From positions 2,803,134 through 2,867,133 of the forward strand of contig NZ_CP076718.1 of assembly GCF_011682235.2 (NCBI RefSeq): a stretch of DNA of 64,000 nt. Reading direction: 5' to 3'. The translations under genes and the position numbers were made by a program. The first letter of the stretch is position 1, and each line of letters begins with the position of its first letter. The notes under the pieces are model-generated. The model made no database searches. It was given only the letters and a program-made list of their open reading frames with translations, and was not told where the DNA came from. Source of the DNA: Rhodocaloribacter litoris (GTDB lineage: Bacteria; Bacteroidota; Rhodothermia; Rhodothermales; ISCAR-4553). Shown in pieces: positions 1-64,000 of the stretch.

Positions 1-2
1 GC

Positions 3-2528
3 TTTTCGGTGCCGACCGAGGCCGTGCTTCCCGGTGCGGAGGTGCATCCGTCGCTGTGGTTCACGGCCGACGAGATCGCGGTCGTGAAGGCCCGGTGGAA
101 CCATCCGGCCTATGCCGACCTGGTCGCGGAGATCACGAGCGACATTAGCAGCTTCAAAAGCCGGAATCCCGCCAGCACCGATCCCAGCGACCGGCCCCGG
201 ATGGCCAAGACCCTCGCGTTTGCCTGGATCGTCAACGGCGACCTCATCGCCCTGGTCAAGGCGATGGAAACGCTCGGGCTGGCCTACGAGAACGTGCCCC
301 AGGAAGTGGGTTCGGATACGTTCGACGGCGAATATGATGAGATCTACCGGGCCACGTGGCTGCAGAATTACTGCGCCGCCTATGACTGGCTCTACGACCG
401 GCTCACGCCGGAGATGGAGGCGAAGGTCCGGGCACGGCTCGTCGCCGAGGCCGAGTTGCTCTACGCCCACATGAACAGTTACGCCCCGCGCCCGCACAAC
501 CACCGCTCGAAGCCGGCCTATGCCCTCGGCACCGCCGCGCTAACGCTTTCCGACCACCCGGACGCGGCGGCCTGGCTGTCGTTCGCGCTCGATCGCCAGA
601 ACACGGTCACGCGCTACATGTTCAGCGAAGACGGGGTCTACCGCGAGGGATCGCACTATTACGTGTTCACCCTCGTCAATGCGATCCCGTTCCTCTGGCA
701 CTACCGCAACGTGGCGGGCGTGGATCTTTTCCCCTATTACCAGCCGGCCTTCGAGTGGCCCCTGCGCATCCGGAACGGGCGCGGCTGGATGCCCAACCTG
801 GAGGACGGTTTCATGAAGCCTGCGCCCACCCATACCGTGGCCGCTGCCTACCGGGACGCGCCCACCGCGCTGCACGGCACGGCACCGCTGGGCGAACTGC
901 TCCAGTGGAACTGGGCGACGACGTCTTTCTTCACGCAGAACTACACCGGCGCCACGAACGACGTGACCTGGGAGATCGACGTCCTGCTGACCTGGGATGC
1001 CGACCTCCCGGCGACGGCGCCGGATGCTTCGCCCACCCAGATCGTCGGCAGCGGGCAGGTGGCCTTCCGCAGCGGCTGGGCGGGCGATGACGTCCGGTAT
1101 CTCCTCTTTCACGGCGTCGCCTCGGCCGATAACCACGATCACCCGGACCACCTTTCCTACGTCCTCGATGCCGAAGGCACCCCGCTCGCCGTCGATGCCG
1201 GCTACGGCCCCGCCGGCTTCAGCGATGATCGGCGCTCCTGGTATACCTCGGCGCAGGCGCACAACACCGTTACGGTCAATGGTTTTCCGCTGATCGACTA
1301 CGACAACACGCAGAACGAGGGGCCGCACCTCCTGCACGCGCTCGACACGCCCGGCTACGACTTTGCCGAGATGGAGGCGCCGAGCAACGGGGTGGCGGGA
1401 GGGGCCGAGGTCCGGCGCGGCATCGCCTTCCCGAACGAGCGCTTCTGGGTGGTCTACGACATCGGCACCTCGGCGAACACGGCCAGCTATCAGGTGCATC
1501 TGCACGGGCGGGGCGCGCTCACCCGCGACGGCACGCGCATGACGTGGACGGCCCCGGCCGACACCTACGGCCGGGGCGGCCGCCTCCATGCCGCCTTCGT
1601 AGGCAATGGTCCCCTCATTGTGGATGAGACGAGCCGGTGGACGAGCCTGTACTGGGGCCACGAGGAAGCACAGACCTACGTCTCCGTCCGGCAGTCCGGC
1701 ACGGCGCCGGTGTTTCTGCACGTGCTCTACCCCACCCCGGTGGAGGCCCCGGCGCCGCAGGTCACCGACCTCAGCGCCGACGGGATCGTCAGCGCGGAGA
1801 TCGTGGAAGACGACGGGGCCACCACGAACGTGGCCGTCCAGCGTGATCCCGCGTTCCGCACGGCCGGACCGCTCGGGACCGACGCCGCGTTTGCCTGGGT
1901 GGGGCACATGGACGGCGCGGTCCGCCGGTTTGCCGTCACCGAAGGGCACCGGGTGAACTGGGAAGGCCAGGATCTGCTGCAGGCAACGCTTGCGCTGACG
2001 GCGGCGGTGGACCGCTCGGATGCAGCACACCAGAGGCTGTATCTGGAGCCCTTTGAGGGGGAAGCCGGCATCACCCTGCAGGTAGGAGCAGACCCGATCG
2101 TCGGTGTGACCCTGAACGGCGAGCCGATTCCGTATGACGAACTGGGTGACGGGCGTGTGCACTTCAGCGTCAACGGTAGTGTCTTCCAGGAGACCGGTGT
2201 AGTCCTCATTGAAACCGGGACCGACACGGGCGTGGAGACTCCCGCCGGAGCAGGGCAGGCCCTCCGTATCGAGGGGCCTTTTCCCAACCCGTCGCGGGGG
2301 GCCACGCACCTGCGTCTGTTCCTGCCGGAGCCGGGGCACGTGCGCGTCACGGCGTACGATCTGCTGGGGCGGCGCCTGGCTGTACTGGCGGACGGATACC
2401 GACCCCGTGGTGTGTCGGTGATCTCGTGGGAGGCCGGGGTGTCGGGCGGTGGTTTGCCGGCGGGGCCGTATTTCATCGAAGTCTTGACGAAACGGGCGCG
2501 GGTCTACGTCCGGGGGGTGATGCTCTGA
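3..2528 (+). CDS. Heparinase II/III-family polysaccharide lyase with C-terminal sorting domain (5' partial)
   Basis: Probably a secreted or surface lyase for uronate-containing polysaccharides such as alginate. The reading frame is open to the window edge, so the start and signal peptide are probably missing; a GTG at 9 is possible but unconvincing. The N-terminal half resembles the alpha-barrel of heparinase II/III and alginate-lyase-like enzymes, with HPSLWFTADEI near the start, PHNHR near residue 160 and EGSHYY near residue 215. The middle has DNHDHPDHLSYVLDAEGT, a typical heparinase II/III beta-domain signature. The last ~80 residues (FPNPSRGATHLRL, YDLLGRRLAVL, GPYFIEVLT) look like a type IX secretion sorting domain. 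It overlaps the next gene by one base (TGATG), so it is probably cotranscribed with the TRAP transporter. The uronate catabolic genes downstream support alginate-like substrates, but the exact substrate is inferred. Confidence 0.8.
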   Translation, partial: FSVPTEAVLPGAEVHPSLWFTADEIAVVKARWNHPAYADLVAEITSDISSFKSRNPASTDPSDRPRMAKTLAFAWIVNGDLIALVKAMETLGLAYENVPQEVGSDTFDGEYDEIYRATWLQNYCAAYDWLYDRLTPEMEAKVRARLVAEAELLYAHMNSYAPRPHNHRSKPAYALGTAALTLSDHPDAAAWLSFALDRQNTVTRYMFSEDGVYREGSHYYVFTLVNAIPFLWHYRNVAGVDLFPYYQPAFEWPLRIRNGRGWMPNLEDGFMKPAPTHTVAAAYRDAPTALHGTAPLGELLQWNWATTSFFTQNYTGATNDVTWEIDVLLTWDADLPATAPDASPTQIVGSGQVAFRSGWAGDDVRYLLFHGVASADNHDHPDHLSYVLDAEGTPLAVDAGYGPAGFSDDRRSWYTSAQAHNTVTVNGFPLIDYDNTQNEGPHLLHALDTPGYDFAEMEAPSNGVAGGAEVRRGIAFPNERFWVVYDIGTSANTASYQVHLHGRGALTRDGTRMTWTAPADTYGRGGRLHAAFVGNGPLIVDETSRWTSLYWGHEEAQTYVSVRQSGTAPVFLHVLYPTPVEAPAPQVTDLSADGIVSAEIVEDDGATTNVAVQRDPAFRTAGPLGTDAAFAWVGHMDGAVRRFAVTEGHRVNWEGQDLLQATLALTAAVDRSDAAHQRLYLEPFEGEAGITLQVGADPIVGVTLNGEPIPYDELGDGRVHFSVNGSVFQETGVVLIETGTDTGVETPAGAGQALRIEGPFPNPSRGATHLRLFLPEPGHVRVTAYDLLGRRLAVLADGYRPRGVSVISWEAGVSGGGLPAGPYFIEVLTKRARVYVRGVML

Positions 2529-3559
2529 TGCGGATGCTTCATCTGAGCGCGGTGCTGCTCGTCGTCATGCTGGCCGGCTGCACGGTGCGGGAGGAGGTCG
2601 TCGTCCTGCGCCTGGCGCACGTGCTGGCGACCGATCACCCCGTCCATCTCGGCATGGCTCGCTTCGGTGAACGCCTGGAAGCGCTCTCGGGCGGGACCAT
2701 GCGGGTCGAGATCTATCCCAACGGCCAGCTCGGCTCCGAGCGCGAGACCATCGAGCTGCTGCAACTGGGCACGCTCGACCTCGCCAAAGTCTCCGCCGCC
2801 GTCGTCGAAAACTTCGTCCCCGAGATGGGGGTCTTCAGCCTGCCCTATCTGTTCGACGATGCCGATCATCTGTGGCGGGTGCTGAACGGCCCCATCGGCA
2901 AGGAAATCCTGCTGGCCGGGGAGCCCTACCGCATCCGGGGGCTGTGCTACTACGATGCCGGCTTTCGTTCCTTCTACGTGAGGGACCGTGCCGTGCAGGC
3001 GCCCGAAGACCTTCAGGGGCTGAAGATCCGGGTGATGCGCAGCAACCTGTCTATCCGGACGATCAACCTGCTCGGGGGCAATGCCACGCCGCTCGCCTAC
3101 GGGGAGATTTACACGGCGCTTCAGCAGGGCGTCGTCGATGGGGCTGAGAACAACCCGCCCAACTTCTACGGCTCCAAGCACTACGAGGTCAGCCGGTATT
3201 ACATCCTCGATGAGCACTCTGCACCACCCGACGTCCTGCTCATTTCGACCTGGCGGTGGAACCAGCTGTCGGCGCAGCAGCGCGCCTGGATCGAGGAGGC
3301 CATCGAAGAATCCGTCGCCTACCAGCGGGAGCTCTGGGAAGAGGCGACGGCGGCGGCGCTGGCTGCCGTCGAGGAGGCCGGCATCACGGTGATCCAACCG
3401 GACAAGACGCCGTTCCGGCAGGCCGTCGCCCCGCTGTACGAGGACCTGAAGGGCACCGAACTCGGCCGGTGGGCAGAACGGATCCGTGCGCTGGCGACCG
3501 CACCCGCCGGCAAAGCCGCCGCGCGCGATACCCTTTCCACCAACGGCTCTGATTCCTGA
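2528..3559 (+). CDS. dctP: TRAP transporter substrate-binding lipoprotein (DctP family)
   Basis: Captures an organic acid, probably a uronate or unsaturated uronate, and delivers it to the DctQM permease. The ATG at 2528 overlaps the previous stop. It gives a lipoprotein signal ending in VMLAGC (Cys at about residue 17). The DctP fold follows: LRLAHVLATDHPVHLG, then YPNGQLGSERETIELLQLG, then LKIRVMRS, whose Arg normally binds the ligand carboxylate, then QQGVVDGAENNPPNFY. At 343 residues the length is normal for the family. The gene overlaps dctQ by one base. The substrate is inferred from the lyase, aldolase and kinase neighbours. Confidence 0.93.
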   Translation: MRMLHLSAVLLVVMLAGCTVREEVVVLRLAHVLATDHPVHLGMARFGERLEALSGGTMRVEIYPNGQLGSERETIELLQLGTLDLAKVSAAVVENFVPEMGVFSLPYLFDDADHLWRVLNGPIGKEILLAGEPYRIRGLCYYDAGFRSFYVRDRAVQAPEDLQGLKIRVMRSNLSIRTINLLGGNATPLAYGEIYTALQQGVVDGAENNPPNFYGSKHYEVSRYYILDEHSAPPDVLLISTWRWNQLSAQQRAWIEEAIEESVAYQRELWEEATAAALAAVEEAGITVIQPDKTPFRQAVAPLYEDLKGTELGRWAERIRALATAPAGKAAARDTLSTNGSDS

Positions 3560-4080
3560 TGAAGAAGCTCGCCGCAATCGTAGACCGGATCGTGGAGGTC
3601 CTGCTGGTCCTGCTCATGGCCGTGATGGTGGTCGTGGTGTCGTGGCAGGTGGCCACGCGCTACCTGCTCAACGATCCCAGTTCCATCACGGAAGAGCTGG
3701 CGACCTACCTGCTCATCTGGATTTCCCTGATCGGGGCGGCTTATGCCCTGCGCCGGCGGGCCCACCTCGGCATCGATATTCTGGTGCGGTCCATGTCGCC
3801 GAAGAAACGCCGGATAGCAGCCTATGCCGGGCTCGCGGCGGTGGCACTCTTTGCGCTGCTCGTCCTCGTGGGAGGCGGTATCCGGATCGTGTACGTGACG
3901 CTGGCGCTGAAACAGATCTCGGCGGCCCTTCGCGTGCCCATCGGATACGTGTACCTCGTGCTCCCGCTCAGCGGTCTGCTCATGACGTTCTATGCCCTCG
4001 TGGCGGCGACCGAGATCCGCCGCGGCGAAGTGCCGCCCTCCGGGGAGGAGGACCGTGTCCCGGTTCCTCCCATCGACTGA
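3559..4080 (+). CDS. dctQ: TRAP transporter small permease subunit (DctQ)
   Basis: Small membrane subunit that joins the binding protein to the large permease. It is 173 residues with four hydrophobic segments (about residues 13-35, 46-66, 85-110 and 130-150). It contains the family-typical pattern WQVATRYLLNDPSSITEELATYLLIW, split here as WQVATRYLLN and ITEELATYLL. The ATG overlaps the dctP stop (TGATG), so translation is probably coupled. Confidence 0.92.
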   Translation: MKKLAAIVDRIVEVLLVLLMAVMVVVVSWQVATRYLLNDPSSITEELATYLLIWISLIGAAYALRRRAHLGIDILVRSMSPKKRRIAAYAGLAAVALFALLVLVGGGIRIVYVTLALKQISAALRVPIGYVYLVLPLSGLLMTFYALVAATEIRRGEVPPSGEEDRVPVPPID

Positions 4081-4114
4081 TCCTTCCTCCTTCGCACTGT
4101 ATTGCCGGTTTTGT

Positions 4115-5410
4115 ATGGCTCTCGCTGTCGTCATTCTCCTCGTTACGTTCCTCGTCCTGCTCGCGCTCGACGTGCCGGTGGCGTTCTGCATCGGGCTGGC
4201 GACCCTCTTCTCGATGTTTGCCATGGTGGATTTCATCCCGGCCATCAGCACCGTGGCGCAGCGCGTGGCGACGGGACTCGACTCGTTCACGTTGCTGGCC
4301 ATTCCCTTCTTCATTCTGGCCGGCAACATCATGGGGCGGGGCGGCATTGCACATCGTCTCATTGCCCTGGCCCGGGCCCTCGTGGGGAGCCTGCCCGGCG
4401 GGCTCGCTTTCGTCAACGTCATCGCGAACATGCTCTTCGGTGCCATCAGCGGAAGTGCCATCGCCTCGGCCGTGGCTATCGGGGGTGTGATGCATCCGCG
4501 GATGGTCAGGAGCGGGTACGGCGCCGGCTACAGCGCGGCCGTGAACGTCACGAGCGCCACGACGGGCCTGGTGATCCCGCCCAGCAACGTGCTGATCATC
4601 TATTCGCTGGCCTCGGGCGGCGTCTCCGTGGCCGCCCTGTTCGTGGCGGGGTACCTCCCTGGCCTGCTCATGGGGATGGCGCTCATGATCGTGGCCGGCG
4701 TCGTGGCCTACCGGCGCGGCTTCCGTACCGATGAGCGCGTCCCCCTCACCGAGGTGGCGCGCCGGCTGCTGGATGCGCTCCCGAGCCTCGGTCTCATCAT
4801 CGTCGTCATCGGAGGGATCGTCGCGGGCATCTTTACCGCCACCGAGGCGGCTGCCATCGCGGTGCTGTACGCTCTTGTGCTTTCGGTGGGCATTTATCGA
4901 GAGATCCGTCTCCGCGAGCTGTTCGACGTGTTGTTGCACTCGGTCGTGACGACCGCCGTCGTCATGCTCCTCATTGCCACGAGCATGGCGCTTTCGTGGG
5001 CGCTCTCCTTCGAGCGGATTCCGCAGGAGGTGGGGGAAGCGCTGGTTTCCGTGAGTGAGAACCCGGTCGTGTTGCTCCTGCTCGTCAACGTGATGCTCCT
5101 GTTGGTCGGGACGTTCATGGACATGACGCCGGCCATTCTCATCTTCACGCCCATTTTCTTGCCGGTAGCTGTGCAGATGGGCGTGGATCCCGTGCATTTC
5201 GGCATTCTCATGGTGGTGAACCTGTGCATCGGGCTGTGCACGCCCCCGGTAGGGACGGTTCTCTTTGCCGGGTGCAGCGTGGCCGGTGTGCCCGTGAGCG
5301 GGATCGTCCGGCCCCTGCTACCTCTGTACATAGCGCTCCTGCTCGCCCTCCTGATTGTGACCTTCGTACCGGCGCTGACGCTCTGGCTCCCCGGCGTATT
5401 CGGGCTATGA
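4115..5410 (+). CDS. dctM: TRAP transporter large permease subunit (DctM)
   Basis: Sodium-coupled translocation channel of the transporter. The ATG at 4115 was chosen because MALAVVILLVTFLVLLALDV followed by PVAFCIGL matches the usual DctM N-terminus; earlier in-frame starts overlap dctQ and add non-family sequence. The protein has 431 residues and about a dozen membrane segments. Conserved patterns include FFILAGNIMGRGGIAHRL and LVIPPSNVLIIYSLASGG. It follows dctQ by 34 bases. Confidence 0.93.
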   Translation: MALAVVILLVTFLVLLALDVPVAFCIGLATLFSMFAMVDFIPAISTVAQRVATGLDSFTLLAIPFFILAGNIMGRGGIAHRLIALARALVGSLPGGLAFVNVIANMLFGAISGSAIASAVAIGGVMHPRMVRSGYGAGYSAAVNVTSATTGLVIPPSNVLIIYSLASGGVSVAALFVAGYLPGLLMGMALMIVAGVVAYRRGFRTDERVPLTEVARRLLDALPSLGLIIVVIGGIVAGIFTATEAAAIAVLYALVLSVGIYREIRLRELFDVLLHSVVTTAVVMLLIATSMALSWALSFERIPQEVGEALVSVSENPVVLLLLVNVMLLLVGTFMDMTPAILIFTPIFLPVAVQMGVDPVHFGILMVVNLCIGLCTPPVGTVLFAGCSVAGVPVSGIVRPLLPLYIALLLALLIVTFVPALTLWLPGVFGL

Positions 5411-5437
5411 GCGGGCCTGTTCGCCCGGCGTGTGATG

Positions 5438-5479
5438 GGATCAAATGATCCGAGTGTGTGTTAACTGACGTCATACACT
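5438..5479. promoter_or_regulatory. Candidate FadR-type operator region upstream of the regulator
   Basis: Two inverted repeats lie between dctM and the GntR/FadR gene. One is a perfect GGATCA-AA-TGATCC at 5438-5451. The other has arms AGTGTGTG (5453-5460) and CATACACT (5472-5479), matching at 7 of 8 positions. The second includes GTCATACA (5470-5477 region), an octamer found again, inverted, at 6285-6302. Autoregulation by the adjacent repressor is inferred. Confidence 0.45.
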
Positions 5480-5500
5480 TCACCAGCTTTTGAGGGCGAT

Positions 5501-6232
5501 ATGTTCAAGGCCGTTGGGAAACGCCAGTTGCTCAGCCATGCCGTCGAGGAAGAAATCGAGGCCGCCATCCGGGACGGTCGCCTCGCCGTAGGCGACCGGC
5601 TTCCCTCCGAGATGGAGCTCTGCGAGCAGTTCGGGGTCAGCCGGACGGTGATGCGCGAGGCGCTCCGCATGCTGTCGGCCCGCCGGCTCGTTCGCATCGA
5701 GAAAGGGCGGGGTATCTTTGTAGATACGCCTTCGGTCGCCTCCGTGTCCGCTCCGCTGGAGCTCTACCTGCACCTGAACCGGGGGACCGGTCAGGCGCTG
5801 GACGTGGTACGGGCGCGTCAGATCATCGAACCCCCTATCGCGGCCGAGGCGGCGCGGCGGCACACCGCGGAGGACGCGGAGCGGATCCTGGCCAATCTCG
5901 ATATGCTCAAGGCCTGCGAGCGTCCCTTCGAGAAGCTCTCGAAGCTGGACATGGAGTTCCACGTGCTCATTGCCGAGGCCACGCACAATCCGTTGATGCC
6001 CCTCCTGATCCATCCCATCCAGCAACTCATGCCCAAGATCAAGACGGGCGTATACTATGCCGTGAGCGATGCCCACGAAGCCGCCGTGACGTGGCATTCC
6101 GCGATCGTCGAGGCAATTTTGAACCGCGACCCTGAAGCGGCCCACGAGCGGATGGCCAGGCACCTGGAGATCGCGGAACATCATGTCCGGCAACTGATGG
6201 CGGTGGAAGCGGAGAGCGAAGTGGGAGGATAA
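5501..6232 (+). CDS. FadR-type (GntR superfamily) transcriptional regulator
   Basis: Ligand-responsive DNA-binding regulator, probably controlling the surrounding uronate genes. The winged helix-turn-helix lies at about residues 10-75 (LPSEMELCEQFGVSRTVMRE, then KGRGIFV). The C-terminal FCD helical domain carries the expected metal/ligand residues in LDMEFHVLIAEATHNPLM, the His of AVTWHSAIVEAI, and ARHLEIAEHH. At 243 residues the length is normal. A GAGG stretch lies 6-9 bases before the ATG. Related regulators of sugar-acid genes (UxuR, KdgR-like members of this subfamily) respond to uronates or KDG; that ligand is an inference here. Confidence 0.9.
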   Translation: MFKAVGKRQLLSHAVEEEIEAAIRDGRLAVGDRLPSEMELCEQFGVSRTVMREALRMLSARRLVRIEKGRGIFVDTPSVASVSAPLELYLHLNRGTGQALDVVRARQIIEPPIAAEAARRHTAEDAERILANLDMLKACERPFEKLSKLDMEFHVLIAEATHNPLMPLLIHPIQQLMPKIKTGVYYAVSDAHEAAVTWHSAIVEAILNRDPEAAHERMARHLEIAEHHVRQLMAVEAESEVGG

Positions 6233-6284
6233 CGGGCGATCGCCGGAAAGCCATCCCGCGTCTGAATAAAAATCACATCTCATC

Positions 6285-6313
6285 TTGTATGACATGTTAC
6301 AAATCGCTATACT
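6285..6313 (+). promoter_or_regulatory. Candidate operator overlapping a promoter
   Basis: TTGTATGACATGTTACAA at 6285-6302 has TTGTA/TACAA ends and contains TGTATGAC, the reverse complement of the GTCATACA in the operator candidate before the FadR gene. TTGTAT (6285-6290) and TATACT (6308-6313) are spaced by 17 bases like -35 and -10 boxes, so a bound repressor would cover the promoter of the secreted-protein gene at 6388. Confidence 0.45.
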
Positions 6314-6387
6314 ATAACACGGGATGATGGTCCACGGGTGGCCTTCGTCGCGAAGCGCTTTTTTTCCCTTCCAAAACGCACAATGCC

Positions 6388-7965
6388 ATGGTCTACCGAT
6401 ACTGCCTCTGGAGCCTCGCGGTCGCATTTACTCTCCTGACGGCCGGTACCGCACAGGCTCAGATCACCGTCGCCAACGACGGCGGCAACTGGGACGATCC
6501 GAACACCTGGTCCACCGGGACGGTCCCGACGGCAAACGACGACGTCGTCATCGATAGCACGGTTTCGATCAACATCGCCAACGCCGAAGCACGCAACGTC
6601 ACGGTTACGGGCGAAGCGGGGGAACTCCGCTACGAGCGCGATCCCTCCCTGGCCGGGTTCGGCCTGACCGTCTATGGTAATCTGGTCATCGAAGGGCCGG
6701 ACGCCGAACTCCGGCCGCTTTCCCAGGAAGACCCGGATACCGGCGTGGGGTACGGTATCGTATACCATCGCCTGACCGTCTACGGAAACATTGACAACAG
6801 CACCGGCGGCACGTTCGACATGCGGCGCGGGGCCACGAGCACGGACCCGCCCACGGCCGCCTTCGTCGATCTCATTTTCGAAGGCTCCGATGATTCGGTG
6901 GTCACGCTGGGCGAATACGACAACAATACCAACCAGCTCTTCCAGGTGTTTATCCGGAAGACGGACGGGGGGCGCGTGGTGCTGGGCAGCGACGTCACAC
7001 AGGACAACAACAGCCTGGCCAAGCTGCACCTCGAAAGCGGTAACATCGTTACGAACGAGTACCGCTGGCGGGTGTGGACCAACAGCTCCAGCGGCGTCGT
7101 GGGGGGATCGCCGAACTCCTATGTGATCGGGGCCCTCTCGCGCGGCATCCCCAGGAGCGGCGACGCCTACGAACGCGTCTATCCCGTCGGCGATGAGAGC
7201 GCCTACCGGCCGGTGACGATCTATTCCTCCGACCTGGTGCCGGACGATCAGGACTTCGAGGTGCGCGTCATCGCTGGCGATGCCGATCCCGGTTCGGCCA
7301 CCCTCGAAAACGGCCTCATGGACATCTCGCCCGTCCGGTACTATGCCTTCACGATGTTCGAGCGGGATACCGGCGACCCGTATACGGTGGACCGCATTGC
7401 GATCAGTTACGGTCCGGACGACGGCGTGCCGGAGGGGAGTTCGGAGTTCGTCGTTGCGACCTCCGTGGCAGAAGACCGCTCCGTGTGGCGCAACAGCGGC
7501 GGCTTCGATCCCGACACCGGCAGCCCGCACGTCACGACGCTGGCCGCCCCGCCGACGCTGGTGCAGTCGGGTGACCTTGCGGATTTCACCTTCGAGATCA
7601 CCCTGGAGGGCGATCCGCCGACGTTCGTTCAGGACACCTATTATGCTGCCATCGGGACCACCGAGGCGTTCGTGACGTCCACCGAAGAAACGACGCTGCC
7701 CGATGGGTTCATCCTCAGCGCCATCTATCCGAACCCCTTCCGCGGCACCGCTGCCCTTTCGCTCGAAGTGCCGCGGCCGGTGGAGGTGCGCGTGCGGGTC
7801 TTTGACCTGCTCGGGCGCGAGGTGGCCTCCCTGGCAGACGGCTATCTGACGCCCGGCAGCCACACCTTCCGGTGGGAAGGGGGGCAGGCCCCGGCCGGCC
7901 TGTACTTCATCCGGGTAGAGACCGACACCTTCACGGCGACCCGAAAGGTCACCCTGCTTCGCTAG
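6388..7965 (+). CDS. Secreted protein of unknown function with type IX-like C-terminal sorting domain
   Basis: Exported protein of 525 residues. The signal peptide is residues 1-25 (VAFTLLTAGTAQAQ). The start of the mature part, ITVANDGGNWDDPNTWSTG followed by a V-x-x-N-D-D-V-V-I run, resembles G8-like or beta-helix carbohydrate-associated surface proteins. The body is beta-rich with no catalytic motif I recognise. The C-terminus (IYPNPFRGTAALSLEVP, VFDLLGREVASLADGYL, GLYFIRVET) is a sorting domain closely similar to that of the lyase at the window start. Its place between the uronate regulator and the uronate catabolic genes suggests a role in binding or degrading polysaccharide at the surface. 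This is inferred from context. Confidence 0.8.
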   Translation: MVYRYCLWSLAVAFTLLTAGTAQAQITVANDGGNWDDPNTWSTGTVPTANDDVVIDSTVSINIANAEARNVTVTGEAGELRYERDPSLAGFGLTVYGNLVIEGPDAELRPLSQEDPDTGVGYGIVYHRLTVYGNIDNSTGGTFDMRRGATSTDPPTAAFVDLIFEGSDDSVVTLGEYDNNTNQLFQVFIRKTDGGRVVLGSDVTQDNNSLAKLHLESGNIVTNEYRWRVWTNSSSGVVGGSPNSYVIGALSRGIPRSGDAYERVYPVGDESAYRPVTIYSSDLVPDDQDFEVRVIAGDADPGSATLENGLMDISPVRYYAFTMFERDTGDPYTVDRIAISYGPDDGVPEGSSEFVVATSVAEDRSVWRNSGGFDPDTGSPHVTTLAAPPTLVQSGDLADFTFEITLEGDPPTFVQDTYYAAIGTTEAFVTSTEETTLPDGFILSAIYPNPFRGTAALSLEVPRPVEVRVRVFDLLGREVASLADGYLTPGSHTFRWEGGQAPAGLYFIRVETDTFTATRKVTLLR

Positions 7966-7977
7966 TCGGGTGTACGA

Positions 7978-8019
7978 GGGCGCCAGGTCTTGTGAAAGGA
8001 CCTGGCGCCCTTATCTTTT
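7978..8019 (+). terminator. Strong intrinsic terminator
   Basis: Perfect 12-bp stem GGGCGCCAGGTC (7978-7989) / GACCTGGCGCCC (7999-8010), 9-base loop, then TTATCTTTT. It ends the transcript of the secreted-protein gene. Confidence 0.92.
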
Positions 8020-8020
8020 G
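7989..8020 (+). promoter_or_regulatory. Bacteroidota-type promoter embedded in the terminator
   Basis: CTTG at 7989-7992 (stem end and loop of the terminator) is followed after 19 bases by TATCTTTTG at 8012-8020 (the terminator tail). This fits the TTTG / TAnnTTTG pattern of Bacteroidota promoters. It would drive the aldolase-kinase pair. Confidence 0.5.
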
Positions 8021-8076
8021 GCCCAAGGTCGCCCCGGCAGGGGTTCGTTATTTCTATGCTCACACCCCCGTGTCGT

Positions 8077-8727
8077 ATGAACGTCCGGAAGGAGATCCTG
8101 CAGCGCATCATCGAGAGCGGTGCCGTGGCGGTGGTGCGAATGGCGGATGCGCAGCGTCTGCTTCGTGTGGCCGAGGCTCTTCATGAAGGAGGCATCACGG
8201 CCATCGAAATCACGATGACCACCCCCGACGCGCTGGCGGTCATCGAAGAAGTCGCCGGGGCAATGGGTGACGAGGTGCAGGTCGGCGTGGGGTCGGTGCT
8301 CTCGGCCGAGGTGGCCCGCCAGGCCATCGACGCCGGCGCCCGCTACGTCGTCAGCCCCGTCTTCAAGCCCGAGGTCGTGGCCGAGGCGCACCGCCACGAC
8401 GTGCCCGCCATGCCGGGCTGCTTCACCCCCACGGAGATTCTGGCCGCCACCGAGGCCGGCGCCGACCTCGTCAAGGTGTTCCCGGCCGACGTGGTGGGCA
8501 TGCCGTTCTTCAAGGCGGTGCTGGCCCCGATGCCGCACCTGAAGCTGATGCCCACCGGCGGCGTCACGCTCGAGAACGCGGGCGACTGGATCCGCGCCGG
8601 CGCCGTGGCCGTCGGCGTTGGCAGCGCCCTGCTGGACAAGGCCGCCATTGCCGCGGGCGACTATGCCGTCCTCATCGAGAACGCCCGGAAGCTGCGCCGC
8701 AGTGTCGAGGCCGCACGGGCTGAATGA
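8077..8727 (+). CDS. eda: Bifunctional KDPG / 4-hydroxy-2-oxoglutarate aldolase
   Basis: Cleaves 2-keto-3-deoxy-6-phosphogluconate to pyruvate and glyceraldehyde-3-phosphate in the cytoplasm, the last step of uronate breakdown. The small class I aldolase barrel is complete: the catalytic Glu lies in TAIEITMTTP and the Schiff-base Lys in ADLVKVFPADVVG. MPTGGVTLENAGDWIRAGA forms the phosphate-binding region. The ATG at 8077 (MNVRKEI) gives the family length of 216; an ATG at 8056 would add seven unusual residues. The KDG kinase follows 27 bases later. Confidence 0.94.
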   Translation: MNVRKEILQRIIESGAVAVVRMADAQRLLRVAEALHEGGITAIEITMTTPDALAVIEEVAGAMGDEVQVGVGSVLSAEVARQAIDAGARYVVSPVFKPEVVAEAHRHDVPAMPGCFTPTEILAATEAGADLVKVFPADVVGMPFFKAVLAPMPHLKLMPTGGVTLENAGDWIRAGAVAVGVGSALLDKAAIAAGDYAVLIENARKLRRSVEAARAE

Positions 8728-8754
8728 TCCGTTTCACCTGTTCCCTCTGCCAGT

Positions 8755-9783
8755 ATGAAAGTCATCACCCTCGGCGAGATCATGCTCAGGCTCTCGACGC
8801 CGGGCTTCCAGCGGTTCGTGCAGGCTTCGTCGTTCGACGTCACCTTCGGAGGCGGTGAGGCCAACGTGGCCGTGTCGCTGGCGAACTACGGCTTCGAGAG
8901 CTACTTCGTCACGAAGCTGCCCCGCCACGAGATCGGGCAGGCGGCCGTCAACCACCTGCGCCGCTTCGGCGTGTCGGATCGCTTCATCGTCCGCGGTGGC
9001 GAGCGGGTCGGCATCTATTTCCTGGAGACGGGTGCCAGCCAGCGGGCCTCCAAGGTCATCTACGACCGTGCTCACGCAGCCGTGACGACCCTCGCACCGG
9101 AGGAACTCGATCTGGACGCCGTCTTCGAAGGCGCCCGCTGGTTTCACTGGACGGGCATTACGGCCGCCCTCGGCGAGACCGTCCGCCGAACGCTCGTGGC
9201 GGCCTGCGAGGCGGCCAGGGCGGCCGGAGCCACGATCTCGTGTGACCTCAACTACCGCAAAAAGCTGTGGACGGTGGAGGAGGCCCGGGCCACCATGCGT
9301 CCCCTCATGGCATACGTCGACGTTTGCATCGCCAACGAAGAGGATGCCGATCGTAGCCTGGGAATGAAGGCGGAGCAGACCGACATCGAAGGGGCACGGC
9401 TGGATGAAGCCGGTTATTTCCGGCTGGCCCGCCGGCTCAAGGAAACCTTTGGTTTCGAGGTTGTTGCCATCACGTTGCGGGAGTCGTTCAGTGCCAGCCT
9501 CAACGGATGGAGTGCCGTCCTGCACGACGACCGGGACTGCAAGGAGCCGGTGCGATCGCAGCGCTACGAGATCCAGATCGTAGACCGCGTCGGTGGTGGC
9601 GATGCGTTTGCTTCCGGTCTCATCGCCGGGCTTCTGCAAAAGGCCAACTCGAAGGAAGCGCTGGAATTCGCCGTCGCCGCGTCCTGCCTGAAACAGACGA
9701 TTCCCGGTGACTTCAACCTGGTCAGTCGCGAAGAGGTCGAGAAACTCGCCGGCGGTAGCGGGTCCGGCCGAGTCGAACGCTGA
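8755..9783 (+). CDS. kdgK: 2-dehydro-3-deoxygluconokinase (PfkB family)
   Basis: Phosphorylates KDG to KDPG, feeding the aldolase encoded just upstream. PfkB-family features are present: an N-terminal substrate loop FGGGEANVAVSLANYG, a central CDLNYRKKLW typical of KDG kinases, and the C-terminal signature DRVGGGDAFASGLIAG with the catalytic Asp. The length of 342 residues is normal. With the lyase and transporter it forms most of a DEH/KDG route. No DEH reductase or KduI was seen, so that step is probably encoded outside the window. Confidence 0.94.
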   Translation: MKVITLGEIMLRLSTPGFQRFVQASSFDVTFGGGEANVAVSLANYGFESYFVTKLPRHEIGQAAVNHLRRFGVSDRFIVRGGERVGIYFLETGASQRASKVIYDRAHAAVTTLAPEELDLDAVFEGARWFHWTGITAALGETVRRTLVAACEAARAAGATISCDLNYRKKLWTVEEARATMRPLMAYVDVCIANEEDADRSLGMKAEQTDIEGARLDEAGYFRLARRLKETFGFEVVAITLRESFSASLNGWSAVLHDDRDCKEPVRSQRYEIQIVDRVGGGDAFASGLIAGLLQKANSKEALEFAVAASCLKQTIPGDFNLVSREEVEKLAGGSGSGRVER

Positions 9784-9834
9784 CACCGGTGGGCCCGGGT
9801 TTGTGCCGGCAGTGTGCGCCTTCCGGCCTCCGGC

Positions 9835-11112
9835 TCAGGAGGCGCCGTCGCCTTCGGGGCGGGCGGGTTTGGCGGGTACCGCCGCCGGTTCGTCGTCGGC
9901 TGCGGCGCGGCCGAGCATGCCGGCGATGTCGATGCCGGTGGTGGCCTTGAGGCTTTCGAGCAGGGCGGGCGTGGCCCCGGCGATCTGGTTGAAGACGGCC
10001 GGTACCCCGGCCCGGCCGGTGCCGCTGTCGACGACCGTGATCCGGTCGATCTTGAGGTGGTCCACAGTCTTGATGACCTCACGGAGGATATCCGGCAGCA
10101 TCTGGATGAGGAAGAGGCGTTCGGCGTCGGGGCCGGCCTGTTGCCACAGTTCGAGCTTGCGCCGGAGCACCTCCACTTCGGCATGGCCGTCTTCCAGGAT
10201 GCGGGCGGCGTTTCCCTTGGCGATCTCCTCTTTGGCCTTGCGTTCCGCTTCCGCAGCGACCACCACCTCGGCCCGGCGGCGTTTCTCAGCCAGGAGGATT
10301 TCCTGTTCGGCCAGCTCCTGTTCGGCCCGGGCACGGGCCACCTGGGCCGCCACGGCCACCTTGGCCTCTTCGGCCTCGGCCTGGGCGGCGAGCCGGGCTT
10401 TCAGGAGGCGCACCTCGTTCTGTGCCTGCACGATGGCGCGCTCCGCCTCGGCTTCGGCCAGCTTGGCCTGTTCGCGCTTGCTGGCCTCGACCACCTCGGC
10501 CGCCGCGATGATGTTCGCCGTGCTCTGCCGCCCGATGGCGTCCAGGTAGCCGGCGTCGTCTTCGACGCTCTGGATCTTGAGCGTGTCCAGTTGCAGGCCC
10601 AGGGCGCTCAGGTCGTTATCGGCTTCTTCGAGGAGTTCCTTGGCGAACTTGAGGCGGTCTTCGTTGACCTCCTCGGGGGTCAGCGAAGCCAGCACGCCCC
10701 GCAGGTTGCCTTCCAGCGTTTCCTTGGCGATGACTTGGATCTCGTCCAGCGTCTTGCCCAGGAGGCGTTCGACGGCATTGTTGAGCTCGGGCTCGTTCGA
10801 GGCGATCTTGACGTTGGCGATGGCGCGGACCGTCAGCGGGATGCCGCCCTTCGAGTAGGCGTTCTTGACGGTCAGGTCGATGGGAATCGTGTTGAGCGGG
10901 AGGCGGTCCACCTTCTCGATGATGGGAATGCGGAAGCCGCGCCCGCCCCGGATGATCCGGTAGCCCACGACGGCGCCGTCGGGCAGCTTGCGCTTGCGCC
11001 CGCTGAAGATGAGCACCTCGTTCGGCTGGCAGATCTTCAGGTTGGCACGGACGATGCCCAGCACGGCCAGAAAGCCGAGGATCAGGATGGCGGGAATGAC
11101 GAAGAGTTCCAT
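9835..11112 (-). CDS. Flotillin family (SPFH) membrane-microdomain protein
   Basis: Membrane scaffold protein of flotillin type, thought to organise lipid microdomains. The protein has 425 residues. An N-terminal membrane segment (about 3-22) is followed by the SPFH/band-7 domain (about 25-200, including ICQPNEVLIFSG and ERLLGKTLDEIQVIAKETLE). A long Ala/Glu-rich coiled coil spans about 215-330, and a C-terminal flotillin region contains LDALKIDRITVVDSGTG-like sequence (VDHLKIDRITVVDSGTG). It starts 9 bases after the NfeD-like gene ends, and the two families are commonly paired. Confidence 0.92.
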   Translation of the reverse strand: MELFVIPAILILGFLAVLGIVRANLKICQPNEVLIFSGRKRKLPDGAVVGYRIIRGGRGFRIPIIEKVDRLPLNTIPIDLTVKNAYSKGGIPLTVRAIANVKIASNEPELNNAVERLLGKTLDEIQVIAKETLEGNLRGVLASLTPEEVNEDRLKFAKELLEEADNDLSALGLQLDTLKIQSVEDDAGYLDAIGRQSTANIIAAAEVVEASKREQAKLAEAEAERAIVQAQNEVRLLKARLAAQAEAEEAKVAVAAQVARARAEQELAEQEILLAEKRRRAEVVVAAEAERKAKEEIAKGNAARILEDGHAEVEVLRRKLELWQQAGPDAERLFLIQMLPDILREVIKTVDHLKIDRITVVDSGTGRAGVPAVFNQIAGATPALLESLKATTGIDIAGMLGRAAADDEPAAVPAKPARPEGDGAS

Positions 11113-11121
11113 GGTTAACCC

Positions 11122-11676
11122 TCAGTTCGGCTTGACGACCTCGGCCACGTTGTCGCGCAGGCGTACCACGACCACCTCGTCGCCGGGCCGGAATGTCTCG
11201 GCCGTCTCGTTATCGAGGGCCCGGGCCACCAGTTGCAACCGGTGTCCCCGGGCCACCAGTGCGATCTTGCCTTTCTCTGCGCCCTGAAAGGGCAGCAGCA
11301 CCCGGGCCGTCTTGCCCTGCAGGTCTTGCAGCGTGATCTCACTGGAGACGTGCTCATAGGCGAGCCGCTTGATGACGTAGTTGCCCCCCAGCCCGACCGC
11401 CAGCCCGGTGAGCACAGACAGCAGGAGGGTCATCGGTTCGCCGGAATTCAGCCACGTCAGCACCGTTCCGGTGAGGCCGAAGAAGGCGGCAAAGAGGAAC
11501 AGGGCCCGCAGGGAGAGGAGGTCGACGAGCCCCGGGCCGGTGTCGAAATCCGTGTCGGCGTCGAAATCCGTGTCCATGTCGGCTTCCACGTCGGTGTCCG
11601 ACTCGCCGCCGCCGAAGATCGAGAGCAGCACGAAGAAGCCGCCGACGATCAGGCTGATGAGATAGACGGTGTCCAT
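11122..11676 (-). CDS. NfeD-like membrane protein with C-terminal OB-fold
   Basis: Partner protein of the flotillin. It is 184 residues, with a first membrane helix (about 5-22) followed by an acidic stretch of repeated D-x-D (about 25-48). Two or three further membrane segments span about 50-105. The C-terminal soluble domain (about 115-184; LQGKTARVLLPF, FRPGDEVVVVRL) is typical of NfeD OB-folds. The exact partner role is inferred from gene pairing. Confidence 0.85.
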   Translation of the reverse strand: MDTVYLISLIVGGFFVLLSIFGGGESDTDVEADMDTDFDADTDFDTGPGLVDLLSLRALFLFAAFFGLTGTVLTWLNSGEPMTLLLSVLTGLAVGLGGNYVIKRLAYEHVSSEITLQDLQGKTARVLLPFQGAEKGKIALVARGHRLQLVARALDNETAETFRPGDEVVVVRLRDNVAEVVKPN

Positions 11677-11736
11677 GGTTGCCGCATTGCGTCATGCCCG
11701 GAGGGTACGCCGGCCCACGGGCAGGGTTACACCTTT

Positions 11737-11771
11737 CAAACATGATACGTTCGAAAGTGCTGGCCGTCAAA
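11737..11771 (-). promoter_or_regulatory. Candidate promoter of the nfeD-flotillin operon
   Basis: On the minus strand TTTG (11771-11768) is followed after 20 bases by TATCATGTTTG (11747-11737), close to the TTTG / TAnnTTTG pattern. Confidence 0.35.
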
Positions 11772-11782
11772 CGAGCGCGAGG

Positions 11783-11820
11783 AAAAAGATCGGGGTCGTC
11801 TCCCGGGAGAGACGACCCCG
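11783..11820 (-). terminator. Intrinsic terminator of the amtB-glnK operon
   Basis: Perfect 12-bp stem CGGGGTCGTCTC (11791-11802) / GAGACGACCCCG (11809-11820) with a 6-base loop. Reading the minus strand it is followed by ATCTTTTTCC. It also separates this operon from the nfeD operon. Confidence 0.88.
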
Positions 11821-11863
11821 AAAAGCCGCGGCGGCCGGGCGCGCGAAGCGCCCCGGGAAACCG

Positions 11864-12220
11864 TCACGCCGGCACCACGGGCGTGACGGCCGCCGTGTCT
11901 TCCTCGCCGGTCCGGATGCGGTATATCTTTTCGACCGGCAGGACGAAGATTTTGCCGTCGCCGACCTCGCCGGTGCGGGCCGCCGACAGGATGGCCTCGA
12001 TGGTCGGTTCGACGAAGGGGTCGGAGACGCCGATGTCGAGCATCACCTTGTCGGTCAGTTCCATCCGGACGGTCGTGCCCCGGTAGGTTTCTTCGGTTTC
12101 ACGTTCGCCACCGTGACCGCGCACGCGGGTGACGGTGAGGCCGCGCACTTCGGCGCGGAAGAGCGCCTTGAGCACGTCGTTGAGGCGCTCGGGGCGGATG
12201 ATGGCTTTGATGAGTTTCAT
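11864..12220 (-). CDS. glnK: Nitrogen regulatory P-II protein
   Basis: Trimeric sensor of 2-oxoglutarate, ATP/ADP and nitrogen status that gates the AmtB channel encoded just upstream. The ATG at 12220 gives MKLIKAIIRPERLNDVLKAL, the normal P-II start, and 118 residues. The T-loop has GHGGERETEETYRGTTV, including the Tyr that is uridylylated in proteobacterial P-II. The B-loop and C-terminal signature lie in GDGKIFVLPVEKIYRIRTGE. Whether Tyr modification occurs here is unknown. Confidence 0.95.
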   Translation of the reverse strand: MKLIKAIIRPERLNDVLKALFRAEVRGLTVTRVRGHGGERETEETYRGTTVRMELTDKVMLDIGVSDPFVEPTIEAILSAARTGEVGDGKIFVLPVEKIYRIRTGEEDTAAVTPVVPA

Positions 12221-12242
12221 GGCTTTCGCAGGCGGGTTGGGT

Positions 12243-13604
12243 TCAGGCCATCGACGGGCTGACGGCGGGTGCGGGCACGCGCACGGGCCGGGTTTCTTCG
12301 TCCAGGAGCAGGAGGGCACCCTCGCCGTCCGTGTAGGCTTCCTCGCCGTGGTGGACGATGTCGAGGCCGAGCCGCTCCGCCTGGTCGTCGGTCCGGACGG
12401 CCATGACCAGGCTCAGGCCCTTGAGGATGGCAAAGGTCAGCGCACCGCTGTAGGCGAAGACGGCCACGACCGAGAGGGCCTGGATGCCGAACTGGGCGAC
12501 GTTGCCGAAGAGCAGGCCGTCGGTGGCCCCGTTCCAGGCGGCGCTGGCGAAGACGCCGGTGAGCAATGCGCCGGTGATACCGCCGAGGCCGTGGGCGGCA
12601 AAGACGTCGAGCGAGTCGTCGAAGCGGGTGCGGGCGCGCCACTGGATGGCGAAGTAGCTGGGGAGGGCGGCCAGAGCCCCGAGCGCCAGCGCCGAAAGCG
12701 GCGAGACGAACCCGGCGGCCGGGGTCACGGCCACGAGCCCCACCACGATGGCCGTCGCCACGCCGACCGCCGTGATCTTGCCCGTGCGGAGGTGGTCCAG
12801 GGCCGTCCACACCACCAGCGTTGCCGCCGGAGCCAGCAACGTGTTGACGAAGGCCAGGCCGGCGGTGCCGTTCGAGGCCAGGGCACTGCCGCCGTTGAAG
12901 CCGAACCAGCCGAACCAGAGCAACCCGGCGCCCAGCAGCACGAACGGAACGTGGTGCGGCAGGAGCGCCTGCCGGCCGTAGTCCTTGCGCGGGCCCAGGA
13001 AGAGCGCCGCCGCCACGGCCGCTGCGCCCGCGTTGATGTGCACGACGGCCCCGCCGGCGAAGTCCAGCGCACCGAGCTCGCCCAGCCAGCCGCCGCCCCA
13101 CACCCAGTGACATACCGGTGCATAAACGAACAGCACCCAGAGCCCGACGAAGGCCACATAGGCCGGGAACCGCATCCGTTCCACGACGGCCCCCGAGATC
13201 AGTGCCACGGTGATGATGGCAAAGGTGCCCTGGAACGCCATGAACAGCAGGTGGGGGATCGACCCGCTGGCCTCCAGGCCCACCCCGCTCAGCAACGCCA
13301 TCGACAGGTCGCCGAGCCAGGCCGTACCCGATCCGAAGGCCAGCGAGTAGCCGAGCAGGGCCCACAGGACCCCCGCCACGCCGAGGGCGATGAAGCTCAT
13401 CATCATCGTGTTCAGGGCGTTCTTGGCCCGCACCAGCCCGCCGTAGAAAAAGGCCAGCGCCGGGGTCATCAGCAACACCAGCGCCGTCGAAACCAGCAGC
13501 CAGGCCGTGTCCGGGGCCGAAATTGCAGCAGCGGCTTCCTGGGCCCGGGCGACCGGAACGCCCAGGAAGAACAGGGCGGGAAGGCAGATGAACCGTCGTC
13601 TCAT
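12243..13604 (-). CDS. amtB: Ammonium transporter
   Basis: Trimeric inner-membrane ammonium channel. The protein has 453 residues, a cleavable signal (ends PVARAQ) and about 11 membrane segments. Pore signatures include the first family motif ALAFFYGGLVRAKNALNTMM, one pore His in GGAVVHINAGAAA and the second in DDSLDVFAAHGLGGITGAL. The cytoplasmic tail after RTDDQAERLGLDIVHHGEEAY is the region P-II contacts. It lies 22 bases before glnK in a two-gene operon, the usual arrangement. Confidence 0.96.
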   Translation of the reverse strand: MRRRFICLPALFFLGVPVARAQEAAAAISAPDTAWLLVSTALVLLMTPALAFFYGGLVRAKNALNTMMMSFIALGVAGVLWALLGYSLAFGSGTAWLGDLSMALLSGVGLEASGSIPHLLFMAFQGTFAIITVALISGAVVERMRFPAYVAFVGLWVLFVYAPVCHWVWGGGWLGELGALDFAGGAVVHINAGAAAVAAALFLGPRKDYGRQALLPHHVPFVLLGAGLLWFGWFGFNGGSALASNGTAGLAFVNTLLAPAATLVVWTALDHLRTGKITAVGVATAIVVGLVAVTPAAGFVSPLSALALGALAALPSYFAIQWRARTRFDDSLDVFAAHGLGGITGALLTGVFASAAWNGATDGLLFGNVAQFGIQALSVVAVFAYSGALTFAILKGLSLVMAVRTDDQAERLGLDIVHHGEEAYTDGEGALLLLDEETRPVRVPAPAVSPSMA

Positions 13605-13651
13605 GTTACCTGGGGTTAAAAGATTGAGGACGATGTTGATTCGGGTTGATC

Positions 13652-13680
13652 ATTTTAAGATAGATTCGCTTGTTTGTCAA
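13652..13680 (-). promoter_or_regulatory. Near-consensus promoter of amtB-glnK
   Basis: On the minus strand TTGACA (13680-13675), 17 bases, then TAAAAT (13657-13652), within an AT-rich 150-base spacer that stands out from the GC-rich surroundings. No sigma-54 (-24/-12) element was found. Confidence 0.65.
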
Positions 13681-13831
13681 ATTAATTAATGGAAAACGAT
13701 TATTTTTGATGTGAAGAAAAGCGCTTTCAGGTGTTTCGTTTAAAAAAATAAGGCAGGATTTGGCATCGTCCGGGGTGACACACAGGTGTCATCGCCGCGC
13801 GATAATTTCCCGCCACGTATCCCCTTCAACC

Positions 13832-14434
13832 ATGGAGAAGCCCATGCCCGGTCCCATCGACCTGCATCGACTGCAAGCCTTTTTTGACCCGGAAGACATC
13901 GGGTGGAAACCCATCGCCGTCTCGAAGAAGACCGGCAAGGCCCTGGTGGCCGCCTATGTGACGAACCGCGCCATCATGGACCGGCTCGATAGCGTATGCG
14001 GCCCCGAAAACTGGCGCAACGAGTTCGTCTCGGGACCGGAGGGCGGGGTCCTGTGCGGCCTCTCGATCCGTATCGTGCGGGAAGACGGCACGGCGGAGTG
14101 GGTGACGAAATGGGACGGCGCCGAGAATACGGACGTGGAGCCGGTCAAGGGCGGCCTCTCGTCGAGTATGCGCCGGGCGGCCGTGCAGTGGGGCATCGGG
14201 CGGTATCTCTACGACCTGCCCTCGCAGTGGGTATCCGTGGACGAGCGGGGGCGCATCACGCAGACGCCGCCTATCCCCCCGGAATTCCGGCCCCGATCCT
14301 CCGGCGACGACCCGGCTCCCGGCGTGCGGTCGGAGGCTTCGCCTTCGGACGGGGACGCCTCCACTCCCCGGCGTGTCCGGCCCCGGGACCCCGAAGCGGC
14401 CCGCTATTTCATGCCCCGGCAGGTCAAATCCTGA
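13832..14434 (+). CDS. Rad52/Rad22-family single-strand annealing protein
   Basis: Likely binds single-stranded DNA and anneals complementary strands. The N-terminal ~140 residues match the Rad52 fold: FFDPEDIGWKPIAVSKKTGK, DRLDSVCGPENWRNEF, then EPVKGGLSSSMRRAAVQWGI and GRYLYDLP. The remaining ~60 residues are Pro/Arg-rich and probably disordered. The start at 13832 (MEKPMPG) gives 200 residues; an ATG at 13844 is an alternative. In bacteria this family is best known from phages, but no phage genes are nearby. The gene appears to stand alone behind an AT-rich spacer. Confidence 0.85.
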   Translation: MEKPMPGPIDLHRLQAFFDPEDIGWKPIAVSKKTGKALVAAYVTNRAIMDRLDSVCGPENWRNEFVSGPEGGVLCGLSIRIVREDGTAEWVTKWDGAENTDVEPVKGGLSSSMRRAAVQWGIGRYLYDLPSQWVSVDERGRITQTPPIPPEFRPRSSGDDPAPGVRSEASPSDGDASTPRRVRPRDPEAARYFMPRQVKS

Positions 14435-14937
14435 GGCGGGCCGCGGCGTACCCGGCGTGCCAACGGGCGCCGGGCGTGATGCAGGCCCCGGCCGCCCGGG
14501 TTGCCCCGGAGGCCGTAATGTCGTACTTTGTACGCCGGTTCTCGAAGAAGCCGGTACAAGCGGACGTGTAGGGGCGTTCGGCCGGAGGGTCGCGTCACAG
14601 GCGGCGCGGCGTGGCCGTTGCGTCCGGCGTCCGACGTGTCCCCGCGCCGATGGCGAGGGATCTGTGGCCCATCGGATAGCACGTCTTCCTCCCCGATTTT
14701 CTTTCGGCAACCCGCCCTTTCTCCCTTCGCCCGGCATGCCGAAGAGAGGAAAGCACCCTGCTTTTGAAGCGTCGGGACGACTTGAAAACGGACGGCCGGG
14801 TGGAGACGATGGGCTTTTTCAGAAGACTCTTCGGAAGCATGCGGATGAACGGAGAGCCGTCCGGACCTGCCCTGCCGCTGCAGCACACGGCCGGACAAGC
14901 GACGACACACCCCCAACCACCCCGGGAGGAGCGACTG
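14435..14937. other. Intergenic stretch of about 500 bases
   Basis: GC-rich, with no frame that looks coding in codon use. It could hold an N-terminal extension of the next gene from an ATG at 14809 (MGFFRRLFGS, preceded by GGTGGAGACG). No terminator with a T-tract was found. Confidence 0.5.
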
Positions 14938-15351
14938 ATGGCTGAGGATCTCATTACGTCGGACAACCTGTCCGTCGATACGTTGCGGGCCACCTTCGAA
15001 GCCGCCTACATGGACGTTTCCCTGTCCGAAAGCGGGCATCTGCGTATCCGGGATGCCTGCATTGTGCTGGTCATTCCGGACATGGAGCGGAGAAACCGGA
15101 TTCGCCTTATGAGTGTTTTCGGCTTCAAGGACGGTACCAGCCCGATCGACCGGCTGCAATGTGTCAACCGCATCAACGACGAATACATCATGGTCTGTGC
15201 CAGCACCACGAACGACGGGCTTCTGCTCTTTCGCTACGACCTGATGCTGGACGGGGGGCTGCCCAGGAAGGCCCTGGTGCTGGCCGTCAAACGGTTTGCC
15301 TCCATCCCGCATGGCGCCATCCAGGAACACGGCGCCGGCATCGTCGAGTAG
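14938..15351 (+). CDS. YbjN-like domain protein
   Basis: Small cytoplasmic protein of 137 residues with the YbjN/type III chaperone-like fold pattern: RATFEAAYMDVSLSESGHLR, then ILVIPD-like strand (IVLVIPD), INRINDEYIMVCAS-like (VNRINDEYIMVCAS), and a helical C-terminus. Members of this family are linked to stress and motility phenotypes by an unknown mechanism. The start at 14938 follows a strong GGGAGGA 7 bases upstream. An in-frame ATG at 14809 would add 43 residues with rare AGA codons and is less likely. Confidence 0.65.
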   Translation: MAEDLITSDNLSVDTLRATFEAAYMDVSLSESGHLRIRDACIVLVIPDMERRNRIRLMSVFGFKDGTSPIDRLQCVNRINDEYIMVCASTTNDGLLLFRYDLMLDGGLPRKALVLAVKRFASIPHGAIQEHGAGIVE

Positions 15352-15379
15352 GCCGTCCCGGGACGGGGCCCGTGAAATC

Positions 15380-15401
15380 TTCTTCCCGGGGAAGAACTTT
15401 T
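15380..15401 (+). terminator. Hairpin terminator after the YbjN-like gene
   Basis: TTCTTCCC (15380-15387) / GGGAAGAA (15389-15396) around a single central base, followed by CTTTT. The stem is perfect but the loop is tight, so the terminator may be modest. Confidence 0.5.
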
Positions 15402-15474
15402 GGAAAGACCGGTCGTAGATTATGCCCGGTTTGCCCGATTCCCCTTACCTGAACAGTTCTATTTTCCATACGCG

Positions 15475-15573
15475 ATGCCTTTCCTCCGGACCATCCTGGC
15501 CTGCTGTTGTGCGATGTGTTGTTGTGCCCCCGGCCGGAGGGGAGGCGCGGTGACGCCGTCGCGATACGGATAG
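15475..15573 (+). CDS. Polycysteine leader peptide of the cysteine operon
   Basis: A 32-codon frame from ATG 15475 to TAG 15571 encodes MPFLRTILA, then three Cys codons (15502-15510), Ala-Met, three more Cys codons (15517-15525), then a Pro/Gly/Arg tail. Six cysteines in 32 residues, in two runs of three directly upstream of cysteine-biosynthesis genes, is the signature of an attenuation leader peptide. Low charged Cys-tRNA would stall the ribosome in these runs. No Shine-Dalgarno sequence precedes the ATG, so it may be leaderless or weakly translated. The peptide itself probably has no function. It is too short for normal gene calling. Confidence 0.85.
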   Translation: MPFLRTILACCCAMCCCAPGRRGGAVTPSRYG

Positions 15574-15645
15574 GCCCGGAAAGCTGACGATCGCGCTCAC
15601 ATTGCTGCCAGTGCCCCTCCCGGATTGCCGTGAGGGGCTTTTTTT
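15483..15645 (+). promoter_or_regulatory. Predicted cysteine-responsive transcription attenuator
   Basis: Four segments can form competing stems. Segment 1, CCTCCGG (15483-15489, inside the leader peptide), pairs perfectly with segment 2, CCGGAGG (15534-15540, just after the Cys codons). Segment 2, as CCGGAGGGG (15534-15542), can instead pair with segment 3 (15614-15623, CCCCTCCCGG) through nine pairs and one bulge. Segment 3 otherwise forms the terminator stem GCCCCTC (15613-15619) / GAGGGGC (15632-15638), followed by seven T (15639-15645). Stalling at the first Cys codons would cover segment 1, free segment 2 and prevent termination. The layout follows the trp/his model; the pairing was found by eye. 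Confidence 0.75.
15613..15645 (+). terminator. Attenuator terminator immediately before cysM
   Basis: Seven-bp GC-rich stem with a 12-base loop and seven consecutive T. The tract ends 5 bases before the cysM ATG at 15651. The GAGGGG of its 3' arm is also the only Shine-Dalgarno-like sequence before cysM, so the hairpin may hide the ribosome site as well. Confidence 0.85.
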
Positions 15646-15650
15646 GTTCC

Positions 15651-16628
15651 ATGACCCAGTCTCTGATGGAAGGCACACACGTTGATGTTCTGGCTTCCCC
15701 GGCCGGACGCGCCGGGGCGTTGCGTAACGGCGTGCTGCGCCGCATCGGGCGGACGCCGCTCGTCCGGCTGCGGCGGGTGACGGCGCACCTGCCCGAGACG
15801 GTGGCCGTCTATGCGAAGGCCGAGCACCTCAACCCGGGCGGTTCGGTCAAGGACCGGGCGGCGCTGGGCATGATCCGGGACGGGCTGCGCCGCGGGGCCC
15901 TCACGCCGGGCAAAACGCTCATCGACGCCACGAGCGGCAACACCGGCATCGCCTACGCCATGATCGGGGCGGCCCTGGGGATCCCGGTGACGCTGGCGCT
16001 GCCCGCCAACGCCTCCGCGGAACGGAAGCGGATCCTGGCCGCCTATGGCGTGGACCTGATCCTGACCGACCCGCTGGAGGGCACCGACGGGGCGCAGCGT
16101 TACGTGCGCGAGCGCGTCGCCGCCGAGCCCGACCGCTATTTCTACCCCGACCAGTACAACAACGACGCCAACTGGCGGGCGCACGCGCGCACCACCGGGG
16201 TCGAGATCCTCGAACAGACGCGCCACCGCGTCACGCACTTCGTCGCCGGGCTGGGCACGACGGGCACCTTCACCGGCGTCACGCGGCGCCTCAAGGCGTT
16301 CGACCCCGCCATCCGCTGCTTCTCCGTCCAGCCGGACAGCCCGCTGCACGGTATGGAAGGGCTCAAGCACATGGAGACGGCCCTCGTGCCGGGCATCTAC
16401 GACCCGGCGCTGGCCGACGACGACCTGCGGGTGCAGACGGAGGAGGCCTATGCCATGACGCGTCGCCTGGCCCGGGAGGAAGGGCTCCTCGTGGGCATCT
16501 CCTCCGGGGCCAACGTGGCGGCGGCCCTCCGCGTGGCCGAGACGCTCCGCGAGGGCGTCGTCGTGACGATCCTGTGCGACACCGGTACCCGGTATCTGAG
16601 CGATCCATTCTGGAACGAAACGCTGTGA
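15651..16628 (+). CDS. cysM: Cysteine synthase, CysM type
   Basis: PLP enzyme that makes cysteine by beta-replacement. The PLP Lys lies in NPGGSVKDRAALG, the substrate Ser/Asn loop in DATSGNTGIAYA, and the phosphate-binding loop in AGLGTTGTFTGV. The C-terminal half (HMETALVPGIYDP, ISSGANVAAALRV) resembles mycobacterial CysM, which uses a thiocarboxylated carrier protein as sulfur donor and O-phosphoserine as acceptor. The neighbouring protease, carrier and activator support that version of the pathway; the acceptor cannot be read from sequence. The start at 15651 lies directly after the attenuator; an ATG at 15666 is possible. The protein has 325 residues. Confidence 0.92.
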   Translation: MTQSLMEGTHVDVLASPAGRAGALRNGVLRRIGRTPLVRLRRVTAHLPETVAVYAKAEHLNPGGSVKDRAALGMIRDGLRRGALTPGKTLIDATSGNTGIAYAMIGAALGIPVTLALPANASAERKRILAAYGVDLILTDPLEGTDGAQRYVRERVAAEPDRYFYPDQYNNDANWRAHARTTGVEILEQTRHRVTHFVAGLGTTGTFTGVTRRLKAFDPAIRCFSVQPDSPLHGMEGLKHMETALVPGIYDPALADDDLRVQTEEAYAMTRRLAREEGLLVGISSGANVAAALRVAETLREGVVVTILCDTGTRYLSDPFWNETL

Positions 16629-16636
16629 GGCCATCC

Positions 16637-17089
16637 ATGCTGACCCATACCGCCGTCCTCGACGCGATCCGGGAGCACGGGCGCGACACGTACCCGGAGG
16701 AATGCTGCGGCTTCCTGCTGGGCACCTTCGCGCCGGAGGGCAACCGGGTGGTGGCCGTGCAACGCGTGCCCAACCGGCGGGCCGAGCACCGCGAGCGCCG
16801 TTATACCATCGCGCCGGAGGACTACCGCCACGCCGAGCGGGCCGCCCGGGGCCTGGGCCTCGACGTCGTCGGCTTCTACCATTCCCACCCGGACCACCCC
16901 GCCCGGCCCTCGGCCACCGACCTGGCCGAAGCCACCTTCCCCGGCTATACGTACGTGATCGTCGCCGTCCGCGACGGCGTCCCCGCCGACCTGACGGCCT
17001 GGTCCCTCGCCCCGGACCGCTCCCGGTTCCTCCCCGAGGCGATCACCGTCGACGACGAAGCCCTGCGTGCGGCACAGGCCGAAGGATGA
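16637..17089 (+). CDS. mec: JAMM/MPN+ metalloprotease (Mec-like)
   Basis: Zinc protease expected to release cysteine from the carrier protein, or to trim the carrier tail. The complete JAMM motif is visible: Glu in PEECCGFLLG, then HSHPDHPARPSATDLAEA with two zinc His, the conserved Ser and the zinc Asp. At 150 residues the length is normal for Mec. It starts 8 bases after cysM stops and is clearly cotranscribed. Confidence 0.92.
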   Translation: MLTHTAVLDAIREHGRDTYPEECCGFLLGTFAPEGNRVVAVQRVPNRRAEHRERRYTIAPEDYRHAERAARGLGLDVVGFYHSHPDHPARPSATDLAEATFPGYTYVIVAVRDGVPADLTAWSLAPDRSRFLPEAITVDDEALRAAQAEG

Positions 17090-17146
17090 AGTCCGGCGAA
17101 CCCTGCAAACCATCATTCACTCACCATCCCAGACGAACCGACCGAC

Positions 17147-17443
17147 ATGAGCACGACGCAGACCCTGACCGCGATCCACATCCCGACGCCGCTGCGGGCG
17201 TTCACCGGCAACCAGGCGACCGTGGAGGTGGCCGGCGAGACCGTGCGTGAGGCGCTGGCCGACCTCGTCGCCCGGCACCCGGCGCTGAAGAACCACCTGT
17301 TCGACGAGGCGGGCCGGCTCCGCTCGTTCGTCAACGTGTACGTCGGCGACGAGGACATCCGCTACCTCGACGGCCCGGCGACCGCCCTCAAGCCCGGCGA
17401 CACGCTCTCCATCGTCCCGTCCATCGCCGGGGGGCGCGGGTGA
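17147..17443 (+). CDS. cysO: Ubiquitin-like sulfur carrier protein (MoaD/CysO family)
   Basis: Carrier whose C-terminal Gly would be adenylated and thiocarboxylated by the MoeZ-like enzyme, then used by CysM. It has 98 residues and a beta-grasp fold pattern (IHIPTPLRAFTGNQATVEV, VNVYVGDEDIRYLDG, LKPGDTLSIVPSIAGG). The mature carrier should end in Gly-Gly, but here the frame continues with Arg-Gly before the stop (end IAGGRG). The two extra residues would need removal before activation, and the JAMM protease next door is the obvious candidate. Confidence 0.9.
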   Translation: MSTTQTLTAIHIPTPLRAFTGNQATVEVAGETVREALADLVARHPALKNHLFDEAGRLRSFVNVYVGDEDIRYLDGPATALKPGDTLSIVPSIAGGRG

Positions 17444-17491
17444 GCACCCCGGCGATCCGTCTCGAACCACCGTATCTTTCCGCACGAAACC

Positions 17492-18670
17492 ATGGAAACC
17501 ATCTCCGCTCCGAACGTGACGCTCTCGCCCGAGGAGGTGCGGCGCTACAGCCGCCACCTGATCCTGCCCGAGGTGGGGCTGGAGGGGCAGAAGAAACTCA
17601 AGGCCGCCTCGGTGCTGCTCATCGGTGCGGGCGGCCTCGGCTCGCCGCTGGCGCTCTACCTGGCCGCCGCCGGCGTGGGTCGCCTCGGCCTGGTCGACTT
17701 CGACGTGGTCGACGAGTCGAACCTGCAACGGCAGGTGCTCCACGGCACGAAGGACGTCGGTCGCTCGAAGCTCGCCTCCGCCCGCGAGCGCATCCTCGAC
17801 ATCAACCCGCACGTGGAGGTGGAGACGTACGAGACGCGCCTCACCAGCGAGAACGCGCTCGACCTCATCGGGGCCTACGACCTGGTAGCCGACGGCACGG
17901 ACAATTTCCCCACGCGCTACCTGGTCAACGACGCCTCGGTGCTCACCGGCACGCCGAACATGTACGCCTCCATCTTCCGCTTCGAGGGGCAGGTGTCGGT
18001 CTTCGGCGCGCCGGACGGGCCGTGCTACCGCTGCCTCTACCCCGAGCCGCCGCCGCCGGGGCTGGTGCCCTCGTGCGCCGAGGGCGGGGTGCTGGGCGTG
18101 CTGCCGGGTATCGTCGGGGCGCTGCAGGCCACCGAGGTCATCAAGTGGATCGTGGGCGCCGGGGAGCCGCTCGTGGGGCGGTTGCTCCTCTTCGACGCCC
18201 TCACGATGACGTTCCGCACGCTCAAGGTGCGCAAGAACCCGGACTGCCCGGTCTGCGGCACGCACCCGACCGTCACGGCGTTGATCGACTACGAGGCGTT
18301 CTGCGGCATCCCGCAGGCCCGTGCTGCCGCGTCGGCCGAAGCGGACGCGGTGCCCGAGATCACCGTTACCGAGCTGAAGGCCCGCCTCGACCGCGGCGAG
18401 CGTCCCTTCATCCTCGACGTCCGGAAGCCGCACGAGTACGAGATCGCCAACCTGGGCGCGCCGCTCATCCCCGTCGATGAACTGGCCGACCGCCTGGACG
18501 AACTCGCCCCGTACCGGGATCAGGAGATCATCGTGCACTGTCGCTCCGGCGCCCGCTCGGCCCGGGCCGTGAAGCTGTTGCGCGAGCACGGCTTCCACGG
18601 GGCCGTCAACCTCAAGGGCGGCATCCTGGCCTGGAGCGACGAGGTCGACCCGGGCGTGCCGAAGTACTGA
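17492..18670 (+). CDS. moeZ: Carrier-protein adenylyltransferase/sulfurtransferase with rhodanese domain (MoeZ type)
   Basis: Activates the carrier by adenylation and passes sulfur to it. The N-terminal MoeB/ThiF/E1-like domain (about 10-270) has the nucleotide-binding GAGGLGSP, Arg finger region NLQRQVLHGTKDVGRSK and DGTDNFPTRYLVND. Zinc-binding CxxC pairs are CYRC and CPVC. The rhodanese domain (about 290-392) carries a catalytic Cys in IVHCRSGARSARAV. The length of 392 residues is normal. It follows the carrier by 48 bases and ends the predicted operon. Confidence 0.93.
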   Translation: METISAPNVTLSPEEVRRYSRHLILPEVGLEGQKKLKAASVLLIGAGGLGSPLALYLAAAGVGRLGLVDFDVVDESNLQRQVLHGTKDVGRSKLASARERILDINPHVEVETYETRLTSENALDLIGAYDLVADGTDNFPTRYLVNDASVLTGTPNMYASIFRFEGQVSVFGAPDGPCYRCLYPEPPPPGLVPSCAEGGVLGVLPGIVGALQATEVIKWIVGAGEPLVGRLLLFDALTMTFRTLKVRKNPDCPVCGTHPTVTALIDYEAFCGIPQARAAASAEADAVPEITVTELKARLDRGERPFILDVRKPHEYEIANLGAPLIPVDELADRLDELAPYRDQEIIVHCRSGARSARAVKLLREHGFHGAVNLKGGILAWSDEVDPGVPKY

Positions 18671-18917
18671 CGGCGGGGGGCATCGCGGGTCGCCACGCCC
18701 CACGTGGTTCCGGAGCCGACCGGCATGACGACGGCCGCGGAGAACCTGGATGCGGGAGGAACGGGAGCATGGGGCTCTTCACGGGTGCTTCGGTGATCGT
18801 TTCATGGCGGAGGCCTAACTTACCGGTTCGGCCGATACGCGTCGGGTCAGGTGCTCGATCTCGACGCCAGGTGGGTCTCGACCGGCTTCGACTCTTGAAC
18901 ATCATCGTTACCGTACT

Positions 18918-20825
18918 GTGCGTGCGCCCGGTTGTCTTTTTCTGTTTCTGGTGGGGATGGTGCCCGCGTGGGCCCAGGATGTCCCCCTCGAAGGTACGCT
19001 GCCGGACTCCATCGTGGTAACGGCCTCGCGGGTGCCGGAAGACCTTCGCCACACCGGCCGCGTCGTGTCCGTCTGGACGGCCCGCGACCTGGCGGCCCTG
19101 CCCGTCTCGTCGTTCGACGAGCTGCTCCGCACCGTCGGCGGGGTGGAGGCGGCCGCGCGCGGCGGCTTCGGCGTGCAGAGCGACCTGACGATGCGGGGCT
19201 CGACGTTCAACGGGGTGCTGGTGCTGCTCGACGGCGCCCGTTTCAACGACCCGATGACCGGCCACTTCCTCTCGGACTTCCCCGTGCCGCTCTCCGAGAT
19301 CGCCCGCATCGAGGTGCTGCGCGGGCCGGCGGCGGCGGTCTACGGCCCCGACGCGCTGGGCGGGGTGATCCAGGTGTTCACGTACGCCGGGCTCTGGCGC
19401 GAAGGGCACGGCGCGGGCCTGGCCGGGGGCGGGACGGCCCGCCTGGGACGCCACGCCCTCTACGAGGTGGACGCCGCCCTCCGGCGCGACGGCGCCCGGA
19501 CGCTCCTCAGCGCCGCCACGGCCTGGCAGGGCAGCGACGGCCAGCCCCTGACGGCGGCCGACGGCACGCCCGTCCGCCGCGGCGCGGAAAGACTCCGCAC
19601 CGACTTCAGCCGGCAGGCCCACACGCTGGCGCTGGCCCACCGCCTCGGCGGAGCCACCCTCTACGGGCGGGCCGGGGTGGACGACCGCGCCTTCAACGCC
19701 TTCCACTTCTACACCCCCTTCGCCAGCGACACGGCCCGCGAGGCCACCACCACCTACTGGGCCCAGCTCCGCGTGCAGGGCCCCGGGGCGGACCTGCCGT
19801 GGGAGGTGCAGCTCTCGGCCCGGCAGCACGAGGACACGTACGTGTTCAACCCGCAGACACCCGCCAACCGCCACACCAGCCGCCAGGCCAACCTGCTGGC
19901 CCGCCTGAGCCGCCCGGTGGCGCCGGGCCTTCGCCTGGGCGCCGGTCTCTCGGCCTCGGTGCGCGGCATCGACTCGAACAACATGGGCACCCACGCCGAT
20001 GCCGCCGCCGGCGCCTTCGCGACGGCCCGCTGGCAGGCCACGCCCGCCCTCACCCTCCACGCCGGCGCTCGCCTCGACCACGACCCCGGCTTCGGGACCG
20101 AGTGGACGCCGCAGGTGAGCGCCGCCTACGCCGCCGGGCCGGTCATCCTCCGCGCCGCCGTGGCCCGCGCCGTGCGGGCGCCGACCTACGTGGAGCGCTA
20201 CTTCAACACCACGCTCGCCCGGCCGCGCGGCCGCAATCTGGGCAACTCCGACCTGCGGGCCGAGCGAGCCTGGTCCTACGAGGCCGGCCTCGACCTGTAC
20301 CCGGCCGGGGGGCTCGTCGCCCGCGCCACCCTCTTCCGCCGCGACACGGACGACCTGATCGACTACGTGATGCTCACGCCGGCGGACACCGTCTTCCTGG
20401 CCCGCAACGTGCTGCGGGTGGAGACGACCGGGCTGGAGCTGGACCTGGAGGCGCGGCGGCAGGTGGGGCCGGTGCGCCTGCGGGCCACCGCCGCCTACAC
20501 CTACCTCGACGCCACGCTGGCTGACACCGACCGGGTGGCGCGGTACAAGTACGCGCTGACGAACGCCCGCCATCTGGGGCAGGCCACCCTGGCCGTTGAC
20601 GCCGGGGCGGCCACGCTGAGCGTGCAGGCCCTGGCGAAGGAGCGTCTCGCCGGGGATGCCTACGAGGTGGTCCACCTTCGCGCGGCCTACCGCCTCCCCG
20701 CCGGCCGCGCCCGCCTCACCCTCTCGGCCGAGGTCCGCAACGTGTTCGACGTGCGCTACGCCGAGGTCTTCGACGCGCCGATGCCGGGCCGGTGGTGGCT
20801 CCTGGGCCTGCGCCTCGCCCGGTGA
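18918..20825 (+). CDS. TonB-dependent outer-membrane receptor (BtuB-like)
   Basis: Imports a scarce nutrient across the outer membrane with energy from TonB. It has a GTG start and a signal peptide ending PAWAQ. A TonB-box-like DSIVVTASR (about 30-38) precedes the plug domain (about 45-165: GGFGVQSDLTMRGSTFNGVL, GPAAAVYGPDALGGVIQVFT). A 22-strand barrel follows and ends in an aromatic-poor GLRLAR. At 635 residues it is in the range of vitamin B12 or siderophore receptors. No cobalamin riboswitch was recognised in the 248 bases upstream, so the ligand is unknown. Confidence 0.88.
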   Translation: MRAPGCLFLFLVGMVPAWAQDVPLEGTLPDSIVVTASRVPEDLRHTGRVVSVWTARDLAALPVSSFDELLRTVGGVEAAARGGFGVQSDLTMRGSTFNGVLVLLDGARFNDPMTGHFLSDFPVPLSEIARIEVLRGPAAAVYGPDALGGVIQVFTYAGLWREGHGAGLAGGGTARLGRHALYEVDAALRRDGARTLLSAATAWQGSDGQPLTAADGTPVRRGAERLRTDFSRQAHTLALAHRLGGATLYGRAGVDDRAFNAFHFYTPFASDTAREATTTYWAQLRVQGPGADLPWEVQLSARQHEDTYVFNPQTPANRHTSRQANLLARLSRPVAPGLRLGAGLSASVRGIDSNNMGTHADAAAGAFATARWQATPALTLHAGARLDHDPGFGTEWTPQVSAAYAAGPVILRAAVARAVRAPTYVERYFNTTLARPRGRNLGNSDLRAERAWSYEAGLDLYPAGGLVARATLFRRDTDDLIDYVMLTPADTVFLARNVLRVETTGLELDLEARRQVGPVRLRATAAYTYLDATLADTDRVARYKYALTNARHLGQATLAVDAGAATLSVQALAKERLAGDAYEVVHLRAAYRLPAGRARLTLSAEVRNVFDVRYAEVFDAPMPGRWWLLGLRLAR

Positions 20826-20865
20826 GGCGGGGGCGTTGCGCGTGGGGACGTTGGGGCGTTGCACG

Positions 20866-20897
20866 TTTGCACGTGGCACGCGGGGGTCGTATCTTCC
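20866..20897 (+). promoter_or_regulatory. Bacteroidota-type promoter
   Basis: TTTG (20866-20869), 20 bases, TATCTTCC (20890-20897), 22 bases before the ATG at 20920. Confidence 0.45.
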
Positions 20898-20919
20898 TAA
20901 CCCCATCCCCCCGACCCTC

Positions 20920-21180
20920 ATGAACCGGATAGACAGAGCCCTTCAGCCCGGCAGCGGGTACATGGTCTTGCTGGGTCTGGCGCTGACGGTCTTTTTTGCC
21001 GTCATGTCTGTCACCGACGCCGGGCATCGCCATCCGGCCCTGTTGTTCACGTTGCTGGGCCTCATAGGGACATGGCGTCACTACGTGGTCTGGCGGCGAA
21101 AGCGGGCACAGCGCGGAATCGACCTGCTCGGCACAGAGGCGAGTTCCGGCGGGCGGCAGGGGCCGAAGTGGGCGAGGTGA
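20920..21180 (+). CDS. Small two-helix membrane protein
   Basis: An 86-residue protein with hydrophobic segments at about 14-30 and 40-52, then a basic stretch (WRRKRAQRG). The ATG at 20920 follows a promoter-like sequence closely. No family is recognised. GC-rich codon use and an internal membrane pattern suggest it is real. Confidence 0.55.
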   Translation: MNRIDRALQPGSGYMVLLGLALTVFFAVMSVTDAGHRHPALLFTLLGLIGTWRHYVVWRRKRAQRGIDLLGTEASSGGRQGPKWAR

Positions 21181-21291
21181 GCGGCGCCGGATGACTGCGC
21201 CGCGGACCGGTGCGTGTTCCGGTGGGACGGCATCGGGCCGGGGCGGCGGGTGCAGGCGGTGCCGGTCGTCCCGGTGCGGTAGCGGCCCGCC

Positions 21292-21654
21292 TCAAAGCAC
21301 CAGGATACTGCGGACGCGGGCGCCGCGGATGTCCTCGTCGCTGTCGATCACTTCGCGGAACGCCTTCTCGCCGCGTGCGGGGATGTCGTCCACCACGATG
21401 ATCATGCTCCCGATGCGGCGGTTGTCGGCGTCGAAGAGGGACACCTGGAGCTGTGCGTGGGCGATGGGTTCGTCCGTGGGGTTGACCACCCGCCCGGTGA
21501 GTACACGGACCTCCCCCGGCAGCAACAGGTATTCGAAGTCCTCGACATGGACGGTGGGTTCCGCACCGGCATCGCCGCGACCGCCGCAGGCGGCCGGCAG
21601 CAACGCCGCCAGGAGCAGCCAGGTCCCGAGAAAGGCGCGTCGGATCGGTTGCAT
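21292..21654 (-). CDS. Lipoprotein with FxLYD-like domain
   Basis: Predicted lipoprotein of 120 residues. The signal ends LLPAAC, giving a lipidated Cys at about residue 24. The rest is a single beta-sandwich pattern (RVLTGRVVNPTDEPIAHAQL, VSLFDADNRRIGSMIIVVDD, IPARGEKAFREVI) like FxLYD domains, which are found in envelope proteins of unknown function. It follows the NTF2-like gene by 26 bases on the same strand. Confidence 0.7.
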   Translation of the reverse strand: MQPIRRAFLGTWLLLAALLPAACGGRGDAGAEPTVHVEDFEYLLLPGEVRVLTGRVVNPTDEPIAHAQLQVSLFDADNRRIGSMIIVVDDIPARGEKAFREVIDSDEDIRGARVRSILVL

Positions 21655-21680
21655 AACGGGGTTCGAAAGGACGTGGTGGG

Positions 21681-22151
21681 TCAGGGAGCCGCCCGGTAGT
21701 CGACGGCACGGAGCCGGCCGGTCTCGTCGATGACGTTCGTCTCCATGCCTGGAACGACGTCGGTGTTGTGGGCGGCGGCGCAGCGCCACGCTTCGCCCAC
21801 CCGGTGCACGACGAACGTGAAGAGGTTCGTGCGCGGCTGCGGGCGGGCGATGCCGGCGACGGGCGTCTGCCCGGTCAGGTGCATCCGGGCGTGGACGACG
21901 GCGACGTCCTCGGACAGGGGTTTCACCTTCACCCGGAGCAGGCGGAGTGTGGACCGGTCGAAGAGGTGCGCCAGGCCGTAGGCGTGCGCCCGTTCGATGG
22001 CCGCACGGTCGTGCCACCACAGCCCGACGACGTTGATGAAGTCCGCATCCTCGTCGAAGATTGCGGCCAGCGTGCGGGCGTCCCGCCGGTTCCATGCTTC
22101 GACGAACACGCGGGGAACGTGCTCGGGCCGGTCGAGCGGGGTGTAGGTCAT
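21681..22151 (-). CDS. NTF2-like protein of the SgcJ/EcaC family
   Basis: A 156-residue cone-shaped NTF2-like fold: VPRVFVEAWNRRDARTLAAI followed by FDEDADFINVVGLWWHDR, then strands VKVKPLSEDVAVVHARMHL and FTFVVHRVGEAWRCAAAHNT. Members act as small binding proteins or enzymes, and no catalytic identity can be assigned. It probably shares a transcript with the lipoprotein gene. Confidence 0.75.
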   Translation of the reverse strand: MTYTPLDRPEHVPRVFVEAWNRRDARTLAAIFDEDADFINVVGLWWHDRAAIERAHAYGLAHLFDRSTLRLLRVKVKPLSEDVAVVHARMHLTGQTPVAGIARPQPRTNLFTFVVHRVGEAWRCAAAHNTDVVPGMETNVIDETGRLRAVDYRAAP

Positions 22152-22178
22152 GGGCGTCTCGGATCGGAGCCGGGCGGG

Positions 22179-23132
22179 TCAGCGCCCGCAGCACTTCTTG
22201 TACTTTTTGCCGCTGCCGCAGGGGCAGGGCTCGTTGCGGCCCACCTTCGGCTGCTCCCGCACGAAGGTGCCGGAAACGCCCGGGAGCGCGTCCTCGAACG
22301 AAAGGGGCTCGTCGTTTTTGACCGGCTGATTCCAGAAGTTTTCCCGTCGTTGCAACGCCGCATAGAAGGCGATGGGGTCGCCGTCCACCGGCTCGTAACG
22401 GTCTTCCTCGGAGGGGGCGGCGAGGATCCGGCGGTACGCGTCCAGGTCGCCAAAGAAGGTCGGGTCGATGAAGCCGTGCTCGAACAGCGCCGTGATGACG
22501 GGCTCGCTCTCCCGGTCCTGGTGCCGCGCCAGCGTGTAGGCGATTTCGGTCCACAGGAGGCTCAGGTCGTTCTCCAGGCTATCCAGGTCGAGGTCTTCCG
22601 GGACGTCCGGGGTGCCGTCGTCGCGGAGCGGGGGGAACTGGGCGCGCAGGGCCGCCAGGATGCGGTCGCGTTCTCCGGGGTGGAAGTATGCGATGTGGCC
22701 CAGGACGGTCGCCGCGGTGAGGCGCCCGAACACCCAGGCCGTCTCGTCCTCCAGCAGGGCCAGCATCGCGGGCACGGCGGCCGGGCCGTAGTGGGCCAGC
22801 CGTTCCCCCTCGAACCATTCCAGGTAGTATTCAAAGGCGGGATCCCGGAAATAGGCTACAAAGACGGGCAGGGCCGCCGGCTCGCGGAAGGCAAGGAGCA
22901 GGTTCCCGGCATGGATGCTGGCGTACCAGCGGGGGTCATCGTCGGCCCATGTCTCCTGCTGGGCGCGCCGGGTTTCGTCGAGGTCGGCCCGGAACAGGTC
23001 GAGCAGGCCGGGGGTGAGGTCGCCGGGCCGGTCGAGGCAGGCCTGCAGCAGGTCGGGGTCGGGATGGCGCCCGGCCACCTCGATGGCCGTCAGCAGGTCC
23101 TCGGCGTCCCAGTCGCGGTAGTTCGTGTCCAT
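22179..23132 (-). CDS. DUF1186-like protein with C-terminal SEC-C motif
   Basis: A 317-residue protein. The N-terminal part is helical and repeat-like (LLLAFREPAALPVFVAYF, AVPAMLALLEDE), resembling DUF1186/HEAT-type proteins. The last 25 residues are a zinc-binding SEC-C motif, GRNEPCPCGSGKKYKKCCG, the same motif that lets SecA bind SecB and ribosomes. The ATG at 23132 gives MDTNYRDWDAEDLLTAIEVA. Function unknown. Confidence 0.8.
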   Translation of the reverse strand: MDTNYRDWDAEDLLTAIEVAGRHPDPDLLQACLDRPGDLTPGLLDLFRADLDETRRAQQETWADDDPRWYASIHAGNLLLAFREPAALPVFVAYFRDPAFEYYLEWFEGERLAHYGPAAVPAMLALLEDETAWVFGRLTAATVLGHIAYFHPGERDRILAALRAQFPPLRDDGTPDVPEDLDLDSLENDLSLLWTEIAYTLARHQDRESEPVITALFEHGFIDPTFFGDLDAYRRILAAPSEEDRYEPVDGDPIAFYAALQRRENFWNQPVKNDEPLSFEDALPGVSGTFVREQPKVGRNEPCPCGSGKKYKKCCGR

Positions 23133-23218
23133 GGTCGGGGCAAAGGGGGAAAGGGTTACGCGTTGCACGCCGGGGCGCGGACGGGGATCCTGCGTGCGGG
23201 CCGGGGAGCGCCATGCGG

Positions 23219-25924
23219 TCAGGTCAGGTCGGCCAGGTTGGCGCGCAGGCGCTGGAGCTCGGCCTTGGCGTCGGCGGCCTTCTGGCGCTCGCGCTCGACG
23301 ACCTCCGCCGGCGCCTTCTGCACGAACTGCTCGTTCTGCAGCTTGCGCTCGACGCCCGCCAGGAACCGCTCTTTCTGCGCGATCTCCTTCTCCAGCCGCT
23401 CCCGTTCCACGTCCAGGTCGATCATGCCGGCCAGGGGCACGTAGACCTCGTGCTTGCCGACGACCACCGAGGCGCTGGCCTTCGGCTTGTCGAGCCCGTG
23501 GCCCACGGTCAGGTCGCTCACGCGGGCGAGGCGCTCGAAGTAGTGGGGGTGGGCCTGCAGCGCCGCGGCCAGCGCCGGGGCGTCGGCCGCCACGTTGATG
23601 CGCGCGGCGATGGCCTTGCCCGGCGAGACGCCGTACTGGCTCTTCACGTTGCGGATGCCCGAGACCATCTCCTGGAGCGTGGCAAAGATCTCCGCAGCGT
23701 CGTCGTCCGTCTCGGCCGCGTCGGGCCGGGGCCAGGGCGAGACGATGCACGCCTCGCCCTCCCGGCGGGGCCGCAGCTTCCACCACAGCTCCTCGGTGAT
23801 GAACGGCATGAACGGGTGCAGGAGCTGCAGGAGCTTCTCGTAGAGCTCGACGGCCAGGGCGATCTTGTCCTCGTCCATCGCCTCGCCGTAGGGGGGCTTG
23901 ATGAGCTCCAGGTACCAGTCGCAGTAATCGCCCCAGAAGAGGGTGTAGATCTTCGTCAGCGCCTCGTTGAGGCGGTAGCGGCGGATGTCCTCGTCGACGG
24001 CCTCGATGGTGCGGTGCAGGCGCGTGAGCATCCAGCGCTCGACCAGCTCCAGCTCGTCGAACGACCGGCGCCGGCGGTAGTCCTTCACCGGCCGGCCGTC
24101 GGTGTCGGTCTCCATGAACTGGCCGAAGACGTTGAAGGCGTTCCAGATCTTGTTGGCGAAGTTGCGCCCCATCTCGAACTTGGTGGGGTCGAGCTTGATG
24201 TCCTGCCCCTGGGCGCAGAGGATCGTCAGCGAGAAGCGCACGGCGTCGGCCCCGTACTGCTCGATCATCTCCAGCGGGTCGATGCCGTTGCCCAGGCTCT
24301 TGGACATCCACCGGCCGTACTTGTCCTTGATCATGCCGGTGATGAAGACGTCCCGGAAGGGGATCTCGCCGGTGAAGTGGAGCCCGGCCATGATCATGCG
24401 GGCGATCCAGAAGAAGAGGATGTCGTAGCCCGAGACGAGCACGTCGCCGGGGTAGAAGTAGGCCAGGTCGCGGCGCACCGCCTCGCTGTCCTCGGGCCAG
24501 CCGAGCGTGGCGAAGGGCCACAGCCACGACGAGAACCAGGTGTCGAGCACGTCCTCGTCCTGCACCATGCCGGGCTCGGGCTGCTCCACCGAGACGACGA
24601 AGCCGCGCTCCTCGTCGATCTCGCCGTGCTCGTCGGTGTAGTACCAGACGGGGATGCGGTGGCCCCACCAGAGCTGCCGGCTGATGGTCCAGTCGCGGAT
24701 GTTTTCGAGCCAGCGGAAGTACTCGTTCTCCCACCGCTTCGGGTAGAAGGTGATCTTCCCGCTGCGGACGGCCTCGATGGCGGGCTCGGCCAGCGGCTTC
24801 ATCTTGACGAACCACTGCCGCGAGAGCAGCGGCTCGATGACGGCCTTCGAGCGGTGCGAGATGGGGACGGACACCTTGTAGGGCTCCACCTTTTCGAGCA
24901 GCCCCTGCGCCTCCAGGTCGGCCACGATCCGCTGGCGGGCCTCGAAGCGGTCGAGCCCGGCATAGGGGCCGCCGTTTTCGTTGATGGTGGCGTCCGGGTT
25001 CATGATGTTAACGACCTCGAGGCCGTGGCGCTGGCCGATCTCGAAGTCGTTCTTGTCGTGCGCCGGGGTCACCTTGAGGGCGCCCGCGCCGAAGTCCTTC
25101 TTGACGTACTCGTCGGCGATGACGGGGATCTCGCGGCCGAGCAGGGGCAGGCGCACCTTTTTGCCGACGAGGTGGGCGTAGCGCTCGTCCTCGGGGTGGA
25201 CGGCCACGGCGGTGTCGCCCAGCATCGTCTCGGGGCGGGTGGTGGCGATGGTGAGGTGGCCGCTGCCGTCGGCCAGGGGGTAGCGGATGTACCACAGGTG
25301 GCCGTCCCGCTCCACGTTCTCCACCTCCTCGTCGGAGAGGGCGGTCATGTCCACGGGGCACCAGTTGACCAGGTAGTGGCCCCGGTAGATGAGCCCCTCC
25401 TGGTAGAGCTGCACGAAGACGCGCTGGACAGCCTCGGCGTAGCGCTCGTCCATGGTGAAGCGCTCGCGGCGCCAGTCGCACGAGTCGCCCAGGCGGCGTT
25501 TCTGCTGGAGGATGATGTCGCCGTACTCACGGACCCAGTCCCAGACGCGCTCGAGGAAGCGCTCGCGGCCCAGGTCGTGGCGCGTCTTGTCCTCCTGCTC
25601 CTTCAGCGTGCGCTCGACGACGTTCTGCGTGGCGATGCCGGCGTGGTCCTTGCCGGGCATCCAGAGGGCCTCGAAGCCCTGCATGCGGCGCAGGCGGGTG
25701 AGGGCGTCCTGGATGGTGTCCTGCAGGGCATGGCCCATGTGCAGCCGCCCGGTCACGTTCGGGGGCGGCATCATGATCACGTGCGGCTTCTTGTCCGGGC
25801 GCACGTCGGCGTTGAAGAAGCCGTGGCGTTCCCAGTAGTCGTACCACTTCGCCTCGATGGCGTGCGGGTCGTAGAGGGCGCGCTTGCCGGTCTCGGCCGG
25901 CGGCGTGGTCGTTTCGGCAGCCAT
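23219..25924 (-). CDS. valS: Valyl-tRNA synthetase
   Basis: Charges tRNA-Val with valine. The class I signatures are PPPNVTGRLHMGHAL (HIGH) at about residue 45 and GRWMSKSLGNGIDPLEM (KMSKS variant) at about 540. The editing (CP1) domain lies between them, the anticodon-binding domain covers about 610-780, and a C-terminal coiled coil (ERERLEKEIAQKERFLAG) fits valS. The ATG at 25924 (MAAETTTPPAET) gives 901 residues; longer frames upstream add low-complexity sequence. Confidence 0.97.
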   Translation of the reverse strand: MAAETTTPPAETGKRALYDPHAIEAKWYDYWERHGFFNADVRPDKKPHVIMMPPPNVTGRLHMGHALQDTIQDALTRLRRMQGFEALWMPGKDHAGIATQNVVERTLKEQEDKTRHDLGRERFLERVWDWVREYGDIILQQKRRLGDSCDWRRERFTMDERYAEAVQRVFVQLYQEGLIYRGHYLVNWCPVDMTALSDEEVENVERDGHLWYIRYPLADGSGHLTIATTRPETMLGDTAVAVHPEDERYAHLVGKKVRLPLLGREIPVIADEYVKKDFGAGALKVTPAHDKNDFEIGQRHGLEVVNIMNPDATINENGGPYAGLDRFEARQRIVADLEAQGLLEKVEPYKVSVPISHRSKAVIEPLLSRQWFVKMKPLAEPAIEAVRSGKITFYPKRWENEYFRWLENIRDWTISRQLWWGHRIPVWYYTDEHGEIDEERGFVVSVEQPEPGMVQDEDVLDTWFSSWLWPFATLGWPEDSEAVRRDLAYFYPGDVLVSGYDILFFWIARMIMAGLHFTGEIPFRDVFITGMIKDKYGRWMSKSLGNGIDPLEMIEQYGADAVRFSLTILCAQGQDIKLDPTKFEMGRNFANKIWNAFNVFGQFMETDTDGRPVKDYRRRRSFDELELVERWMLTRLHRTIEAVDEDIRRYRLNEALTKIYTLFWGDYCDWYLELIKPPYGEAMDEDKIALAVELYEKLLQLLHPFMPFITEELWWKLRPRREGEACIVSPWPRPDAAETDDDAAEIFATLQEMVSGIRNVKSQYGVSPGKAIAARINVAADAPALAAALQAHPHYFERLARVSDLTVGHGLDKPKASASVVVGKHEVYVPLAGMIDLDVERERLEKEIAQKERFLAGVERKLQNEQFVQKAPAEVVERERQKAADAKAELQRLRANLADLT

Positions 25925-26211
25925 AAGTGCGGGACGAAATCCGTGTTTTTTCGGCGGAAACAATGGCGTACGGGAGGATCCCGAACGTTGAATCATGGCA
26001 AACCCGGGGGCTCGGAGACGGGTTCCGTTCGGAGGCGCAGATTGATCGATTGTTCGTGGGGGGGCGAGCGCGCCGGTGCCGTCGGGCGACGGATACGGCT
26101 TCGACCCGCGGGGAAACGTTGCGTTCCGGCCGGCGGGAGGGGATACTGGAACCCCTTTCAAACATGGGCATGAATGAGTAACTTGGCGCGCACCCGTTCG
26201 TAAGGAGGCCC

Positions 26212-26883
26212 ATGAAACACGTTTTGCTCCCGTTGCTGCTGGTGCTGGCGCTGGCCGGATGCCGCAGCACCGAACCGATGACGCCTGCCCCGGCGGCGGA
26301 CACAGCGACCCCGGCGACCGCCGGGCTGGAAGCCCTCTACTGGGCCCGGCAGGACAGCGCCCGCACCCGCTTCACCGAGGCCGACGTGCACTTCGTCACC
26401 GGCATGATCGTGCACCACGCGCAGGCGCTCGTCATGTCCGCGCTGGCGCCCACGCACGACGCCGGCCCGGCGGTGCGCCGCCTCACGGCCCGCATCCTCA
26501 ACGCCCAGCGAGACGAGATCGCCACCATGCAGCAATGGCTCCGCGACCGGGGCCTGACCGTGCCCGACATCGAGATCGACGGCATACGGCTCACCGTCCA
26601 CGGCGTCGACCACCACATGATGCACATGCCGGGGATGCTCTCGCAGGCGCAACTCGAAGCCCTCGATGCCGCCCGTGGTCCTGAGTTCGACCGGCTCTTC
26701 CTCGAATACATGATCCAGCATCACCAGGGCGCCGTCGACATGGTCGAAGAGCTGTTCGCCACCGACGGCGCCGCCCTCGACGAGCAGGTCTTCAAACTGG
26801 CCTCCGATATCCAGGTGGACCAGCGGACCGAGATCGAGCGGATGCGCCTGATGCTCCAGCAGATGAACGGCGCGGGCCGGTAA
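26212..26883 (+). CDS. DUF305 lipoprotein
   Basis: Predicted envelope lipoprotein of 223 residues. It has a strong AAGGAGG 5 bases before the ATG and a lipobox LALAGC. The DUF305 four-helix, His/Met-rich pattern occurs twice: HFVTGMIVHHAQALVMSAL and FLEYMIQHHQGAVDMVEEL, with HHMMHMPGM between them. DUF305 proteins are often linked to copper or other metals. The next gene is a likely partner. Confidence 0.85.
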   Translation: MKHVLLPLLLVLALAGCRSTEPMTPAPAADTATPATAGLEALYWARQDSARTRFTEADVHFVTGMIVHHAQALVMSALAPTHDAGPAVRRLTARILNAQRDEIATMQQWLRDRGLTVPDIEIDGIRLTVHGVDHHMMHMPGMLSQAQLEALDAARGPEFDRLFLEYMIQHHQGAVDMVEELFATDGAALDEQVFKLASDIQVDQRTEIERMRLMLQQMNGAGR

Positions 26884-26930
26884 GCCGCGCCCCCGTTTAC
26901 CCCATCGCCCACACAATCCGGAAACTTCTC

Positions 26931-28931
26931 ATGAAAGGTCTGTTACGCCCTTGTTCTCACCGTGCGGGTTTTGCCGCCTCCCTGGCCGTCGCCGCCCTGC
27001 TGGGGCTGTCGGCCTGTGCGCCCCGGCCCGTTTCGCAGCCGGCGGAGGCCCCGCCCGCACCCGCCGCCTCGGCGATGCCCTCCACGTCGGCGACGCCGGC
27101 CGCCGCCCTCTCGCCCGACCCGCGCGTGGGCCTCGGCGCCGGCCTGTTCGACGCCGAAGAGGCCATCTGGAACCTGCGCAAGCTCTCCTCGACGCCCCCG
27201 CCCGAGGCGTTCGTGGGGGTGACCAACTCCGACCTGGCCTTCAAGGACCACTACGTCATCCAGGGCAACTACAACGGCATCCAGATCTGGGACATCTCGA
27301 ACCCCGAGGCGCCCGTGCTGGTGAACGGGTACGTGTGCCCCGCCTCGCAGAGCGACGTCTCCGTCTATGAGAACCTGCTCTTCGTCTCGGGCGAGGGGCT
27401 CGGCGGGCGGATCGACTGCGGCACGCAGGGCGTCCCGGAAGCGGTGAGCAAGGACCGCCTCCGCGGCATCCGTATCTTCGACATCTCGGACATCCGCAAC
27501 CCCCGCTACATCGCCAACGTGCAGACGTGCCGGGGCTCGCACACGCATTCGGTCCTCAAAGACCCGAACGACGACGAGAACGTCTACATCTACGTCTCGG
27601 GCTCGGCGCCGGTGCGCCCGGCCGAGGAGCTGCCCGGCTGCTCGGCGGCCCCGCCGGACGAGGACCCCAACTCGGCCCTGTTCCGGATCGAGGTCATCAA
27701 GGTGCCGCTGGCGCACCCCGAGCAGGCCGCCATCGTGAACTCGCCGCGCATCTTCGACAACCTGGCGGCGCCGCCCCGGCACGGCCTGGCGCCGGATGAC
27801 CGCGCCGAGATCGAGGCGGCCCGGGCCCGCGGGGCCTTCGTCGTCGAGATCTTCGGGCAGGAGCGCATCCTCCCGGATCGCTTCGTGGCGCCGATGCTGG
27901 CGGAGTTCGTCAAGCAGCGGGGCCGCACCGAGGCGACGGCCGAGGACAGCGCCGCCTTCCGGGCAGCCCTGCCGGAGATCGTCCGCCAGCGCTTCGGGGT
28001 GCAGGAAGAGACCGGCCCCGACCAGTGCCACGACATCACGCTCTACCCCGAGATCGGGCTGGCCGGCGGCGCCTGCGAGGGCTACGGCCTCCTGCTCGAC
28101 ATCACCGACCCCGTCCGGCCCCGCCGCCTCGACGCCGTGGCCGACTCCAACTTCTCGTACTGGCACTCGGCCACGTTCAACAACGACGGCACGAAGGTGC
28201 TCTTCTCGGACGAGTGGGGCGGCGGCGGCCAGCCCAAGTGCCGCGCGACCGACCCGAAAGAGTGGGGGGCCAACGCCATCTTCACGATCGAAGAGGGCAA
28301 GATGCGCTTCCACAGCTACTACAAGCTGCCGGCCCCGCAGACCCCGCTCGAAAACTGCGTCGCCCACAACGGCTCGCTCATCCCCATCCCGGGCCGTGAC
28401 GTGATGGTGCAGGCCTGGTACCAGGGAGGCATCTCGGTCTTCGACTGGACCGACCCCGACCATCCCTTCGAGATCGCCTTCCACGACCGGGGGCCTGTCT
28501 CGCCCGAGCGTATGCTCATGGGCGGGAGCTGGTCCGTCTACTGGTACAACGGACTCATTGTCAGCTCCGAGATCGCCCGGGGGCTCGACATCTTCGAGCT
28601 GACCCCGAGCCCGTACCTGAGTGCGAACGAGATCGCCGCGGCGAAAACGGTGCGGCTGAGCTACCTGAACGCGCAGGGCCAGCCGAAATTCGAATGGCCG
28701 GCCACGTTCGTGCTGGCGCGGGCCTACGTGGACCAGCTCGAGCGCTCGGGCGGGCTGAGCGCGGAACGCATCGCCGCCGTGCGGCAGGCGCTCGACCGTG
28801 CCGAGGCGGCGTCGGGTGCGGCCCGGCGGCAGGCGCTCGACCGGCTGGCCGCCGACCTGGATAGCCAGGCCGCCACTTCCTCCGACGCGGCGAAGGTCCG
28901 GATGCTCATCGACGTGGTGCGTCAGCTGTAG
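26931..28931 (+). CDS. LVIVD-repeat lipoprotein
   Basis: A 666-residue envelope lipoprotein with lipobox LGLSAC. Beta-propeller-like LVIVD repeats are visible as IQIWDISNPEAPVLVNGYV, IRIFDISDIRNPRYIANV, LLLDITDPVRPRRLDAV and ISVFDWTDPDHPFEIAF. The C-terminal ~90 residues are helical and Ala-rich. It follows the DUF305 gene by 47 bases, a common pairing. A structural or binding role is likely; no enzyme motif is seen. Confidence 0.82.
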   Translation: MKGLLRPCSHRAGFAASLAVAALLGLSACAPRPVSQPAEAPPAPAASAMPSTSATPAAALSPDPRVGLGAGLFDAEEAIWNLRKLSSTPPPEAFVGVTNSDLAFKDHYVIQGNYNGIQIWDISNPEAPVLVNGYVCPASQSDVSVYENLLFVSGEGLGGRIDCGTQGVPEAVSKDRLRGIRIFDISDIRNPRYIANVQTCRGSHTHSVLKDPNDDENVYIYVSGSAPVRPAEELPGCSAAPPDEDPNSALFRIEVIKVPLAHPEQAAIVNSPRIFDNLAAPPRHGLAPDDRAEIEAARARGAFVVEIFGQERILPDRFVAPMLAEFVKQRGRTEATAEDSAAFRAALPEIVRQRFGVQEETGPDQCHDITLYPEIGLAGGACEGYGLLLDITDPVRPRRLDAVADSNFSYWHSATFNNDGTKVLFSDEWGGGGQPKCRATDPKEWGANAIFTIEEGKMRFHSYYKLPAPQTPLENCVAHNGSLIPIPGRDVMVQAWYQGGISVFDWTDPDHPFEIAFHDRGPVSPERMLMGGSWSVYWYNGLIVSSEIARGLDIFELTPSPYLSANEIAAAKTVRLSYLNAQGQPKFEWPATFVLARAYVDQLERSGGLSAERIAAVRQALDRAEAASGAARRQALDRLAADLDSQAATSSDAAKVRMLIDVVRQL

Positions 28932-28982
28932 GCGGTATGCTTTCCGTCCGGCTCCGGGCGTGGTTCCGGAGCCGGACGGGCC

Positions 28983-29654
28983 TCAACGGGGCGCCCGCGC
29001 GGCCAGCGCCCGGATGGCGCGGCTTTCGAGGACGGGTGTGGGGGCGCCGGCCAGGCCCGCTTCCACCAGGGCACGGCCGACCTCGCCGGCGGTGGTTACG
29101 TGGTCCGGGAAGAGCCTGCGGAGCACCGGATAGAGGGGAGCGGTGACGGCATAGGCCAGCCGGTAGAGCGGGATCCGGGGCCGGGCGTCGCCCTCGGGGC
29201 GGATGAATCCCGGCCGGAAATGGTAGACCGCCCGGAACGGCAGCCGCGAAAGCGCCGCCTCCGTCTCACCTTTCACCCGGGCCCACATCATCCGGCTTCC
29301 GGCGTCGGTGCCGCTGCCCGAGACGTAACAGAACGTCATCGCCGGATTGCGCCGGGCGAGCGTTTCGGCGGCAGCCAGCGTCAGATCGTACGTGAGGCGC
29401 CGGTACGTGGCCTCGTCTTTTCCGGCCGCCGTCACGCCCAGGCAGAACAGGCACGCGTCGAACCCCGTCAGGTTCGCTTCGACGGCCGTGTAGTCGAAGA
29501 AGTCCTCCAGCACCAGCACGTCGAGGCGGGGATGGGTGTAGTCCGGGGGGCGGCGCACGACGGCGCGGACGTGGGTAACACGGGGGTCGGTCAGGGCCGC
29601 GGCCAGCGCCGCCCGACCCACCATGCCGGTGGCGCCGAAGATCAGAACCTTCAT
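28983..29654 (-). CDS. NAD(P)-binding short-chain epimerase-like protein
   Basis: A 223-residue Rossmann protein of the atypical short-chain/epimerase group. It starts MKVLIFGATGMVGRAALAAA with the nucleotide-binding GATGMVG, followed by FDACLFCLGVTAAGKDEATY and FCYVSGSGTDAGSR. The substrate is unknown. The start is two bases from the stop of the MBL-fold gene, so the two are translationally coupled. Confidence 0.82.
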   Translation of the reverse strand: MKVLIFGATGMVGRAALAAALTDPRVTHVRAVVRRPPDYTHPRLDVLVLEDFFDYTAVEANLTGFDACLFCLGVTAAGKDEATYRRLTYDLTLAAAETLARRNPAMTFCYVSGSGTDAGSRMMWARVKGETEAALSRLPFRAVYHFRPGFIRPEGDARPRIPLYRLAYAVTAPLYPVLRRLFPDHVTTAGEVGRALVEAGLAGAPTPVLESRAIRALAARAPR

Positions 29655-29655
29655 A

Positions 29656-30888
29656 TCAGGGACGGGGGATGAGGTTGAGGACACTGTCGGGCAGGCCGGT
29701 CGAGATGATGGGCGTCTCGGCGGCGGTCTGCCAGGGCACCGGCGGCCACCACGGGTCGGCGGGGTAGGTTTCGGGCGTGAGGCTTTCGCCGGGGCGCGGG
29801 AAGGCCACGGGGATGCCGGCGGCCCGGGCGGCGGCGCGTACGCGCTCGGCGGGCTCGGTCCAGCCGTGCAGGGCCAGGTCGAACAGGCCCCAGTGCACCG
29901 GCACCAGCAGGCCGCCCCGCACCATCCGGTGGGCGGCCACGGCCTGCTCCGGCCCCATGTGCACGTCGGTCCAGGCCGCGTTGTAGGCACCCGTCTCGAT
30001 GAGGGTCATGTCGAAGGGGCCGAGGCGCTCGCCGATGGCGAAGAAGTCGGGCGTCAGGGCCGAGTCGCCGCTGTACCAGAGGCGCCGGTCGCGGCCGAGG
30101 AAGGCCCAGCCGGACCACAGCGTGGCGTTGCGGTCGGTGAGGGCGCGGCCCGAGAAGTGGCGGGCGGGCGTGCTCACCAGGCGGACGCCCCGTACGCCGA
30201 CCTCCTCCCACCAGTCCAGCTCCACAATCCGCTCGGCGGGCACGCCCCAGGCTTCGAGGTGGGCCCCCACCCCCAGCGGCGCCACGAACCGGGGCACGCG
30301 CCCGGCCAGCGCCCGGATGGTGGGCATGTCGAGGTGGTCGTAGTGGTCGTGGGAGAGGACCACCGCGTCGAGGGGCGGCAGTGCGTCGAGGGGCAGCGGC
30401 GGGGCGTAGAACCGCTCGACCCCCAGCAGGGGTGACGGGGCGGCGTGGTCGCCCCAGACGGGGTCGACGAGCAGCCGCACGCCGTCGAGCTCGACGAGGA
30501 GGGTCGAGTGACCCAGCCACGTCACGCGGAGGCCGGGGACGGAGGCGGCGAAGTCGGCCGCCGTGCGCCGGACCACGGGCAGCGGTGCGCCGGGCCGCCG
30601 GTAGTCGCTGCCGCCCACCAGAAAGTCGCGCAGGACGGAGAAGGACATGCCCTGCGAGCGGGCCGGCAGGGTGTTGACGAACTGGCCGTCCCGGTAGTGC
30701 GGGGAGCGCTCCAGGCGGGCCAGCCGCTCGCCCGAGGGCCGTGCCCCGAAGGCATCCCACATGCCGGCGACGAGCGTGGCCGCCGCCGAGGCGGTGAGCG
30801 CCAGGACGCCGCCGAACACGGCCCACCACCGGCGACGCCGGGACGGGAGGCTGCGGGCGAAGGCGAGAGGGGAACGAGGATCGGGCAT
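29656..30888 (-). CDS. MBL-fold metal-dependent hydrolase (NAPE-PLD/UlaG-like)
   Basis: A metallo-beta-lactamase-fold hydrolase of about 410 residues with an N-terminal membrane anchor (about 25-45). Metal ligands are visible in TWLGHSTLLVEL, SHDHYDHLDMPT (HxHxDH), STPARHFSGRALTDRN, YSGDSALTP and PVHWGLFDLALH. The pattern matches phospholipase-D-like NAPE-PLD and UlaG lactonase relatives, so the substrate may be a phospholipid or sugar ester. An ATG at 30888 was chosen; a TTG at 30909 is also in frame. Confidence 0.83.
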   Translation of the reverse strand: MPDPRSPLAFARSLPSRRRRWWAVFGGVLALTASAAATLVAGMWDAFGARPSGERLARLERSPHYRDGQFVNTLPARSQGMSFSVLRDFLVGGSDYRRPGAPLPVVRRTAADFAASVPGLRVTWLGHSTLLVELDGVRLLVDPVWGDHAAPSPLLGVERFYAPPLPLDALPPLDAVVLSHDHYDHLDMPTIRALAGRVPRFVAPLGVGAHLEAWGVPAERIVELDWWEEVGVRGVRLVSTPARHFSGRALTDRNATLWSGWAFLGRDRRLWYSGDSALTPDFFAIGERLGPFDMTLIETGAYNAAWTDVHMGPEQAVAAHRMVRGGLLVPVHWGLFDLALHGWTEPAERVRAAARAAGIPVAFPRPGESLTPETYPADPWWPPVPWQTAAETPIISTGLPDSVLNLIPRP

Positions 30889-30996
30889 GGTGCGGGAAGG
30901 AAAGCGCAAAAGGTGTGTGGTGGTCGGAACCGGCGCCTGAGAGGCCGGCGGGGGCCGCGCCGGATATTCCGGCCGCGTTTACTGCTTCGATCGTTG

Positions 30997-31035
30997 CTTG
31001 TTTCGATTTTTGGAACATTTATTTTTGGAACCTTT
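30997..31035 (+). promoter_or_regulatory. Promoter with 15-bp tandem repeat before the marR gene
   Basis: CTTG (30997-31000), 19 bases, TATTTTTG (31020-31027) fits the Bacteroidota promoter exactly. Two 15-bp units, ATTTTTGGAACATTT (31006-31020) and ATTTTTGGAACCTTT (31021-31035), lie head to tail over it and differ at one base. They are possible binding sites for the MarR protein. Confidence 0.55.
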
Positions 31036-31091
31036 GTGGCGACGCATGGTTGGCCGGGAAAACGCGGTTTCACATCCGGCTTTCTCCGATC

Positions 31092-31541
31092 ATGTCCACG
31101 ACCGATCACGTCGAATCCTTTATCCGCGCCTTTCGTCATCTCGGGGCCCTGTACACGCGGCTGGCGGCCCGGCAGTCGGCGGTGCGGGGGGAGGCCACCA
31201 AGCAGGAGTTGCTGGCGCTGGGGGTGCTCGGGCAGAGTGGCCCGCTCCGGATGAGCGACCTGGCCGAGCGGCTGGGCATCGGGCAGAGTGCCGTCACGCC
31301 GGTGGTGGACCGCCTGGAGGCGCGGGGGCTGGCCCGTCGCACGCGCAGCCGGGCCGACCGGCGCGTCTGGCTCGTGGAACTGACGTCCGAGGGCGAGCAG
31401 GTCTTTGCCGAGGAAGACGCCGTCTACCGGGAGGTGGTCGCCGCCATGCTGGCGCCGCTCGATCCCTCCGAACGGGCGACCCTTGCGGCGCTGATGGAAA
31501 AGATCACCGCGGCCGGGATGGCGGAGGTGCCCGGTGAATGA
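31092..31541 (+). CDS. MarR-family transcriptional regulator
   Basis: A 149-residue winged-helix repressor. Its HTH is LRMSDLAERLGIGQSAVTPV and its wing is RTRSRADRRVWLVELTSEGE, a typical MarR pattern. It overlaps the methyltransferase gene, which it may regulate along with itself through the tandem repeat upstream. The ligand is unknown. Confidence 0.9.
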   Translation: MSTTDHVESFIRAFRHLGALYTRLAARQSAVRGEATKQELLALGVLGQSGPLRMSDLAERLGIGQSAVTPVVDRLEARGLARRTRSRADRRVWLVELTSEGEQVFAEEDAVYREVVAAMLAPLDPSERATLAALMEKITAAGMAEVPGE

Positions 31542-32121
31542 GTACGACCGGATCGCCGGCTGGTATGCCGGGGCGCGCGGCCCCGAGGCGGGCGTGCCCG
31601 AGGTGACGGCGCTGGCCGCGAAGCTGGAGCCGGGAGCCCGGGTGCTCGATGCCGGTTGCGGCACCGGCCTGCCCCTTGCCCGTCTCCTCGTCGACCGGGG
31701 GTGCGCCGTGGTGGGGCTGGATGCCTCGACCGAGATGCTCGCCCGGTTTCGGGCCAATGTGCCGGAGGCCGAGGCCCGTCTGGGGCGGGTGGAGGCGGTG
31801 CGGTTTGCGCCGGGGACGTTCGACGCGGTGGTGGCCTGGGGGGTGCTGTTTCACCTGCCGCCGGAGAAGCAGGCCGCGGCCCTCCGGCGCGTGGCGCAGT
31901 GGCTGCGGCCGGGGGGATGGCTCCTCTTCACCTCGGGCGACGTGGCGGGAGAACGCCGGGGGGAGATGCACGGCCGGGTGTTCCGGTACTGGTCGCTGGA
32001 TGAGGCGGGGTACCGCCGCCTGCTCGCACGGAACGGGCTATGCCTGGCGGAGGTGGCGACCGACGCCCGGGACAACGTCGTCTACCTGGCACGGCGCGTG
32101 GGGAAAGGGGGGGCGGGGTGA
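31534..32121 (+). CDS. SAM-dependent class I methyltransferase
   Basis: A 195-residue methyltransferase with the SAM-binding motif RVLDAGCGTGLPLARLL, then VVGLDASTEMLARFRAN and WLRPGGWLLFTSGD. It starts at a GTG that overlaps the end of the marR gene by 8 bases, so translation is coupled. The substrate is unknown. Confidence 0.88.
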   Translation: MNEYDRIAGWYAGARGPEAGVPEVTALAAKLEPGARVLDAGCGTGLPLARLLVDRGCAVVGLDASTEMLARFRANVPEAEARLGRVEAVRFAPGTFDAVVAWGVLFHLPPEKQAAALRRVAQWLRPGGWLLFTSGDVAGERRGEMHGRVFRYWSLDEAGYRRLLARNGLCLAEVATDARDNVVYLARRVGKGGAG

Positions 32122-32131
32122 GCCGGCCGGG

Positions 32132-32650
32132 TCAATCCCCGCCCTCGTCGAGCCGGCGGGCGTCGACGCCGCCGAGGTGCTCGAGCAGCCACCGGCGGTA
32201 GACGTCGGCCTCGGCGGTCTTGCCGGTCCAGCGGGCGCGGTTGTACATGGTCAGCGCCATCACCAGGGCGTGGTGCTGTCCGGCGCGGTCGGCCACCTGC
32301 TCGAAGCGCTCGTAGAGCCGGTCGATGAGGGCCACGCTGCGACGGGCCGTCTCCACGTCCTTGAACCCGAGCCGCCCGGCGAAGAACTTCGAGTAGACGT
32401 TCATCGGGCGGGAGGTGGACGTGTAGAGGTCGAAGTAGTCGGTGCGCAGGTCGGCTTCCTGGAGCACCGAGGCCACGTAGCTGGGCCGCACACCGGTGAG
32501 CATGGCGATGTCCTCCACCTCGCGGATGCCGGCGGCGAAGAGGGAGAGGATCTGTTCCTTCTTGGTGGTGGCGGTCTCGTCCCGGTCCGGTCCGGCGGCG
32601 GAGCCGGTCTCTTCCGGAGGGGATGGATCCCGTGTCGCGTCGTCGGGCAT
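32132..32650 (-). CDS. Conserved-looking protein with helix-turn-helix-like region, unknown function
   Basis: A 172-residue protein of no family I recognise. The N-terminal ~25 residues are acidic and Pro-rich. Residues about 28-60 (KEQILSLFAAGIREVEDIAM then LTGVRPSYVASVLQEA) look like a helix-turn-helix. The C-terminal half is helical, with FFAGRLGFKDVETARRSVAL and a WLLEHLGGVDARRL end. It is divergent from tgt with 117 bases between starts. Codon use is like its neighbours. Confidence 0.65.
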   Translation of the reverse strand: MPDDATRDPSPPEETGSAAGPDRDETATTKKEQILSLFAAGIREVEDIAMLTGVRPSYVASVLQEADLRTDYFDLYTSTSRPMNVYSKFFAGRLGFKDVETARRSVALIDRLYERFEQVADRAGQHHALVMALTMYNRARWTGKTAEADVYRRWLLEHLGGVDARRLDEGGD

Positions 32651-32767
32651 GGCACAGGGACGGAATCTTCGCAGGGGGTAGGGTCGTTCTCGGACCTTTC
32701 GACGAACCAGCACCGCGCCGGTTCTCCCCGGGACGGACCCGGCAGGTGCTTTTTCCTGGCCGAAAGG

Positions 32768-33898
32768 ATGCGGTTTACCCTGCTGCACACCGACACGGAG
32801 ACGAACGCCCGCGCCGGCTTGCTCGAGACGGATCACGGTCCGGTCGAGACGCCCATCTTCATGCCGGTGGGGACCGTCGGGAGCGTCAAGGCCGTCCAGC
32901 CGCGCGAGCTGATCGACGACGTGCAGGCGCAGATCATCCTGGGCAACACGTACCACCTCTACCTGCGGCCCGGCACCGAGGTGCTCGAACGGGCCGGCGG
33001 CCTGCACCGGTTCATGCGGTGGCCCGGCCCCATCCTCACCGACTCGGGCGGCTACCAGGTCTTCTCGCTGGCGGCGCGGCGCAAGCTCTCCGAGGAAGGC
33101 GTCCGCTTCAAGAGCCATCTCGACGGTTCCTACCACACCTTCACGCCCGAGTCCGTCATCGACATCCAGCGCCGCATCGGGGCGGACATCATGATGGTGC
33201 TCGACGAGTGCCCGCCCGGCGACGCGGCGTACGACTATGCCCGCACCTCACACGAGCTGACGCTCCGCTGGGCAGCCCGGTGCAAGCAGCGCTTCGACGA
33301 AACGGCCTGCCCCTACGGCCACGGGCAGGCCCTGTTCGCCATCGTGCAGGGGGTCGTCTACCCCGACCTCCGCCGCGAATCGGCCCGGTGCCTCGTCGAG
33401 ATGGACTTCCCCGGCTATGCCATCGGGGGGCTGTCGGTGGGCGAGCCGGCCGAACAGATGTATGCCATGGTGGAGGTGGTCTGTGCGGAGCTGCCGGCGC
33501 ACAAACCCCGCTACCTGATGGGGGTGGGAACGCCGGAGAACCTGATCGAGAACATCGCACGGGGGGTGGATATGTTCGACTGTGTGATGCCCACTCGCAA
33601 CGGGCGCAACGGCATGATCTTCACCACCGAGGGCATCCTGAACATCAAGAACCGCAAGTGGCGCACCGACTTCTCCCCGCTCGATCCGGGGCTCGACCGG
33701 TACGTTTCACAGACGTTTACGAAGGCGTACGTGCGCCACCTCTTCATCGCCGGGGAGATCCTGGGGCTGCAGATCGCCTCGCTGCAGAACCTGTCGTTCT
33801 ACCTGTGGCTGATGCGCGAGGCGCGGCGCGCCATCATGGAAGGGCGCTTTGCCGCCTGGCGGGCCGAGGTGCTTCCCCGCATCCGCCGGAGATTATAG
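32768..33898 (+). CDS. tgt: Queuine tRNA-ribosyltransferase (bacterial Tgt)
   Basis: Exchanges guanine-34 for preQ1 in tRNAs with GUN anticodons. The general-base Asp lies in LTDSGGYQVFS and the nucleophile Asp in FDCVMPTRNGRNG. The substrate loop is GGLSVGEP. The usual zinc motif CxCxxC after the SPLDP segment is replaced by Leu-x-Arg-x-x-Ser (SPLDPGLDRYVSQ), while the following His (VRHLFIAGE) remains. From memory, Bacteroidota enzymes share this loss. The length is 376 residues; AAAGG precedes the ATG. Confidence 0.94.
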   Translation: MRFTLLHTDTETNARAGLLETDHGPVETPIFMPVGTVGSVKAVQPRELIDDVQAQIILGNTYHLYLRPGTEVLERAGGLHRFMRWPGPILTDSGGYQVFSLAARRKLSEEGVRFKSHLDGSYHTFTPESVIDIQRRIGADIMMVLDECPPGDAAYDYARTSHELTLRWAARCKQRFDETACPYGHGQALFAIVQGVVYPDLRRESARCLVEMDFPGYAIGGLSVGEPAEQMYAMVEVVCAELPAHKPRYLMGVGTPENLIENIARGVDMFDCVMPTRNGRNGMIFTTEGILNIKNRKWRTDFSPLDPGLDRYVSQTFTKAYVRHLFIAGEILGLQIASLQNLSFYLWLMREARRAIMEGRFAAWRAEVLPRIRRRL

Positions 33899-34256
33899 CC
33901 GTCGGGCCCGGGCTGAAGCTCGCGGCTACGTGGCCCGTGCCGCTATCCTTCGCACCACCGGCAATGACGCTGCTTTTGACGGGGCGCCTTTGCACGGTAG
34001 ATTTCCGGCTCCATACCCCGCCTCTATCCGGCAGCCGGAACCGTCGCCAGCGCCACGTGCCGGTCTTTCCGCACGGGGGGTTGGAAGATTGAGGATTTTG
34101 GGTTTTGTTTGAAGGTCGGGATGGTTCTATGGCGGGGGTGATAATCGTTGGGAGCTCCGGCGCTCTGATGATCGCGCGGTGAAAGCGCCTGCTCCGGACG
34201 AGGCCGGGGGCGGCCCCAACGTTTCTCGCGCCCGCCGCTGCAATATCGTCAGGGTT
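33899..34256. other. Intergenic region with a dispersed repeat
   Basis: About 360 bases with no convincing gene. It holds a copy of the dispersed 27-bp repeat at 33906-33932 and an AT-richer stretch near 34090-34150 that could carry the promoter of the kinase-like gene. Confidence 0.5.
33906..33932 (+). repeat. Dispersed REP-like repeat, copy 1
   Basis: Matches the form GCCCGGGCTGAAG(C/T)(C/T)CGCGGCTACGTG that recurs between genes at 38092-38115 (inverted), 55133-55156 (partial) and 55180-55206. It contains the self-complementary CCCGGG. Confidence 0.7.
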
Positions 34257-35936
34257 ATGCACGGTATCGTGTTCAGGTGTCTTCTCCGGCCCGGGTACGC
34301 CCGGCGCCGCCCGCGGGTGTGGTGCACCGTGCTGGTGCTGGGGGGGGTGCTGGCCGGATGCGGGGGGACAGGGGCAAGCGGCCCCGGTCCGGTCGATTTC
34401 GAGGACGTCCGGCAGGCGGCGTGGGCGTTCACGGCGTTCGGCATGGCGTTGCTGGCGGCGTTGTTGTTCGGCCTTCAATGGCTCTGGTGGCGGAAGGAGG
34501 TACGGGCGCTGTCGGTGTGTTTGCTTGCGCTGGCGGCGGCGGCGTGCCTGCCCGCCACGTCCGGGATGCCGGCGGTCCTGCCGTACGGGGTGGTCTCTCC
34601 GTGGGCGACGGCGGGCAGCCTGGCGCTCAATGGCCTGGTGGCGTTCGCCTTCATGGCGTTCTTTCCGGAGGCGTTTGCCCGCTTGCCGGTGGGCCGGCGT
34701 CGTCCGGATCCGGAGGCGGCCGGGGGGGAAGGGGCGGCCCGGGAGGGCCGATGGCCCCGGGTGCTCACGTTGCTGGCGCTGCTGGCCGTGGGAGGGAGCG
34801 GAGCCCTCGTCGTGGCGGCGTTCCTGGTCTCGCCGGCGTTCGTGGCGTTGCTCGTGACGCTCGGCCGGTGGCTCGGGGTGGTGCTGGCCGTGCCGGCCGT
34901 CGTGCTGGTGGGGCACGCGTTGCTGCGTCGTCGTCCGGGGGCGCCGGTGTTTGCGGCCGGCTTCGGGCTGCTGCTGGCCGGCGGGGTGTATGACTTTCTG
35001 CGGTCGGCGGGGGTGCTCACCCCGTACGCCCTGCTTGTCTTCGTGCTGCTGCTGGGGGGCAGGCTGGTGCACGAGCACGTGGCGGCCCGGCGGCGGGCCG
35101 AGCGGCTCGAGAAGGCCGTCGCCCAGCGTGCACGGCGGCTGCGTGCGACCGGCATCGCCATGAAGGCGTCCCGCCTGGCCGGCGGGCAGTTCCTGGCGAT
35201 CGTCGGCCACGAACTGCGCACGCCGCTGGCGGCCATCCTGGGCTACACCCAGCGGCTCGAAGACGAAGGGGGCCACCGTCTCGAACCGGAACACCGCGCG
35301 CACCTGCAAACCATCCGCGTGAGCACGGAGCGCCTGCTCGCCTTCCTCAACGACCTGCTGGACCTTGCGCGGATCGAAACCGGCCGGGCGCCCCGCAACC
35401 CCGCGTGCTTTGCGCTGCGACCCCTCGTCGAAGAGACGGTCCGGCAGCTTTCCCCGCTGGCGGCCCGGCACCAGCGGGCGCTGGCCGTCGATTTCAGGGA
35501 CGAAGCCGTCCGGGTCTACGCCGATCCGATGCGCCTGCGCCAGGTGCTCGTGGGCCTCGTCTCGAGCGCGCTCAAGATCACGGAACGGGAGCGGGTGACG
35601 GTGGAGGTTGCGGCCGCGACCTGGCAGGCCCGCCCGGCCGCCGTGATCGTCGTGCGGGACACGGAGGCGGGCCTCCCGCCCGGCGCTCGCCCGCAGGTCG
35701 CGGCGGATACAGGCCGGTTCGAGCGTTTTCTCCACGAGGAACGGTTCTTCGGCAAGCACCGCGATAGCGAGCTCGGGCTGGCGATAACCCGCGAGCTCGT
35801 CGAATGGATGGGGGGGCGGATCAGCGTCACGGGCGAGCCCGGGGCGGGGGTGGTCTTCACCGTGGTGCTGCCCTCCGGGCCGCCGGAGCAGGCCGATCCC
35901 GATCCCGGCCGCACGCCGGTCCGCACCGCCCGGTAA
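34257..35936 (+). CDS. Membrane histidine-kinase-like protein with degenerate ATP-binding domain
   Basis: A 559-residue protein with about seven N-terminal membrane segments (about 20-275) and then a kinase core. The dimerisation/phosphoacceptor box FLAIVGHELRTPLAAILGYT has the conserved His. The ATP lid is unusual: the N-box reads LVGLVSSALKIT with Ser where the catalytic Asn should be, the G1 box reads DTEAGLPP instead of DxGxG, and the G2 box lacks its leading glycines (SELGLAI). It may bind ATP poorly or not at all. No response regulator is adjacent. Confidence 0.78.
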   Translation: MHGIVFRCLLRPGYARRRPRVWCTVLVLGGVLAGCGGTGASGPGPVDFEDVRQAAWAFTAFGMALLAALLFGLQWLWWRKEVRALSVCLLALAAAACLPATSGMPAVLPYGVVSPWATAGSLALNGLVAFAFMAFFPEAFARLPVGRRRPDPEAAGGEGAAREGRWPRVLTLLALLAVGGSGALVVAAFLVSPAFVALLVTLGRWLGVVLAVPAVVLVGHALLRRRPGAPVFAAGFGLLLAGGVYDFLRSAGVLTPYALLVFVLLLGGRLVHEHVAARRRAERLEKAVAQRARRLRATGIAMKASRLAGGQFLAIVGHELRTPLAAILGYTQRLEDEGGHRLEPEHRAHLQTIRVSTERLLAFLNDLLDLARIETGRAPRNPACFALRPLVEETVRQLSPLAARHQRALAVDFRDEAVRVYADPMRLRQVLVGLVSSALKITERERVTVEVAAATWQARPAAVIVVRDTEAGLPPGARPQVAADTGRFERFLHEERFFGKHRDSELGLAITRELVEWMGGRISVTGEPGAGVVFTVVLPSGPPEQADPDPGRTPVRTAR

Positions 35937-36051
35937 CGCCGGCCGCCGGTGTGCCAAAATTCGGTGGCGTCCACGCAATCTTGCCGCCGGCGCCTTATCT
36001 TTGCGCTGACGCTATCGCTCCTTCTGATTCCCGGAACACAACACGGTTGTT

Positions 36052-36633
36052 ATGGCAACGCTTCTCTCGCTTCACACCCCGCGCCCGGCGGCCGTCGACG
36101 CGCTGCGCGGCGAACGTGCTTCCGTGATGGTGCAGGTGCTGGGCATCGCCGGGTTCGCCCTGTTGACGGCGCTCGGCGCGCAGGTGCGGCTCTACCTCTG
36201 GGAGGTGCCCTTCACGCTGCAGACGGTGGCCGTCTACGGCAGCGGCCTCTTTCTCGGCTGGCGCAACGGCCTGCTGGCGCAGCTGCTCTACCTGACGCTC
36301 GGCCTGTTCCTGCCCGTCTATGCCGGCGATACGTTCGGGCCGGCCTATCTCTTCGGCGCCGTCACGGCGGGCTACCTGCTGGCCTATCCGCTCGCGGCGG
36401 CCGTCACCGGCCTGCTCTCGAAACGGTGGAACACGCTCGCCGGCAGTACCCTGGCCATGCTGGCGGGCTCGCTCGTGCTTTTCAGCCTGGGCGTCGCCTG
36501 GCTGCACGCGGCGGCCGGGCACGCCACCTGGCTCGAATCGCTCGAGCGCGGCTGGCTCCCCTTCATCCCCGTCGACCTGGCCAAGATCCTCTTCGTCGGG
36601 CTCGTCTATGCCGGCGTGCGACGGCTGCGGTAG
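36052..36633 (+). CDS. bioY: Biotin transporter BioY
   Basis: Substrate-binding membrane subunit for biotin uptake. It has 193 residues and six hydrophobic segments. BioY patterns include VPFTLQTVAVYGSGLFLGWR and LAQLLYLTLGLFLPVYAG, then FIPVDLAKILFVGLVYAGV. TATCTTTG at 35996-36003 fits a -7 element. ACAAC-ACG-GTTGT (36038-36050) is a small palindrome touching the start codon, a possible regulator site, though it is unlike the usual BirA operator. A strong terminator follows. Confidence 0.92.
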   Translation: MATLLSLHTPRPAAVDALRGERASVMVQVLGIAGFALLTALGAQVRLYLWEVPFTLQTVAVYGSGLFLGWRNGLLAQLLYLTLGLFLPVYAGDTFGPAYLFGAVTAGYLLAYPLAAAVTGLLSKRWNTLAGSTLAMLAGSLVLFSLGVAWLHAAAGHATWLESLERGWLPFIPVDLAKILFVGLVYAGVRRLR

Positions 36634-36660
36634 GGGGCCGGTCCACACGGGCTTGCGGAA

Positions 36661-36693
36661 AGGCGCCGCTTCCTCCGAAGCGGTGCCTTTTTT
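36661..36693 (+). terminator. Intrinsic terminator after bioY
   Basis: AGGCGCCGCTTC (36661-36672) / GAAGCGGTGCCT (36677-36688): 12 pairs including one G-U, a four-base loop, then six T. Confidence 0.92.
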
Positions 36694-36778
36694 GCTTGAG
36701 GAGAGGCCGGAAGCTCCGGCTCCGGTGGAACAGCCGTTTCCGGTGGCCGGTACGAAACCCCGTGCCCGGGAGGAGACG

Positions 36779-37987
36779 ATGGTGACCGTTTTTCGATACG
36801 GCTTGATGCGGCTGGTGCCGGCGGTGCTGGGGGGGCTCCTGGCGGGTGTGCCCCCCGCACCGGCACAACCGGCCCGCCCCGCCGCGCTGGACGGGTTCGC
36901 CTCCGTCCTCGACGACCCGCGTGTGCAGGCGCTCGGCGAAGCGGGGCTCGACCTGCTCTACAACATGAAGCTCGACGAGGCACGCCGCACCTTCGACCGG
37001 ATCGAGGCCCTCTATCCCGCACACCCCATCGGCCCGTTCCTCCGTGGCCTCATCACCTGGTGGCAGATCCTGCCCGACCTGCACGACACGTCGCACGACG
37101 AGGCCTTCATCCGGCAGATGGACGAGGTCGTCCGCCGCAGCGACCGGCTCCTCAAACGCAACCGTGACGACTTCGACGCCATGTTCTTCAAGGGCGCCGC
37201 ACTGGGCTTCCGGGGCCGGCTCCTCTCGAACCGCGGCGAATGGCTCCGGGCCGCCCGCGATGGCAAGGAGGCCATGCAATATGTCTTCCGCATCGCCGAG
37301 CACGACACCGCCAACGCCGACTTCATCTTCGGCAAGGGCGTCTACGACTACTTCGCCGACGTGGTGCCGGAGAAGTACCCGGTCGTGAAGCCGCTCATGC
37401 TCTTCTTCCCGGACGGCGACCGCACCCGCGGCCTGCGCGAGCTCCGGCGCGTGGCCGACGAGGGACGCTTCATCCGGACCGAGGCCGCCTATTTCCTGCT
37501 CCAGATCTACATGATCTACGAGCCGGACTTCGCCCAGAGCCTCGCCTACGTGCAGCGGCTCCGCGCCTGGCATCCGGACAACCCCTTCTTCCACACGCTC
37601 GAAGGACGGGTGCACGCGCAATGGGGCCGCTGGCGCGAGGCCCGGCGCATCTACGCCGAGGTGCTGGAGCGCTACCGGGCCGGACAGGCCGGGTACACGG
37701 ACGCCCTGGCCGTGCAGGCCCTCTATTACCTGGGGCGTGCCGCCCTCAACGACGGGGACCCCGCCCGCGCCGCCGGCTACCTCGAAGAACTCGAACGGAT
37801 CACCGCCCGTGAAAAGCGGGACTCGTACTTCAAGACGCTGGGCACCTTGCGCCTGGGCATGGCCTACGACGCCCTGGGCCGCCGCAGCGAGGCCCTGGAG
37901 CGCTACCGCCGCGTGCGCAAGATGAAAGACTACGCCGGGGCGCACGACCGGGCCAGACAGTACCAGAAGACCCCCTACGGCGGGTGA
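36779..37987 (+). CDS. Exported tetratricopeptide-repeat protein
   Basis: A 402-residue protein with a signal peptide (ends PPAPAQP) and TPR-like helical pairs, for example LDLLYNMKLDEARRTFDRIE, FHTLEGRVHAQWGRWREARR and LRLGMAYDALGRRSEALERY. AGGAG lies 4 bases before the ATG at 36779. It is probably a periplasmic scaffold. The specific role is unknown. Confidence 0.8.
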   Translation: MVTVFRYGLMRLVPAVLGGLLAGVPPAPAQPARPAALDGFASVLDDPRVQALGEAGLDLLYNMKLDEARRTFDRIEALYPAHPIGPFLRGLITWWQILPDLHDTSHDEAFIRQMDEVVRRSDRLLKRNRDDFDAMFFKGAALGFRGRLLSNRGEWLRAARDGKEAMQYVFRIAEHDTANADFIFGKGVYDYFADVVPEKYPVVKPLMLFFPDGDRTRGLRELRRVADEGRFIRTEAAYFLLQIYMIYEPDFAQSLAYVQRLRAWHPDNPFFHTLEGRVHAQWGRWREARRIYAEVLERYRAGQAGYTDALAVQALYYLGRAALNDGDPARAAGYLEELERITAREKRDSYFKTLGTLRLGMAYDALGRRSEALERYRRVRKMKDYAGAHDRARQYQKTPYGG

Positions 37988-38091
37988 ACGAAGTGGTCGC
38001 ACGGGCGTAGGGAAGGGAGAGCACCGTGCGCAGGACAACCTCCTTGCGCACCACGCACCAGCGCCGGGGTCCATAAATGGAGGGAAACGCT

Positions 38092-38115
38092 GTAGCCGCG
38101 GGCTTCAGCCCGGGC
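38092..38115 (-). repeat. Dispersed REP-like repeat, copy 2
   Basis: Inverted copy of the repeat seen at 33906, reading GTAGCCGCGGGCTTCAGC then CCGGGC on the plus strand. Confidence 0.7.
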
Positions 38116-38185
38116 AGGCCGGTGCAAGGTGAAGATGGTCTGCACGACGGCTCGCGTTTCTCGTCTCATCAACCGGTCCGCCGCC

Positions 38186-39283
38186 ATGTTTTTCCGTTAT
38201 TCCGAGTGGGACGAGCAGCGCCACGGGGGGGCACCGACCACCTTCGAAAAGCTGTTCGAACTGTTTCAGCAGCTGCTCCAGTATACGGCCGGTGATGCCG
38301 CGGAAGCCCTTCACTGGATGACGCAGCTCGACCAGCGCTACGGCCTCACCGACGAGGGGATGGGCCTGGGCGACTTCATCGAAGAGTTGAAAAAACGGGG
38401 GTACCTGGAGCAAGACGCGCAGGGCGTGATCCGGATCACCCCGCGCACCGAGGGCACCCTGCGCCGGCGTTCCCTCGAAGAGATCTTCACGCGCCTGCGC
38501 AAAGGCCGGCAGGGCCGCCACAAAACCCCCTTCGCCGGCCAGGGCGACGAGCGCCTGCCCGAGACGCGGGCCTGGCAGTTCGGCGACGATCCCCACCTGC
38601 TCGACGTCACCGGCACGCTCTCGAACGCCTTCCGCCGCACCGGCATCGACGACTGGGACCTGCGCGAGGACGACTTCGTGGTGCACGAGACGGACCACCA
38701 CACGAGCGTCGCCACCGTGCTGATGATCGACCTCTCGCACTCGATGGTGCTCTACGGCGAGGACCGCATCACCCCGGCCCGCAAGACGGCCCTGGCCCTG
38801 GCCGAGCTCATCATGACCCACTACCCGAAGGACACGCTCGACATCGTCGCCTTCGGCAACGACGCCTGGGAGGTCTCGGTGAAAGACCTGCCCTACCTGA
38901 ACGTGGGGCCGTACTACACCAACACCCGCGCCGGCCTGCAACGCGCCCGCGACATCCTGCGCCGCCGCAAGAACCGCAACAAGCAGATCTTTCTGATCAC
39001 CGACGGCAAGCCGAGCTGCCACTTCGAAAACGGGCGGATGTACCGCAACGCCTTCGGCCTGGACCGACGCATCGTCAACAAGGTGCTGGACGAGGCCGTC
39101 ATCTGCCGGCGCGAAGGCATCGTCATCACCACGTTCATGATCGCCCGCGACCCCTACCTCCAGGATTTCGTCCGCCGGCTCACCGAGGCCAACCGGGGCC
39201 GGGCCTACTACGCCTCGCTCGACGAGCTGGGCACCTTCCTCTTCGAAGACTACATCCGAAACCGCCGGAAAACAGTGCGGTAG
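38186..39283 (+). CDS. VWA-domain protein
   Basis: A 365-residue cytoplasmic protein. The C-terminal von Willebrand factor A domain (about 180-350) has the metal-ion site VLMIDLSHSMVLYGEDR, then DIVAFGNDAWEVSV and IFLITDGKPSCHF. The N-terminal ~150 residues are helical (FEKLFELFQQLLQYTAGDAA). VWA proteins of this kind usually work with a MoxR AAA+ ATPase, but none is next to it. The start at 38186 (MFFRYSEWDEQ) removes a poor 19-residue extension. Confidence 0.85.
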   Translation: MFFRYSEWDEQRHGGAPTTFEKLFELFQQLLQYTAGDAAEALHWMTQLDQRYGLTDEGMGLGDFIEELKKRGYLEQDAQGVIRITPRTEGTLRRRSLEEIFTRLRKGRQGRHKTPFAGQGDERLPETRAWQFGDDPHLLDVTGTLSNAFRRTGIDDWDLREDDFVVHETDHHTSVATVLMIDLSHSMVLYGEDRITPARKTALALAELIMTHYPKDTLDIVAFGNDAWEVSVKDLPYLNVGPYYTNTRAGLQRARDILRRRKNRNKQIFLITDGKPSCHFENGRMYRNAFGLDRRIVNKVLDEAVICRREGIVITTFMIARDPYLQDFVRRLTEANRGRAYYASLDELGTFLFEDYIRNRRKTVR

Positions 39284-39382
39284 GAGACGGAGGGATGCCG
39301 GCCGGGCCGGTGACCGCGATCCGGGACGGGCTGGAGGCCACGTTCGTCGCCGGGGGCAAGGCGTGAGGGGAGACGGACGCGC

Positions 39383-40166
39383 TCACAGCGTGTCCAGCGG
39401 GCTGACGACGCCGAGGGCGCCTTTCCCCATCACGTGGGTGTAGATCATCGTCGTGCAGACGTCTGCGTGGCCGAGGTGTTGTTGCACGGTGCGGGTGTCG
39501 TAGCCGGCTTCGAGCAGGTGTGTGCGAACGAGTGCCGCAGCGTATGCGGCGAGACCGGCTGCGTCAGCCCTGCCCGGTGTGCGGCCTGTGCCGGCAGACG
39601 CTGGACTGCCGCCAGGTGATGCTGCCGCTCCAGGCCCGTCCGCGGGTCCGTCGACCGGCGTGGTGAGGCGAAGACGCCAGGGCCACGACGTGGCCGCCCG
39701 CGGGTACCTGCGCGCCAGCGCGTCGGGCAGGTAGACGCCCGGAACGCCGTCGGCTCGGTCGCCGTCGTACCACGGCCGGACCTGAGCGAGGTGGGTACGG
39801 AGGGACGGTTCCAGCCGGGTTGGCAGGAGTGTCCCGCGGTCCTTGCGGCTTTTACCGCCGCGCACGACGAGACGCCGGCCGTGCAGGTCGAGGTCCTGCA
39901 GGCCGCTGCCGTGGAGTAGTTGGGCCACCAGCAGCGGCGTCCCATGCAGGTGGTCGAACAGGGCGGCGACGTCCGCCGGGGCCAGGACGACGGGGAGGCG
40001 TCTGGGGCGCTGGGCACGGGGGAAGGGGCCTAATGTGCCTCCAGGTCCATGCCCAGCACATGGCGATAGAGGAAGACGAGCGCGCAGAGGGCCTGGTTCT
40101 GCGTGGAGTCGGCGCTTGACGGCCAGATGTCTCAGGAAGGCCCAGCGAGCGGGGGGGCGGTCATGG
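39383..40166 (-). pseudogene. Integron-type integrase (tyrosine recombinase) pseudogene
   Basis: The remains read clearly as an IntI-like enzyme: RPRRLPVVLAPADVAALFDH, LPDALARRYPRAATSWPW, and SPHTLRHSFA in a second frame. HLLEAGYDTRTVQQHLGHAD then CTTMIYTHVMGKGALGVVSP at the C-terminus is the integron-integrase type ending, with the catalytic Tyr. The gene is dead: at least three frameshifts and an in-frame stop are needed to read it. A short deletion has removed the box I segment that should hold the first catalytic Arg (GSGL joins directly to QDLDL). The N-terminal ~90 codons are absent where the IS3-family element begins. Confidence 0.8.
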
Positions 40167-41400
40167 TGGAATGCCCCCAATAATCTGATCCAGGTTGTAT
40201 GTTAGGGCTACGCCTCAAACCACGCAGCCCGATGAAGAAGAAAAACCACACCCCCGAACAGATCATCACCAAACTCCGCAAGGTCGAAGCCCTCACCGCA
40301 CAGGGGGCCACCGTCGCCGAGGCCACCAGGCAGATCGGCGTGGCCGAACAGACCGTCTACCGCTGGAAGAAGCACTACGGCCAGATGGATCACAGCCAGG
40401 CCAAACGCCTCAAGGAGCTTCAGAAGGAAAACGCCCGCCTCAAGAAACTCCTGGCTGAGAAGGATCTCGATGCGGAACCGGGCGTCAGTGAGCGGCGGGC
40501 TTGTAAAGTACTCGGGCAGTCTCGTTCGACCCAGGGCTACGCTTCGAAGAAGCCGGAGAAGGACCGAACACGGACCAAACGTATGCATCAGCTTGCCGAA
40601 GACAATCCGCGTGCCGGCTACCGCATGATCACCGGTCTGCTGCGCCGAGAAGGCTGGCGGATCAACCGCAAGCGCGTGCATCGTTTGTGGAAGCGCTCCG
40701 GCCTCCAGGTGCCCAAGAAGCAGCGTAAACGCCGCCGTCTGGGTACAAGTGGTAACGGCTGTGTGCGTCTGAAGGCGCAGTATCCAGGTCACGTCTGGAG
40801 TGTGGATTTCCTCTTCGACACGACCGAGGACGGTCGCCAGTTGAAGTTCATGCCCGTGCTCGACGAATACACAAGAGAGTGCCTTGTGATCGATGTCTCG
40901 CGTTCGGTCACCTCCGAGCGGGTGATTCGAGAACTCACACGGCTCTTCCAAGAGCATAGCCCGCCGGGGAATCTGCGCTCGGACAACGGCCCGGAGTTCA
41001 TCGCCGAGGCACTCAAGCACTTCTTGGCTGACCAAGAGGTTGAGACGCGTTATATTGAACCGGGTGCTCCCTGGCAGAACGGCTACGTCGAGTCGTTCAA
41101 TGCGACGTTTCGCGACGAGCTGCTGGATCGAGAACTCTTCTCGACGCTCTTGGAAGCGAAGGTACTCAGTGAGCAATATCGTCGTCGTTACAACCAGTAC
41201 CGTCCCCACAGCAGCCTGGACTACCTGACGTCCGCCGAATACGCCGCAGCCACACAAAAGCAGCCTGTGGAGATATGGACAACGCCTTCGGAATTGCCCA
41301 CATCCCCACAGTTCGACAACGGCAACGAAATCAAAGACGGCCATCAAGAACCGGTGCCTGCACTAACATAGCGCCTGGTACAAAGAATGGGGGCACCTCA
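40167..41400 (+). mobile_element. IS3-family insertion sequence 1
   Basis: A 1234-bp element with imperfect inverted ends of about 38 bp: left 40167-40205 (TGGAATGCCCCCAATAATCT...), right 41363-41400 (its complement begins TGAGGTGCCCCCATTCTTTG). The ends share TGCCCCCA, CCAGG and TATGTTAG. No direct target duplication is visible, which suggests a rearrangement after insertion. It interrupts the integrase pseudogene. Confidence 0.85.
40232..41371 (+). CDS. IS3-family transposase, single fused frame
   Basis: A 379-residue transposase. The N-terminal OrfA-like part (HTH: GATVAEATRQIGVAEQTVYR, then a leucine-zipper-like KRLKELQKENARLKKLLAEK) runs straight into an OrfB-like catalytic part (GVSERRACKVLGQSRSTQGY). 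DDE residues lie in WSVDFLFD, LRSDNGPEF and GYVESFNATFRDEL. IS3 elements normally use two frames joined by programmed frameshifting. Here some 20-30 residues around the usual junction seem missing, leaving one frame. The stop lies inside the right inverted repeat. Confidence 0.88.
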   Translation: MKKKNHTPEQIITKLRKVEALTAQGATVAEATRQIGVAEQTVYRWKKHYGQMDHSQAKRLKELQKENARLKKLLAEKDLDAEPGVSERRACKVLGQSRSTQGYASKKPEKDRTRTKRMHQLAEDNPRAGYRMITGLLRREGWRINRKRVHRLWKRSGLQVPKKQRKRRRLGTSGNGCVRLKAQYPGHVWSVDFLFDTTEDGRQLKFMPVLDEYTRECLVIDVSRSVTSERVIRELTRLFQEHSPPGNLRSDNGPEFIAEALKHFLADQEVETRYIEPGAPWQNGYVESFNATFRDELLDRELFSTLLEAKVLSEQYRRRYNQYRPHSSLDYLTSAEYAAATQKQPVEIWTTPSELPTSPQFDNGNEIKDGHQEPVPALT

Positions 41401-41559
41401 CCTCGTTGGCTTAACCCACAAGAAACGCTATGTTACCCAACAACTCAAGCAGGGGGCTTAGCGTTCTCACCTGCTACGTAACATCAGTGGATAATAGGGA
41501 TCTGCATCGTTTACGCAAAAATCCTGACGTGCCCCGATGCCGGGGGTAGAGATCCTGGC

Positions 41560-42327
41560 TCACCGGCCCCGTATCCAGTTTTTGAAGGCCGAAGCCCGTG
41601 CCTTGCTGATCAACACCTTGTTCTCCGAAGGCGGTTTCACGCCGACGAGTAACCGACCATTGAAGTAATAGGTTACCTCGACAATCGCTCGGTAGTTGAC
41701 GATAACCTGCCGGTTGGCACGGTAGAACATGGTCGGATTCAGTTGATCTTCGAGTTCTTGCAGTGTCTCGTCCATTATGAAATGCTTGTTCTCAAAGGTT
41801 ACGCCGCGCACGACGCCATTTTTGATTTCGAAGTAGGCAAAATCATCGGCCAGCACGGGCAGGAGGCGATCGCCGTAGCTGATGAGAAAACTCTTTTGGT
41901 AGTTCGGGGATTCACGAAGCAGTGAAGCCAGGTGGTCGAGTATACGGCTGTCGACCCCATGCCGCCGGTGCTGCTCGAGCCGGTTAAACTTGGCCAAAGC
42001 CTTCTGTAAGGCGTCTTTGCGAATCGGCTTGAGTAGGTAATCAATGCTGTTGACATCAAAAGCCTGAATTGCGTAGTTGTCGTAGGCGGTCGTGAAGATG
42101 ATGGGGGTATCAATTGACATCTGCTCAAAGATCTCGAAGGCGATGCCGTCAGCGAGATAGATGTCCAGAAAGATTAGATCAAGCGGTGGGCCGGTGGCCA
42201 GCACCCGCACAGCCTCTTCTATGCTGTCAATGACTCCTACAACGTCGGCTTCGTCTGTACAGGCACCAAGCAGAGTCCGCAGGTGGCTGGCGGCATGGTC
42301 TTCGTCTTCGATGATCAGGATCTTCAT
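41560..42327 (-). CDS. LytTR-family response regulator
   Basis: A 255-residue two-component regulator. The receiver domain (about 1-120) has acidic pocket EDED, phosphoacceptor Asp in LIFLDIYLADG and Lys in YLLKPIRKDAL. The C-terminal LytTR DNA-binding domain (about 150-255) has FLISYGDRLLPVLADDFAYF and FYRANRQVIVNYRAIVEV. It follows the kinase gene with a two-base gap. Codon use is less GC-biased than in the flanking core genes. Confidence 0.92.
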   Translation of the reverse strand: MKILIIEDEDHAASHLRTLLGACTDEADVVGVIDSIEEAVRVLATGPPLDLIFLDIYLADGIAFEIFEQMSIDTPIIFTTAYDNYAIQAFDVNSIDYLLKPIRKDALQKALAKFNRLEQHRRHGVDSRILDHLASLLRESPNYQKSFLISYGDRLLPVLADDFAYFEIKNGVVRGVTFENKHFIMDETLQELEDQLNPTMFYRANRQVIVNYRAIVEVTYYFNGRLLVGVKPPSENKVLISKARASAFKNWIRGR

Positions 42328-42329
42328 AC

Positions 42330-43430
42330 TCAACGCCCAGGCTCTTCTGGCGCAATTACGGGCACGGTGACCCGGAATGTGTCGGTCGTTTCCTGGACAT
42401 GGATCTCTGTACCACACAGGTACCGGTATCGCTCGTTGAGGTGGTACAATCCCATTCCGTTCGAAGTACGTGGCCCCGTTCGTCGTTGCAGATTGTTCGA
42501 CACAACGATCGCCCCGTCGTTGCTGGAATACACTTCGACGCGAAGGGGTCGCTTCCTGGAAACGACGTTGTGTTTGACCGCGTTTTCAATCAGCATCTGT
42601 ACGGCTAGCGGTGGCACCATACCGGCATACAGGGATGCATCTACCTGCATCGCCACGGTGAGTTTATCGGCGTACCGCTGGGTGAGCATATCGGCATAGG
42701 CTGCAGCAAACCGGAGTTCTTCCGCCACGGTCGTTAAGTTCTCTGAAGATACTCGGAGTACATACCGGTAGACCTCGGCCATGGTATCGACCAGCCGCAG
42801 GGCGGCGTGCGCATCGCTCGTAATCAGCGCAGTCAGCGTGTTGAATGTGTTAAATAGGAAGTGCGGGTTCAGCTGGTGTTTGACAGCGCTGTACCGCATC
42901 TCGGCCTCCTTGTGCTGGAGCATCAAGTTTTCGAGTTCGACCTGATGCTTCTGCTGGATAAGTGTGTAGATGGATGATCCCAGCATCGAGAGGACCATAA
43001 CCAGTGTGTTTGTGCCCATCATGAGCGCCTTGAAGAACCGTTCGTGCAGGTATGGATCGAACAGCGCTAGGTGGAGTTCGATCAGGGCGCTGCTTGCCAC
43101 AACCAGAACCGCAATATTTACGATCAGGCGCTGATACCACGTCTCCATGGGAATGGTCAGGCCGGCGATGCGAATCTGTCGCACTTCTAGGTTCAGCAAG
43201 AAGAATAGCAGCGCTAGGACAAATGCATATACGGAGCGCAGTACAAAATCGAGCCCATGGAGAGTGATATCAGGCTGCGTCTTTTGTATTTGGAACCAGA
43301 ACCCTATCCGAGGCAGCGTAACGAAGGCGGTCGTCATCAGCGACGAGCACAGGATCAGCATCTGTCTGGGAGGCAGCTTCCCGCCCCGGGTGCAATGTTT
43401 TCCCATAGATGTCGTATTGTTCGTGGACAT
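42330..43430 (-). CDS. LytS/YehU-type sensor histidine kinase
   Basis: A 366-residue membrane kinase with four hydrophobic segments (about 25-150), then the His_kinase domain typical of LytTR partners: AVKHQLNPHFLFNTFNTLTA with the phosphoacceptor His. The ATPase region has MLIENAVKHNVV and NGMGLYHLNERY. The start at 43430 (MSTNNTTSMGKH) is chosen; 43406 is an alternative. It pairs with the downstream LytTR regulator. Confidence 0.9.
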   Translation of the reverse strand: MSTNNTTSMGKHCTRGGKLPPRQMLILCSSLMTTAFVTLPRIGFWFQIQKTQPDITLHGLDFVLRSVYAFVLALLFFLLNLEVRQIRIAGLTIPMETWYQRLIVNIAVLVVASSALIELHLALFDPYLHERFFKALMMGTNTLVMVLSMLGSSIYTLIQQKHQVELENLMLQHKEAEMRYSAVKHQLNPHFLFNTFNTLTALITSDAHAALRLVDTMAEVYRYVLRVSSENLTTVAEELRFAAAYADMLTQRYADKLTVAMQVDASLYAGMVPPLAVQMLIENAVKHNVVSRKRPLRVEVYSSNDGAIVVSNNLQRRTGPRTSNGMGLYHLNERYRYLCGTEIHVQETTDTFRVTVPVIAPEEPGR

Positions 43431-43504
43431 CCTCACGATGGTGAGTCTACTGACCTGTACGGCAGGTGGGCCAGTAGGATACGCTTGGCCCACCTCTATC
43501 ACGG

Positions 43505-44464
43505 TTAGGGGGGCGGGAAGCGCTGGAAGAACGCCCAGATCAATGTATTGGCATCAATGGCGGTCGATGGTGTGTCCGCGCGAGGTCTCGGCTTTCGTCC
43601 TCCGGGCCAGGCATGCCCACCATCTTCGGTCAAATACATTTCAATTTCTGCGCCCGCGTCACAGGAGAACCATGTGGTGAGGGAATAGTCCTTGAATGTG
43701 ATCGACCGAGGGGAGGGGGCACAGCCATTGACTTCTCCCCAAACCGTGAGCACGGAGTCAACCGATGGAAATACATATCCTCCCAGGCCTTCACCACCCT
43801 TATACGGCACGACCGTGTCGCGCACCGAATGCAGATGTAAGATGGGCATGGGGTGTGCTGGGCGGCAGTCGTTGACTACCATGGTACCACTCACTATCGC
43901 CACTGCTGCGATCCGATCGGCGACTTCACAGGCCAGCCGGTAGGCCATCATGCCGCCGTTGGACATGCCGGCCACATAGACTCGCTGAGGGTCGATCCGA
44001 TAGGTAGCCACCAGATGACCGATCAGTGCGCTGATGAAGGCTACATCATCGACGTTCTGTTCGACAGGCTCGCCACAGCAGGTCCCTGCATTCCACATAC
44101 GCAGGCGCAACGGTCCACGGCTGGGGATTCCTTCCGGGTATGCGACGACGAATTCATCGGCTGTAGCCTTGTCGGTGAACCGGTAATCCCGCTCGAACTG
44201 CCATGCATCACCCCCCAGGCCATGGAGTGCTATGACGAGCGGATAGGGATCGGCACTGTCGGCGTAGCTAGGTGGCAGATTGAGGAGGTAGGTACGCAGG
44301 CGTCCGTCTACCATCAGCGTGTCGTATAGACGATGCGAGGGAGCAGGCACGGGCGTGTAGCTACTGCAACCAACCGCTCCCAGCAGAGCAATCAGGTTGC
44401 AGCACAAGACGAGACGATCACTTGAAGTACGCACACGTACCGGATGCATTGCGAACAGCTTCAT
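43505..44464 (-). CDS. Lipoprotein esterase of the PHB depolymerase/feruloyl esterase (LpqC) type
   Basis: Alpha/beta hydrolase of 319 residues, secreted as a lipoprotein (lipobox LGAVGC). The oxyanion region is LVIALHGLGGDAWQF, the nucleophile Ser lies in VYVAGMSNGGMMAYRLA, and the acid/base are probably in LHLHSVRDTVVPYKG and EDGGHAWPGG. It likely hydrolyses polymer or hydroxycinnamate-type esters outside the cell; the substrate is inferred. The ATG overlaps the previous stop by 3 bases. The LytS gene follows after 74 bases, which may place all four genes in one transcript. Confidence 0.87.
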   Translation of the reverse strand: MKLFAMHPVRVRTSSDRLVLCCNLIALLGAVGCSSYTPVPAPSHRLYDTLMVDGRLRTYLLNLPPSYADSADPYPLVIALHGLGGDAWQFERDYRFTDKATADEFVVAYPEGIPSRGPLRLRMWNAGTCCGEPVEQNVDDVAFISALIGHLVATYRIDPQRVYVAGMSNGGMMAYRLACEVADRIAAVAIVSGTMVVNDCRPAHPMPILHLHSVRDTVVPYKGGEGLGGYVFPSVDSVLTVWGEVNGCAPSPRSITFKDYSLTTWFSCDAGAEIEMYLTEDGGHAWPGGRKPRPRADTPSTAIDANTLIWAFFQRFPPP

Positions 44465-44862
44465 TGAGATCCCTCCCGGCGGGCTTTCATCCGTTTTTTC
44501 AGTTCCTGCTTCAGTTGCTCCTTGTTTCGTTGATACGTCGCGAACTGAGCATCGGTCAGGACCCTACGCAGTTCCTTATCTTTCTGCTCGTTCAAGGCTC
44601 GCAATGCTTTGAGTTTTGCCAGCCTTCTGTCGTTGCTCATTATGACGGTCTCATTCTTCCGGGCGTAGGTGAGGTTGATCTGCCGGACCTGCTCAATCTG
44701 TGTGCTGTCGGTCAGGGCAAGCAATTCGGTGAGGTAGTCGGTCAGAAGCGCTGCGCGCTCCTCCGGGGTGCTCTCGGCGAAGATGTCCTGTTGAGCACGG
44801 GCAGGACCGCTCGTCGCTCCCACGGTAAGCAGGAGCACAACGACATAGGTGAGGTTTCTCAT
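44461..44862 (-). CDS. Small exported helical protein
   Basis: A 133-residue protein with a signal peptide (ends SGPARAQ) and a highly charged helical body (TYARKNETVIMSNDRRLAKL, KELRRVLTDAQFATYQRNKE). It resembles Spy/LTxxQ-like or heavy-metal-resistance small periplasmic proteins, but no signature is decisive. It is the first gene of the esterase-LytS-LytTR group. Confidence 0.7.
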   Translation of the reverse strand: MRNLTYVVVLLLTVGATSGPARAQQDIFAESTPEERAALLTDYLTELLALTDSTQIEQVRQINLTYARKNETVIMSNDRRLAKLKALRALNEQKDKELRRVLTDAQFATYQRNKEQLKQELKKRMKARREGSQ

Positions 44863-45106
44863 CGGACGCTGGAGTTCAGGTTCAGGAGTAGTTTCGGAAC
44901 GAAAGCTATGCTTGAATGCCTTGTCCGGCAGCCGAAGCGACATGAAACCGAAAAAAACGAGGGTGAAACACTCGTTCTGAAGTATGAGACGATCAAGTCT
45001 TGAGTGTACTGGCAAGCTTATAGTGATGGGTAAAGCCGTCACAGGTTTAGACGGACATCGTCCGTGGTCATGTGCCACGACACCGTGGCGGCCGCGTTGT
45101 GTGCCG

Positions 45107-45740
45107 CTACCCATGCCTCGACCTCGCGCCGTACCGCCTCGATCGAACCGACGATGGCCCAGGCATTGCTGCACAACACACTGAATTCCATACTATGGTC
45201 TCGCGGGAGAAGCAGCCCCGCACTTTCACCGTATGCAGCCGCACCGTGGCGAAGGTTGCTGTGGTCGGGTTGGTCGTGCGCAGGTGCCGCTCGTGCTCGG
45301 CCGGGAAGTTGTAGAAAGCCGAGCGCTGCTCTCGGTCCCTGGCCAGGCAGTCGGCCGCCTTCGGGTACCTGGCCTCGTGGGCGGCGATGAAGAAGTCGAA
45401 GGCTGCCTCGGCCTTCTCCTTGGTCTCGGCCAGGGAGATCTCGTGCATGCGCTGCTTCGTCTTCAGCTGCTACGACCTGGGCAGGGTGTTTAAGACGTTG
45501 GCCGTCTTATGCACTCGGCACGGCGGCCAGTGCGTCTGGCTGTAGACTTCCGTGCAAGGTGCTCCAGAAGCCGAGGGTTCCGTCGCCCACGGCTGCTCAG
45601 CCCTGGAGCAACCGTTCCCAGGAGCGCGGCCGGTGCCTCTGAGGGGGCACCGGTCGAGACGCCCTTGAGATACAAGTGCTTCCAGCGAACGCGTCTTGCG
45701 CATGTACTTCGGCAGGGCTGTCGAAGCGACATGCCCGGGC
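45107..45740 (-). pseudogene. IS256 (Mutator)-family transposase relic 1
   Basis: The minus strand encodes fragments of an IS256-type transposase in several frames: RWKHLYLKGVSTG, then GDGTLGFWSTLHGSL, then HKTANVLNTLP, then AETKEKAEAAFDFFIAAHEA and YPKAADCLARDREQRSAFYN. The C-terminal match (FATVRLHTVKVRGCFSR) then loses similarity. Frames shift and a large middle part is missing, so the gene is inactive. Confidence 0.75.
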
Positions 45741-45948
45741 TGTTCCTATACCCTGGATTTTGAAGCTACTGATGTTGCGTAGATGTTGCGTACTTGAAGC
45801 TGTTCCACCACACGACGGCCAGTCTTGCCAGTGTCACCAATCACAAAAAAATTTCTCTAATTCTGTGAATCATTTTGCATTTATTGTATGATATGTTGTT
45901 ATGTTAAGTTTTTTGCGTTCATGATGGCTTTTGACAGGGCTGCGTTCT

Positions 45949-46449
45949 TCAAATCATGAATAGTAGAATTATTAACAAAGCAGATGCCAGGCTCGCAAAG
46001 ACTGTCCTGATTGAATTCCATAGGTTCCAACGTGATTCAAAGTCTTGACGAAACGCTCTTTGCATTGTTTCACTCATGGTATCGACATCCAGAGTTTGTA
46101 TTTTGTTATTCAGCGGTATGTTAATAGTGATTGTCGGTAATTGGACGCCGAGAAGATAGGCGAGTGTGGCGAATATTATAAGTATATATCTAGTTTCAAA
46201 TTGTGCGATACCAAGCACAGTCGCGATAATCAAGGCCACAACTGAACCAACCCATAACGACACAAAAAACGGCTGATTATTTTGAATAATGCGATCCATC
46301 ACTTGAAAAGCTCGAATGAAATCCGAGTCATTTAAACTCTTTATGCCAGGCATCACCACTAGGGCAAAAGCAAGCAAAAAGCCTGCAACCAGGGAACACA
46401 GAAATGTAGCCAAGATCAATGCAATTTGAAAGATTCCCTCACTTGACAT
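45949..46449 (-). CDS. DUF1772 (anthrone oxygenase-like) membrane protein
   Basis: A 166-residue protein with four membrane segments (about 8-30, 55-80, 83-100, 145-166). ALVVMPGIKSLNDSDFIRAF and QVMDRIIQNNQPFFVSLWV fit DUF1772. The ATG at 46449 is preceded by GAGGA on the minus strand. Its base composition is far more AT-rich than anything else in the window, including long A/T runs in the flanks, which points to recent transfer from a different source. A role in metabolism is not assignable. Confidence 0.75.
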   Translation of the reverse strand: MSSEGIFQIALILATFLCSLVAGFLLAFALVVMPGIKSLNDSDFIRAFQVMDRIIQNNQPFFVSLWVGSVVALIIATVLGIAQFETRYILIIFATLAYLLGVQLPTITINIPLNNKIQTLDVDTMSETMQRAFRQDFESRWNLWNSIRTVFASLASALLIILLFMI

Positions 46450-46509
46450 GGAAAAATCCTCGTTCTTGTATGAATGTGCTAACACCGAGGTGAAGGATGC
46501 CGTTAGGCG

Positions 46510-46715
46510 TTACCTTGAACCGTCTCGGGAAAACCGGAGGCTTGGTTGGTTGAATACCGCTTCGATGAGATCTTCCTCACAGCGGCTGTAGTAGACTTCT
46601 TCGTACTCGACCGGTGGAAGGTAACCCTGTGATCCGAGTAAGCGATGATGGCTAAACTACCATACCCACTCCAGAACGGCAAACTCGACGTTCTCACGCG
46701 TTTACGCACGGACCA
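46510..46715 (-). pseudogene. C-terminal remnant of an IS3-family OrfB
   Basis: The minus strand reads ENVEFAVLEWVWWF, a stop, then SHHRLLGSQGYLPPVEYEEV and a tail. This matches the extreme C-terminus of IS3-family OrfB proteins (the HRRLH...GYxPPxEYE region). The internal stop and the missing catalytic part show it is a relic. Confidence 0.65.
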
Positions 46716-46826
46716 GGTCGTGTCCCGATTGCTGTAAAAAGGTTTGAGATGGAAAAGGCCAGCGTCTTCCGTTAGGCCGGGGTTGCTTTCAGACAATCCA
46801 TGAACCCAACGACCCACGATGGCCCT

Positions 46827-47560
46827 ATGCTCCAGGTTACGCTCGACGCCAACCAGGTCCAAGACCTCTTCACCGGAGACGATCCCTTGCGTGCGCTCCT
46901 CGAACCAGTACTCAACCAGATCCTCGAAGCCGAGACGACCGGGCATCTCGGTGCCGAGCCCTACGCGCGCACCCAGCCCCGGCAAGCCTACGGCTATCGG
47001 GCCCGGCGCTTGACCACACGCGTGGGCATGCTGACGCTGTGCGTGCCCCGGAGCCGCGACGACTCATCCTCGTCTGCCAGGAGTTCAATTGATGCGCAAC
47101 GTCCTCGGGGCCACGCCCGGGGCCCACCACGCGCAGCTGGTCGATCATCTGCGCCGGCTCTTTCGCCGTGAGAGCGGGACCGAGGCCCGTCTCGGACGCA
47201 CGTCCGAGACGCATTGCGCAACTGGTCGCGGTCTTTGAGGGACAAGGCCGATGTGGCGCGGGCAGTCCCGGAAGGCGGTCTGGAGGCTGCGATGCAGGTG
47301 TTGGTCTGGCCTTTCCGTCGTCGTCTTCGCACGATGAACATGCTTGAGCGCTTGAACGAGGAGATCCGCCGGCGCGAGCGGGTGCTTTGGATCTTTCCCG
47401 ACGTGGCTTCAGCGGTTCGTCTTGTCAGGGCGCTGCCGGCCGAGCAGCACGAGACGCGGCTTTTCGGGCCGTCGGTATTTTGACCTGGAGTCGACCTGGC
47501 ATTGGAAGCGCGCCCGTGCCGCCCCAGAGGCGGCTGAAGATCCGGTACGATCAGCTGCTT
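46827..47560 (+). pseudogene. IS256-family transposase relic 2
   Basis: The plus strand starts with MLQVTLDANQVQDLFTGDDP and LEPVLNQILEAETTGHLGAE, the standard IS256-type N-terminus. It then jumps to NVLGATPGAHHAQLVDHLRR, then RTMNMLERLNEEIRRRERVL and RYFDLESTWHWKRARAA in other frames. Several internal deletions and frameshifts are present. It is a different copy from the relic at 45107, as the retained parts differ. Confidence 0.75.
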
Positions 47561-47730
47561 AGCGACCCAGCCAGGCGAAAGGCGTTTTTACAGCACTATT
47601 TGACTTGATCGGCAGATGGCTGCCAGAATCTGTCCATTGCACTTTATTCCATTGAAGCGGGTGAAACCCGCCTTGGAGTTAACCCGGTTTGGTGGACTAT
47701 CTTCCACTTACGAACAACGAAGAGGTCCCC

Positions 47731-48045
47731 ATGCCACGAACACGTCCCGCGTATCCTACCGAGTTCCGCCAGCGACTCGTCGAACTGGCTCAGGCCGGTC
47801 GTAGCCCGCGTGAACTCGCTGAAGAATTTGAACCCTCCGAACAAACCATCCGCACCTGGATCAAACAAGCTGAGCGCGACGAGGGTACCCGCACCGACGG
47901 GCTCACCTCGAGAGAGCGCGAGGAGCTGCGCCAACTCCGCAAGGAGAACCGTCGTCTCCAGCAGGAGCGCGACATCCTGGCAAAGGCCGCGGCCTGGTTT
48001 GCTCAGGAGACGAACGTGATACCGAAGCGATCTTCACGTTCATAG
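47731..48045 (+). CDS. IS3-family transposase OrfA
   Basis: A 104-residue protein with an HTH (FRQRLVELAQAGRSPRELAE then EFEPSEQTIRTWIKQ) and a C-terminal leucine-zipper-like helix (EELRQLRKENRRLQQERDIL). It overlaps the OrfB frame by -1, the usual arrangement for producing OrfAB by frameshifting. The exact slippery site was not identified. Confidence 0.9.
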   Translation: MPRTRPAYPTEFRQRLVELAQAGRSPRELAEEFEPSEQTIRTWIKQAERDEGTRTDGLTSREREELRQLRKENRRLQQERDILAKAAAWFAQETNVIPKRSSRS

Positions 48046-48077
48046 ACGCCCACCAGGCCGAATTCCCCATCCGCGTC

Positions 48078-48905
48078 ATGTGTGCAGTCCTGGCGGTCTC
48101 CACCAGCGGCTACTACGCCTGGCGCAACCGAGTCCCTTCCCAGCGAGCCCGAGACGACGCGATGCTGACCGAGCAGATCCATGCCATCCACGCGTGGTCC
48201 CGCGGCACCTATGGCGCCCCCCGTATCCATGCCGAACTCAAGGATCAAGGCGTGCATGTGGGGTGCAAGCGTGTAGCTCGTTTGATGCGAGCAGCCGGCT
48301 TGCACGGCATTAGCCGCCGCAAAGGACCCACCACGACGCGGCGGAGGGAGGGAGCTAGACCCGCGCCGGATCTCGTCGAGCGGGATTTCACCGCGACCGA
48401 GCCGAACCAGTTGTGGGTGGCCGACATCACCTACGTGCCGACGGCGGCCGGCTTCCTGTACCTGGCTGTTGTGCTCGACGCGTTCAGTCGCCGTATCGTG
48501 GGCTGGTCGATGGCCAATCACTTGAGGACGGAGCTGGTGGTCGCCGCGTTGGAGATGGCGCTTGAGCAGCGGAAGCCGGAGGCGGTCATCCATCACTCCG
48601 ACCAGGGGTCGCAGTACACCTCGATTGCCTTCGGGGTGCACTGTCGGGAAGCGGGTGTGGAGCCGTCAATGGGCTCGGTCGGTGACTGCTACGATAACGC
48701 CATGTGCGAGAGCTTCTTCGCTACGCTTGAATGCGAACTCATCGACCGTGAGGCCTTCGCGACGCGGGCCGAGGCGCGGATGGCGATCTTCGACTACATT
48801 GAAGGGTGGTACAACCCGCATCGGCGGCACTCGGCCCTGGAGTATCAGTCGCCGGTGAGCTACGAAAGAAGACACCAATCACAGGTCGCAGCCGAAAGCT
48901 GCTGA
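48078..48905 (+). CDS. IS3-family transposase OrfB
   Basis: DDE integrase of 275 residues from the ATG at 48078; in the OrfAB fusion the frame is open further upstream. Catalytic residues lie in WVADITYVPT, IHHSDQGSQYTSIAF and NAMCESFFATLECELID. The C-terminal YNPHRRHSALEYQSPVSYE is typical of the family. It appears complete. Confidence 0.93.
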   Translation: MCAVLAVSTSGYYAWRNRVPSQRARDDAMLTEQIHAIHAWSRGTYGAPRIHAELKDQGVHVGCKRVARLMRAAGLHGISRRKGPTTTRRREGARPAPDLVERDFTATEPNQLWVADITYVPTAAGFLYLAVVLDAFSRRIVGWSMANHLRTELVVAALEMALEQRKPEAVIHHSDQGSQYTSIAFGVHCREAGVEPSMGSVGDCYDNAMCESFFATLECELIDREAFATRAEARMAIFDYIEGWYNPHRRHSALEYQSPVSYERRHQSQVAAESC

Positions 48906-48931
48906 CTGTCCACTAAAGCGGGGTAACTCCA

Positions 48932-49636
48932 CCCCTAACCGGTCTGTACGTTACGCAAGCTGTCTACGGCTATAGTGCCTCTGAACTTCGGGATGTGGTG
49001 TTTGTGCAGTACGAGATCACTAACGACGCGACTGAGGCGTTCACCGATCTCTACATCGGGTTCTTTGCCGATGTGGACCTCGATATGGGGCGCTGCTACT
49101 CGTTGATTGCCAATGCGACAGGCTACGATACAGCCCGTGCCCTTTCTTACACCTATCCCCGTGCGGCGGCTGGAGACCAAGATCTAGGGTGTCCCATTCT
49201 CGTATTCGGTTTGGCCTTTCTGGAATCGCCGGTCGCATCGGAGGCTCCTCATACGGTTACTAGTCATACTATTTTGCGAAAGAATGTAGGTCCCGAGTAT
49301 GATTTTAGTGAGGCAACCTTGCGAAATCCTCAAGATGTGCTTTACCGGTTACAAGGCCTCTCCAGCCAGGGAGACCCTATGATCGATCCGACCACAGATA
49401 CCCCAACGTCCTACGCCTTTACGGGTGATCCTGTCACGCAAACCGGCTGGTTGGATGTTCCCATTGACGTTCGGAGCCTGACGGCAGCCGGTCCGTTCTC
49501 GCTGGCGCAGGGTCAAAAAAAGAGGTTCACCGTGGCCCTCATTGTTGCTCAGGGTAGCGTGTTGTCGGAGGCCCTTACGCATCTCCGGCAGCAAGTTGAT
49601 TTAGTCAGAAGTCAGGCTGGATTATGGCGTTTTTAA
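48932..49636 (+). pseudogene. 3' part of a secreted-protein gene cut by IS3-family element 2
   Basis: The frame is open right up to the IS end and codes for LTGLYVTQAVYGYSASELRD then VVFVQYEITNDATEAFTDLY and FFADVDLDMG. This is the kind of beta-rich domain seen in large secreted Rhodothermales and Bacteroidota proteins. The 5' part is not present on the other side of the element, so the insertion was followed by loss of sequence. No sorting domain follows. A start at 48995 (GTG) could give an internal fragment, but it is probably not functional. Confidence 0.65.
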
Positions 49637-49693
49637 GCCCGCTTCCCTAGAGATCAAGATAAACTGAAAATGCATACTTACCGCCAGGGATGG

Positions 49694-49830
49694 GCAGCTA
49701 AGCAGGCGCTGCACGCGGACCCAGGGCAGGTCGGTACCAGTTCAACCGTCATTGCTGTCGCTGTAGGTTTTCCCGACATTGAAGCGTGGTGCCCGCAGGC
49801 CCTGTGCCGGTGAGCGCCAAGTCGTTATGT
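49694..49830 (+). repeat. attC-like inverted repeat (candidate integron recombination site)
   Basis: The ends of this ~137-bp segment pair across a long loop. GGCGCT-CAC-CGG-CAGGGC can be read from 49706 to about 49730 with two single extra G bases, and its complement ends at 49817 (CCCTGTGCCGGTGAGCGCC). A TAA-type inverse core lies left (49699-49702) and CGTTATG right (49822-49828). The two extrahelical bases on one arm and the GTTAT core are attC features. The left core (GCTAAG) departs from the consensus RYYYAAC, so a relic is likely. It lies 58 bases after the truncated gene, in the right orientation relative to the integrase relic. Confidence 0.4.
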
Positions 49831-49864
49831 ATGTGCTCGCTCCTCATCCACCGGCGCGGGTGCT

Positions 49865-50010
49865 TCAGGACAGGTAGAAGGGGGTGGCGAGCCAGAAGAA
49901 GAGGCGCGTGCCGGGGAGGTCGTTGCTGCCGGTGATGAAGGGGCCGGTGGCGATGGCCGGGTCGATGCCGAGACGCTCGAGCAGCAGGGGGATGGTGGCT
50001 GCGAGGTCAC
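49865..50010 (-). pseudogene. Duplicated 3' end of an mgtE gene
   Basis: About 140 bases on the minus strand encode the last ~48 residues of an MgtE transporter (IDPAIATGPFITGSNDLPGT, then FFWLATPFYLS). They closely match the end of the complete mgtE 860 bases away at 50719, including the stop, with about nine of ten bases the same by eye. Similarity stops abruptly near 50010. This is either a remnant of a second copy or a partial duplication that marks an island boundary. Confidence 0.75.
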
Positions 50011-50097
50011 CGGTCGACCCAGGCGGGAAGCAGCGTTGGCTGAATCATGGTTTATCCTCGGGCGTTGCATCTGGACCCATCCATGTAGAGGAGAAAC

Positions 50098-50316
50098 ATG
50101 GATACGGCTCGTCCTGAATACCGAAGCGAGGTGCTCCGCGAACTGGAGCAAATCCCTCCCGAGTTCTTACCGGCCTTCCTGAAGCTGGTCCGCGCTTTCC
50201 GAGAAAGTGTCACGCTGCCTGCGGCTCAGGACAGCTTCCGCCAGGGATGGAAAGAGGCTCTCCGTGGCGAGACCCGGCCCGTCTCCGAACTCTGGGAGGA
50301 TCTCGATGCCGAGTGA
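50098..50316 (+). CDS. Antitoxin-like small protein
   Basis: A 72-residue protein (VLRELEQIPPEFLPAFLKLV then RAFRESVTLP) resembling the small antitoxins placed before RelE-type toxins. It has no clear DNA-binding domain of its own. The stop overlaps the toxin start by 11 bases, a typical toxin-antitoxin layout. The toxin is frameshifted, so it may no longer have a partner. Confidence 0.65.
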   Translation: MDTARPEYRSEVLRELEQIPPEFLPAFLKLVRAFRESVTLPAAQDSFRQGWKEALRGETRPVSELWEDLDAE

Positions 50317-50651
50317 AGAACGCCGGCGGGTGGAGGTTGCCTTTACGCCGGAGTTCAAGCGCAATATCCGGCGGCTTGCGCGGAAATACCGGCACATTCG
50401 GTCGGACGTGGCTCCGGTGATCCGTAGGATCGAGCAGGGCGAGACGCCGGGCGACCAGATCCGGGAGGCAGGTCAAAGTCCGGATCAGGAATAGCGATGC
50501 GCAGCGCGGCAAGAGCGGCGGTTACCGCATGCTGTATTACCTGAAGACCCCGGAGCGGATCATCCTGGTGACGATCTATTCGAAGACCGAACAGGGCGAC
50601 ATCACGGCGGAGGAGGTCCGGCGGATCATCCGGGCCCACGAGGCGGGGTGA
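50306..50651 (+). pseudogene. RelE/ParE-type toxin, frameshifted
   Basis: The first frame reads VEVAFTPEFKRNIRRLARKY then RHIRSDVAPVIRRIEQGETP and GDQI before losing similarity and stopping at 50494. Another frame continues QVKVRIRNSDAQRGKSGGYR, then MLYYLKTPERIILVTIYSK and a Glu-rich end to 50651. In related toxins these parts are joined by PGVGY-like residues. A deletion of about ten bases near 50460-50475 has broken the frame. GGAGGA precedes the ATG. Confidence 0.78.
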
Positions 50652-50718
50652 AGGCCGCGCATACCTTGGGGGGGAGCACCGGAGCCAGCGCAATCCGGCG
50701 TCACCCGGCGCCGGCGGC

Positions 50719-52128
50719 TCAGGACAGGTAGAAGTGGGTGGCGAGCCAGAAGAAGATGAGCGTGCCGAGGATATCGTTGCTGCCGGTGATGAAGGGACCG
50801 GTGGCGATGGCCGGGTCGATGCCGATGCGGTTGAGCAGCAGCGGGATGGTGGCGCCGATGACCGTGGCGAGCACGATCACGAGCATGAGCGCCGCGCCGG
50901 AGGTGAGGGCCAGCCGGGCCGGGTCGGCGATCTTGTCGGGGTAGAGGTGGCCGGCGGCGAGGATGAAGGCGCCCATGATGAGGGCGGCGATGAGGCCGTT
51001 GAGCAGGCCCACGAGCAGCTCCTTGAGCATGCGGCGGAGGATGTCGCTGGCCCAGACGTCGCCCGAGGCCAGGCCCTGCACGGCGATGGCGGAGCTCTGG
51101 ATGCCCGCGTTGCCGGCGGTGGCCATGACGATGGGGATGAAGCTGGCCAGCACCGGCACGACGGCCAGCGCGCCGGAGAAGTAGCCGATGACGAAGGCGG
51201 CCACGCCCGAGCCGACCATGCCGGCGAGGATCCACGGCAGGCGGCCCTGCACGATGCGCAGGACCGAGTCGGTGGGTTCTTCGCCGCCGGCCACGCCGCT
51301 CATGCGCTGGATGTCCTCCTCGGCCTCCTCGCGGATGACGTCCACCACGTCGTCGATGGTGATGCGCCCGATGAGCCGTCCCTGCTCGTCGACGACGGGG
51401 AGGGAGACCAGGTCGTAGCGTTCCATCAGCCGGGCCACCTCCTCCTGGTCCACGTCCGCCGTGACGTAGTCCACGTCCGGGTCCATGACGTCGCTGATGC
51501 GGGCGGCGGGGTCGGCGAGGAGGAGCTGCTTGAGCGAGACGATGCCCTGGAGGTGCCCGTCCTCGTCGACGGCGAAGACGCTGTAGACGTCCTCGACCAC
51601 GTCGGCGTGGCGGCGCAGCTCTTCGATGGCCTCGGCGACGGTCCAGGAGACGGGCACGGCCACGAACTCGCGGGCCATGAGGCCGCCGGCGGTGTCCTCC
51701 TCGTAGCCGAGCAGCTCCTGCAGGTCGGCGGCGTCCTCGAGGTGGGGCAGGACCGTCTGGGCCACCTCCTCGGGCAGGTCGGCCAGCACGTCGGCGGCGT
51801 CGTCGGTGTCGAGCTCGCCGAGCATGGCCGTCAGCCGCTGCGGGGACTCGGCCTCCAGGAGCTCGGCGCGGTAGTCGTCGTCGAGCTCGGCCAGCACTTC
51901 GCCGGCCTGCTCCACGGGCAGCCACTGGAACAGGTGGCGGGCCTCGTCGAAGGAGAGGTGCGCCATGAGCGAGGCCAGGTCGGCCGGGTGCAGGTCGGCC
52001 ACGATGTTGAGCACCATGCCGCGCTGCCCGGCCTCCAGGAGGCTGCGGATGTTGTCCACCAGCTCCTGGTCCACCTCGATCTCCGCCGGACGCATGCCCT
52101 CCTCTTCTATGATCCCGTCCTGCGTCAT
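50719..52128 (-). CDS. mgtE: Magnesium transporter MgtE
   Basis: Magnesium channel of 469 residues. The N-domain (about 30-135, LHPADLASLMAHLSFDEARH) is followed by two CBS domains (about 140-265, including DEDGHLQGIVSLKQLL and DEQGRLIGRITIDDVVDVI). Five membrane segments (about 290-469) carry SFIPIVMATAGNAGIQSSAI, the MgtE selectivity region. The ATG at 52128 (MTQDGIIEEEG) was chosen. It lies 41 bases after rsmA on the same strand. No magnesium riboswitch was seen in that gap. Confidence 0.95.
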   Translation of the reverse strand: MTQDGIIEEEGMRPAEIEVDQELVDNIRSLLEAGQRGMVLNIVADLHPADLASLMAHLSFDEARHLFQWLPVEQAGEVLAELDDDYRAELLEAESPQRLTAMLGELDTDDAADVLADLPEEVAQTVLPHLEDAADLQELLGYEEDTAGGLMAREFVAVPVSWTVAEAIEELRRHADVVEDVYSVFAVDEDGHLQGIVSLKQLLLADPAARISDVMDPDVDYVTADVDQEEVARLMERYDLVSLPVVDEQGRLIGRITIDDVVDVIREEAEEDIQRMSGVAGGEEPTDSVLRIVQGRLPWILAGMVGSGVAAFVIGYFSGALAVVPVLASFIPIVMATAGNAGIQSSAIAVQGLASGDVWASDILRRMLKELLVGLLNGLIAALIMGAFILAAGHLYPDKIADPARLALTSGAALMLVIVLATVIGATIPLLLNRIGIDPAIATGPFITGSNDILGTLIFFWLATHFYLS

Positions 52129-52169
52129 GTCGGTCTTCCGGTTGGCCGGTTCCCGGTGCCGGGACCGGT

Positions 52170-52946
52170 TCAGGCGTGCTCCTGGAGGTAGCGGGCCAGC
52201 ACGACGAACGCCCCGGGTTCGAGCTCTTCGGCACGGCAGGCCCCCCATCCGTGGGGGAGCGTCAGGCCGCGGTCGCGTGTCCACCGGCCGAGGCTGTTGC
52301 GCAGGGTCTTCCGGCGCTGGTTGAAGGCGGTCCGGATCACCTGGCGAAGCAGGGCCGGGTCCACACCGGACGCTGCCGCATCCCCCTGCGAAAAGTCCAG
52401 CCGTACAACCGCGCTGGTGACATCCGGTTTCGGGTAGAAGACATTTTTAGAGACGTGGAAGAGGAGCTCGGGGGCAGCGGCGAGCTGCACGGCCACGCTC
52501 AGGATGCCGTAGGCTTTGGTGCGGGGCACGGCCACCAGGCGCTGCGCCACCTCCAGCTGCATCATGACGACGGCCTCGGCCAGGTGGGATCGGGCGTCGA
52601 GCAGGCCGAAGAGGATCTCGCTGGTGATGTAGTAGGGCAGGTTGCCGATGACGTAGAGGGGGCGTCCCTTCTCGCGGGCGAGGGCGGCCCAGTCCGTCGC
52701 CAGCACGTCGGCGTGGCGCACGTCGAGGCCGGGGAAGCGGTCGCGCAGGAGGGCCACGGCGCGGTCGTCCACCTCCAGGGCGGTCAGGTCGGGGAAGCGC
52801 TCGTGCAGCAGCCCCGTCAGCGCCCCGGTGCCCGGCCCGATCTCGACGACGGCCGCCCCGTCCGGCGCCCGCAACGCCCCCACGATCTTGCGGGCCACGT
52901 TGGGGTCGGTGAGGAAGTTCTGGCCGAGAGACTTGCGGGGCTTCAT
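52170..52946 (-). CDS. rsmA: 16S rRNA (adenine-1518/1519-N6) dimethyltransferase
   Basis: Dimethylates two adjacent adenines near the 3' end of 16S rRNA. It has 258 residues. SAM-binding motif I is VVEIGPGTGALTGLL, the catalytic NLPY motif is VIGNLPYYITSEI, and the N-terminal KSLGQNFLTDPNVARKIV is diagnostic. The C-terminal helical domain contains AFNQRRKTLRNSLG. Confidence 0.97.
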   Translation of the reverse strand: MKPRKSLGQNFLTDPNVARKIVGALRAPDGAAVVEIGPGTGALTGLLHERFPDLTALEVDDRAVALLRDRFPGLDVRHADVLATDWAALAREKGRPLYVIGNLPYYITSEILFGLLDARSHLAEAVVMMQLEVAQRLVAVPRTKAYGILSVAVQLAAAPELLFHVSKNVFYPKPDVTSAVVRLDFSQGDAAASGVDPALLRQVIRTAFNQRRKTLRNSLGRWTRDRGLTLPHGWGACRAEELEPGAFVVLARYLQEHA

Positions 52947-52976
52947 ACCTTGTCTATCTGGAGAGAACCGGGGCGT

Positions 52977-53155
52977 TTGTAGTGCGCGGTGCGTGGTGCG
53001 TAGTGCCTAATGCGTGATGCGTAGTGCGTAAGGATGTGGTGCGTAGTGCTTGGTGCGTAGTGCGTAAGGATGTGGTGCGTAGTGCTTGGTGCGTAGTGCG
53101 TAAAGATCGCGTGCTGCGCTCTACGAAATACGCACTCCGAAATACGCACGACGCC
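52977..53155. repeat. GTGCGTAGTGC-type repeat region with 36-bp tandem units
   Basis: Two identical 36-bp units (53023-53058 and 53059-53094, AGTGCGTAAGGATGTGGTGC...) are followed by a partial third unit from 53095. They sit inside a longer stretch built from variants of GTGCGTAGTGC, ending with reversed-sense ACGCAC motifs near 53126-53150. The region has no open reading frame of interest. A related inverted repeat is at 54028-54074. Confidence 0.85.
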
Positions 53156-53602
53156 CTATGCCCCCGGGAGGCGGCGGTGCAGGGCGTCGAGGAAGCGGCG
53201 CACGCGGCGTTCGTTCACCCCGAAGTCGCTGTAGCCGACGCGGCTGGCGCTGCGCAGGTGCAGGGCGCTGCCCGTGCCGAAGGGTTCCACACGGAGCGCC
53301 ACGTCGTCGTAGAACACGAAGACGCGGAAGACGGCGTCGGCGCGGCGGGCGCCGGCGTCGAGCGTGGCGGGGCCCAGGGCGGCCAGGGCGTCACGGGCCC
53401 GGGCGAAGAGCGTGTCGGCGTCGACCGGGTAGAGGCGGGTCAGGCGGACGCAGTTGGGTGAGGCGGGACAGGGCGGCAGGGGGTTGGCCGGCCCGTCGTC
53501 CGAGGGGAAGGCGTCGGGATCCGAGGCGAGCGTGCGGGAGAGGACGAGCGTGCCCGCCCCCAGGACGGCCAGGAGGAGGACGGCGCGAGCGAGCCGGCGC
53601 AT
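53156..53602 (-). CDS. DUF1499 protein
   Basis: A 148-residue exported or membrane-anchored protein. It has an N-terminal hydrophobic segment (LARAVLLLAVLGAGTLVL) and then the DUF1499 pattern CPASPNCVRLTRLYPVDADT, VFRVFVFYDDVALRV and LHLRSASRVGYSDFGVNERR. The family function is unknown. It starts 4 bases after ccmE ends. Confidence 0.82.
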   Translation of the reverse strand: MRRLARAVLLLAVLGAGTLVLSRTLASDPDAFPSDDGPANPLPPCPASPNCVRLTRLYPVDADTLFARARDALAALGPATLDAGARRADAVFRVFVFYDDVALRVEPFGTGSALHLRSASRVGYSDFGVNERRVRRFLDALHRRLPGA

Positions 53603-53606
53603 GGCG

Positions 53607-53996
53607 TCACTCGACGGTGGTTTGCAGGCCCCGGGCGTCGTTGTACTTCGAGGGGCACTTCACCAGGATGTTCTCCGCCACGAACACGTCGCCCTGTGCG
53701 TAGCCGTCGATCACCAGGCGCTCGGCGTCCTCGAAGTTGGCGGGCTTCGGGTTCGCATAGCGCACCTGCCGCACGTTGCCCAGTTCGTCGCGCATGTAGA
53801 ACGAGAACACGTTGGCGGCGGGGTCATAGGTGGCCGGCTGCTCTTTGACCCACTGTCCGACCACATGCGCCTTCGAGCCGGTCTCGGCCGCCCGGGCAAA
53901 GTCCATGTACCCGCCGACCTGCTGGCCGAAGTTCAGAAAGAGCACCGAGGTGAAGCCGATGAGGAGGACCAGGCCGATGATCGTCTTCTTGTTCAT
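53607..53996 (-). CDS. ccmE: Cytochrome c maturation heme chaperone CcmE, CxxxY type
   Basis: Periplasmic heme carrier of 129 residues, with an N-terminal membrane anchor (IIGLVLLIGFTSVLFL) and then an OB-fold: VGQWVKEQPATYDPAANVFS and YMRDELGNVRQVRYANPKPA. The heme-binding residue, His in E. coli-type HxxxY, is here Cys in ILVKCPSKYNDA. CxxxY variants are known in some other bacteria and archaea. It belongs to the ccm gene group. Confidence 0.88.
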   Translation of the reverse strand: MNKKTIIGLVLLIGFTSVLFLNFGQQVGGYMDFARAAETGSKAHVVGQWVKEQPATYDPAANVFSFYMRDELGNVRQVRYANPKPANFEDAERLVIDGYAQGDVFVAENILVKCPSKYNDARGLQTTVE

Positions 53997-54027
53997 GACG
54001 GGGCGTGGATTATAGGCTGCGTGGTTC

Positions 54028-54074
54028 GTCGTGCGTGGTGCGTACAGGGTTGCGCTTTACGCACGACGCACGAC
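54028..54074. repeat. 17-bp inverted repeat between ccmE and the CcmD-like gene
   Basis: GTCGTGCGTGGTGCGTA (54028-54044) and TACGCACGACGCACGAC (54058-54074) are inverted copies with one mismatch around a 13-base loop. They share the GTGCGT motif with the tandem repeats at 52977-53155. The hairpin lacks a T-tract, so it is more likely a mobile or structural repeat or an mRNA stabiliser than a terminator. Confidence 0.75.
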
Positions 54075-54080
54075 GTAATA

Positions 54081-54347
54081 CTAAAAGTCGTCGTGTTCTT
54101 CGGGAATGCGTTCTTCGACGGTTCGTTCCAGCGCGTCGAGTTTGCGGTCGGTGCGGTAGAGGAAGAAAAGGAGGCCGAACCAGATGATGAGCACGACGGC
54201 CAGGACGACGTAGAGCTTGTCGTGGGCGAGCATCACCTGTTCGAGTCCGGTGGGGGGCTGGGTGGGCAGGGCGCCGGGCCAGAGGCTGTCGTACGGGGCG
54301 GCCTGTGCGGCCCGGGGGGCCTCCTGGAGGGAAAGGGCGGGGAGCAT
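54081..54347 (-). CDS. ccmD: CcmD-like small membrane protein
   Basis: An 88-residue protein with one membrane segment (about 45-67, KLYVVLAVVLIIWFGLLFFL) followed by the charged YRTDRKLDALERTVEER, the pattern of CcmD-family proteins that support heme export. It lies 19 bases after ccmC. The N-terminal extension is longer than usual for CcmD. Confidence 0.75.
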   Translation of the reverse strand: MLPALSLQEAPRAAQAAPYDSLWPGALPTQPPTGLEQVMLAHDKLYVVLAVVLIIWFGLLFFLYRTDRKLDALERTVEERIPEEHDDF

Positions 54348-54366
54348 GGTTGGCGGCGGGTAGGGT

Positions 54367-55080
54367 TCAGTATTCGGGGTCGCCCTGGAGGCGGTGCTTG
54401 AGCCGGGCCAGGCGCACGCGCTGCGTGTAGAGGACCCAGAAGAGGCCCAGGAAGCCGAGCACGGCGGCGTAGAAGATCGGGCGCATGGCCGGGGCCAGGT
54501 CCGTTTCGCTGAAGGCCGGGTTGCCCTCGGCGCCGGGGTGGAGGCTCGGCATCTGGCGGGGGACGATGTAGAGCAGGAACGGGACGGTGGAGGCCGCGAA
54601 CAGGTTGTAGACGGCCGCCATCCGGGCGCGCCGGTGCGGCTCGTCGATGGCGGTGCGGAGGACGAAGTAGGCGCCGTAGATCAGGAGTTGCACGGCCGCC
54701 ATCGTCTGGCGCGGGTCGAAGTTCCACCAGATGCTGGTGCCCACGTACCAGGTGAAGCGAGCCCAGACGATGCCGGTGGCGAGTCCCAGCAGCCCGAAGG
54801 CAAAGCCGACGCGGGCCGCCTGCAGGGCCCGGATGTCGCGCAGCAGGTCGCCCGTGCGCAGCACCTGCAGCGAGTGGTAGGCCGAGACGAAGGCGGCGGC
54901 CATCATCGTGAACCACATCGGCACGTGGAAGTAGAGGTTACGCGCCGTGTGTTCGAGGATGCTCAGGCGCGGGATGTCGCGGACGAACGCGGCGACGATC
55001 ATCCCCGTCAGCCACACGGCCACCACGTTGCGCACCAGCCGGTACCGCTTCACGTCGACGCCCGCTTGCGTTTCCTTCAT
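54367..55080 (-). CDS. ccmC: Cytochrome c maturation heme-handling protein CcmC
   Basis: Membrane protein that loads heme onto CcmE. It has 237 residues and six membrane segments. The WWD-like heme domain reads WYVGTSIWWNFDPRQTMAAV. Flanking His are in ARNLYFHVPMWFTMM and SLHPGAEGNP. It is next to ccmB and the CcmD-like gene in the usual order. Confidence 0.93.
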   Translation of the reverse strand: MKETQAGVDVKRYRLVRNVVAVWLTGMIVAAFVRDIPRLSILEHTARNLYFHVPMWFTMMAAAFVSAYHSLQVLRTGDLLRDIRALQAARVGFAFGLLGLATGIVWARFTWYVGTSIWWNFDPRQTMAAVQLLIYGAYFVLRTAIDEPHRRARMAAVYNLFAASTVPFLLYIVPRQMPSLHPGAEGNPAFSETDLAPAMRPIFYAAVLGFLGLFWVLYTQRVRLARLKHRLQGDPEY

Positions 55081-55132
55081 GGTCCTTTTTGCGCTGGCAC
55101 GTTGCGTGTTGTTGCGTTCGCTGCCGCCTGCA

Positions 55133-55156
55133 CGGGCAGAAACCCGCGGCTACGTG
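55133..55156 (+). repeat. Dispersed REP-like repeat, partial copy 3
   Basis: CGGGCAGAAACCCGCGGCTACGTG-like sequence: matches the 3' half of the dispersed repeat, with a changed 5' half. Confidence 0.55.
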
Positions 55157-55179
55157 CTTTCTGCTGTCCGGATGAGCAG

Positions 55180-55206
55180 GCCCGGGCTGAAGCCCGCGGC
55201 TACGTG
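55180..55206 (+). repeat. Dispersed REP-like repeat, copy 4
   Basis: A full copy of the repeat, GCCCGGGCTGAAGCCCGC then GGCTACGTG, in the spacer before ccmC, 24 bases after the partial copy. Confidence 0.7.
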
Positions 55207-55258
55207 CGTTCTATGGTCTGGTTGAAACGTTCAACGTGCAGCGTTCAACGTGGAACGC

Positions 55259-55930
55259 TCATTCGTTCCACACGTGGTCGAACAGGAGCACCGAGACGGT
55301 GATGACGACGCCGGCGAAGCCGAAGAGCGTCGTCAGTTCGTCGCCGGCTTCGCGCCAGCCGTTGCCGCCGGGCAGGGCGGCCCGGGTGGCGCTCACGACC
55401 GAGAGCAGCAGCGGCACCAGCAGCGGAAAGAGCAGCACCGGCAGCAGGGGCCCCCGGTTGGCCGCCCGTGCGATGAGCGCCGCCAGCAGCGTCGTGGCGC
55501 CGGCCAGGCCAAGGGCGCCCAGCACGAGCGTCGCCAGCAGCAGGCCCGGGGCCTGCACCGCCACGCGCAGGAGCAGGATGAACGCCCCCAGCGCCACTAG
55601 GTTCACCCCCAGCACCAGCAGGAAGTTGAACAGGAGCTTGCCCGCGTAGACCATGCTGCCCCGGGTGTTGAGCCGCAGCAGCAGCACCGTCCCGCGCTCC
55701 TCCTCGCTGATGAACGCCCGGCCCAGCCCGACGGCTGCCGAGAACAGGATCACCACCCAGAGCAGCGCGGATTGCACGCGCGGGCTCACCGTCACCGGGC
55801 CGAGGCCGAAGGCCACCAGCAGCAGCGACGAGAGCACGAACAGCAGGAGCATGCTCACGGCATAGCGGCTGCGCAACTCCAGCCGCAGGTCCTTCTCGAA
55901 GACCGCCCAGGTGCCGTAGAGCCAGTTCAT
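55259..55930 (-). CDS. ccmB: Heme exporter membrane subunit CcmB
   Basis: Membrane subunit of the CcmAB ABC complex that releases holo-CcmE. It has 223 residues and six membrane segments. The N-terminus FEKDLRLELRSRYAVSMLLL and FISEEERGTVLLLRLNT match the family. The ATPase CcmA is not next to it. It may lie elsewhere in the genome. Confidence 0.92.
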   Translation of the reverse strand: MNWLYGTWAVFEKDLRLELRSRYAVSMLLLFVLSSLLLVAFGLGPVTVSPRVQSALLWVVILFSAAVGLGRAFISEEERGTVLLLRLNTRGSMVYAGKLLFNFLLVLGVNLVALGAFILLLRVAVQAPGLLLATLVLGALGLAGATTLLAALIARAANRGPLLPVLLFPLLVPLLLSVVSATRAALPGGNGWREAGDELTTLFGFAGVVITVSVLLFDHVWNE

Positions 55931-56083
55931 GGGAGGGTCGCGTTCGCCGGCCTCACGGGGTGGCCGGATCGGCCGGCGTCCTCTTGATTGAGGCTTGCCT
56001 GGCAGAAGATATCGCTGCCGGCGGCCTCCGGCGAACGGGAACGCCGGTTTCCGCGGGCAATTCACGCGGGCGACGCCGTTTCT

Positions 56084-57061
56084 TCACGCGGGCGGCGGGC
56101 CGAAGTCGCCCACGAAGGCGATCTCGGGCTCGAGCCGGTAGCCCGTCTCCCGCTCGACGACCTCCTGCGCCAGGGCGATCAGCGCTCGCACGTCGGCGGC
56201 CGTGGCCCCGCCCCGGTTCACGATGATGTTGGCGTGGCGGTGGGTGATCTCGGCGCCGCCGATGCGCGTCCCCTTCAACCCGCACTGGTCGATGAGGCGG
56301 CCGGCGCCGATGCCTTCGATCTTTTTGAAGATGGAGCCGGCGCTCGGTTCGGTCTCCAGCGGGGGGTGGCGCTCGCGTCGCCAGGCCAGGTTGGCCGCCA
56401 TGACCGCGCGCATCCGGGCCGGGTCCGCCGGAGCGAGCTGGAAGGTGGCCGAGAGGACGATGTCGTCCCGCTCATGCAGGACCGAGTAGTCGTAGCCGAA
56501 GCGGAAGTAGTCCCGGCCGGCGGTGCGGCGCTCGCCCTCGGCCGTGAGGAGCTCGGCCTCCAGGAAGACCTCTTCGATGAACATCGTGCGGGAGCGGTCC
56601 GGCGAGAGGAAGTGCAGGTTCTGCCAGAGGGCGCCGCCGACCGTTGAGGGGATGCCGACGTAGTGCTCCAGGCCGGAGAGGCCTGCCGCGACCGCCGCCT
56701 CGATGACATCCGGATAGACGATGGCACCGCTGGCGGCCCAGAGGCGGTGCGTTGCGGGGTGGATGCGGAAAGCGCGGGCGGCGTTGCGGATGACCAGCCC
56801 GCGAAAGCCCCCGTCGCCCACGAGGATGTTGGCCCCGAGGCCGAGCAGGAAATAGGGGAGGCCCAGCTGCCGCGCCACGGTGATTGCACGGGCGAGCTCC
56901 TCCGGCGTTCGGGCCTCGAAGAAAAGGTCGGCCGGCCCGCCGATCCTGAACGTGGTGTAGGGAGCCAGCGGAACGCCACAGCGGAGGCGTTCCGGCCCCA
57001 GGGCGTCTGCCAGGGCCGACGTGAGGCCGGTGTCGAGGAGGGCTTTGGCGTTCCGGTTCAT
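56084..57061 (-). CDS. murB: UDP-N-acetylenolpyruvoylglucosamine reductase
   Basis: FAD enzyme that makes UDP-N-acetylmuramate for peptidoglycan. It has 325 residues. The N-terminal FAD-binding motif is TTFRIGGPADLFFEART, then LGLGANILVGDGGFRGLVI, and the family loop GIPSTVGGALWQN. The catalytic Ser lies in EPSAGSIFKKIEG and the Glu in LEPEIAFVGDFG. The type II form is indicated by SIFK in place of the type I loop. Confidence 0.95.
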   Translation of the reverse strand: MNRNAKALLDTGLTSALADALGPERLRCGVPLAPYTTFRIGGPADLFFEARTPEELARAITVARQLGLPYFLLGLGANILVGDGGFRGLVIRNAARAFRIHPATHRLWAASGAIVYPDVIEAAVAAGLSGLEHYVGIPSTVGGALWQNLHFLSPDRSRTMFIEEVFLEAELLTAEGERRTAGRDYFRFGYDYSVLHERDDIVLSATFQLAPADPARMRAVMAANLAWRRERHPPLETEPSAGSIFKKIEGIGAGRLIDQCGLKGTRIGGAEITHRHANIIVNRGGATAADVRALIALAQEVVERETGYRLEPEIAFVGDFGPPPA

Positions 57062-57106
57062 AGCGACAGCGGGAAAGGCGCTCCGTTAACGAAACGGACG
57101 GCGTCC

Positions 57107-57136
57107 TTGTTGCCGCGCCCCTTTCGTGTTACCTTG
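57107..57136 (+). promoter_or_regulatory. Candidate promoter of the SPFH gene
   Basis: TTG (57107-57109), 20 bases, TACCTTG (57130-57136), 44 bases before the ATG. It is a looser match to the TTTG / TAnnTTTG pattern than those at 7989 and 30997. Confidence 0.35.
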
Positions 57137-57179
57137 CCGGACGACAACAGCATGTTCGATCCTTTCAGACAGGCGTACC

Positions 57180-58016
57180 ATGGCGACGAACAACTATCCG
57201 AACCTGACCCGTGCCCTGGCGCGCATGGGCGTGCTCGTCTTGCTCTTCATCCTCCTTGCCGCGATGGCCGGGGGATGCATGACCACCACGATCGGCTCCG
57301 GCCAGGCCGGCGTCAAGTACAGCATCTTCGGAGGCACCGACCTGAACCAGACCTTCGGCGAAGGGCTTCAGGTGCATGCTCCGTGGGTGGACATCATCCG
57401 GTACGACGTGCGCGTGGAAGAGAAGCTGGAAGCCATGGAAGTGCTTTCCTCCAACGGCCTGAACATCGGCATGGACGTCTCGGTTCGCTGGCAACCGGAG
57501 GTGGACAGGCTCCCGCAGCTTCACACCACCTACGGCACGGATTACTACCGGAAGCTCATCCAGCCGGAGCTGCGCAGCGCCGTGCGCGAGGTGGTGGGGC
57601 GCTATACGCCGGAGCAGCTCTATTCGAGCAAGCGCACCGAGTTGCAGGGGCAGATCTTCGAGCGGGTGAAAACGGGCGTCGAGCCGCGCTTCGTCAAGGT
57701 CGAAGCCGTCCTCATTCGCGACGTGCGCCTGCCGGAGCAGATCCGGGTGGCCATCGAGAACAAGCTGAAGGAGGAACAGGAGGCCGAACGGTACCAGTAC
57801 ACGCTGGAGAAAGAGCGCCTGGAGGCCGAGCGCAAGCGCATCGAGGCCGAAGGCGAGGCCGAGTACCAGCGCATCATCACACAGAGCCTCTCCTCGCAGT
57901 TCCTCCGCTTCAAGGGCATCGAGGCCACGCAGCTGCTCGCCAACTCGCCCAACACCAAGACCATCATCATCGGTGCCGGCGACGACGGCCTGCCGGTGAT
58001 CCTGGGAGGGCAGTAG
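57180..58016 (+). CDS. Prohibitin-like SPFH/band-7 protein
   Basis: A 278-residue membrane-anchored scaffold. The N-terminal membrane segment (about 17-35) ends in AGGC, a possible lipid-attachment site. The band-7 domain spans about 40-225 (SGQAGVKYSIFGGTDLNQTF, VDIIRYDVRVEEKLEAMEVL, FVKVEAVLIRDVRLPEQI). A coiled coil follows (about 195-235, KLKEEQEAERYQYTLEKERL). The prohibitin-type ending is IIIGAGDDGLPVILGGQ. It diverges from murB. Confidence 0.88.
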   Translation: MATNNYPNLTRALARMGVLVLLFILLAAMAGGCMTTTIGSGQAGVKYSIFGGTDLNQTFGEGLQVHAPWVDIIRYDVRVEEKLEAMEVLSSNGLNIGMDVSVRWQPEVDRLPQLHTTYGTDYYRKLIQPELRSAVREVVGRYTPEQLYSSKRTELQGQIFERVKTGVEPRFVKVEAVLIRDVRLPEQIRVAIENKLKEEQEAERYQYTLEKERLEAERKRIEAEGEAEYQRIITQSLSSQFLRFKGIEATQLLANSPNTKTIIIGAGDDGLPVILGGQ

Positions 58017-58085
58017 GACCGTCCCGGGCCGCTCCCTGCGAGGGCGAAGGATGGGGGAAAAACGAAAGCCCTGTCCGGATATTAT

Positions 58086-58115
58086 TTGCCTGGATTGACA
58101 AAAATTTTATATTAT
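58086..58115 (+). promoter_or_regulatory. AT-rich promoter candidate
   Basis: TTGCCT (58086-58091) with TATATT (58108-58113, 16-base spacer) or TATTAT (58110-58115, 18-base spacer), in an AT-rich pocket within the 290-base spacer before 58309. Confidence 0.4.
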
Positions 58116-58308
58116 GCACATCTAACTACCGAGATAGGCGGCACCCTTGAGATGCTGAATACCCGGTGAGGCAGGATCGGGTTGTGCGATCCGTCACCTG
58201 CTCACCCCGTTGTCTTTCATCCGGGGGCGAAAGTGCGCGAATCGCCCTTGAAAGACGTGCTCACCCACCACGTTTGCAGCATCCTCCAACCCCTCATCGG
58301 AAGACGCC

Positions 58309-58584
58309 ATGATCTCAAAGTTACTGCGGGTCAGTGGTATACTGGCCTTTCTTGCGCCTGGATGGGTCATGGCGCAACGTGTTGCCCTTTCAGGCGTGGT
58401 CACGGGTGCTAGTGGAGGTCCGCTTCGCGGAGCCGACGTTCTGAGCGGAGAACCGATGCTCGGGATGGCCGCCGGCGTCGACGGGCGTTACGGTTTCAAG
58501 GTGCTGCCCAGAGACGGCTCGTGGCGGAGAGGTACGCGGCCTGGTGAAGTGGCCGGGGAACGGAACAGGCGGCTGGATACGAGC
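58309..58584 (+). pseudogene. Truncated start of a secreted protein, in frame with the MGMT gene
   Basis: The frame opens with a good signal peptide (MISKLLRVSGILAFLAPGWV then MAQ) and the start of a carboxypeptidase-regulatory-like domain (RVALSGVVTGASGGPLRGAD, then GVDGRYGFKVLP), as at the N-terminus of TonB-linked receptors. The domain then breaks off and continues in frame into the MGMT-family gene. It looks like the remains of a deleted receptor gene, not a real fusion protein. Confidence 0.6.
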
Positions 58585-58950
58585 ATGACTAAGCAGGTAC
58601 GTGACGACTTTTTCCGGCGGGTATGGGAGGTCGTCGAACGGATCCCGCCGGGGCGTGTGACGACCTACGGGCACATCGCGGCCTACCTGGGCACCCGGAG
58701 TGCCGCACGGACGGTGGGCTGGGCGCTGAACGCGGCCGCTGGGACGGCCCTGCCCTGCCACCGCGTGGTCAACCGCTTCGGAGCCCTCTCCGGCCGTGTG
58801 CATTTCGGCGGGCCGTTCATCATGGAGGACCTGCTCCGGAGCGAGGGCATCACGTTCACCGGAGACGGCCGGGTCGATCTGGAAAAGCATCTCTGGGACC
58901 CGGCATCGCCGGAGGAAGGGGAGCCCCCTCCCCTGGCCGAGGTGTCGTAG
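58585..58950 (+). CDS. MGMT-family alkyltransferase-like protein
   Basis: DNA-binding repair protein of the O6-alkylguanine alkyltransferase superfamily. It has 121 residues, the compact form lacking the N-terminal domain. The motif VVERIPPGRVTTYGHIAAYL (winged helix), the Arg-finger region SAARTVGWALNAA and the active-site loop LPCHRVVNRFGALSG, with Cys present, suggest it can accept an alkyl group. Many short homologues have Trp or Ala at that place. The ATG at 58585 gives the natural start MTKQVRDDFF. Confidence 0.83.
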   Translation: MTKQVRDDFFRRVWEVVERIPPGRVTTYGHIAAYLGTRSAARTVGWALNAAAGTALPCHRVVNRFGALSGRVHFGGPFIMEDLLRSEGITFTGDGRVDLEKHLWDPASPEEGEPPPLAEVS

Positions 58951-59445
58951 GCTCCGTGCCGGTTCTGGTTCGCGGTGTCCCGGCGGCTATTTACGGGTGC
59001 GTCTGTACCGGTCATGGTGCACTGACGACCGTTTGCACCGTCCGGAGCGGTTACGCGGTCCCGTTGAATTATTTTTCAGGAAACCCAGGAGATGCCCTTT
59101 CTCCCCCCGCCCGGGAGGTATATTCGTTTGAACGGATAGTGTGCAGACCGTTCCGGCGAGCGGCCTCCCGACAGCTGAACCCTCATCGTAAGGCGACGCA
59201 TCGATCGGATCTGTGAGCGCGATACGGGACGATACGAGCAGGTTTTTTTCCGGCGAGCTAGGATTAAGGATCCGGAAGCGCTTTCGGTCCGTCCGGTTCC
59301 GGCGCCAGGACGGTGAGGTGGTTCCCGCATACGGTCACGGTTGTAGCCGGAGGGTAGCCATAGAACTCCGGTATGTGGCAATACAGGGTGCCTGTGTGCA
59401 GGCATCCCGGCATAACAGATCCACCAACCACTCATCAGACGAACC
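58951..59445. other. Intergenic region before the SusC gene
   Basis: About 500 bases without a convincing gene. It contains AT-richer patches (59065-59090, 59246-59280) that could hold promoters for the SusC/SusD pair, and GGTTTTTTTCC at about 59250, but no clear terminator or riboswitch. Confidence 0.5.
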
Positions 59446-62400
59446 ATGAGACGATCTGACCCCAAGAGCAAGTATCTCGGCCTGTGCCTGGGGCTGGCGT
59501 TGCTGGCCCCGGTGCCGGTCCTGGCCCAGCAGGGCAGCCTCCAGGGCCGCGTCACGGACGCCGAGACCAACGAAGGCCTTCCCGGTGCCAACGTGCTGTT
59601 GGTCGACGTGCAGATGGGGACGGCTACCGACCTCGACGGTAACTATGCCATCCGGGAGGTGCCGCCCGGGACCTACACGGTGCGCTTCAGCTTCGTCGGT
59701 TACCGGACCCAGCAGCAGACGGTCACCATCGGCACGAGCCCTGTGGAACTGAACGTGGCCCTGCAGCCCGACTATACCGGGCTGGAAGAGGTCGTCGTCA
59801 CCGGCATCGCTTCGGCCCGCTCGAAGGCCACGGCCGACGTGTCCGTCGGCCGTATCGATGCCGAGCAGTTGCAGGAGCTGAACGCCTACCAGGACGTCTC
59901 GCAGCTGCTCACCGGTAAGGTGAACGGCGTCAGCGTGCAGCCCGCCTCGGGCAACGTGGCCGGGGGCATCCGCTTCGTGATGCGCTCGAGCACCGGCCTC
60001 AACGGCAACGGCCAGCCCGTCATCTACGTCGACGGCGTCCGGATCGACAACGCCCAGGTGACCGGCTTCGGCGTCGGGGGGCAGGGCGTCTCGATGCTGG
60101 CCAACATCAACCCCGAAGACATCGAGAGCATCGACATCCTCAAGGGGCCGGCCGGGGCCGCCCTCTACGGTACCAGCGGCTCGAACGGGGTGGTGCTCAT
60201 CACCACCAAGCGGGGACGGCTGGCCGCCGGCGGCGCCGTACCCTTCAACGTGAACTACAAGGGGGTGCTCGGGGTCAACGAACAGGCCGAGGAGTACAAC
60301 CCCTTCAACGCCGCCAACCCGGACATCGCCAACAACTTTTTCCGTGAGGGCCTCATCAGCCAGCACTCACTGAGCGTCTCGGGCGGCTCGCAGACGGTGC
60401 GCTTCTTCAGCTCGTACGACCGCCGGCTCGAGAAAGGCCACCTGCGCAACAACAAGCAGGACCGCCAGAGCTTCCGGGCCAACTTCGAGGCCTTCCCCTC
60501 GGACAAGGTCACGATCCGGGCCAACGCTGCCTATACCCTCAACGAGATCGACCGGCCGCAGAACGACAACAACATCTTCGGCTACCTGGGCAACACGTTG
60601 CTCTCGGCCAGGCCGTTCATCTTTACCGACAGCGCGGCCATCGAGGCCATCAAGAACACGCAGCGGATCGGGCGTTTCCTGGGGTCGGTCGAGGCCGAAT
60701 ACCGCCCCATCGACCGGCTCGTGCTGCGCGCCTCCGTCGGCTTCGACGGCACCGACCTGCGCAACGACGAGAGCTTCCCGGCCAACTTTTCCTATTCGGG
60801 TCGCACCAACGGGGAACGCAACATCTTCAACCGGCGCAACGAGCAGTACACGTACGACTTCAACGCCCGGTACAGCTATGGCATCACGTCCTCGCTCAGC
60901 GCCACCACCATCGTGGGGACGCAGGCCTTCAACCAGATCAACCGTAACTTCTTCTTCACCAAGCAGAACTTCTCCACGGAACTGATCACGAACATCGGTG
61001 CCGGGGCGGACTTCATCAGCGGGGATGAAGGGTTCGTGCACTCGCGGGAGGCCGGCATCTACGGGCAGCAGGAACTGAACTTCCAGGAGAAGCTGTTCGT
61101 GACGCTGGGCCTGCGGCGCGACTTTGCCAGCACGGTCGGGGATCGGGCCCCGTCGATCTGGTATCCGAAGGCCAGCCTGGCGCTCCGGGTGGACAACCTG
61201 ACCGAGTTGCCGCGCCAGATCAGCTTCCTGAAGCTGCGGGCCGCTTACGGCGAGACCGGCCAGCTTCCCGGCCTGCTCGACGGGTCGTTCCTGCGCTGGC
61301 AGGCCGAACCCTCGGGCTACGGCGCCGGCGCGGTGACCAGCTTCATCGGCAACCCCGCCATCGAGCCCGAGCGCGTGCGCGAGTTCGAGGTCGGCCTCGA
61401 ATCCGAGCTCTTCGGCAACGTCGGGCTGGACCTGACCTACTACTTCCAGCAGGCTGAAAACTCGATCATCGACTTCAACAATGCCCCCTCGACCGGCCTG
61501 ACGGCCAGTTCGGTGCCGTTCAACGTCGGCAGGTCCGAAGGGTGGGGCTTTGAAACCAGCCTTACGGCCGCGCCCGTGCGCACGCGCAACTTCGGCGTGG
61601 ACTTCGCCTTCCTGTGGAACTACCAGAAGAACGAGGTCAAGGACCTGGGCGGCGCCCAGCCCATCTTCGACGGCTTCGACATCAATGTCATCAAGGAGGG
61701 GCTGCCGCGGGACGCCTTCTACACCTGGTCCTCCCGGGCCAAGTTCAACGATGACGGCAGCTATGCCGGCCCCGAACTGACGACTACCGACGAGGACGGC
61801 GACGGCCAGCCGGACCGCAAGTTCTTCGGGACACCGTATCCCGAGCACAACGGCTCGTTCTCCCTCAACGTACGCTTCCTGAAAAACTTCACTGTCAGTG
61901 CGCTGGCCGAGTGGTTCCTCGGCAACGAGGTCTTCAACAACACCCGGCTGTTCATGCGTCGTTTCGGGGCGCTGGCCGAGCGCAACATCGCCCTGGTGCA
62001 GGTCGGGCTCGTAGAGGATCCTTGCAGCGTCAACCTGTGCGATGCGGACGGCAACCTGCGACCCGAATTCCGGGACCGGAACGTGCAGGCGCTGACCGTC
62101 GGCTCGCCTGAGTACCGCGAGGCCGCCGAGACGGTGGCCCGCACCGAGTTCACGTTCGGCGGCGTTGACCTCGACGGCAACTTCATCGAGAGTGCCGACT
62201 TCCTCCGGCTGCGCGAAATCAGCATCCGGTACGACTTCACGGACCTGCTTCGCAAGGCGAACGTCAGCCGGTATGTGCGTTCGGCCAGCTTCACGCTCTC
62301 GGCGCGCAACCTGTGGATGACCTCGAAATACAGCGGGGCCGACCCCGAGGTCAACTTCGCCGGGGCCCGCAGCGCCAGCCGGGCGCAGGACTTCCTGACG

Positions 62401-62448
62401 CTGCCGCAGCCGCGGGTGCTCTACGGTACGCTGACCATCGGCCTGTGA
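59446..62448 (+). CDS. SusC/RagA-family TonB-linked outer-membrane protein
   Basis: Outer-membrane import channel of 1000 residues that works with the SusD lipoprotein downstream. The signal peptide ends VLAQQ. The carboxypeptidase-regulatory-like domain (about 30-110) reads LQGRVTDAETNEGLPGANVL and DLDGNYAIREVPPGTYTVRF. A TonB-box-like EEVVVTGIAS (about 118-127) precedes the plug (VIYVDGVRIDNAQVTGF, GPAGAALYGTSGSNGVVLIT). The rest is a 22-strand barrel. The substrate is unknown; no regulator or degradative enzyme is seen within the window. Confidence 0.95.
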   Translation: MRRSDPKSKYLGLCLGLALLAPVPVLAQQGSLQGRVTDAETNEGLPGANVLLVDVQMGTATDLDGNYAIREVPPGTYTVRFSFVGYRTQQQTVTIGTSPVELNVALQPDYTGLEEVVVTGIASARSKATADVSVGRIDAEQLQELNAYQDVSQLLTGKVNGVSVQPASGNVAGGIRFVMRSSTGLNGNGQPVIYVDGVRIDNAQVTGFGVGGQGVSMLANINPEDIESIDILKGPAGAALYGTSGSNGVVLITTKRGRLAAGGAVPFNVNYKGVLGVNEQAEEYNPFNAANPDIANNFFREGLISQHSLSVSGGSQTVRFFSSYDRRLEKGHLRNNKQDRQSFRANFEAFPSDKVTIRANAAYTLNEIDRPQNDNNIFGYLGNTLLSARPFIFTDSAAIEAIKNTQRIGRFLGSVEAEYRPIDRLVLRASVGFDGTDLRNDESFPANFSYSGRTNGERNIFNRRNEQYTYDFNARYSYGITSSLSATTIVGTQAFNQINRNFFFTKQNFSTELITNIGAGADFISGDEGFVHSREAGIYGQQELNFQEKLFVTLGLRRDFASTVGDRAPSIWYPKASLALRVDNLTELPRQISFLKLRAAYGETGQLPGLLDGSFLRWQAEPSGYGAGAVTSFIGNPAIEPERVREFEVGLESELFGNVGLDLTYYFQQAENSIIDFNNAPSTGLTASSVPFNVGRSEGWGFETSLTAAPVRTRNFGVDFAFLWNYQKNEVKDLGGAQPIFDGFDINVIKEGLPRDAFYTWSSRAKFNDDGSYAGPELTTTDEDGDGQPDRKFFGTPYPEHNGSFSLNVRFLKNFTVSALAEWFLGNEVFNNTRLFMRRFGALAERNIALVQVGLVEDPCSVNLCDADGNLRPEFRDRNVQALTVGSPEYREAAETVARTEFTFGGVDLDGNFIESADFLRLREISIRYDFTDLLRKANVSRYVRSASFTLSARNLWMTSKYSGADPEVNFAGARSASRAQDFLTLPQPRVLYGTLTIGL

Positions 62449-62499
62449 GCCGCTGCACGTGTCTTTCCGACCGAATGATCAAGCTTGAGGCATAGAACG

Positions 62500-63720
62500 A
62501 TGAAACGACGCTATCTCATGCCGGCGGTGCTCCTGTTCCTGGGGGTCGTGACCGCCTGCGACAGCTTCGTCGAAGACGTCGATAACCCCATCGACAGCAT
62601 CAACGACGACCAGCTGACGACCGAATCCCAGGTGCCCTTCCTGATCAAGGGCATCCAGTCCCGCTTCTCGACCACGTACGACCGGCTGGCCGTGCATGCC
62701 GGCGGCCTCTCGGACGAGCTGTTCTTCGACCAGCGGGTGCCCAATGCCACCTTCCCCACGTTCCAGGAGTTCGACGAGGGGGACATCACGCTGGCGAACA
62801 ACTCGAACGACGGGGTCTACAACGACCTGGGCGAGTTGCGCTTCTTCGCGGACAACCTGCTCACCCGCATTGCAGAGATCCAGTTCGAGGATGCCGACCT
62901 GCAGCGGGAGGCGCAGTTCATCGGCAACTTCTACGGCGGGGTGGCCCGCTACTTCTATGCGGCCTACTACGGGCTGAACCCGCGTGAGGGCGGAGGGGTC
63001 ATCTCCGAGAATCCGGACAATCCGGGCCCCTTCATCCCGTCGGCCCAGATGTATGCCCTGGCTCTGGAGAAGCTCGAAGCGGCCCGGGGCTTCGCCGACG
63101 ATTACCACACCCGGGTGATCAACACCCTGGTGGCCCGCATCCACCTGTTGCAGGGCAACTTCACCCAGGCCCGGGCAGCGGCCCAGCAGGGCTTGCAGGA
63201 GGGGGACGACCCGTTCCTGACGCTCTTCAGCGTGGATAACGACAACTACTGGTGGAGCCAGGCCGGACCCGGGCGTACCCAGTGGGTGGTCGACTTCCGC
63301 TACCGGGGCTACGTCGACGCCGACCCGGCCGAGGCGGCCCGGATCCCGCTGCAGGCCATCCAGGGCAATGACAACCCGCCCACCACGTTCTACCGCCAGG
63401 CCCGGTACGTCAACCGCGAGGATCCCCTGCCCTTTGCCACCTGGCAGGAGAACACGCTGATGCTGGCCGAACTGGACCTGCGCGACGGCAATACCGCCTC
63501 GGCGCTGAACCGCATCAACGCGGTGCGGGCCAGCCACGGCCTCGAGCCGCTGGCTTCGGCGGACATGGACGTGCTGATCCTGGAGCGCGAAAAAGAGCTC
63601 TTCACGATGGGCCTGCGCCTGCTCGATCAGCGCCGCTTCAACCGCTGGCACCTCGGGCCGGACACCTGGCAGTACTTCCCCATCACCCAGAACGAACGGA
63701 ACATCAACCCGAACTTCTGA
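62500..63720 (+). CDS. SusD/RagB-family nutrient-binding lipoprotein
   Basis: Surface lipoprotein of 406 residues that caps the SusC channel. It has a lipobox (LGVVTAC) and SusD-like TPR helices (NFYGGVARYFYAAYYGLNPR, YALALEKLEAARGFADDYHT). The C-terminal family motif region (LMLAELDLRDGNTASALNRI then NAVRASHGLEPL, EREKELFTMGLRLLDQRRF) is intact. It follows the SusC gene by 51 bases and ends at a strong terminator. Confidence 0.93.
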   Translation: MKRRYLMPAVLLFLGVVTACDSFVEDVDNPIDSINDDQLTTESQVPFLIKGIQSRFSTTYDRLAVHAGGLSDELFFDQRVPNATFPTFQEFDEGDITLANNSNDGVYNDLGELRFFADNLLTRIAEIQFEDADLQREAQFIGNFYGGVARYFYAAYYGLNPREGGGVISENPDNPGPFIPSAQMYALALEKLEAARGFADDYHTRVINTLVARIHLLQGNFTQARAAAQQGLQEGDDPFLTLFSVDNDNYWWSQAGPGRTQWVVDFRYRGYVDADPAEAARIPLQAIQGNDNPPTTFYRQARYVNREDPLPFATWQENTLMLAELDLRDGNTASALNRINAVRASHGLEPLASADMDVLILEREKELFTMGLRLLDQRRFNRWHLGPDTWQYFPITQNERNINPNF

Positions 63721-63736
63721 TCGGGTCCTGGCCGTT

Positions 63737-63778
63737 CCGGCGGGGCCGCTCCGGTGCGGGGCGGCCCCGCCGGCTTTT
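63737..63778 (+). terminator. Intrinsic terminator of the SusC/SusD operon
   Basis: Perfect 13-bp stem CCGGCGGGGCCGC (63737-63749) / GCGGCCCCGCCGG (63761-63773), 11-base loop, then CTTTT. Confidence 0.92.
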
Positions 63779-63877
63779 CAGGGGCACCGGCGTCTGGCCC
63801 TGCCCCTCAAGCCGCAGCCGGGCATCCGTTCGGGATCCGGTGCGTTGAAAGAAAAACAGAGGCTTGGGGACAGCGGT

Positions 63878-64000
63878 ATGCGAGGCAGGCTGACGATCGC
63901 GTGGATCGGGCTCGCGGCGGTGCTGGTCGGCACGCCGGCGGCAGCCCAGGACGACGAGGCCGCGCTGGAGGCGTCGTTCCGGGCCGGGCTGGCGGCCTAT
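63878..64000 (+). CDS. Exported protein, 3' partial
   Basis: The first 41 codons of a gene cut by the window end. The signal peptide is MRGRLTIAWIGLAAVLVG then TPAAAQ, and the mature part begins DDEAALEASFRAGLAAY, which looks like the start of a TPR-type protein. The function cannot be told from this fragment. Confidence 0.65.
   Translation, partial: MRGRLTIAWIGLAAVLVGTPAAAQDDEAALEASFRAGLAAY

What the first reader, a model, noticed from the sequence alone, without database searches (positions are those of the whole stretch)
15475..15645. Polycysteine leader peptide and attenuator before a carrier-protein cysteine operon
Seen directly: a 32-codon frame with two runs of three Cys codons. A competing RNA pair (15483-15489 with 15534-15540, versus 15534-15542 with 15614-15623) follows, and a seven-T terminator ends 5 bases before the cysM start. 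Known: trp, his and similar operons use this arrangement, and polycysteine leader ORFs have been described in mycobacteria. Inferred: when charged Cys-tRNA is scarce the ribosome stalls on the Cys runs, segment 2 is freed, the terminator is prevented, and cysM-mec-cysO-moeZ is expressed. I know of no description of this in Rhodothermota.
Basis: partly seen in the sequence, partly recalled or inferred. Interest (0 to 1): 0.94.

Follow-up and report, generated by a model that had tools for sequence, protein, structure and literature searches.

The report
Cysteine-sensing RNA switch before cysteine genes
Just before this bacterium's cysteine-making genes lie a short reading frame packed with cysteine codons and a predicted RNA terminator that likely let the genes be read only when cysteine runs short; the same layout stands before these genes in all 38 relatives of its order in which the search found cysM followed by mec.

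Summary
The 32-codon frame (15475-15573), its six Cys codons, the competing segments and the seven-T hairpin are real; cysM more likely starts at 15666 than 15651. In Rhodothermales, 39 of 41 cysM loci (window included) have a Cys-rich frame followed by a T-tailed hairpin; all 39 have mec behind cysM, and the 2 without the layout lack it. Such hairpins occur in 39 of 41 on this strand, 2 of 41 on the other. Terminator arms covary. The segment after the Cys codons fits its own terminator arm better than those of other genera (p = 0.001, 18 genera); 15 loci outside the order, chosen by rule, repeat this (0 of 20,000 permutations). Leader Cys codons are 80% TGT, in cysM 15%. A SigH/SigR-like promoter motif precedes 31 of 38 leaders. 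Polycysteine leaders in print, as far as I could see, are actinobacterial and described without clear terminators, so this is a new variant of a known kind. Nothing is tested by experiment; the shielding 1:2 hairpin is not shown to be general.

The parts
15394..15417 (+). SigH/SigR-like (ECF-type) promoter motif GAAC-N17-GTA, candidate promoter of the leader RNA
   Evidence: GAAC 15394-15397, GTA 15415-15417; GAAC-N17/18-GT[TA] upstream of 31 of 38 Rhodothermales leaders (39th too short), 4 of 38 on the reverse strand, 0.96 expected from shuffles; the pattern was chosen after seeing the sequences
15475..15573 (+). leader ORF, 32 codons, MPFLRTILACCCAMCCCAPGRRGGAVTPSRYG
   Evidence: Cys-rich frame at the same place in 39 of 41 loci of the order, window included
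15502..15525 (+). two runs of three Cys codons (15502-15510, 15517-15525), 5 of 6 TGT
15483..15489 (+). segment 1, pairs with segment 2 (shielding hairpin)
   Evidence: CCTCCGG/CCGGAGG, -12.7 kcal/mol; for this locus the own pairing beats the cross-genus pairings (fraction as good 0.00); not significant over all genera (p = 0.055)
15534..15542 (+). segment 2, CCGGAGGGG, antiterminator strand
   Evidence: pairs with 15614-15623, -22.9 kcal/mol with flanks; locus-specific match to the terminator arm over 18 genera, p = 0.001; for the window locus alone 32% of foreign arms fit as well
15613..15645 (+). predicted intrinsic terminator: GCCCCTC...GAGGGGC (15613-15638) plus T7; the 5' arm (15614-15623) is segment 3
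   Evidence: -18.6 kcal/mol; arms covary in relatives
15666..16628 (+). cysM, CysM-type cysteine synthase (PALP family); start revised from 15651
   Evidence: PF00291 1.8e-72; TIGR01138 361.7 bits, below its 394.2 cut-off; start by comparison with relatives
16637..17089 (+). mec, JAB-domain metallohydrolase
   Evidence: Prok-JAB 2.8e-26 (on the longer frame 16574-17086); desampylase NF041370 96 bits, below its cut-off
17147..17443 (+). cysO, ThiS/MoaD-type sulfur carrier protein
   Evidence: ThiS 2.3e-13; NF041918 62.6 bits, above its cut-off of 60; matches 3dwg chain C at 2.2e-19
17492..18670 (+). moeZ, ThiF adenylyltransferase with rhodanese domain
   Evidence: ThiF 2.2e-86, Rhodanese 5.3e-15

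Best explanation
This is a likely cysteine-responsive transcription attenuator: a 32-codon leader ORF with two runs of three Cys codons and a predicted intrinsic terminator lie directly before cysM-mec-cysO-moeZ, and a ribosome that stalls on the Cys codons is predicted to let RNA segment 2 pair with the terminator's 5' arm, so that transcription would run on into the operon. When charged Cys-tRNA is plentiful, the ribosome would run through segment 2 to the stop codon, which lies 25-42 nt before the terminator in the 39 loci with the layout; the 5' arm would then be free and the hairpin would form and stop transcription. Shown by sequence: ORF, Cys runs, complementary segments, hairpin with T-tail, and their conservation and covariation. 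Inferred: translation of the ORF, stalling, termination, and the response to cysteine. A SigH/SigR-like promoter motif before the leader suggests (inferred) that a stress sigma factor sets the input and the attenuator the gain.
For: (1) Position: 39 of 41 Rhodothermales cysM loci (window included) have a Cys-rich short frame (at least 3 Cys in 8 codons; at least 4 in 34) followed by a T-tailed hairpin of -12.0 to -23.3 kcal/mol; last Cys to hairpin 62-94 nt, stop to hairpin 25-42 nt. All 39 have mec behind cysM; the 2 without the layout, L034 and L116, have no mec there. (2) Strand controls: at least 4 Cys in 8 codons within 500 nt upstream (208 nt for L024) in 34 of 41 forward, 5 of 41 reverse; T-tailed hairpin of -12 or better in 39 of 41 forward, 2 of 41 reverse. 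(3) Rarity: the composite signature (at least 4 Cys) is found upstream of cysM in 56 of 191 loci, duplicates included, but twice elsewhere in 1.85 million strand-bases, one of these being a real-looking attenuator before a rhodanese-cysM-mec operon (L137); one hit in the window. (4) Terminator covariation: 24 of 39 hairpins aligned, 93.2% of cells paired, 4 of 8 pairs with changes on both sides (5 of 500 shuffles reach that), covariation score reached by 0 of 500. (5) Antiterminator: segment 2 fits its own terminator arm better than those of other genera, p = 0.001. Outside the order, 15 loci chosen by rule (at least 4 Cys) give 0 of 20,000 permutations, 21 loci with at least 3 Cys likewise, and so did an earlier set of 19 picked by eye. 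(6) Modelled ribosome positions over 39 loci: terminator arm occluded 0.81 with the ribosome at the first Cys, 0.07 with it at the stop, 0.49 with shuffled leaders (observed above control in 35 of 39); window 0.85, 0.24, and 0.13 with no ribosome. (7) Cys codons in leaders are TGT in 156 of 196, in cysM 17 of 114, in long window ORFs 26 of 113. (8) The operon is a cysteine-synthesis operon.
Against: The 1:2 shielding stem is not significant across genera (p = 0.055), and without a ribosome the arm is occluded 0.60 on average, so termination in the untranslated state is not predicted for all. With the ribosome at the last Cys codon occlusion falls to 0.57. At equilibrium the terminator often still wins in the stalled state (mean 0.56; L007 0.87; window 0.39), so the model needs kinetics. 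The whole leader folds no better than many shuffles. In 9 of 39 loci (L015, L027, L030, L032, L035, L117, L121, L123, L126) the own-arm pairing is weaker than the mean with foreign arms, and for the window 32% of foreign arms fit as well. Only 3 of 38 leaders have a Shine-Dalgarno-like core, so translation of the ORF is assumed. Outside Rhodothermales most cysM loci seen lack the signature (5 of 76 and 10 of 58 have it). No transcript data.
Confidence: 0.88

Rival explanations
1. Translational attenuation, as described for mycobacterial polycysteine leaders: the hairpin would mask the ribosome-binding site of cysM, and stalling on the Cys codons would unmask it; the T-run is incidental.
For: Polycysteine leaders in M. 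smegmatis are reported to act at translation (PMC13236596, passages; PMC9031893, passages). The hairpin to cysM-ATG spacing is 27-28 nt in the window and in seven of nine relatives checked.
Against: A strong hairpin with a T-run stands here in 39 of 41 loci, against 2 of 41 on the other strand, and at about 27 nt it lies upstream of the usual initiation footprint (recalled). Spacing to cysM is not fixed over the order: 66 to 222 nt from the hairpin to residue 28. A T-tailed hairpin is also kept in other groups.
Confidence: 0.05
2. An ordinary terminator of the upstream YbjN-domain gene (14764-15351), with a chance Cys-rich frame in front of it.
For: The upstream gene is on the same strand and ends about 260 nt before the hairpin. 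Paired Cys triplets as such are not rare in the genome.
Against: Cys-rich frame and hairpin stay together before cysM-mec in 39 of 39 loci, the composite occurs once in the window, the forward bias is 34 to 5, and segment 2 goes with the terminator arm.
Confidence: 0.02
3. A functional Cys-rich peptide (metal-binding or redox-active) encoded before the operon.
For: High cysteine content in the leaders.
Against: Spacing and context of the Cys residues are not conserved (CCCAMCCC, CCCCCC, CRCWCRCC, CPCCCPC). The strong TGT preference and the RNA complementarity point to the codons and the RNA, not to the peptide.
Confidence: 0.03

Closest known systems
Leader-peptide transcription attenuators (trp, his, leu, ilv type)
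   Same: Short ORF rich in codons of the regulated amino acid, intrinsic terminator before the first gene, alternative antiterminator pairing
   Different: Amino acid is cysteine; the antiterminator strand lies inside the ORF and the stop codon follows it (in E. coli trpL, from recall, the stop lies between segments 1 and 2); the shielding stem is not shown to be general; host groups are Rhodothermota, Acidobacteriota and Ignavibacteria-type bacteria
Actinobacterial polycysteine leader ORFs (Mycobacterium, Propionibacterium cys operons, B. longum cbs)
   Same: Runs of Cys codons in a short ORF before cysteine genes (PMC1262725, passages); in M. tuberculosis mec-cysO-cysM is also a direct SigH target (PMC4803200, passages)
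   Different: Published as lacking obvious or conserved terminator hairpins, with Cys runs near the stop codon, and in M. smegmatis as acting at translation; here a terminator and antiterminator are conserved and the Cys runs lie well before the stop
ilvB1 leader attenuator of mycobacteria
   Same: uORF, antiterminator and terminator logic (PMC13236596, passages)
   Different: Branched-chain amino acid codons and genes

Membership tests
Ribosome-mediated transcription attenuator | Short ORF enriched in codons of the amino acid made by the operon | tested here: met
   39 of 41 loci with at least 3 Cys in 8 codons, 34 with at least 4
Ribosome-mediated transcription attenuator | Intrinsic terminator between the ORF and the first gene | tested here: met
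   predicted in 39 of 41, -12.0 to -23.3 kcal/mol with a T-tail; 2 of 41 on the reverse strand; covariation
Ribosome-mediated transcription attenuator | Antiterminator pairing exclusive with the terminator | tested here: met
   p = 0.001 over 18 genera; 0 of 20,000 permutations in 15 rule-chosen outside loci; 9 of 39 single loci show no advantage
Ribosome-mediated transcription attenuator | 1:2 shielding hairpin | tested here: inconclusive
   strong in the window and g24, p = 0.055 over genera
Ribosome-mediated transcription attenuator | Read-through responds to the amino acid | not testable with these tools
   needs transcript data
Actinobacterial polycysteine leaders (mycobacterial type) | No obvious intrinsic terminator behind the leader ORF (as published) | tested here: not met
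   predicted terminator in 39 of 41
Actinobacterial polycysteine leaders (mycobacterial type) | Control at translation of the downstream gene | not testable with these tools
   needs expression data
Actinobacterial polycysteine leaders (mycobacterial type) | Leaderless ORF (transcript starts at the AUG) | tested here: inconclusive
   the promoter motif starts 81 nt upstream of the ATG, which would give a 5' UTR of about 50 nt; no start-site data
T-box or other Rfam riboswitch | Match to the family model | tested here: not met
   0 gathering-threshold matches in the window

The most novel reading that the evidence does not exclude
A terminator-type cysteine attenuator is a widespread, so far undescribed control element of carrier-protein (CysO) cysteine synthesis in at least two bacterial phyla, and in Rhodothermales it is joined to a SigH/SigR-like stress promoter, making an AND gate in which thiol stress calls for cysteine synthesis but transcription proceeds only if Cys-tRNA is truly short.
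Probability: 0.5. Interest if true: 0.75.

Novelty: new variant of a known kind. Interest (0 to 1): 0.68.

Why it matters
It would extend leader-peptide attenuation to Rhodothermota and Acidobacteriota; a 2010 survey knew of no leader-peptide system outside Proteobacteria and Actinobacteria before its own Firmicutes case (PMC2965389, passages). It gives cysteine a classic terminator-type attenuator and ties the CysO carrier-protein route to Cys-tRNA supply. The actinobacterial and rhodothermal operons would then use the same logic (stress sigma plus Cys codons) with different RNA outputs, which is a testable case of convergence or ancient sharing.

Tried and rejected
Rfam scan of the window: nothing. 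The consensus promoter and terminator scan found neither here. Whole-leader folding against shuffles: not significant. Reverse-strand Cys frames in genus g24: no tRNA gene in those loci; left unexplained. A pattern search of the own genome for two Cys triplets gave 6 rows (two overlap) against 5 for the reversed control; the places other than the leader lie inside open frames of 340-845 aa, one of them (L127) with a T-tailed hairpin of -13.2 within 200 nt. The second PALP enzyme (L002) is by NCBIfam a cystathionine beta-synthase; my first look upstream of it read the wrong flank, the repeat found at most 2 Cys in 8 codons. The first strand counts took minus-strand loci unflipped and are superseded. 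A strict promoter pattern with CGT (10 of 38, 0.90 expected) was replaced by GAAC-N17/18-GT[TA] (31 of 38) after looking at the sequences, so its significance is optimistic. The 19 outside loci were picked by eye; one (L165) has 2 and three (L167, L175, L201) have 3 Cys in 8 codons, and L077 and some 3-Cys loci were left out; one search replaces this by a rule. An alignment of wrongly cut hairpins was discarded.

Full report
Observation. The operon is cysM (PALP), mec (Prok-JAB), cysO (ThiS) and moeZ (ThiF plus rhodanese); the CysO-like protein matches chain C of 3dwg. From recall, that entry is the mycobacterial CysM-CysO complex. I place the cysM start at 15666: of nine relatives checked, seven have an in-frame ATG 27-28 nt after the hairpin, L013 has ATGs at 31 and 34 nt and L014 at 43 nt.

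Relatives. The search of the order covered 114 genomes, the window's own included; 41 have this CysM at E <= 1e-70. The order contains Roseithermus sacchariphilus: locus L014 of genome G034 and named locus L036 lie on contigs of equal length at matching coordinates, and that species is Rhodothermota, Rhodothermales. After orienting the loci, at least 4 Cys in 8 codons occur within 500 nt upstream of cysM in 34 of 41 loci on the forward and 5 of 41 on the reverse strand (L024 has only 208 nt). With a threshold of 3, and a T-tailed hairpin required, 39 of 41 have the layout. A hairpin of -12 kcal/mol or better with a T-tail is found in the 330 nt before cysM residue 28 in 39 of 41 on the forward and 2 of 41 on the reverse strand. 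The two loci without the layout, L034 and L116, have no mec behind cysM, whereas all 39 do; cysO and moeZ follow in all 29 of those 39 whose fetched DNA reaches them. Geometry is tight: last Cys to hairpin 62-94 nt, stop to hairpin 25-42 nt.

Chance. The composite signature (at least 4 Cys in 8 codons, then a hairpin of -12 kcal/mol or better at 45-140 nt) occurs in the 420 nt upstream of cysM in 56 of 191 loci, duplicates included, and twice elsewhere in 1.85 million strand-bases. One of the two (L137) is itself a convincing attenuator before a rhodanese gene that precedes cysM-mec. With identical cysM genes counted once: 34 of 41 in the order, 5 of 76 further loci of the named search, 10 of 58 loci of the phylum and class searches. 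So outside Rhodothermales the element is present but in a minority of the cysM loci seen. In the window it occurs once. Two Cys triplets alone are no signal: 6 rows in the own genome against 5 for the reversed control, the others inside long open frames.

Mechanism tests. Terminator: in 24 aligned hairpins (of 39), 93.2% of cells pair, four of eight pairs change on both sides (C-G, U-A and G-C at one position; 5 of 500 shuffles reach four), the covariation score is reached by none of 500, and the count of further pair types by 45 of 500. Antiterminator: the RNA just after the Cys codons pairs with its own terminator arm at -22.0 kcal/mol on average over genera against -19.5 when arms are exchanged between genera (p = 0.001, 18 genera). 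Single loci vary: in 9 of 39 the own pairing is weaker than the mean with foreign arms, and for the window, whose segment 2 is very G-rich, 32% of foreign arms fit as well. Outside the order I first tested 19 loci picked by eye for a Cys cluster and a hairpin (12 from the class of a Pyrinomonadaceae genome, 7 from the class of an Ignavibacteriae genome): -18.4 against -13.8 (0 of 20,000); I had noticed the match in one of them (L073) beforehand. With loci chosen by rule the result is the same: 15 loci with at least 4 Cys, -18.6 against -13.9; 21 loci with at least 3 Cys, -18.9 against -14.5; 0 of 20,000 in both. Some of these loci are relatives of each other. The shielding stem 1:2 is strong in the window and in genus g24 but p = 0.055 over all genera.

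Ribosome positions. Folding the RNA downstream of a ribosome at the first Cys codon, before the 3' arm is made, the terminator 5' arm is occluded by upstream RNA with mean probability 0.81; at the last Cys codon 0.57; with the ribosome at the stop 0.07; with the leader shuffled 0.49 (observed above control in 35 of 39 loci); with no ribosome 0.60 (39 loci). In the window the values are 0.85 (first Cys), 0.78 (last Cys), 0.24 (stop), 0.13 (no ribosome). At equilibrium the terminator wins often even when stalled (mean 0.56), so the switch must be set during transcription. These are energy models, not measurements.

Codons. Leader Cys codons are TGT in 156 of 196; the cysM genes of the same loci use TGT in 17 of 114, and long ORFs of the window in 26 of 113. 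A less used codon at the sensing site fits stalling.

Wider distribution. Named loci with the composite include Acidobacteriota (L047; L049, Pyrinomonadaceae), a Bacteroidota bin (L066), an Ignavibacteriae bin (L073) and a Chloroflexi bin (L077, without mec). In L047 and L049 a Cys/Met-metabolism PLP enzyme lies between cysM and mec. Some others (L068, L090, L108) have Cys runs at or near the stop codon and no strong hairpin, more like the actinobacterial form.

Promoter. GAAC-N17/18-GT[TA] lies upstream of 31 of 38 leaders, 4 of 38 on the reverse strand, 0.96 expected from shuffles. SigH of M. tuberculosis reads GGAAYR-N17-GTT and directly controls mec-cysO-cysM (PMC4803200, passages). The pattern was set after seeing the sequences, and no sigma factor was looked for here.

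Pathway. The own genome has no match to the cysE model above its cut-off (best 48 bits against 210.65), but the cut-off is strict: only 8 of 14 control genomes pass it. A PAPS-reductase-family protein is present.

Literature. PMC1262725 (passages) predicts Cys leader peptides in Actinobacteria without obvious terminators. PMC13236596 and PMC9031893 (passages) and PMC9094748 (passages) cite Canestrari et al. 2020, which is not held, for cysteine-responsive attenuation in mycobacteria. [quoted passage not shown] PMC4833913 (passages) has no occurrence of cysteine in its main text. Ten searches (listings only, at most 20 rows each, apart from the papers named) showed no terminator-type cysteine attenuator and none in Rhodothermota. 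Subscription papers were mostly not searchable, so priority is not excluded.

Verdict. A terminator-type, cysteine-codon transcription attenuator is the best explanation (0.88). It works like trp/his attenuators; it is not filed with the actinobacterial polycysteine type as published, because the terminator feature differs. Novelty: new variant of a known kind.

Noticed in passing
window 15394-15417 and the same place in 31 of 38 loci of the order: SigH/SigR-like promoter motif GAAC-N17/18-GT[TA] before the leader; possible thiol-stress input.
   Followed up: partly
window 17147-17443; L007-L035: CysO ends in GG in 18 of 29 loci of the order and has 1-9 further residues in 11 (AGGRG in the window; AGGRL, AGGHF, AGGKSR and others). 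The carrier may need trimming, perhaps by the neighbouring JAB protein.
   Followed up: partly
L137:148-250: A Cys-codon attenuator precedes a two-domain rhodanese gene placed before cysM-mec, so the element can sit at the head of the operon with another first gene.
   Followed up: partly
L068, L090, L108 upstream of cysM: Cys runs at or near the stop codon and no strong T-tailed hairpin: possible translational or Rho-type variant as in mycobacteria.
   Followed up: no
L009, L010, L012, L013, reverse strand about 400-440 nt upstream of cysM: Short frames ending in Cys-Cys on the opposite strand in g24 genomes; no tRNA there; meaning unknown.
   Followed up: partly
own genome G000: No serine acetyltransferase (cysE) above the strict model cut-off but a PAPS-reductase-family protein, so cysM may be the main cysteine synthase, possibly using O-phosphoserine.
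   Followed up: partly
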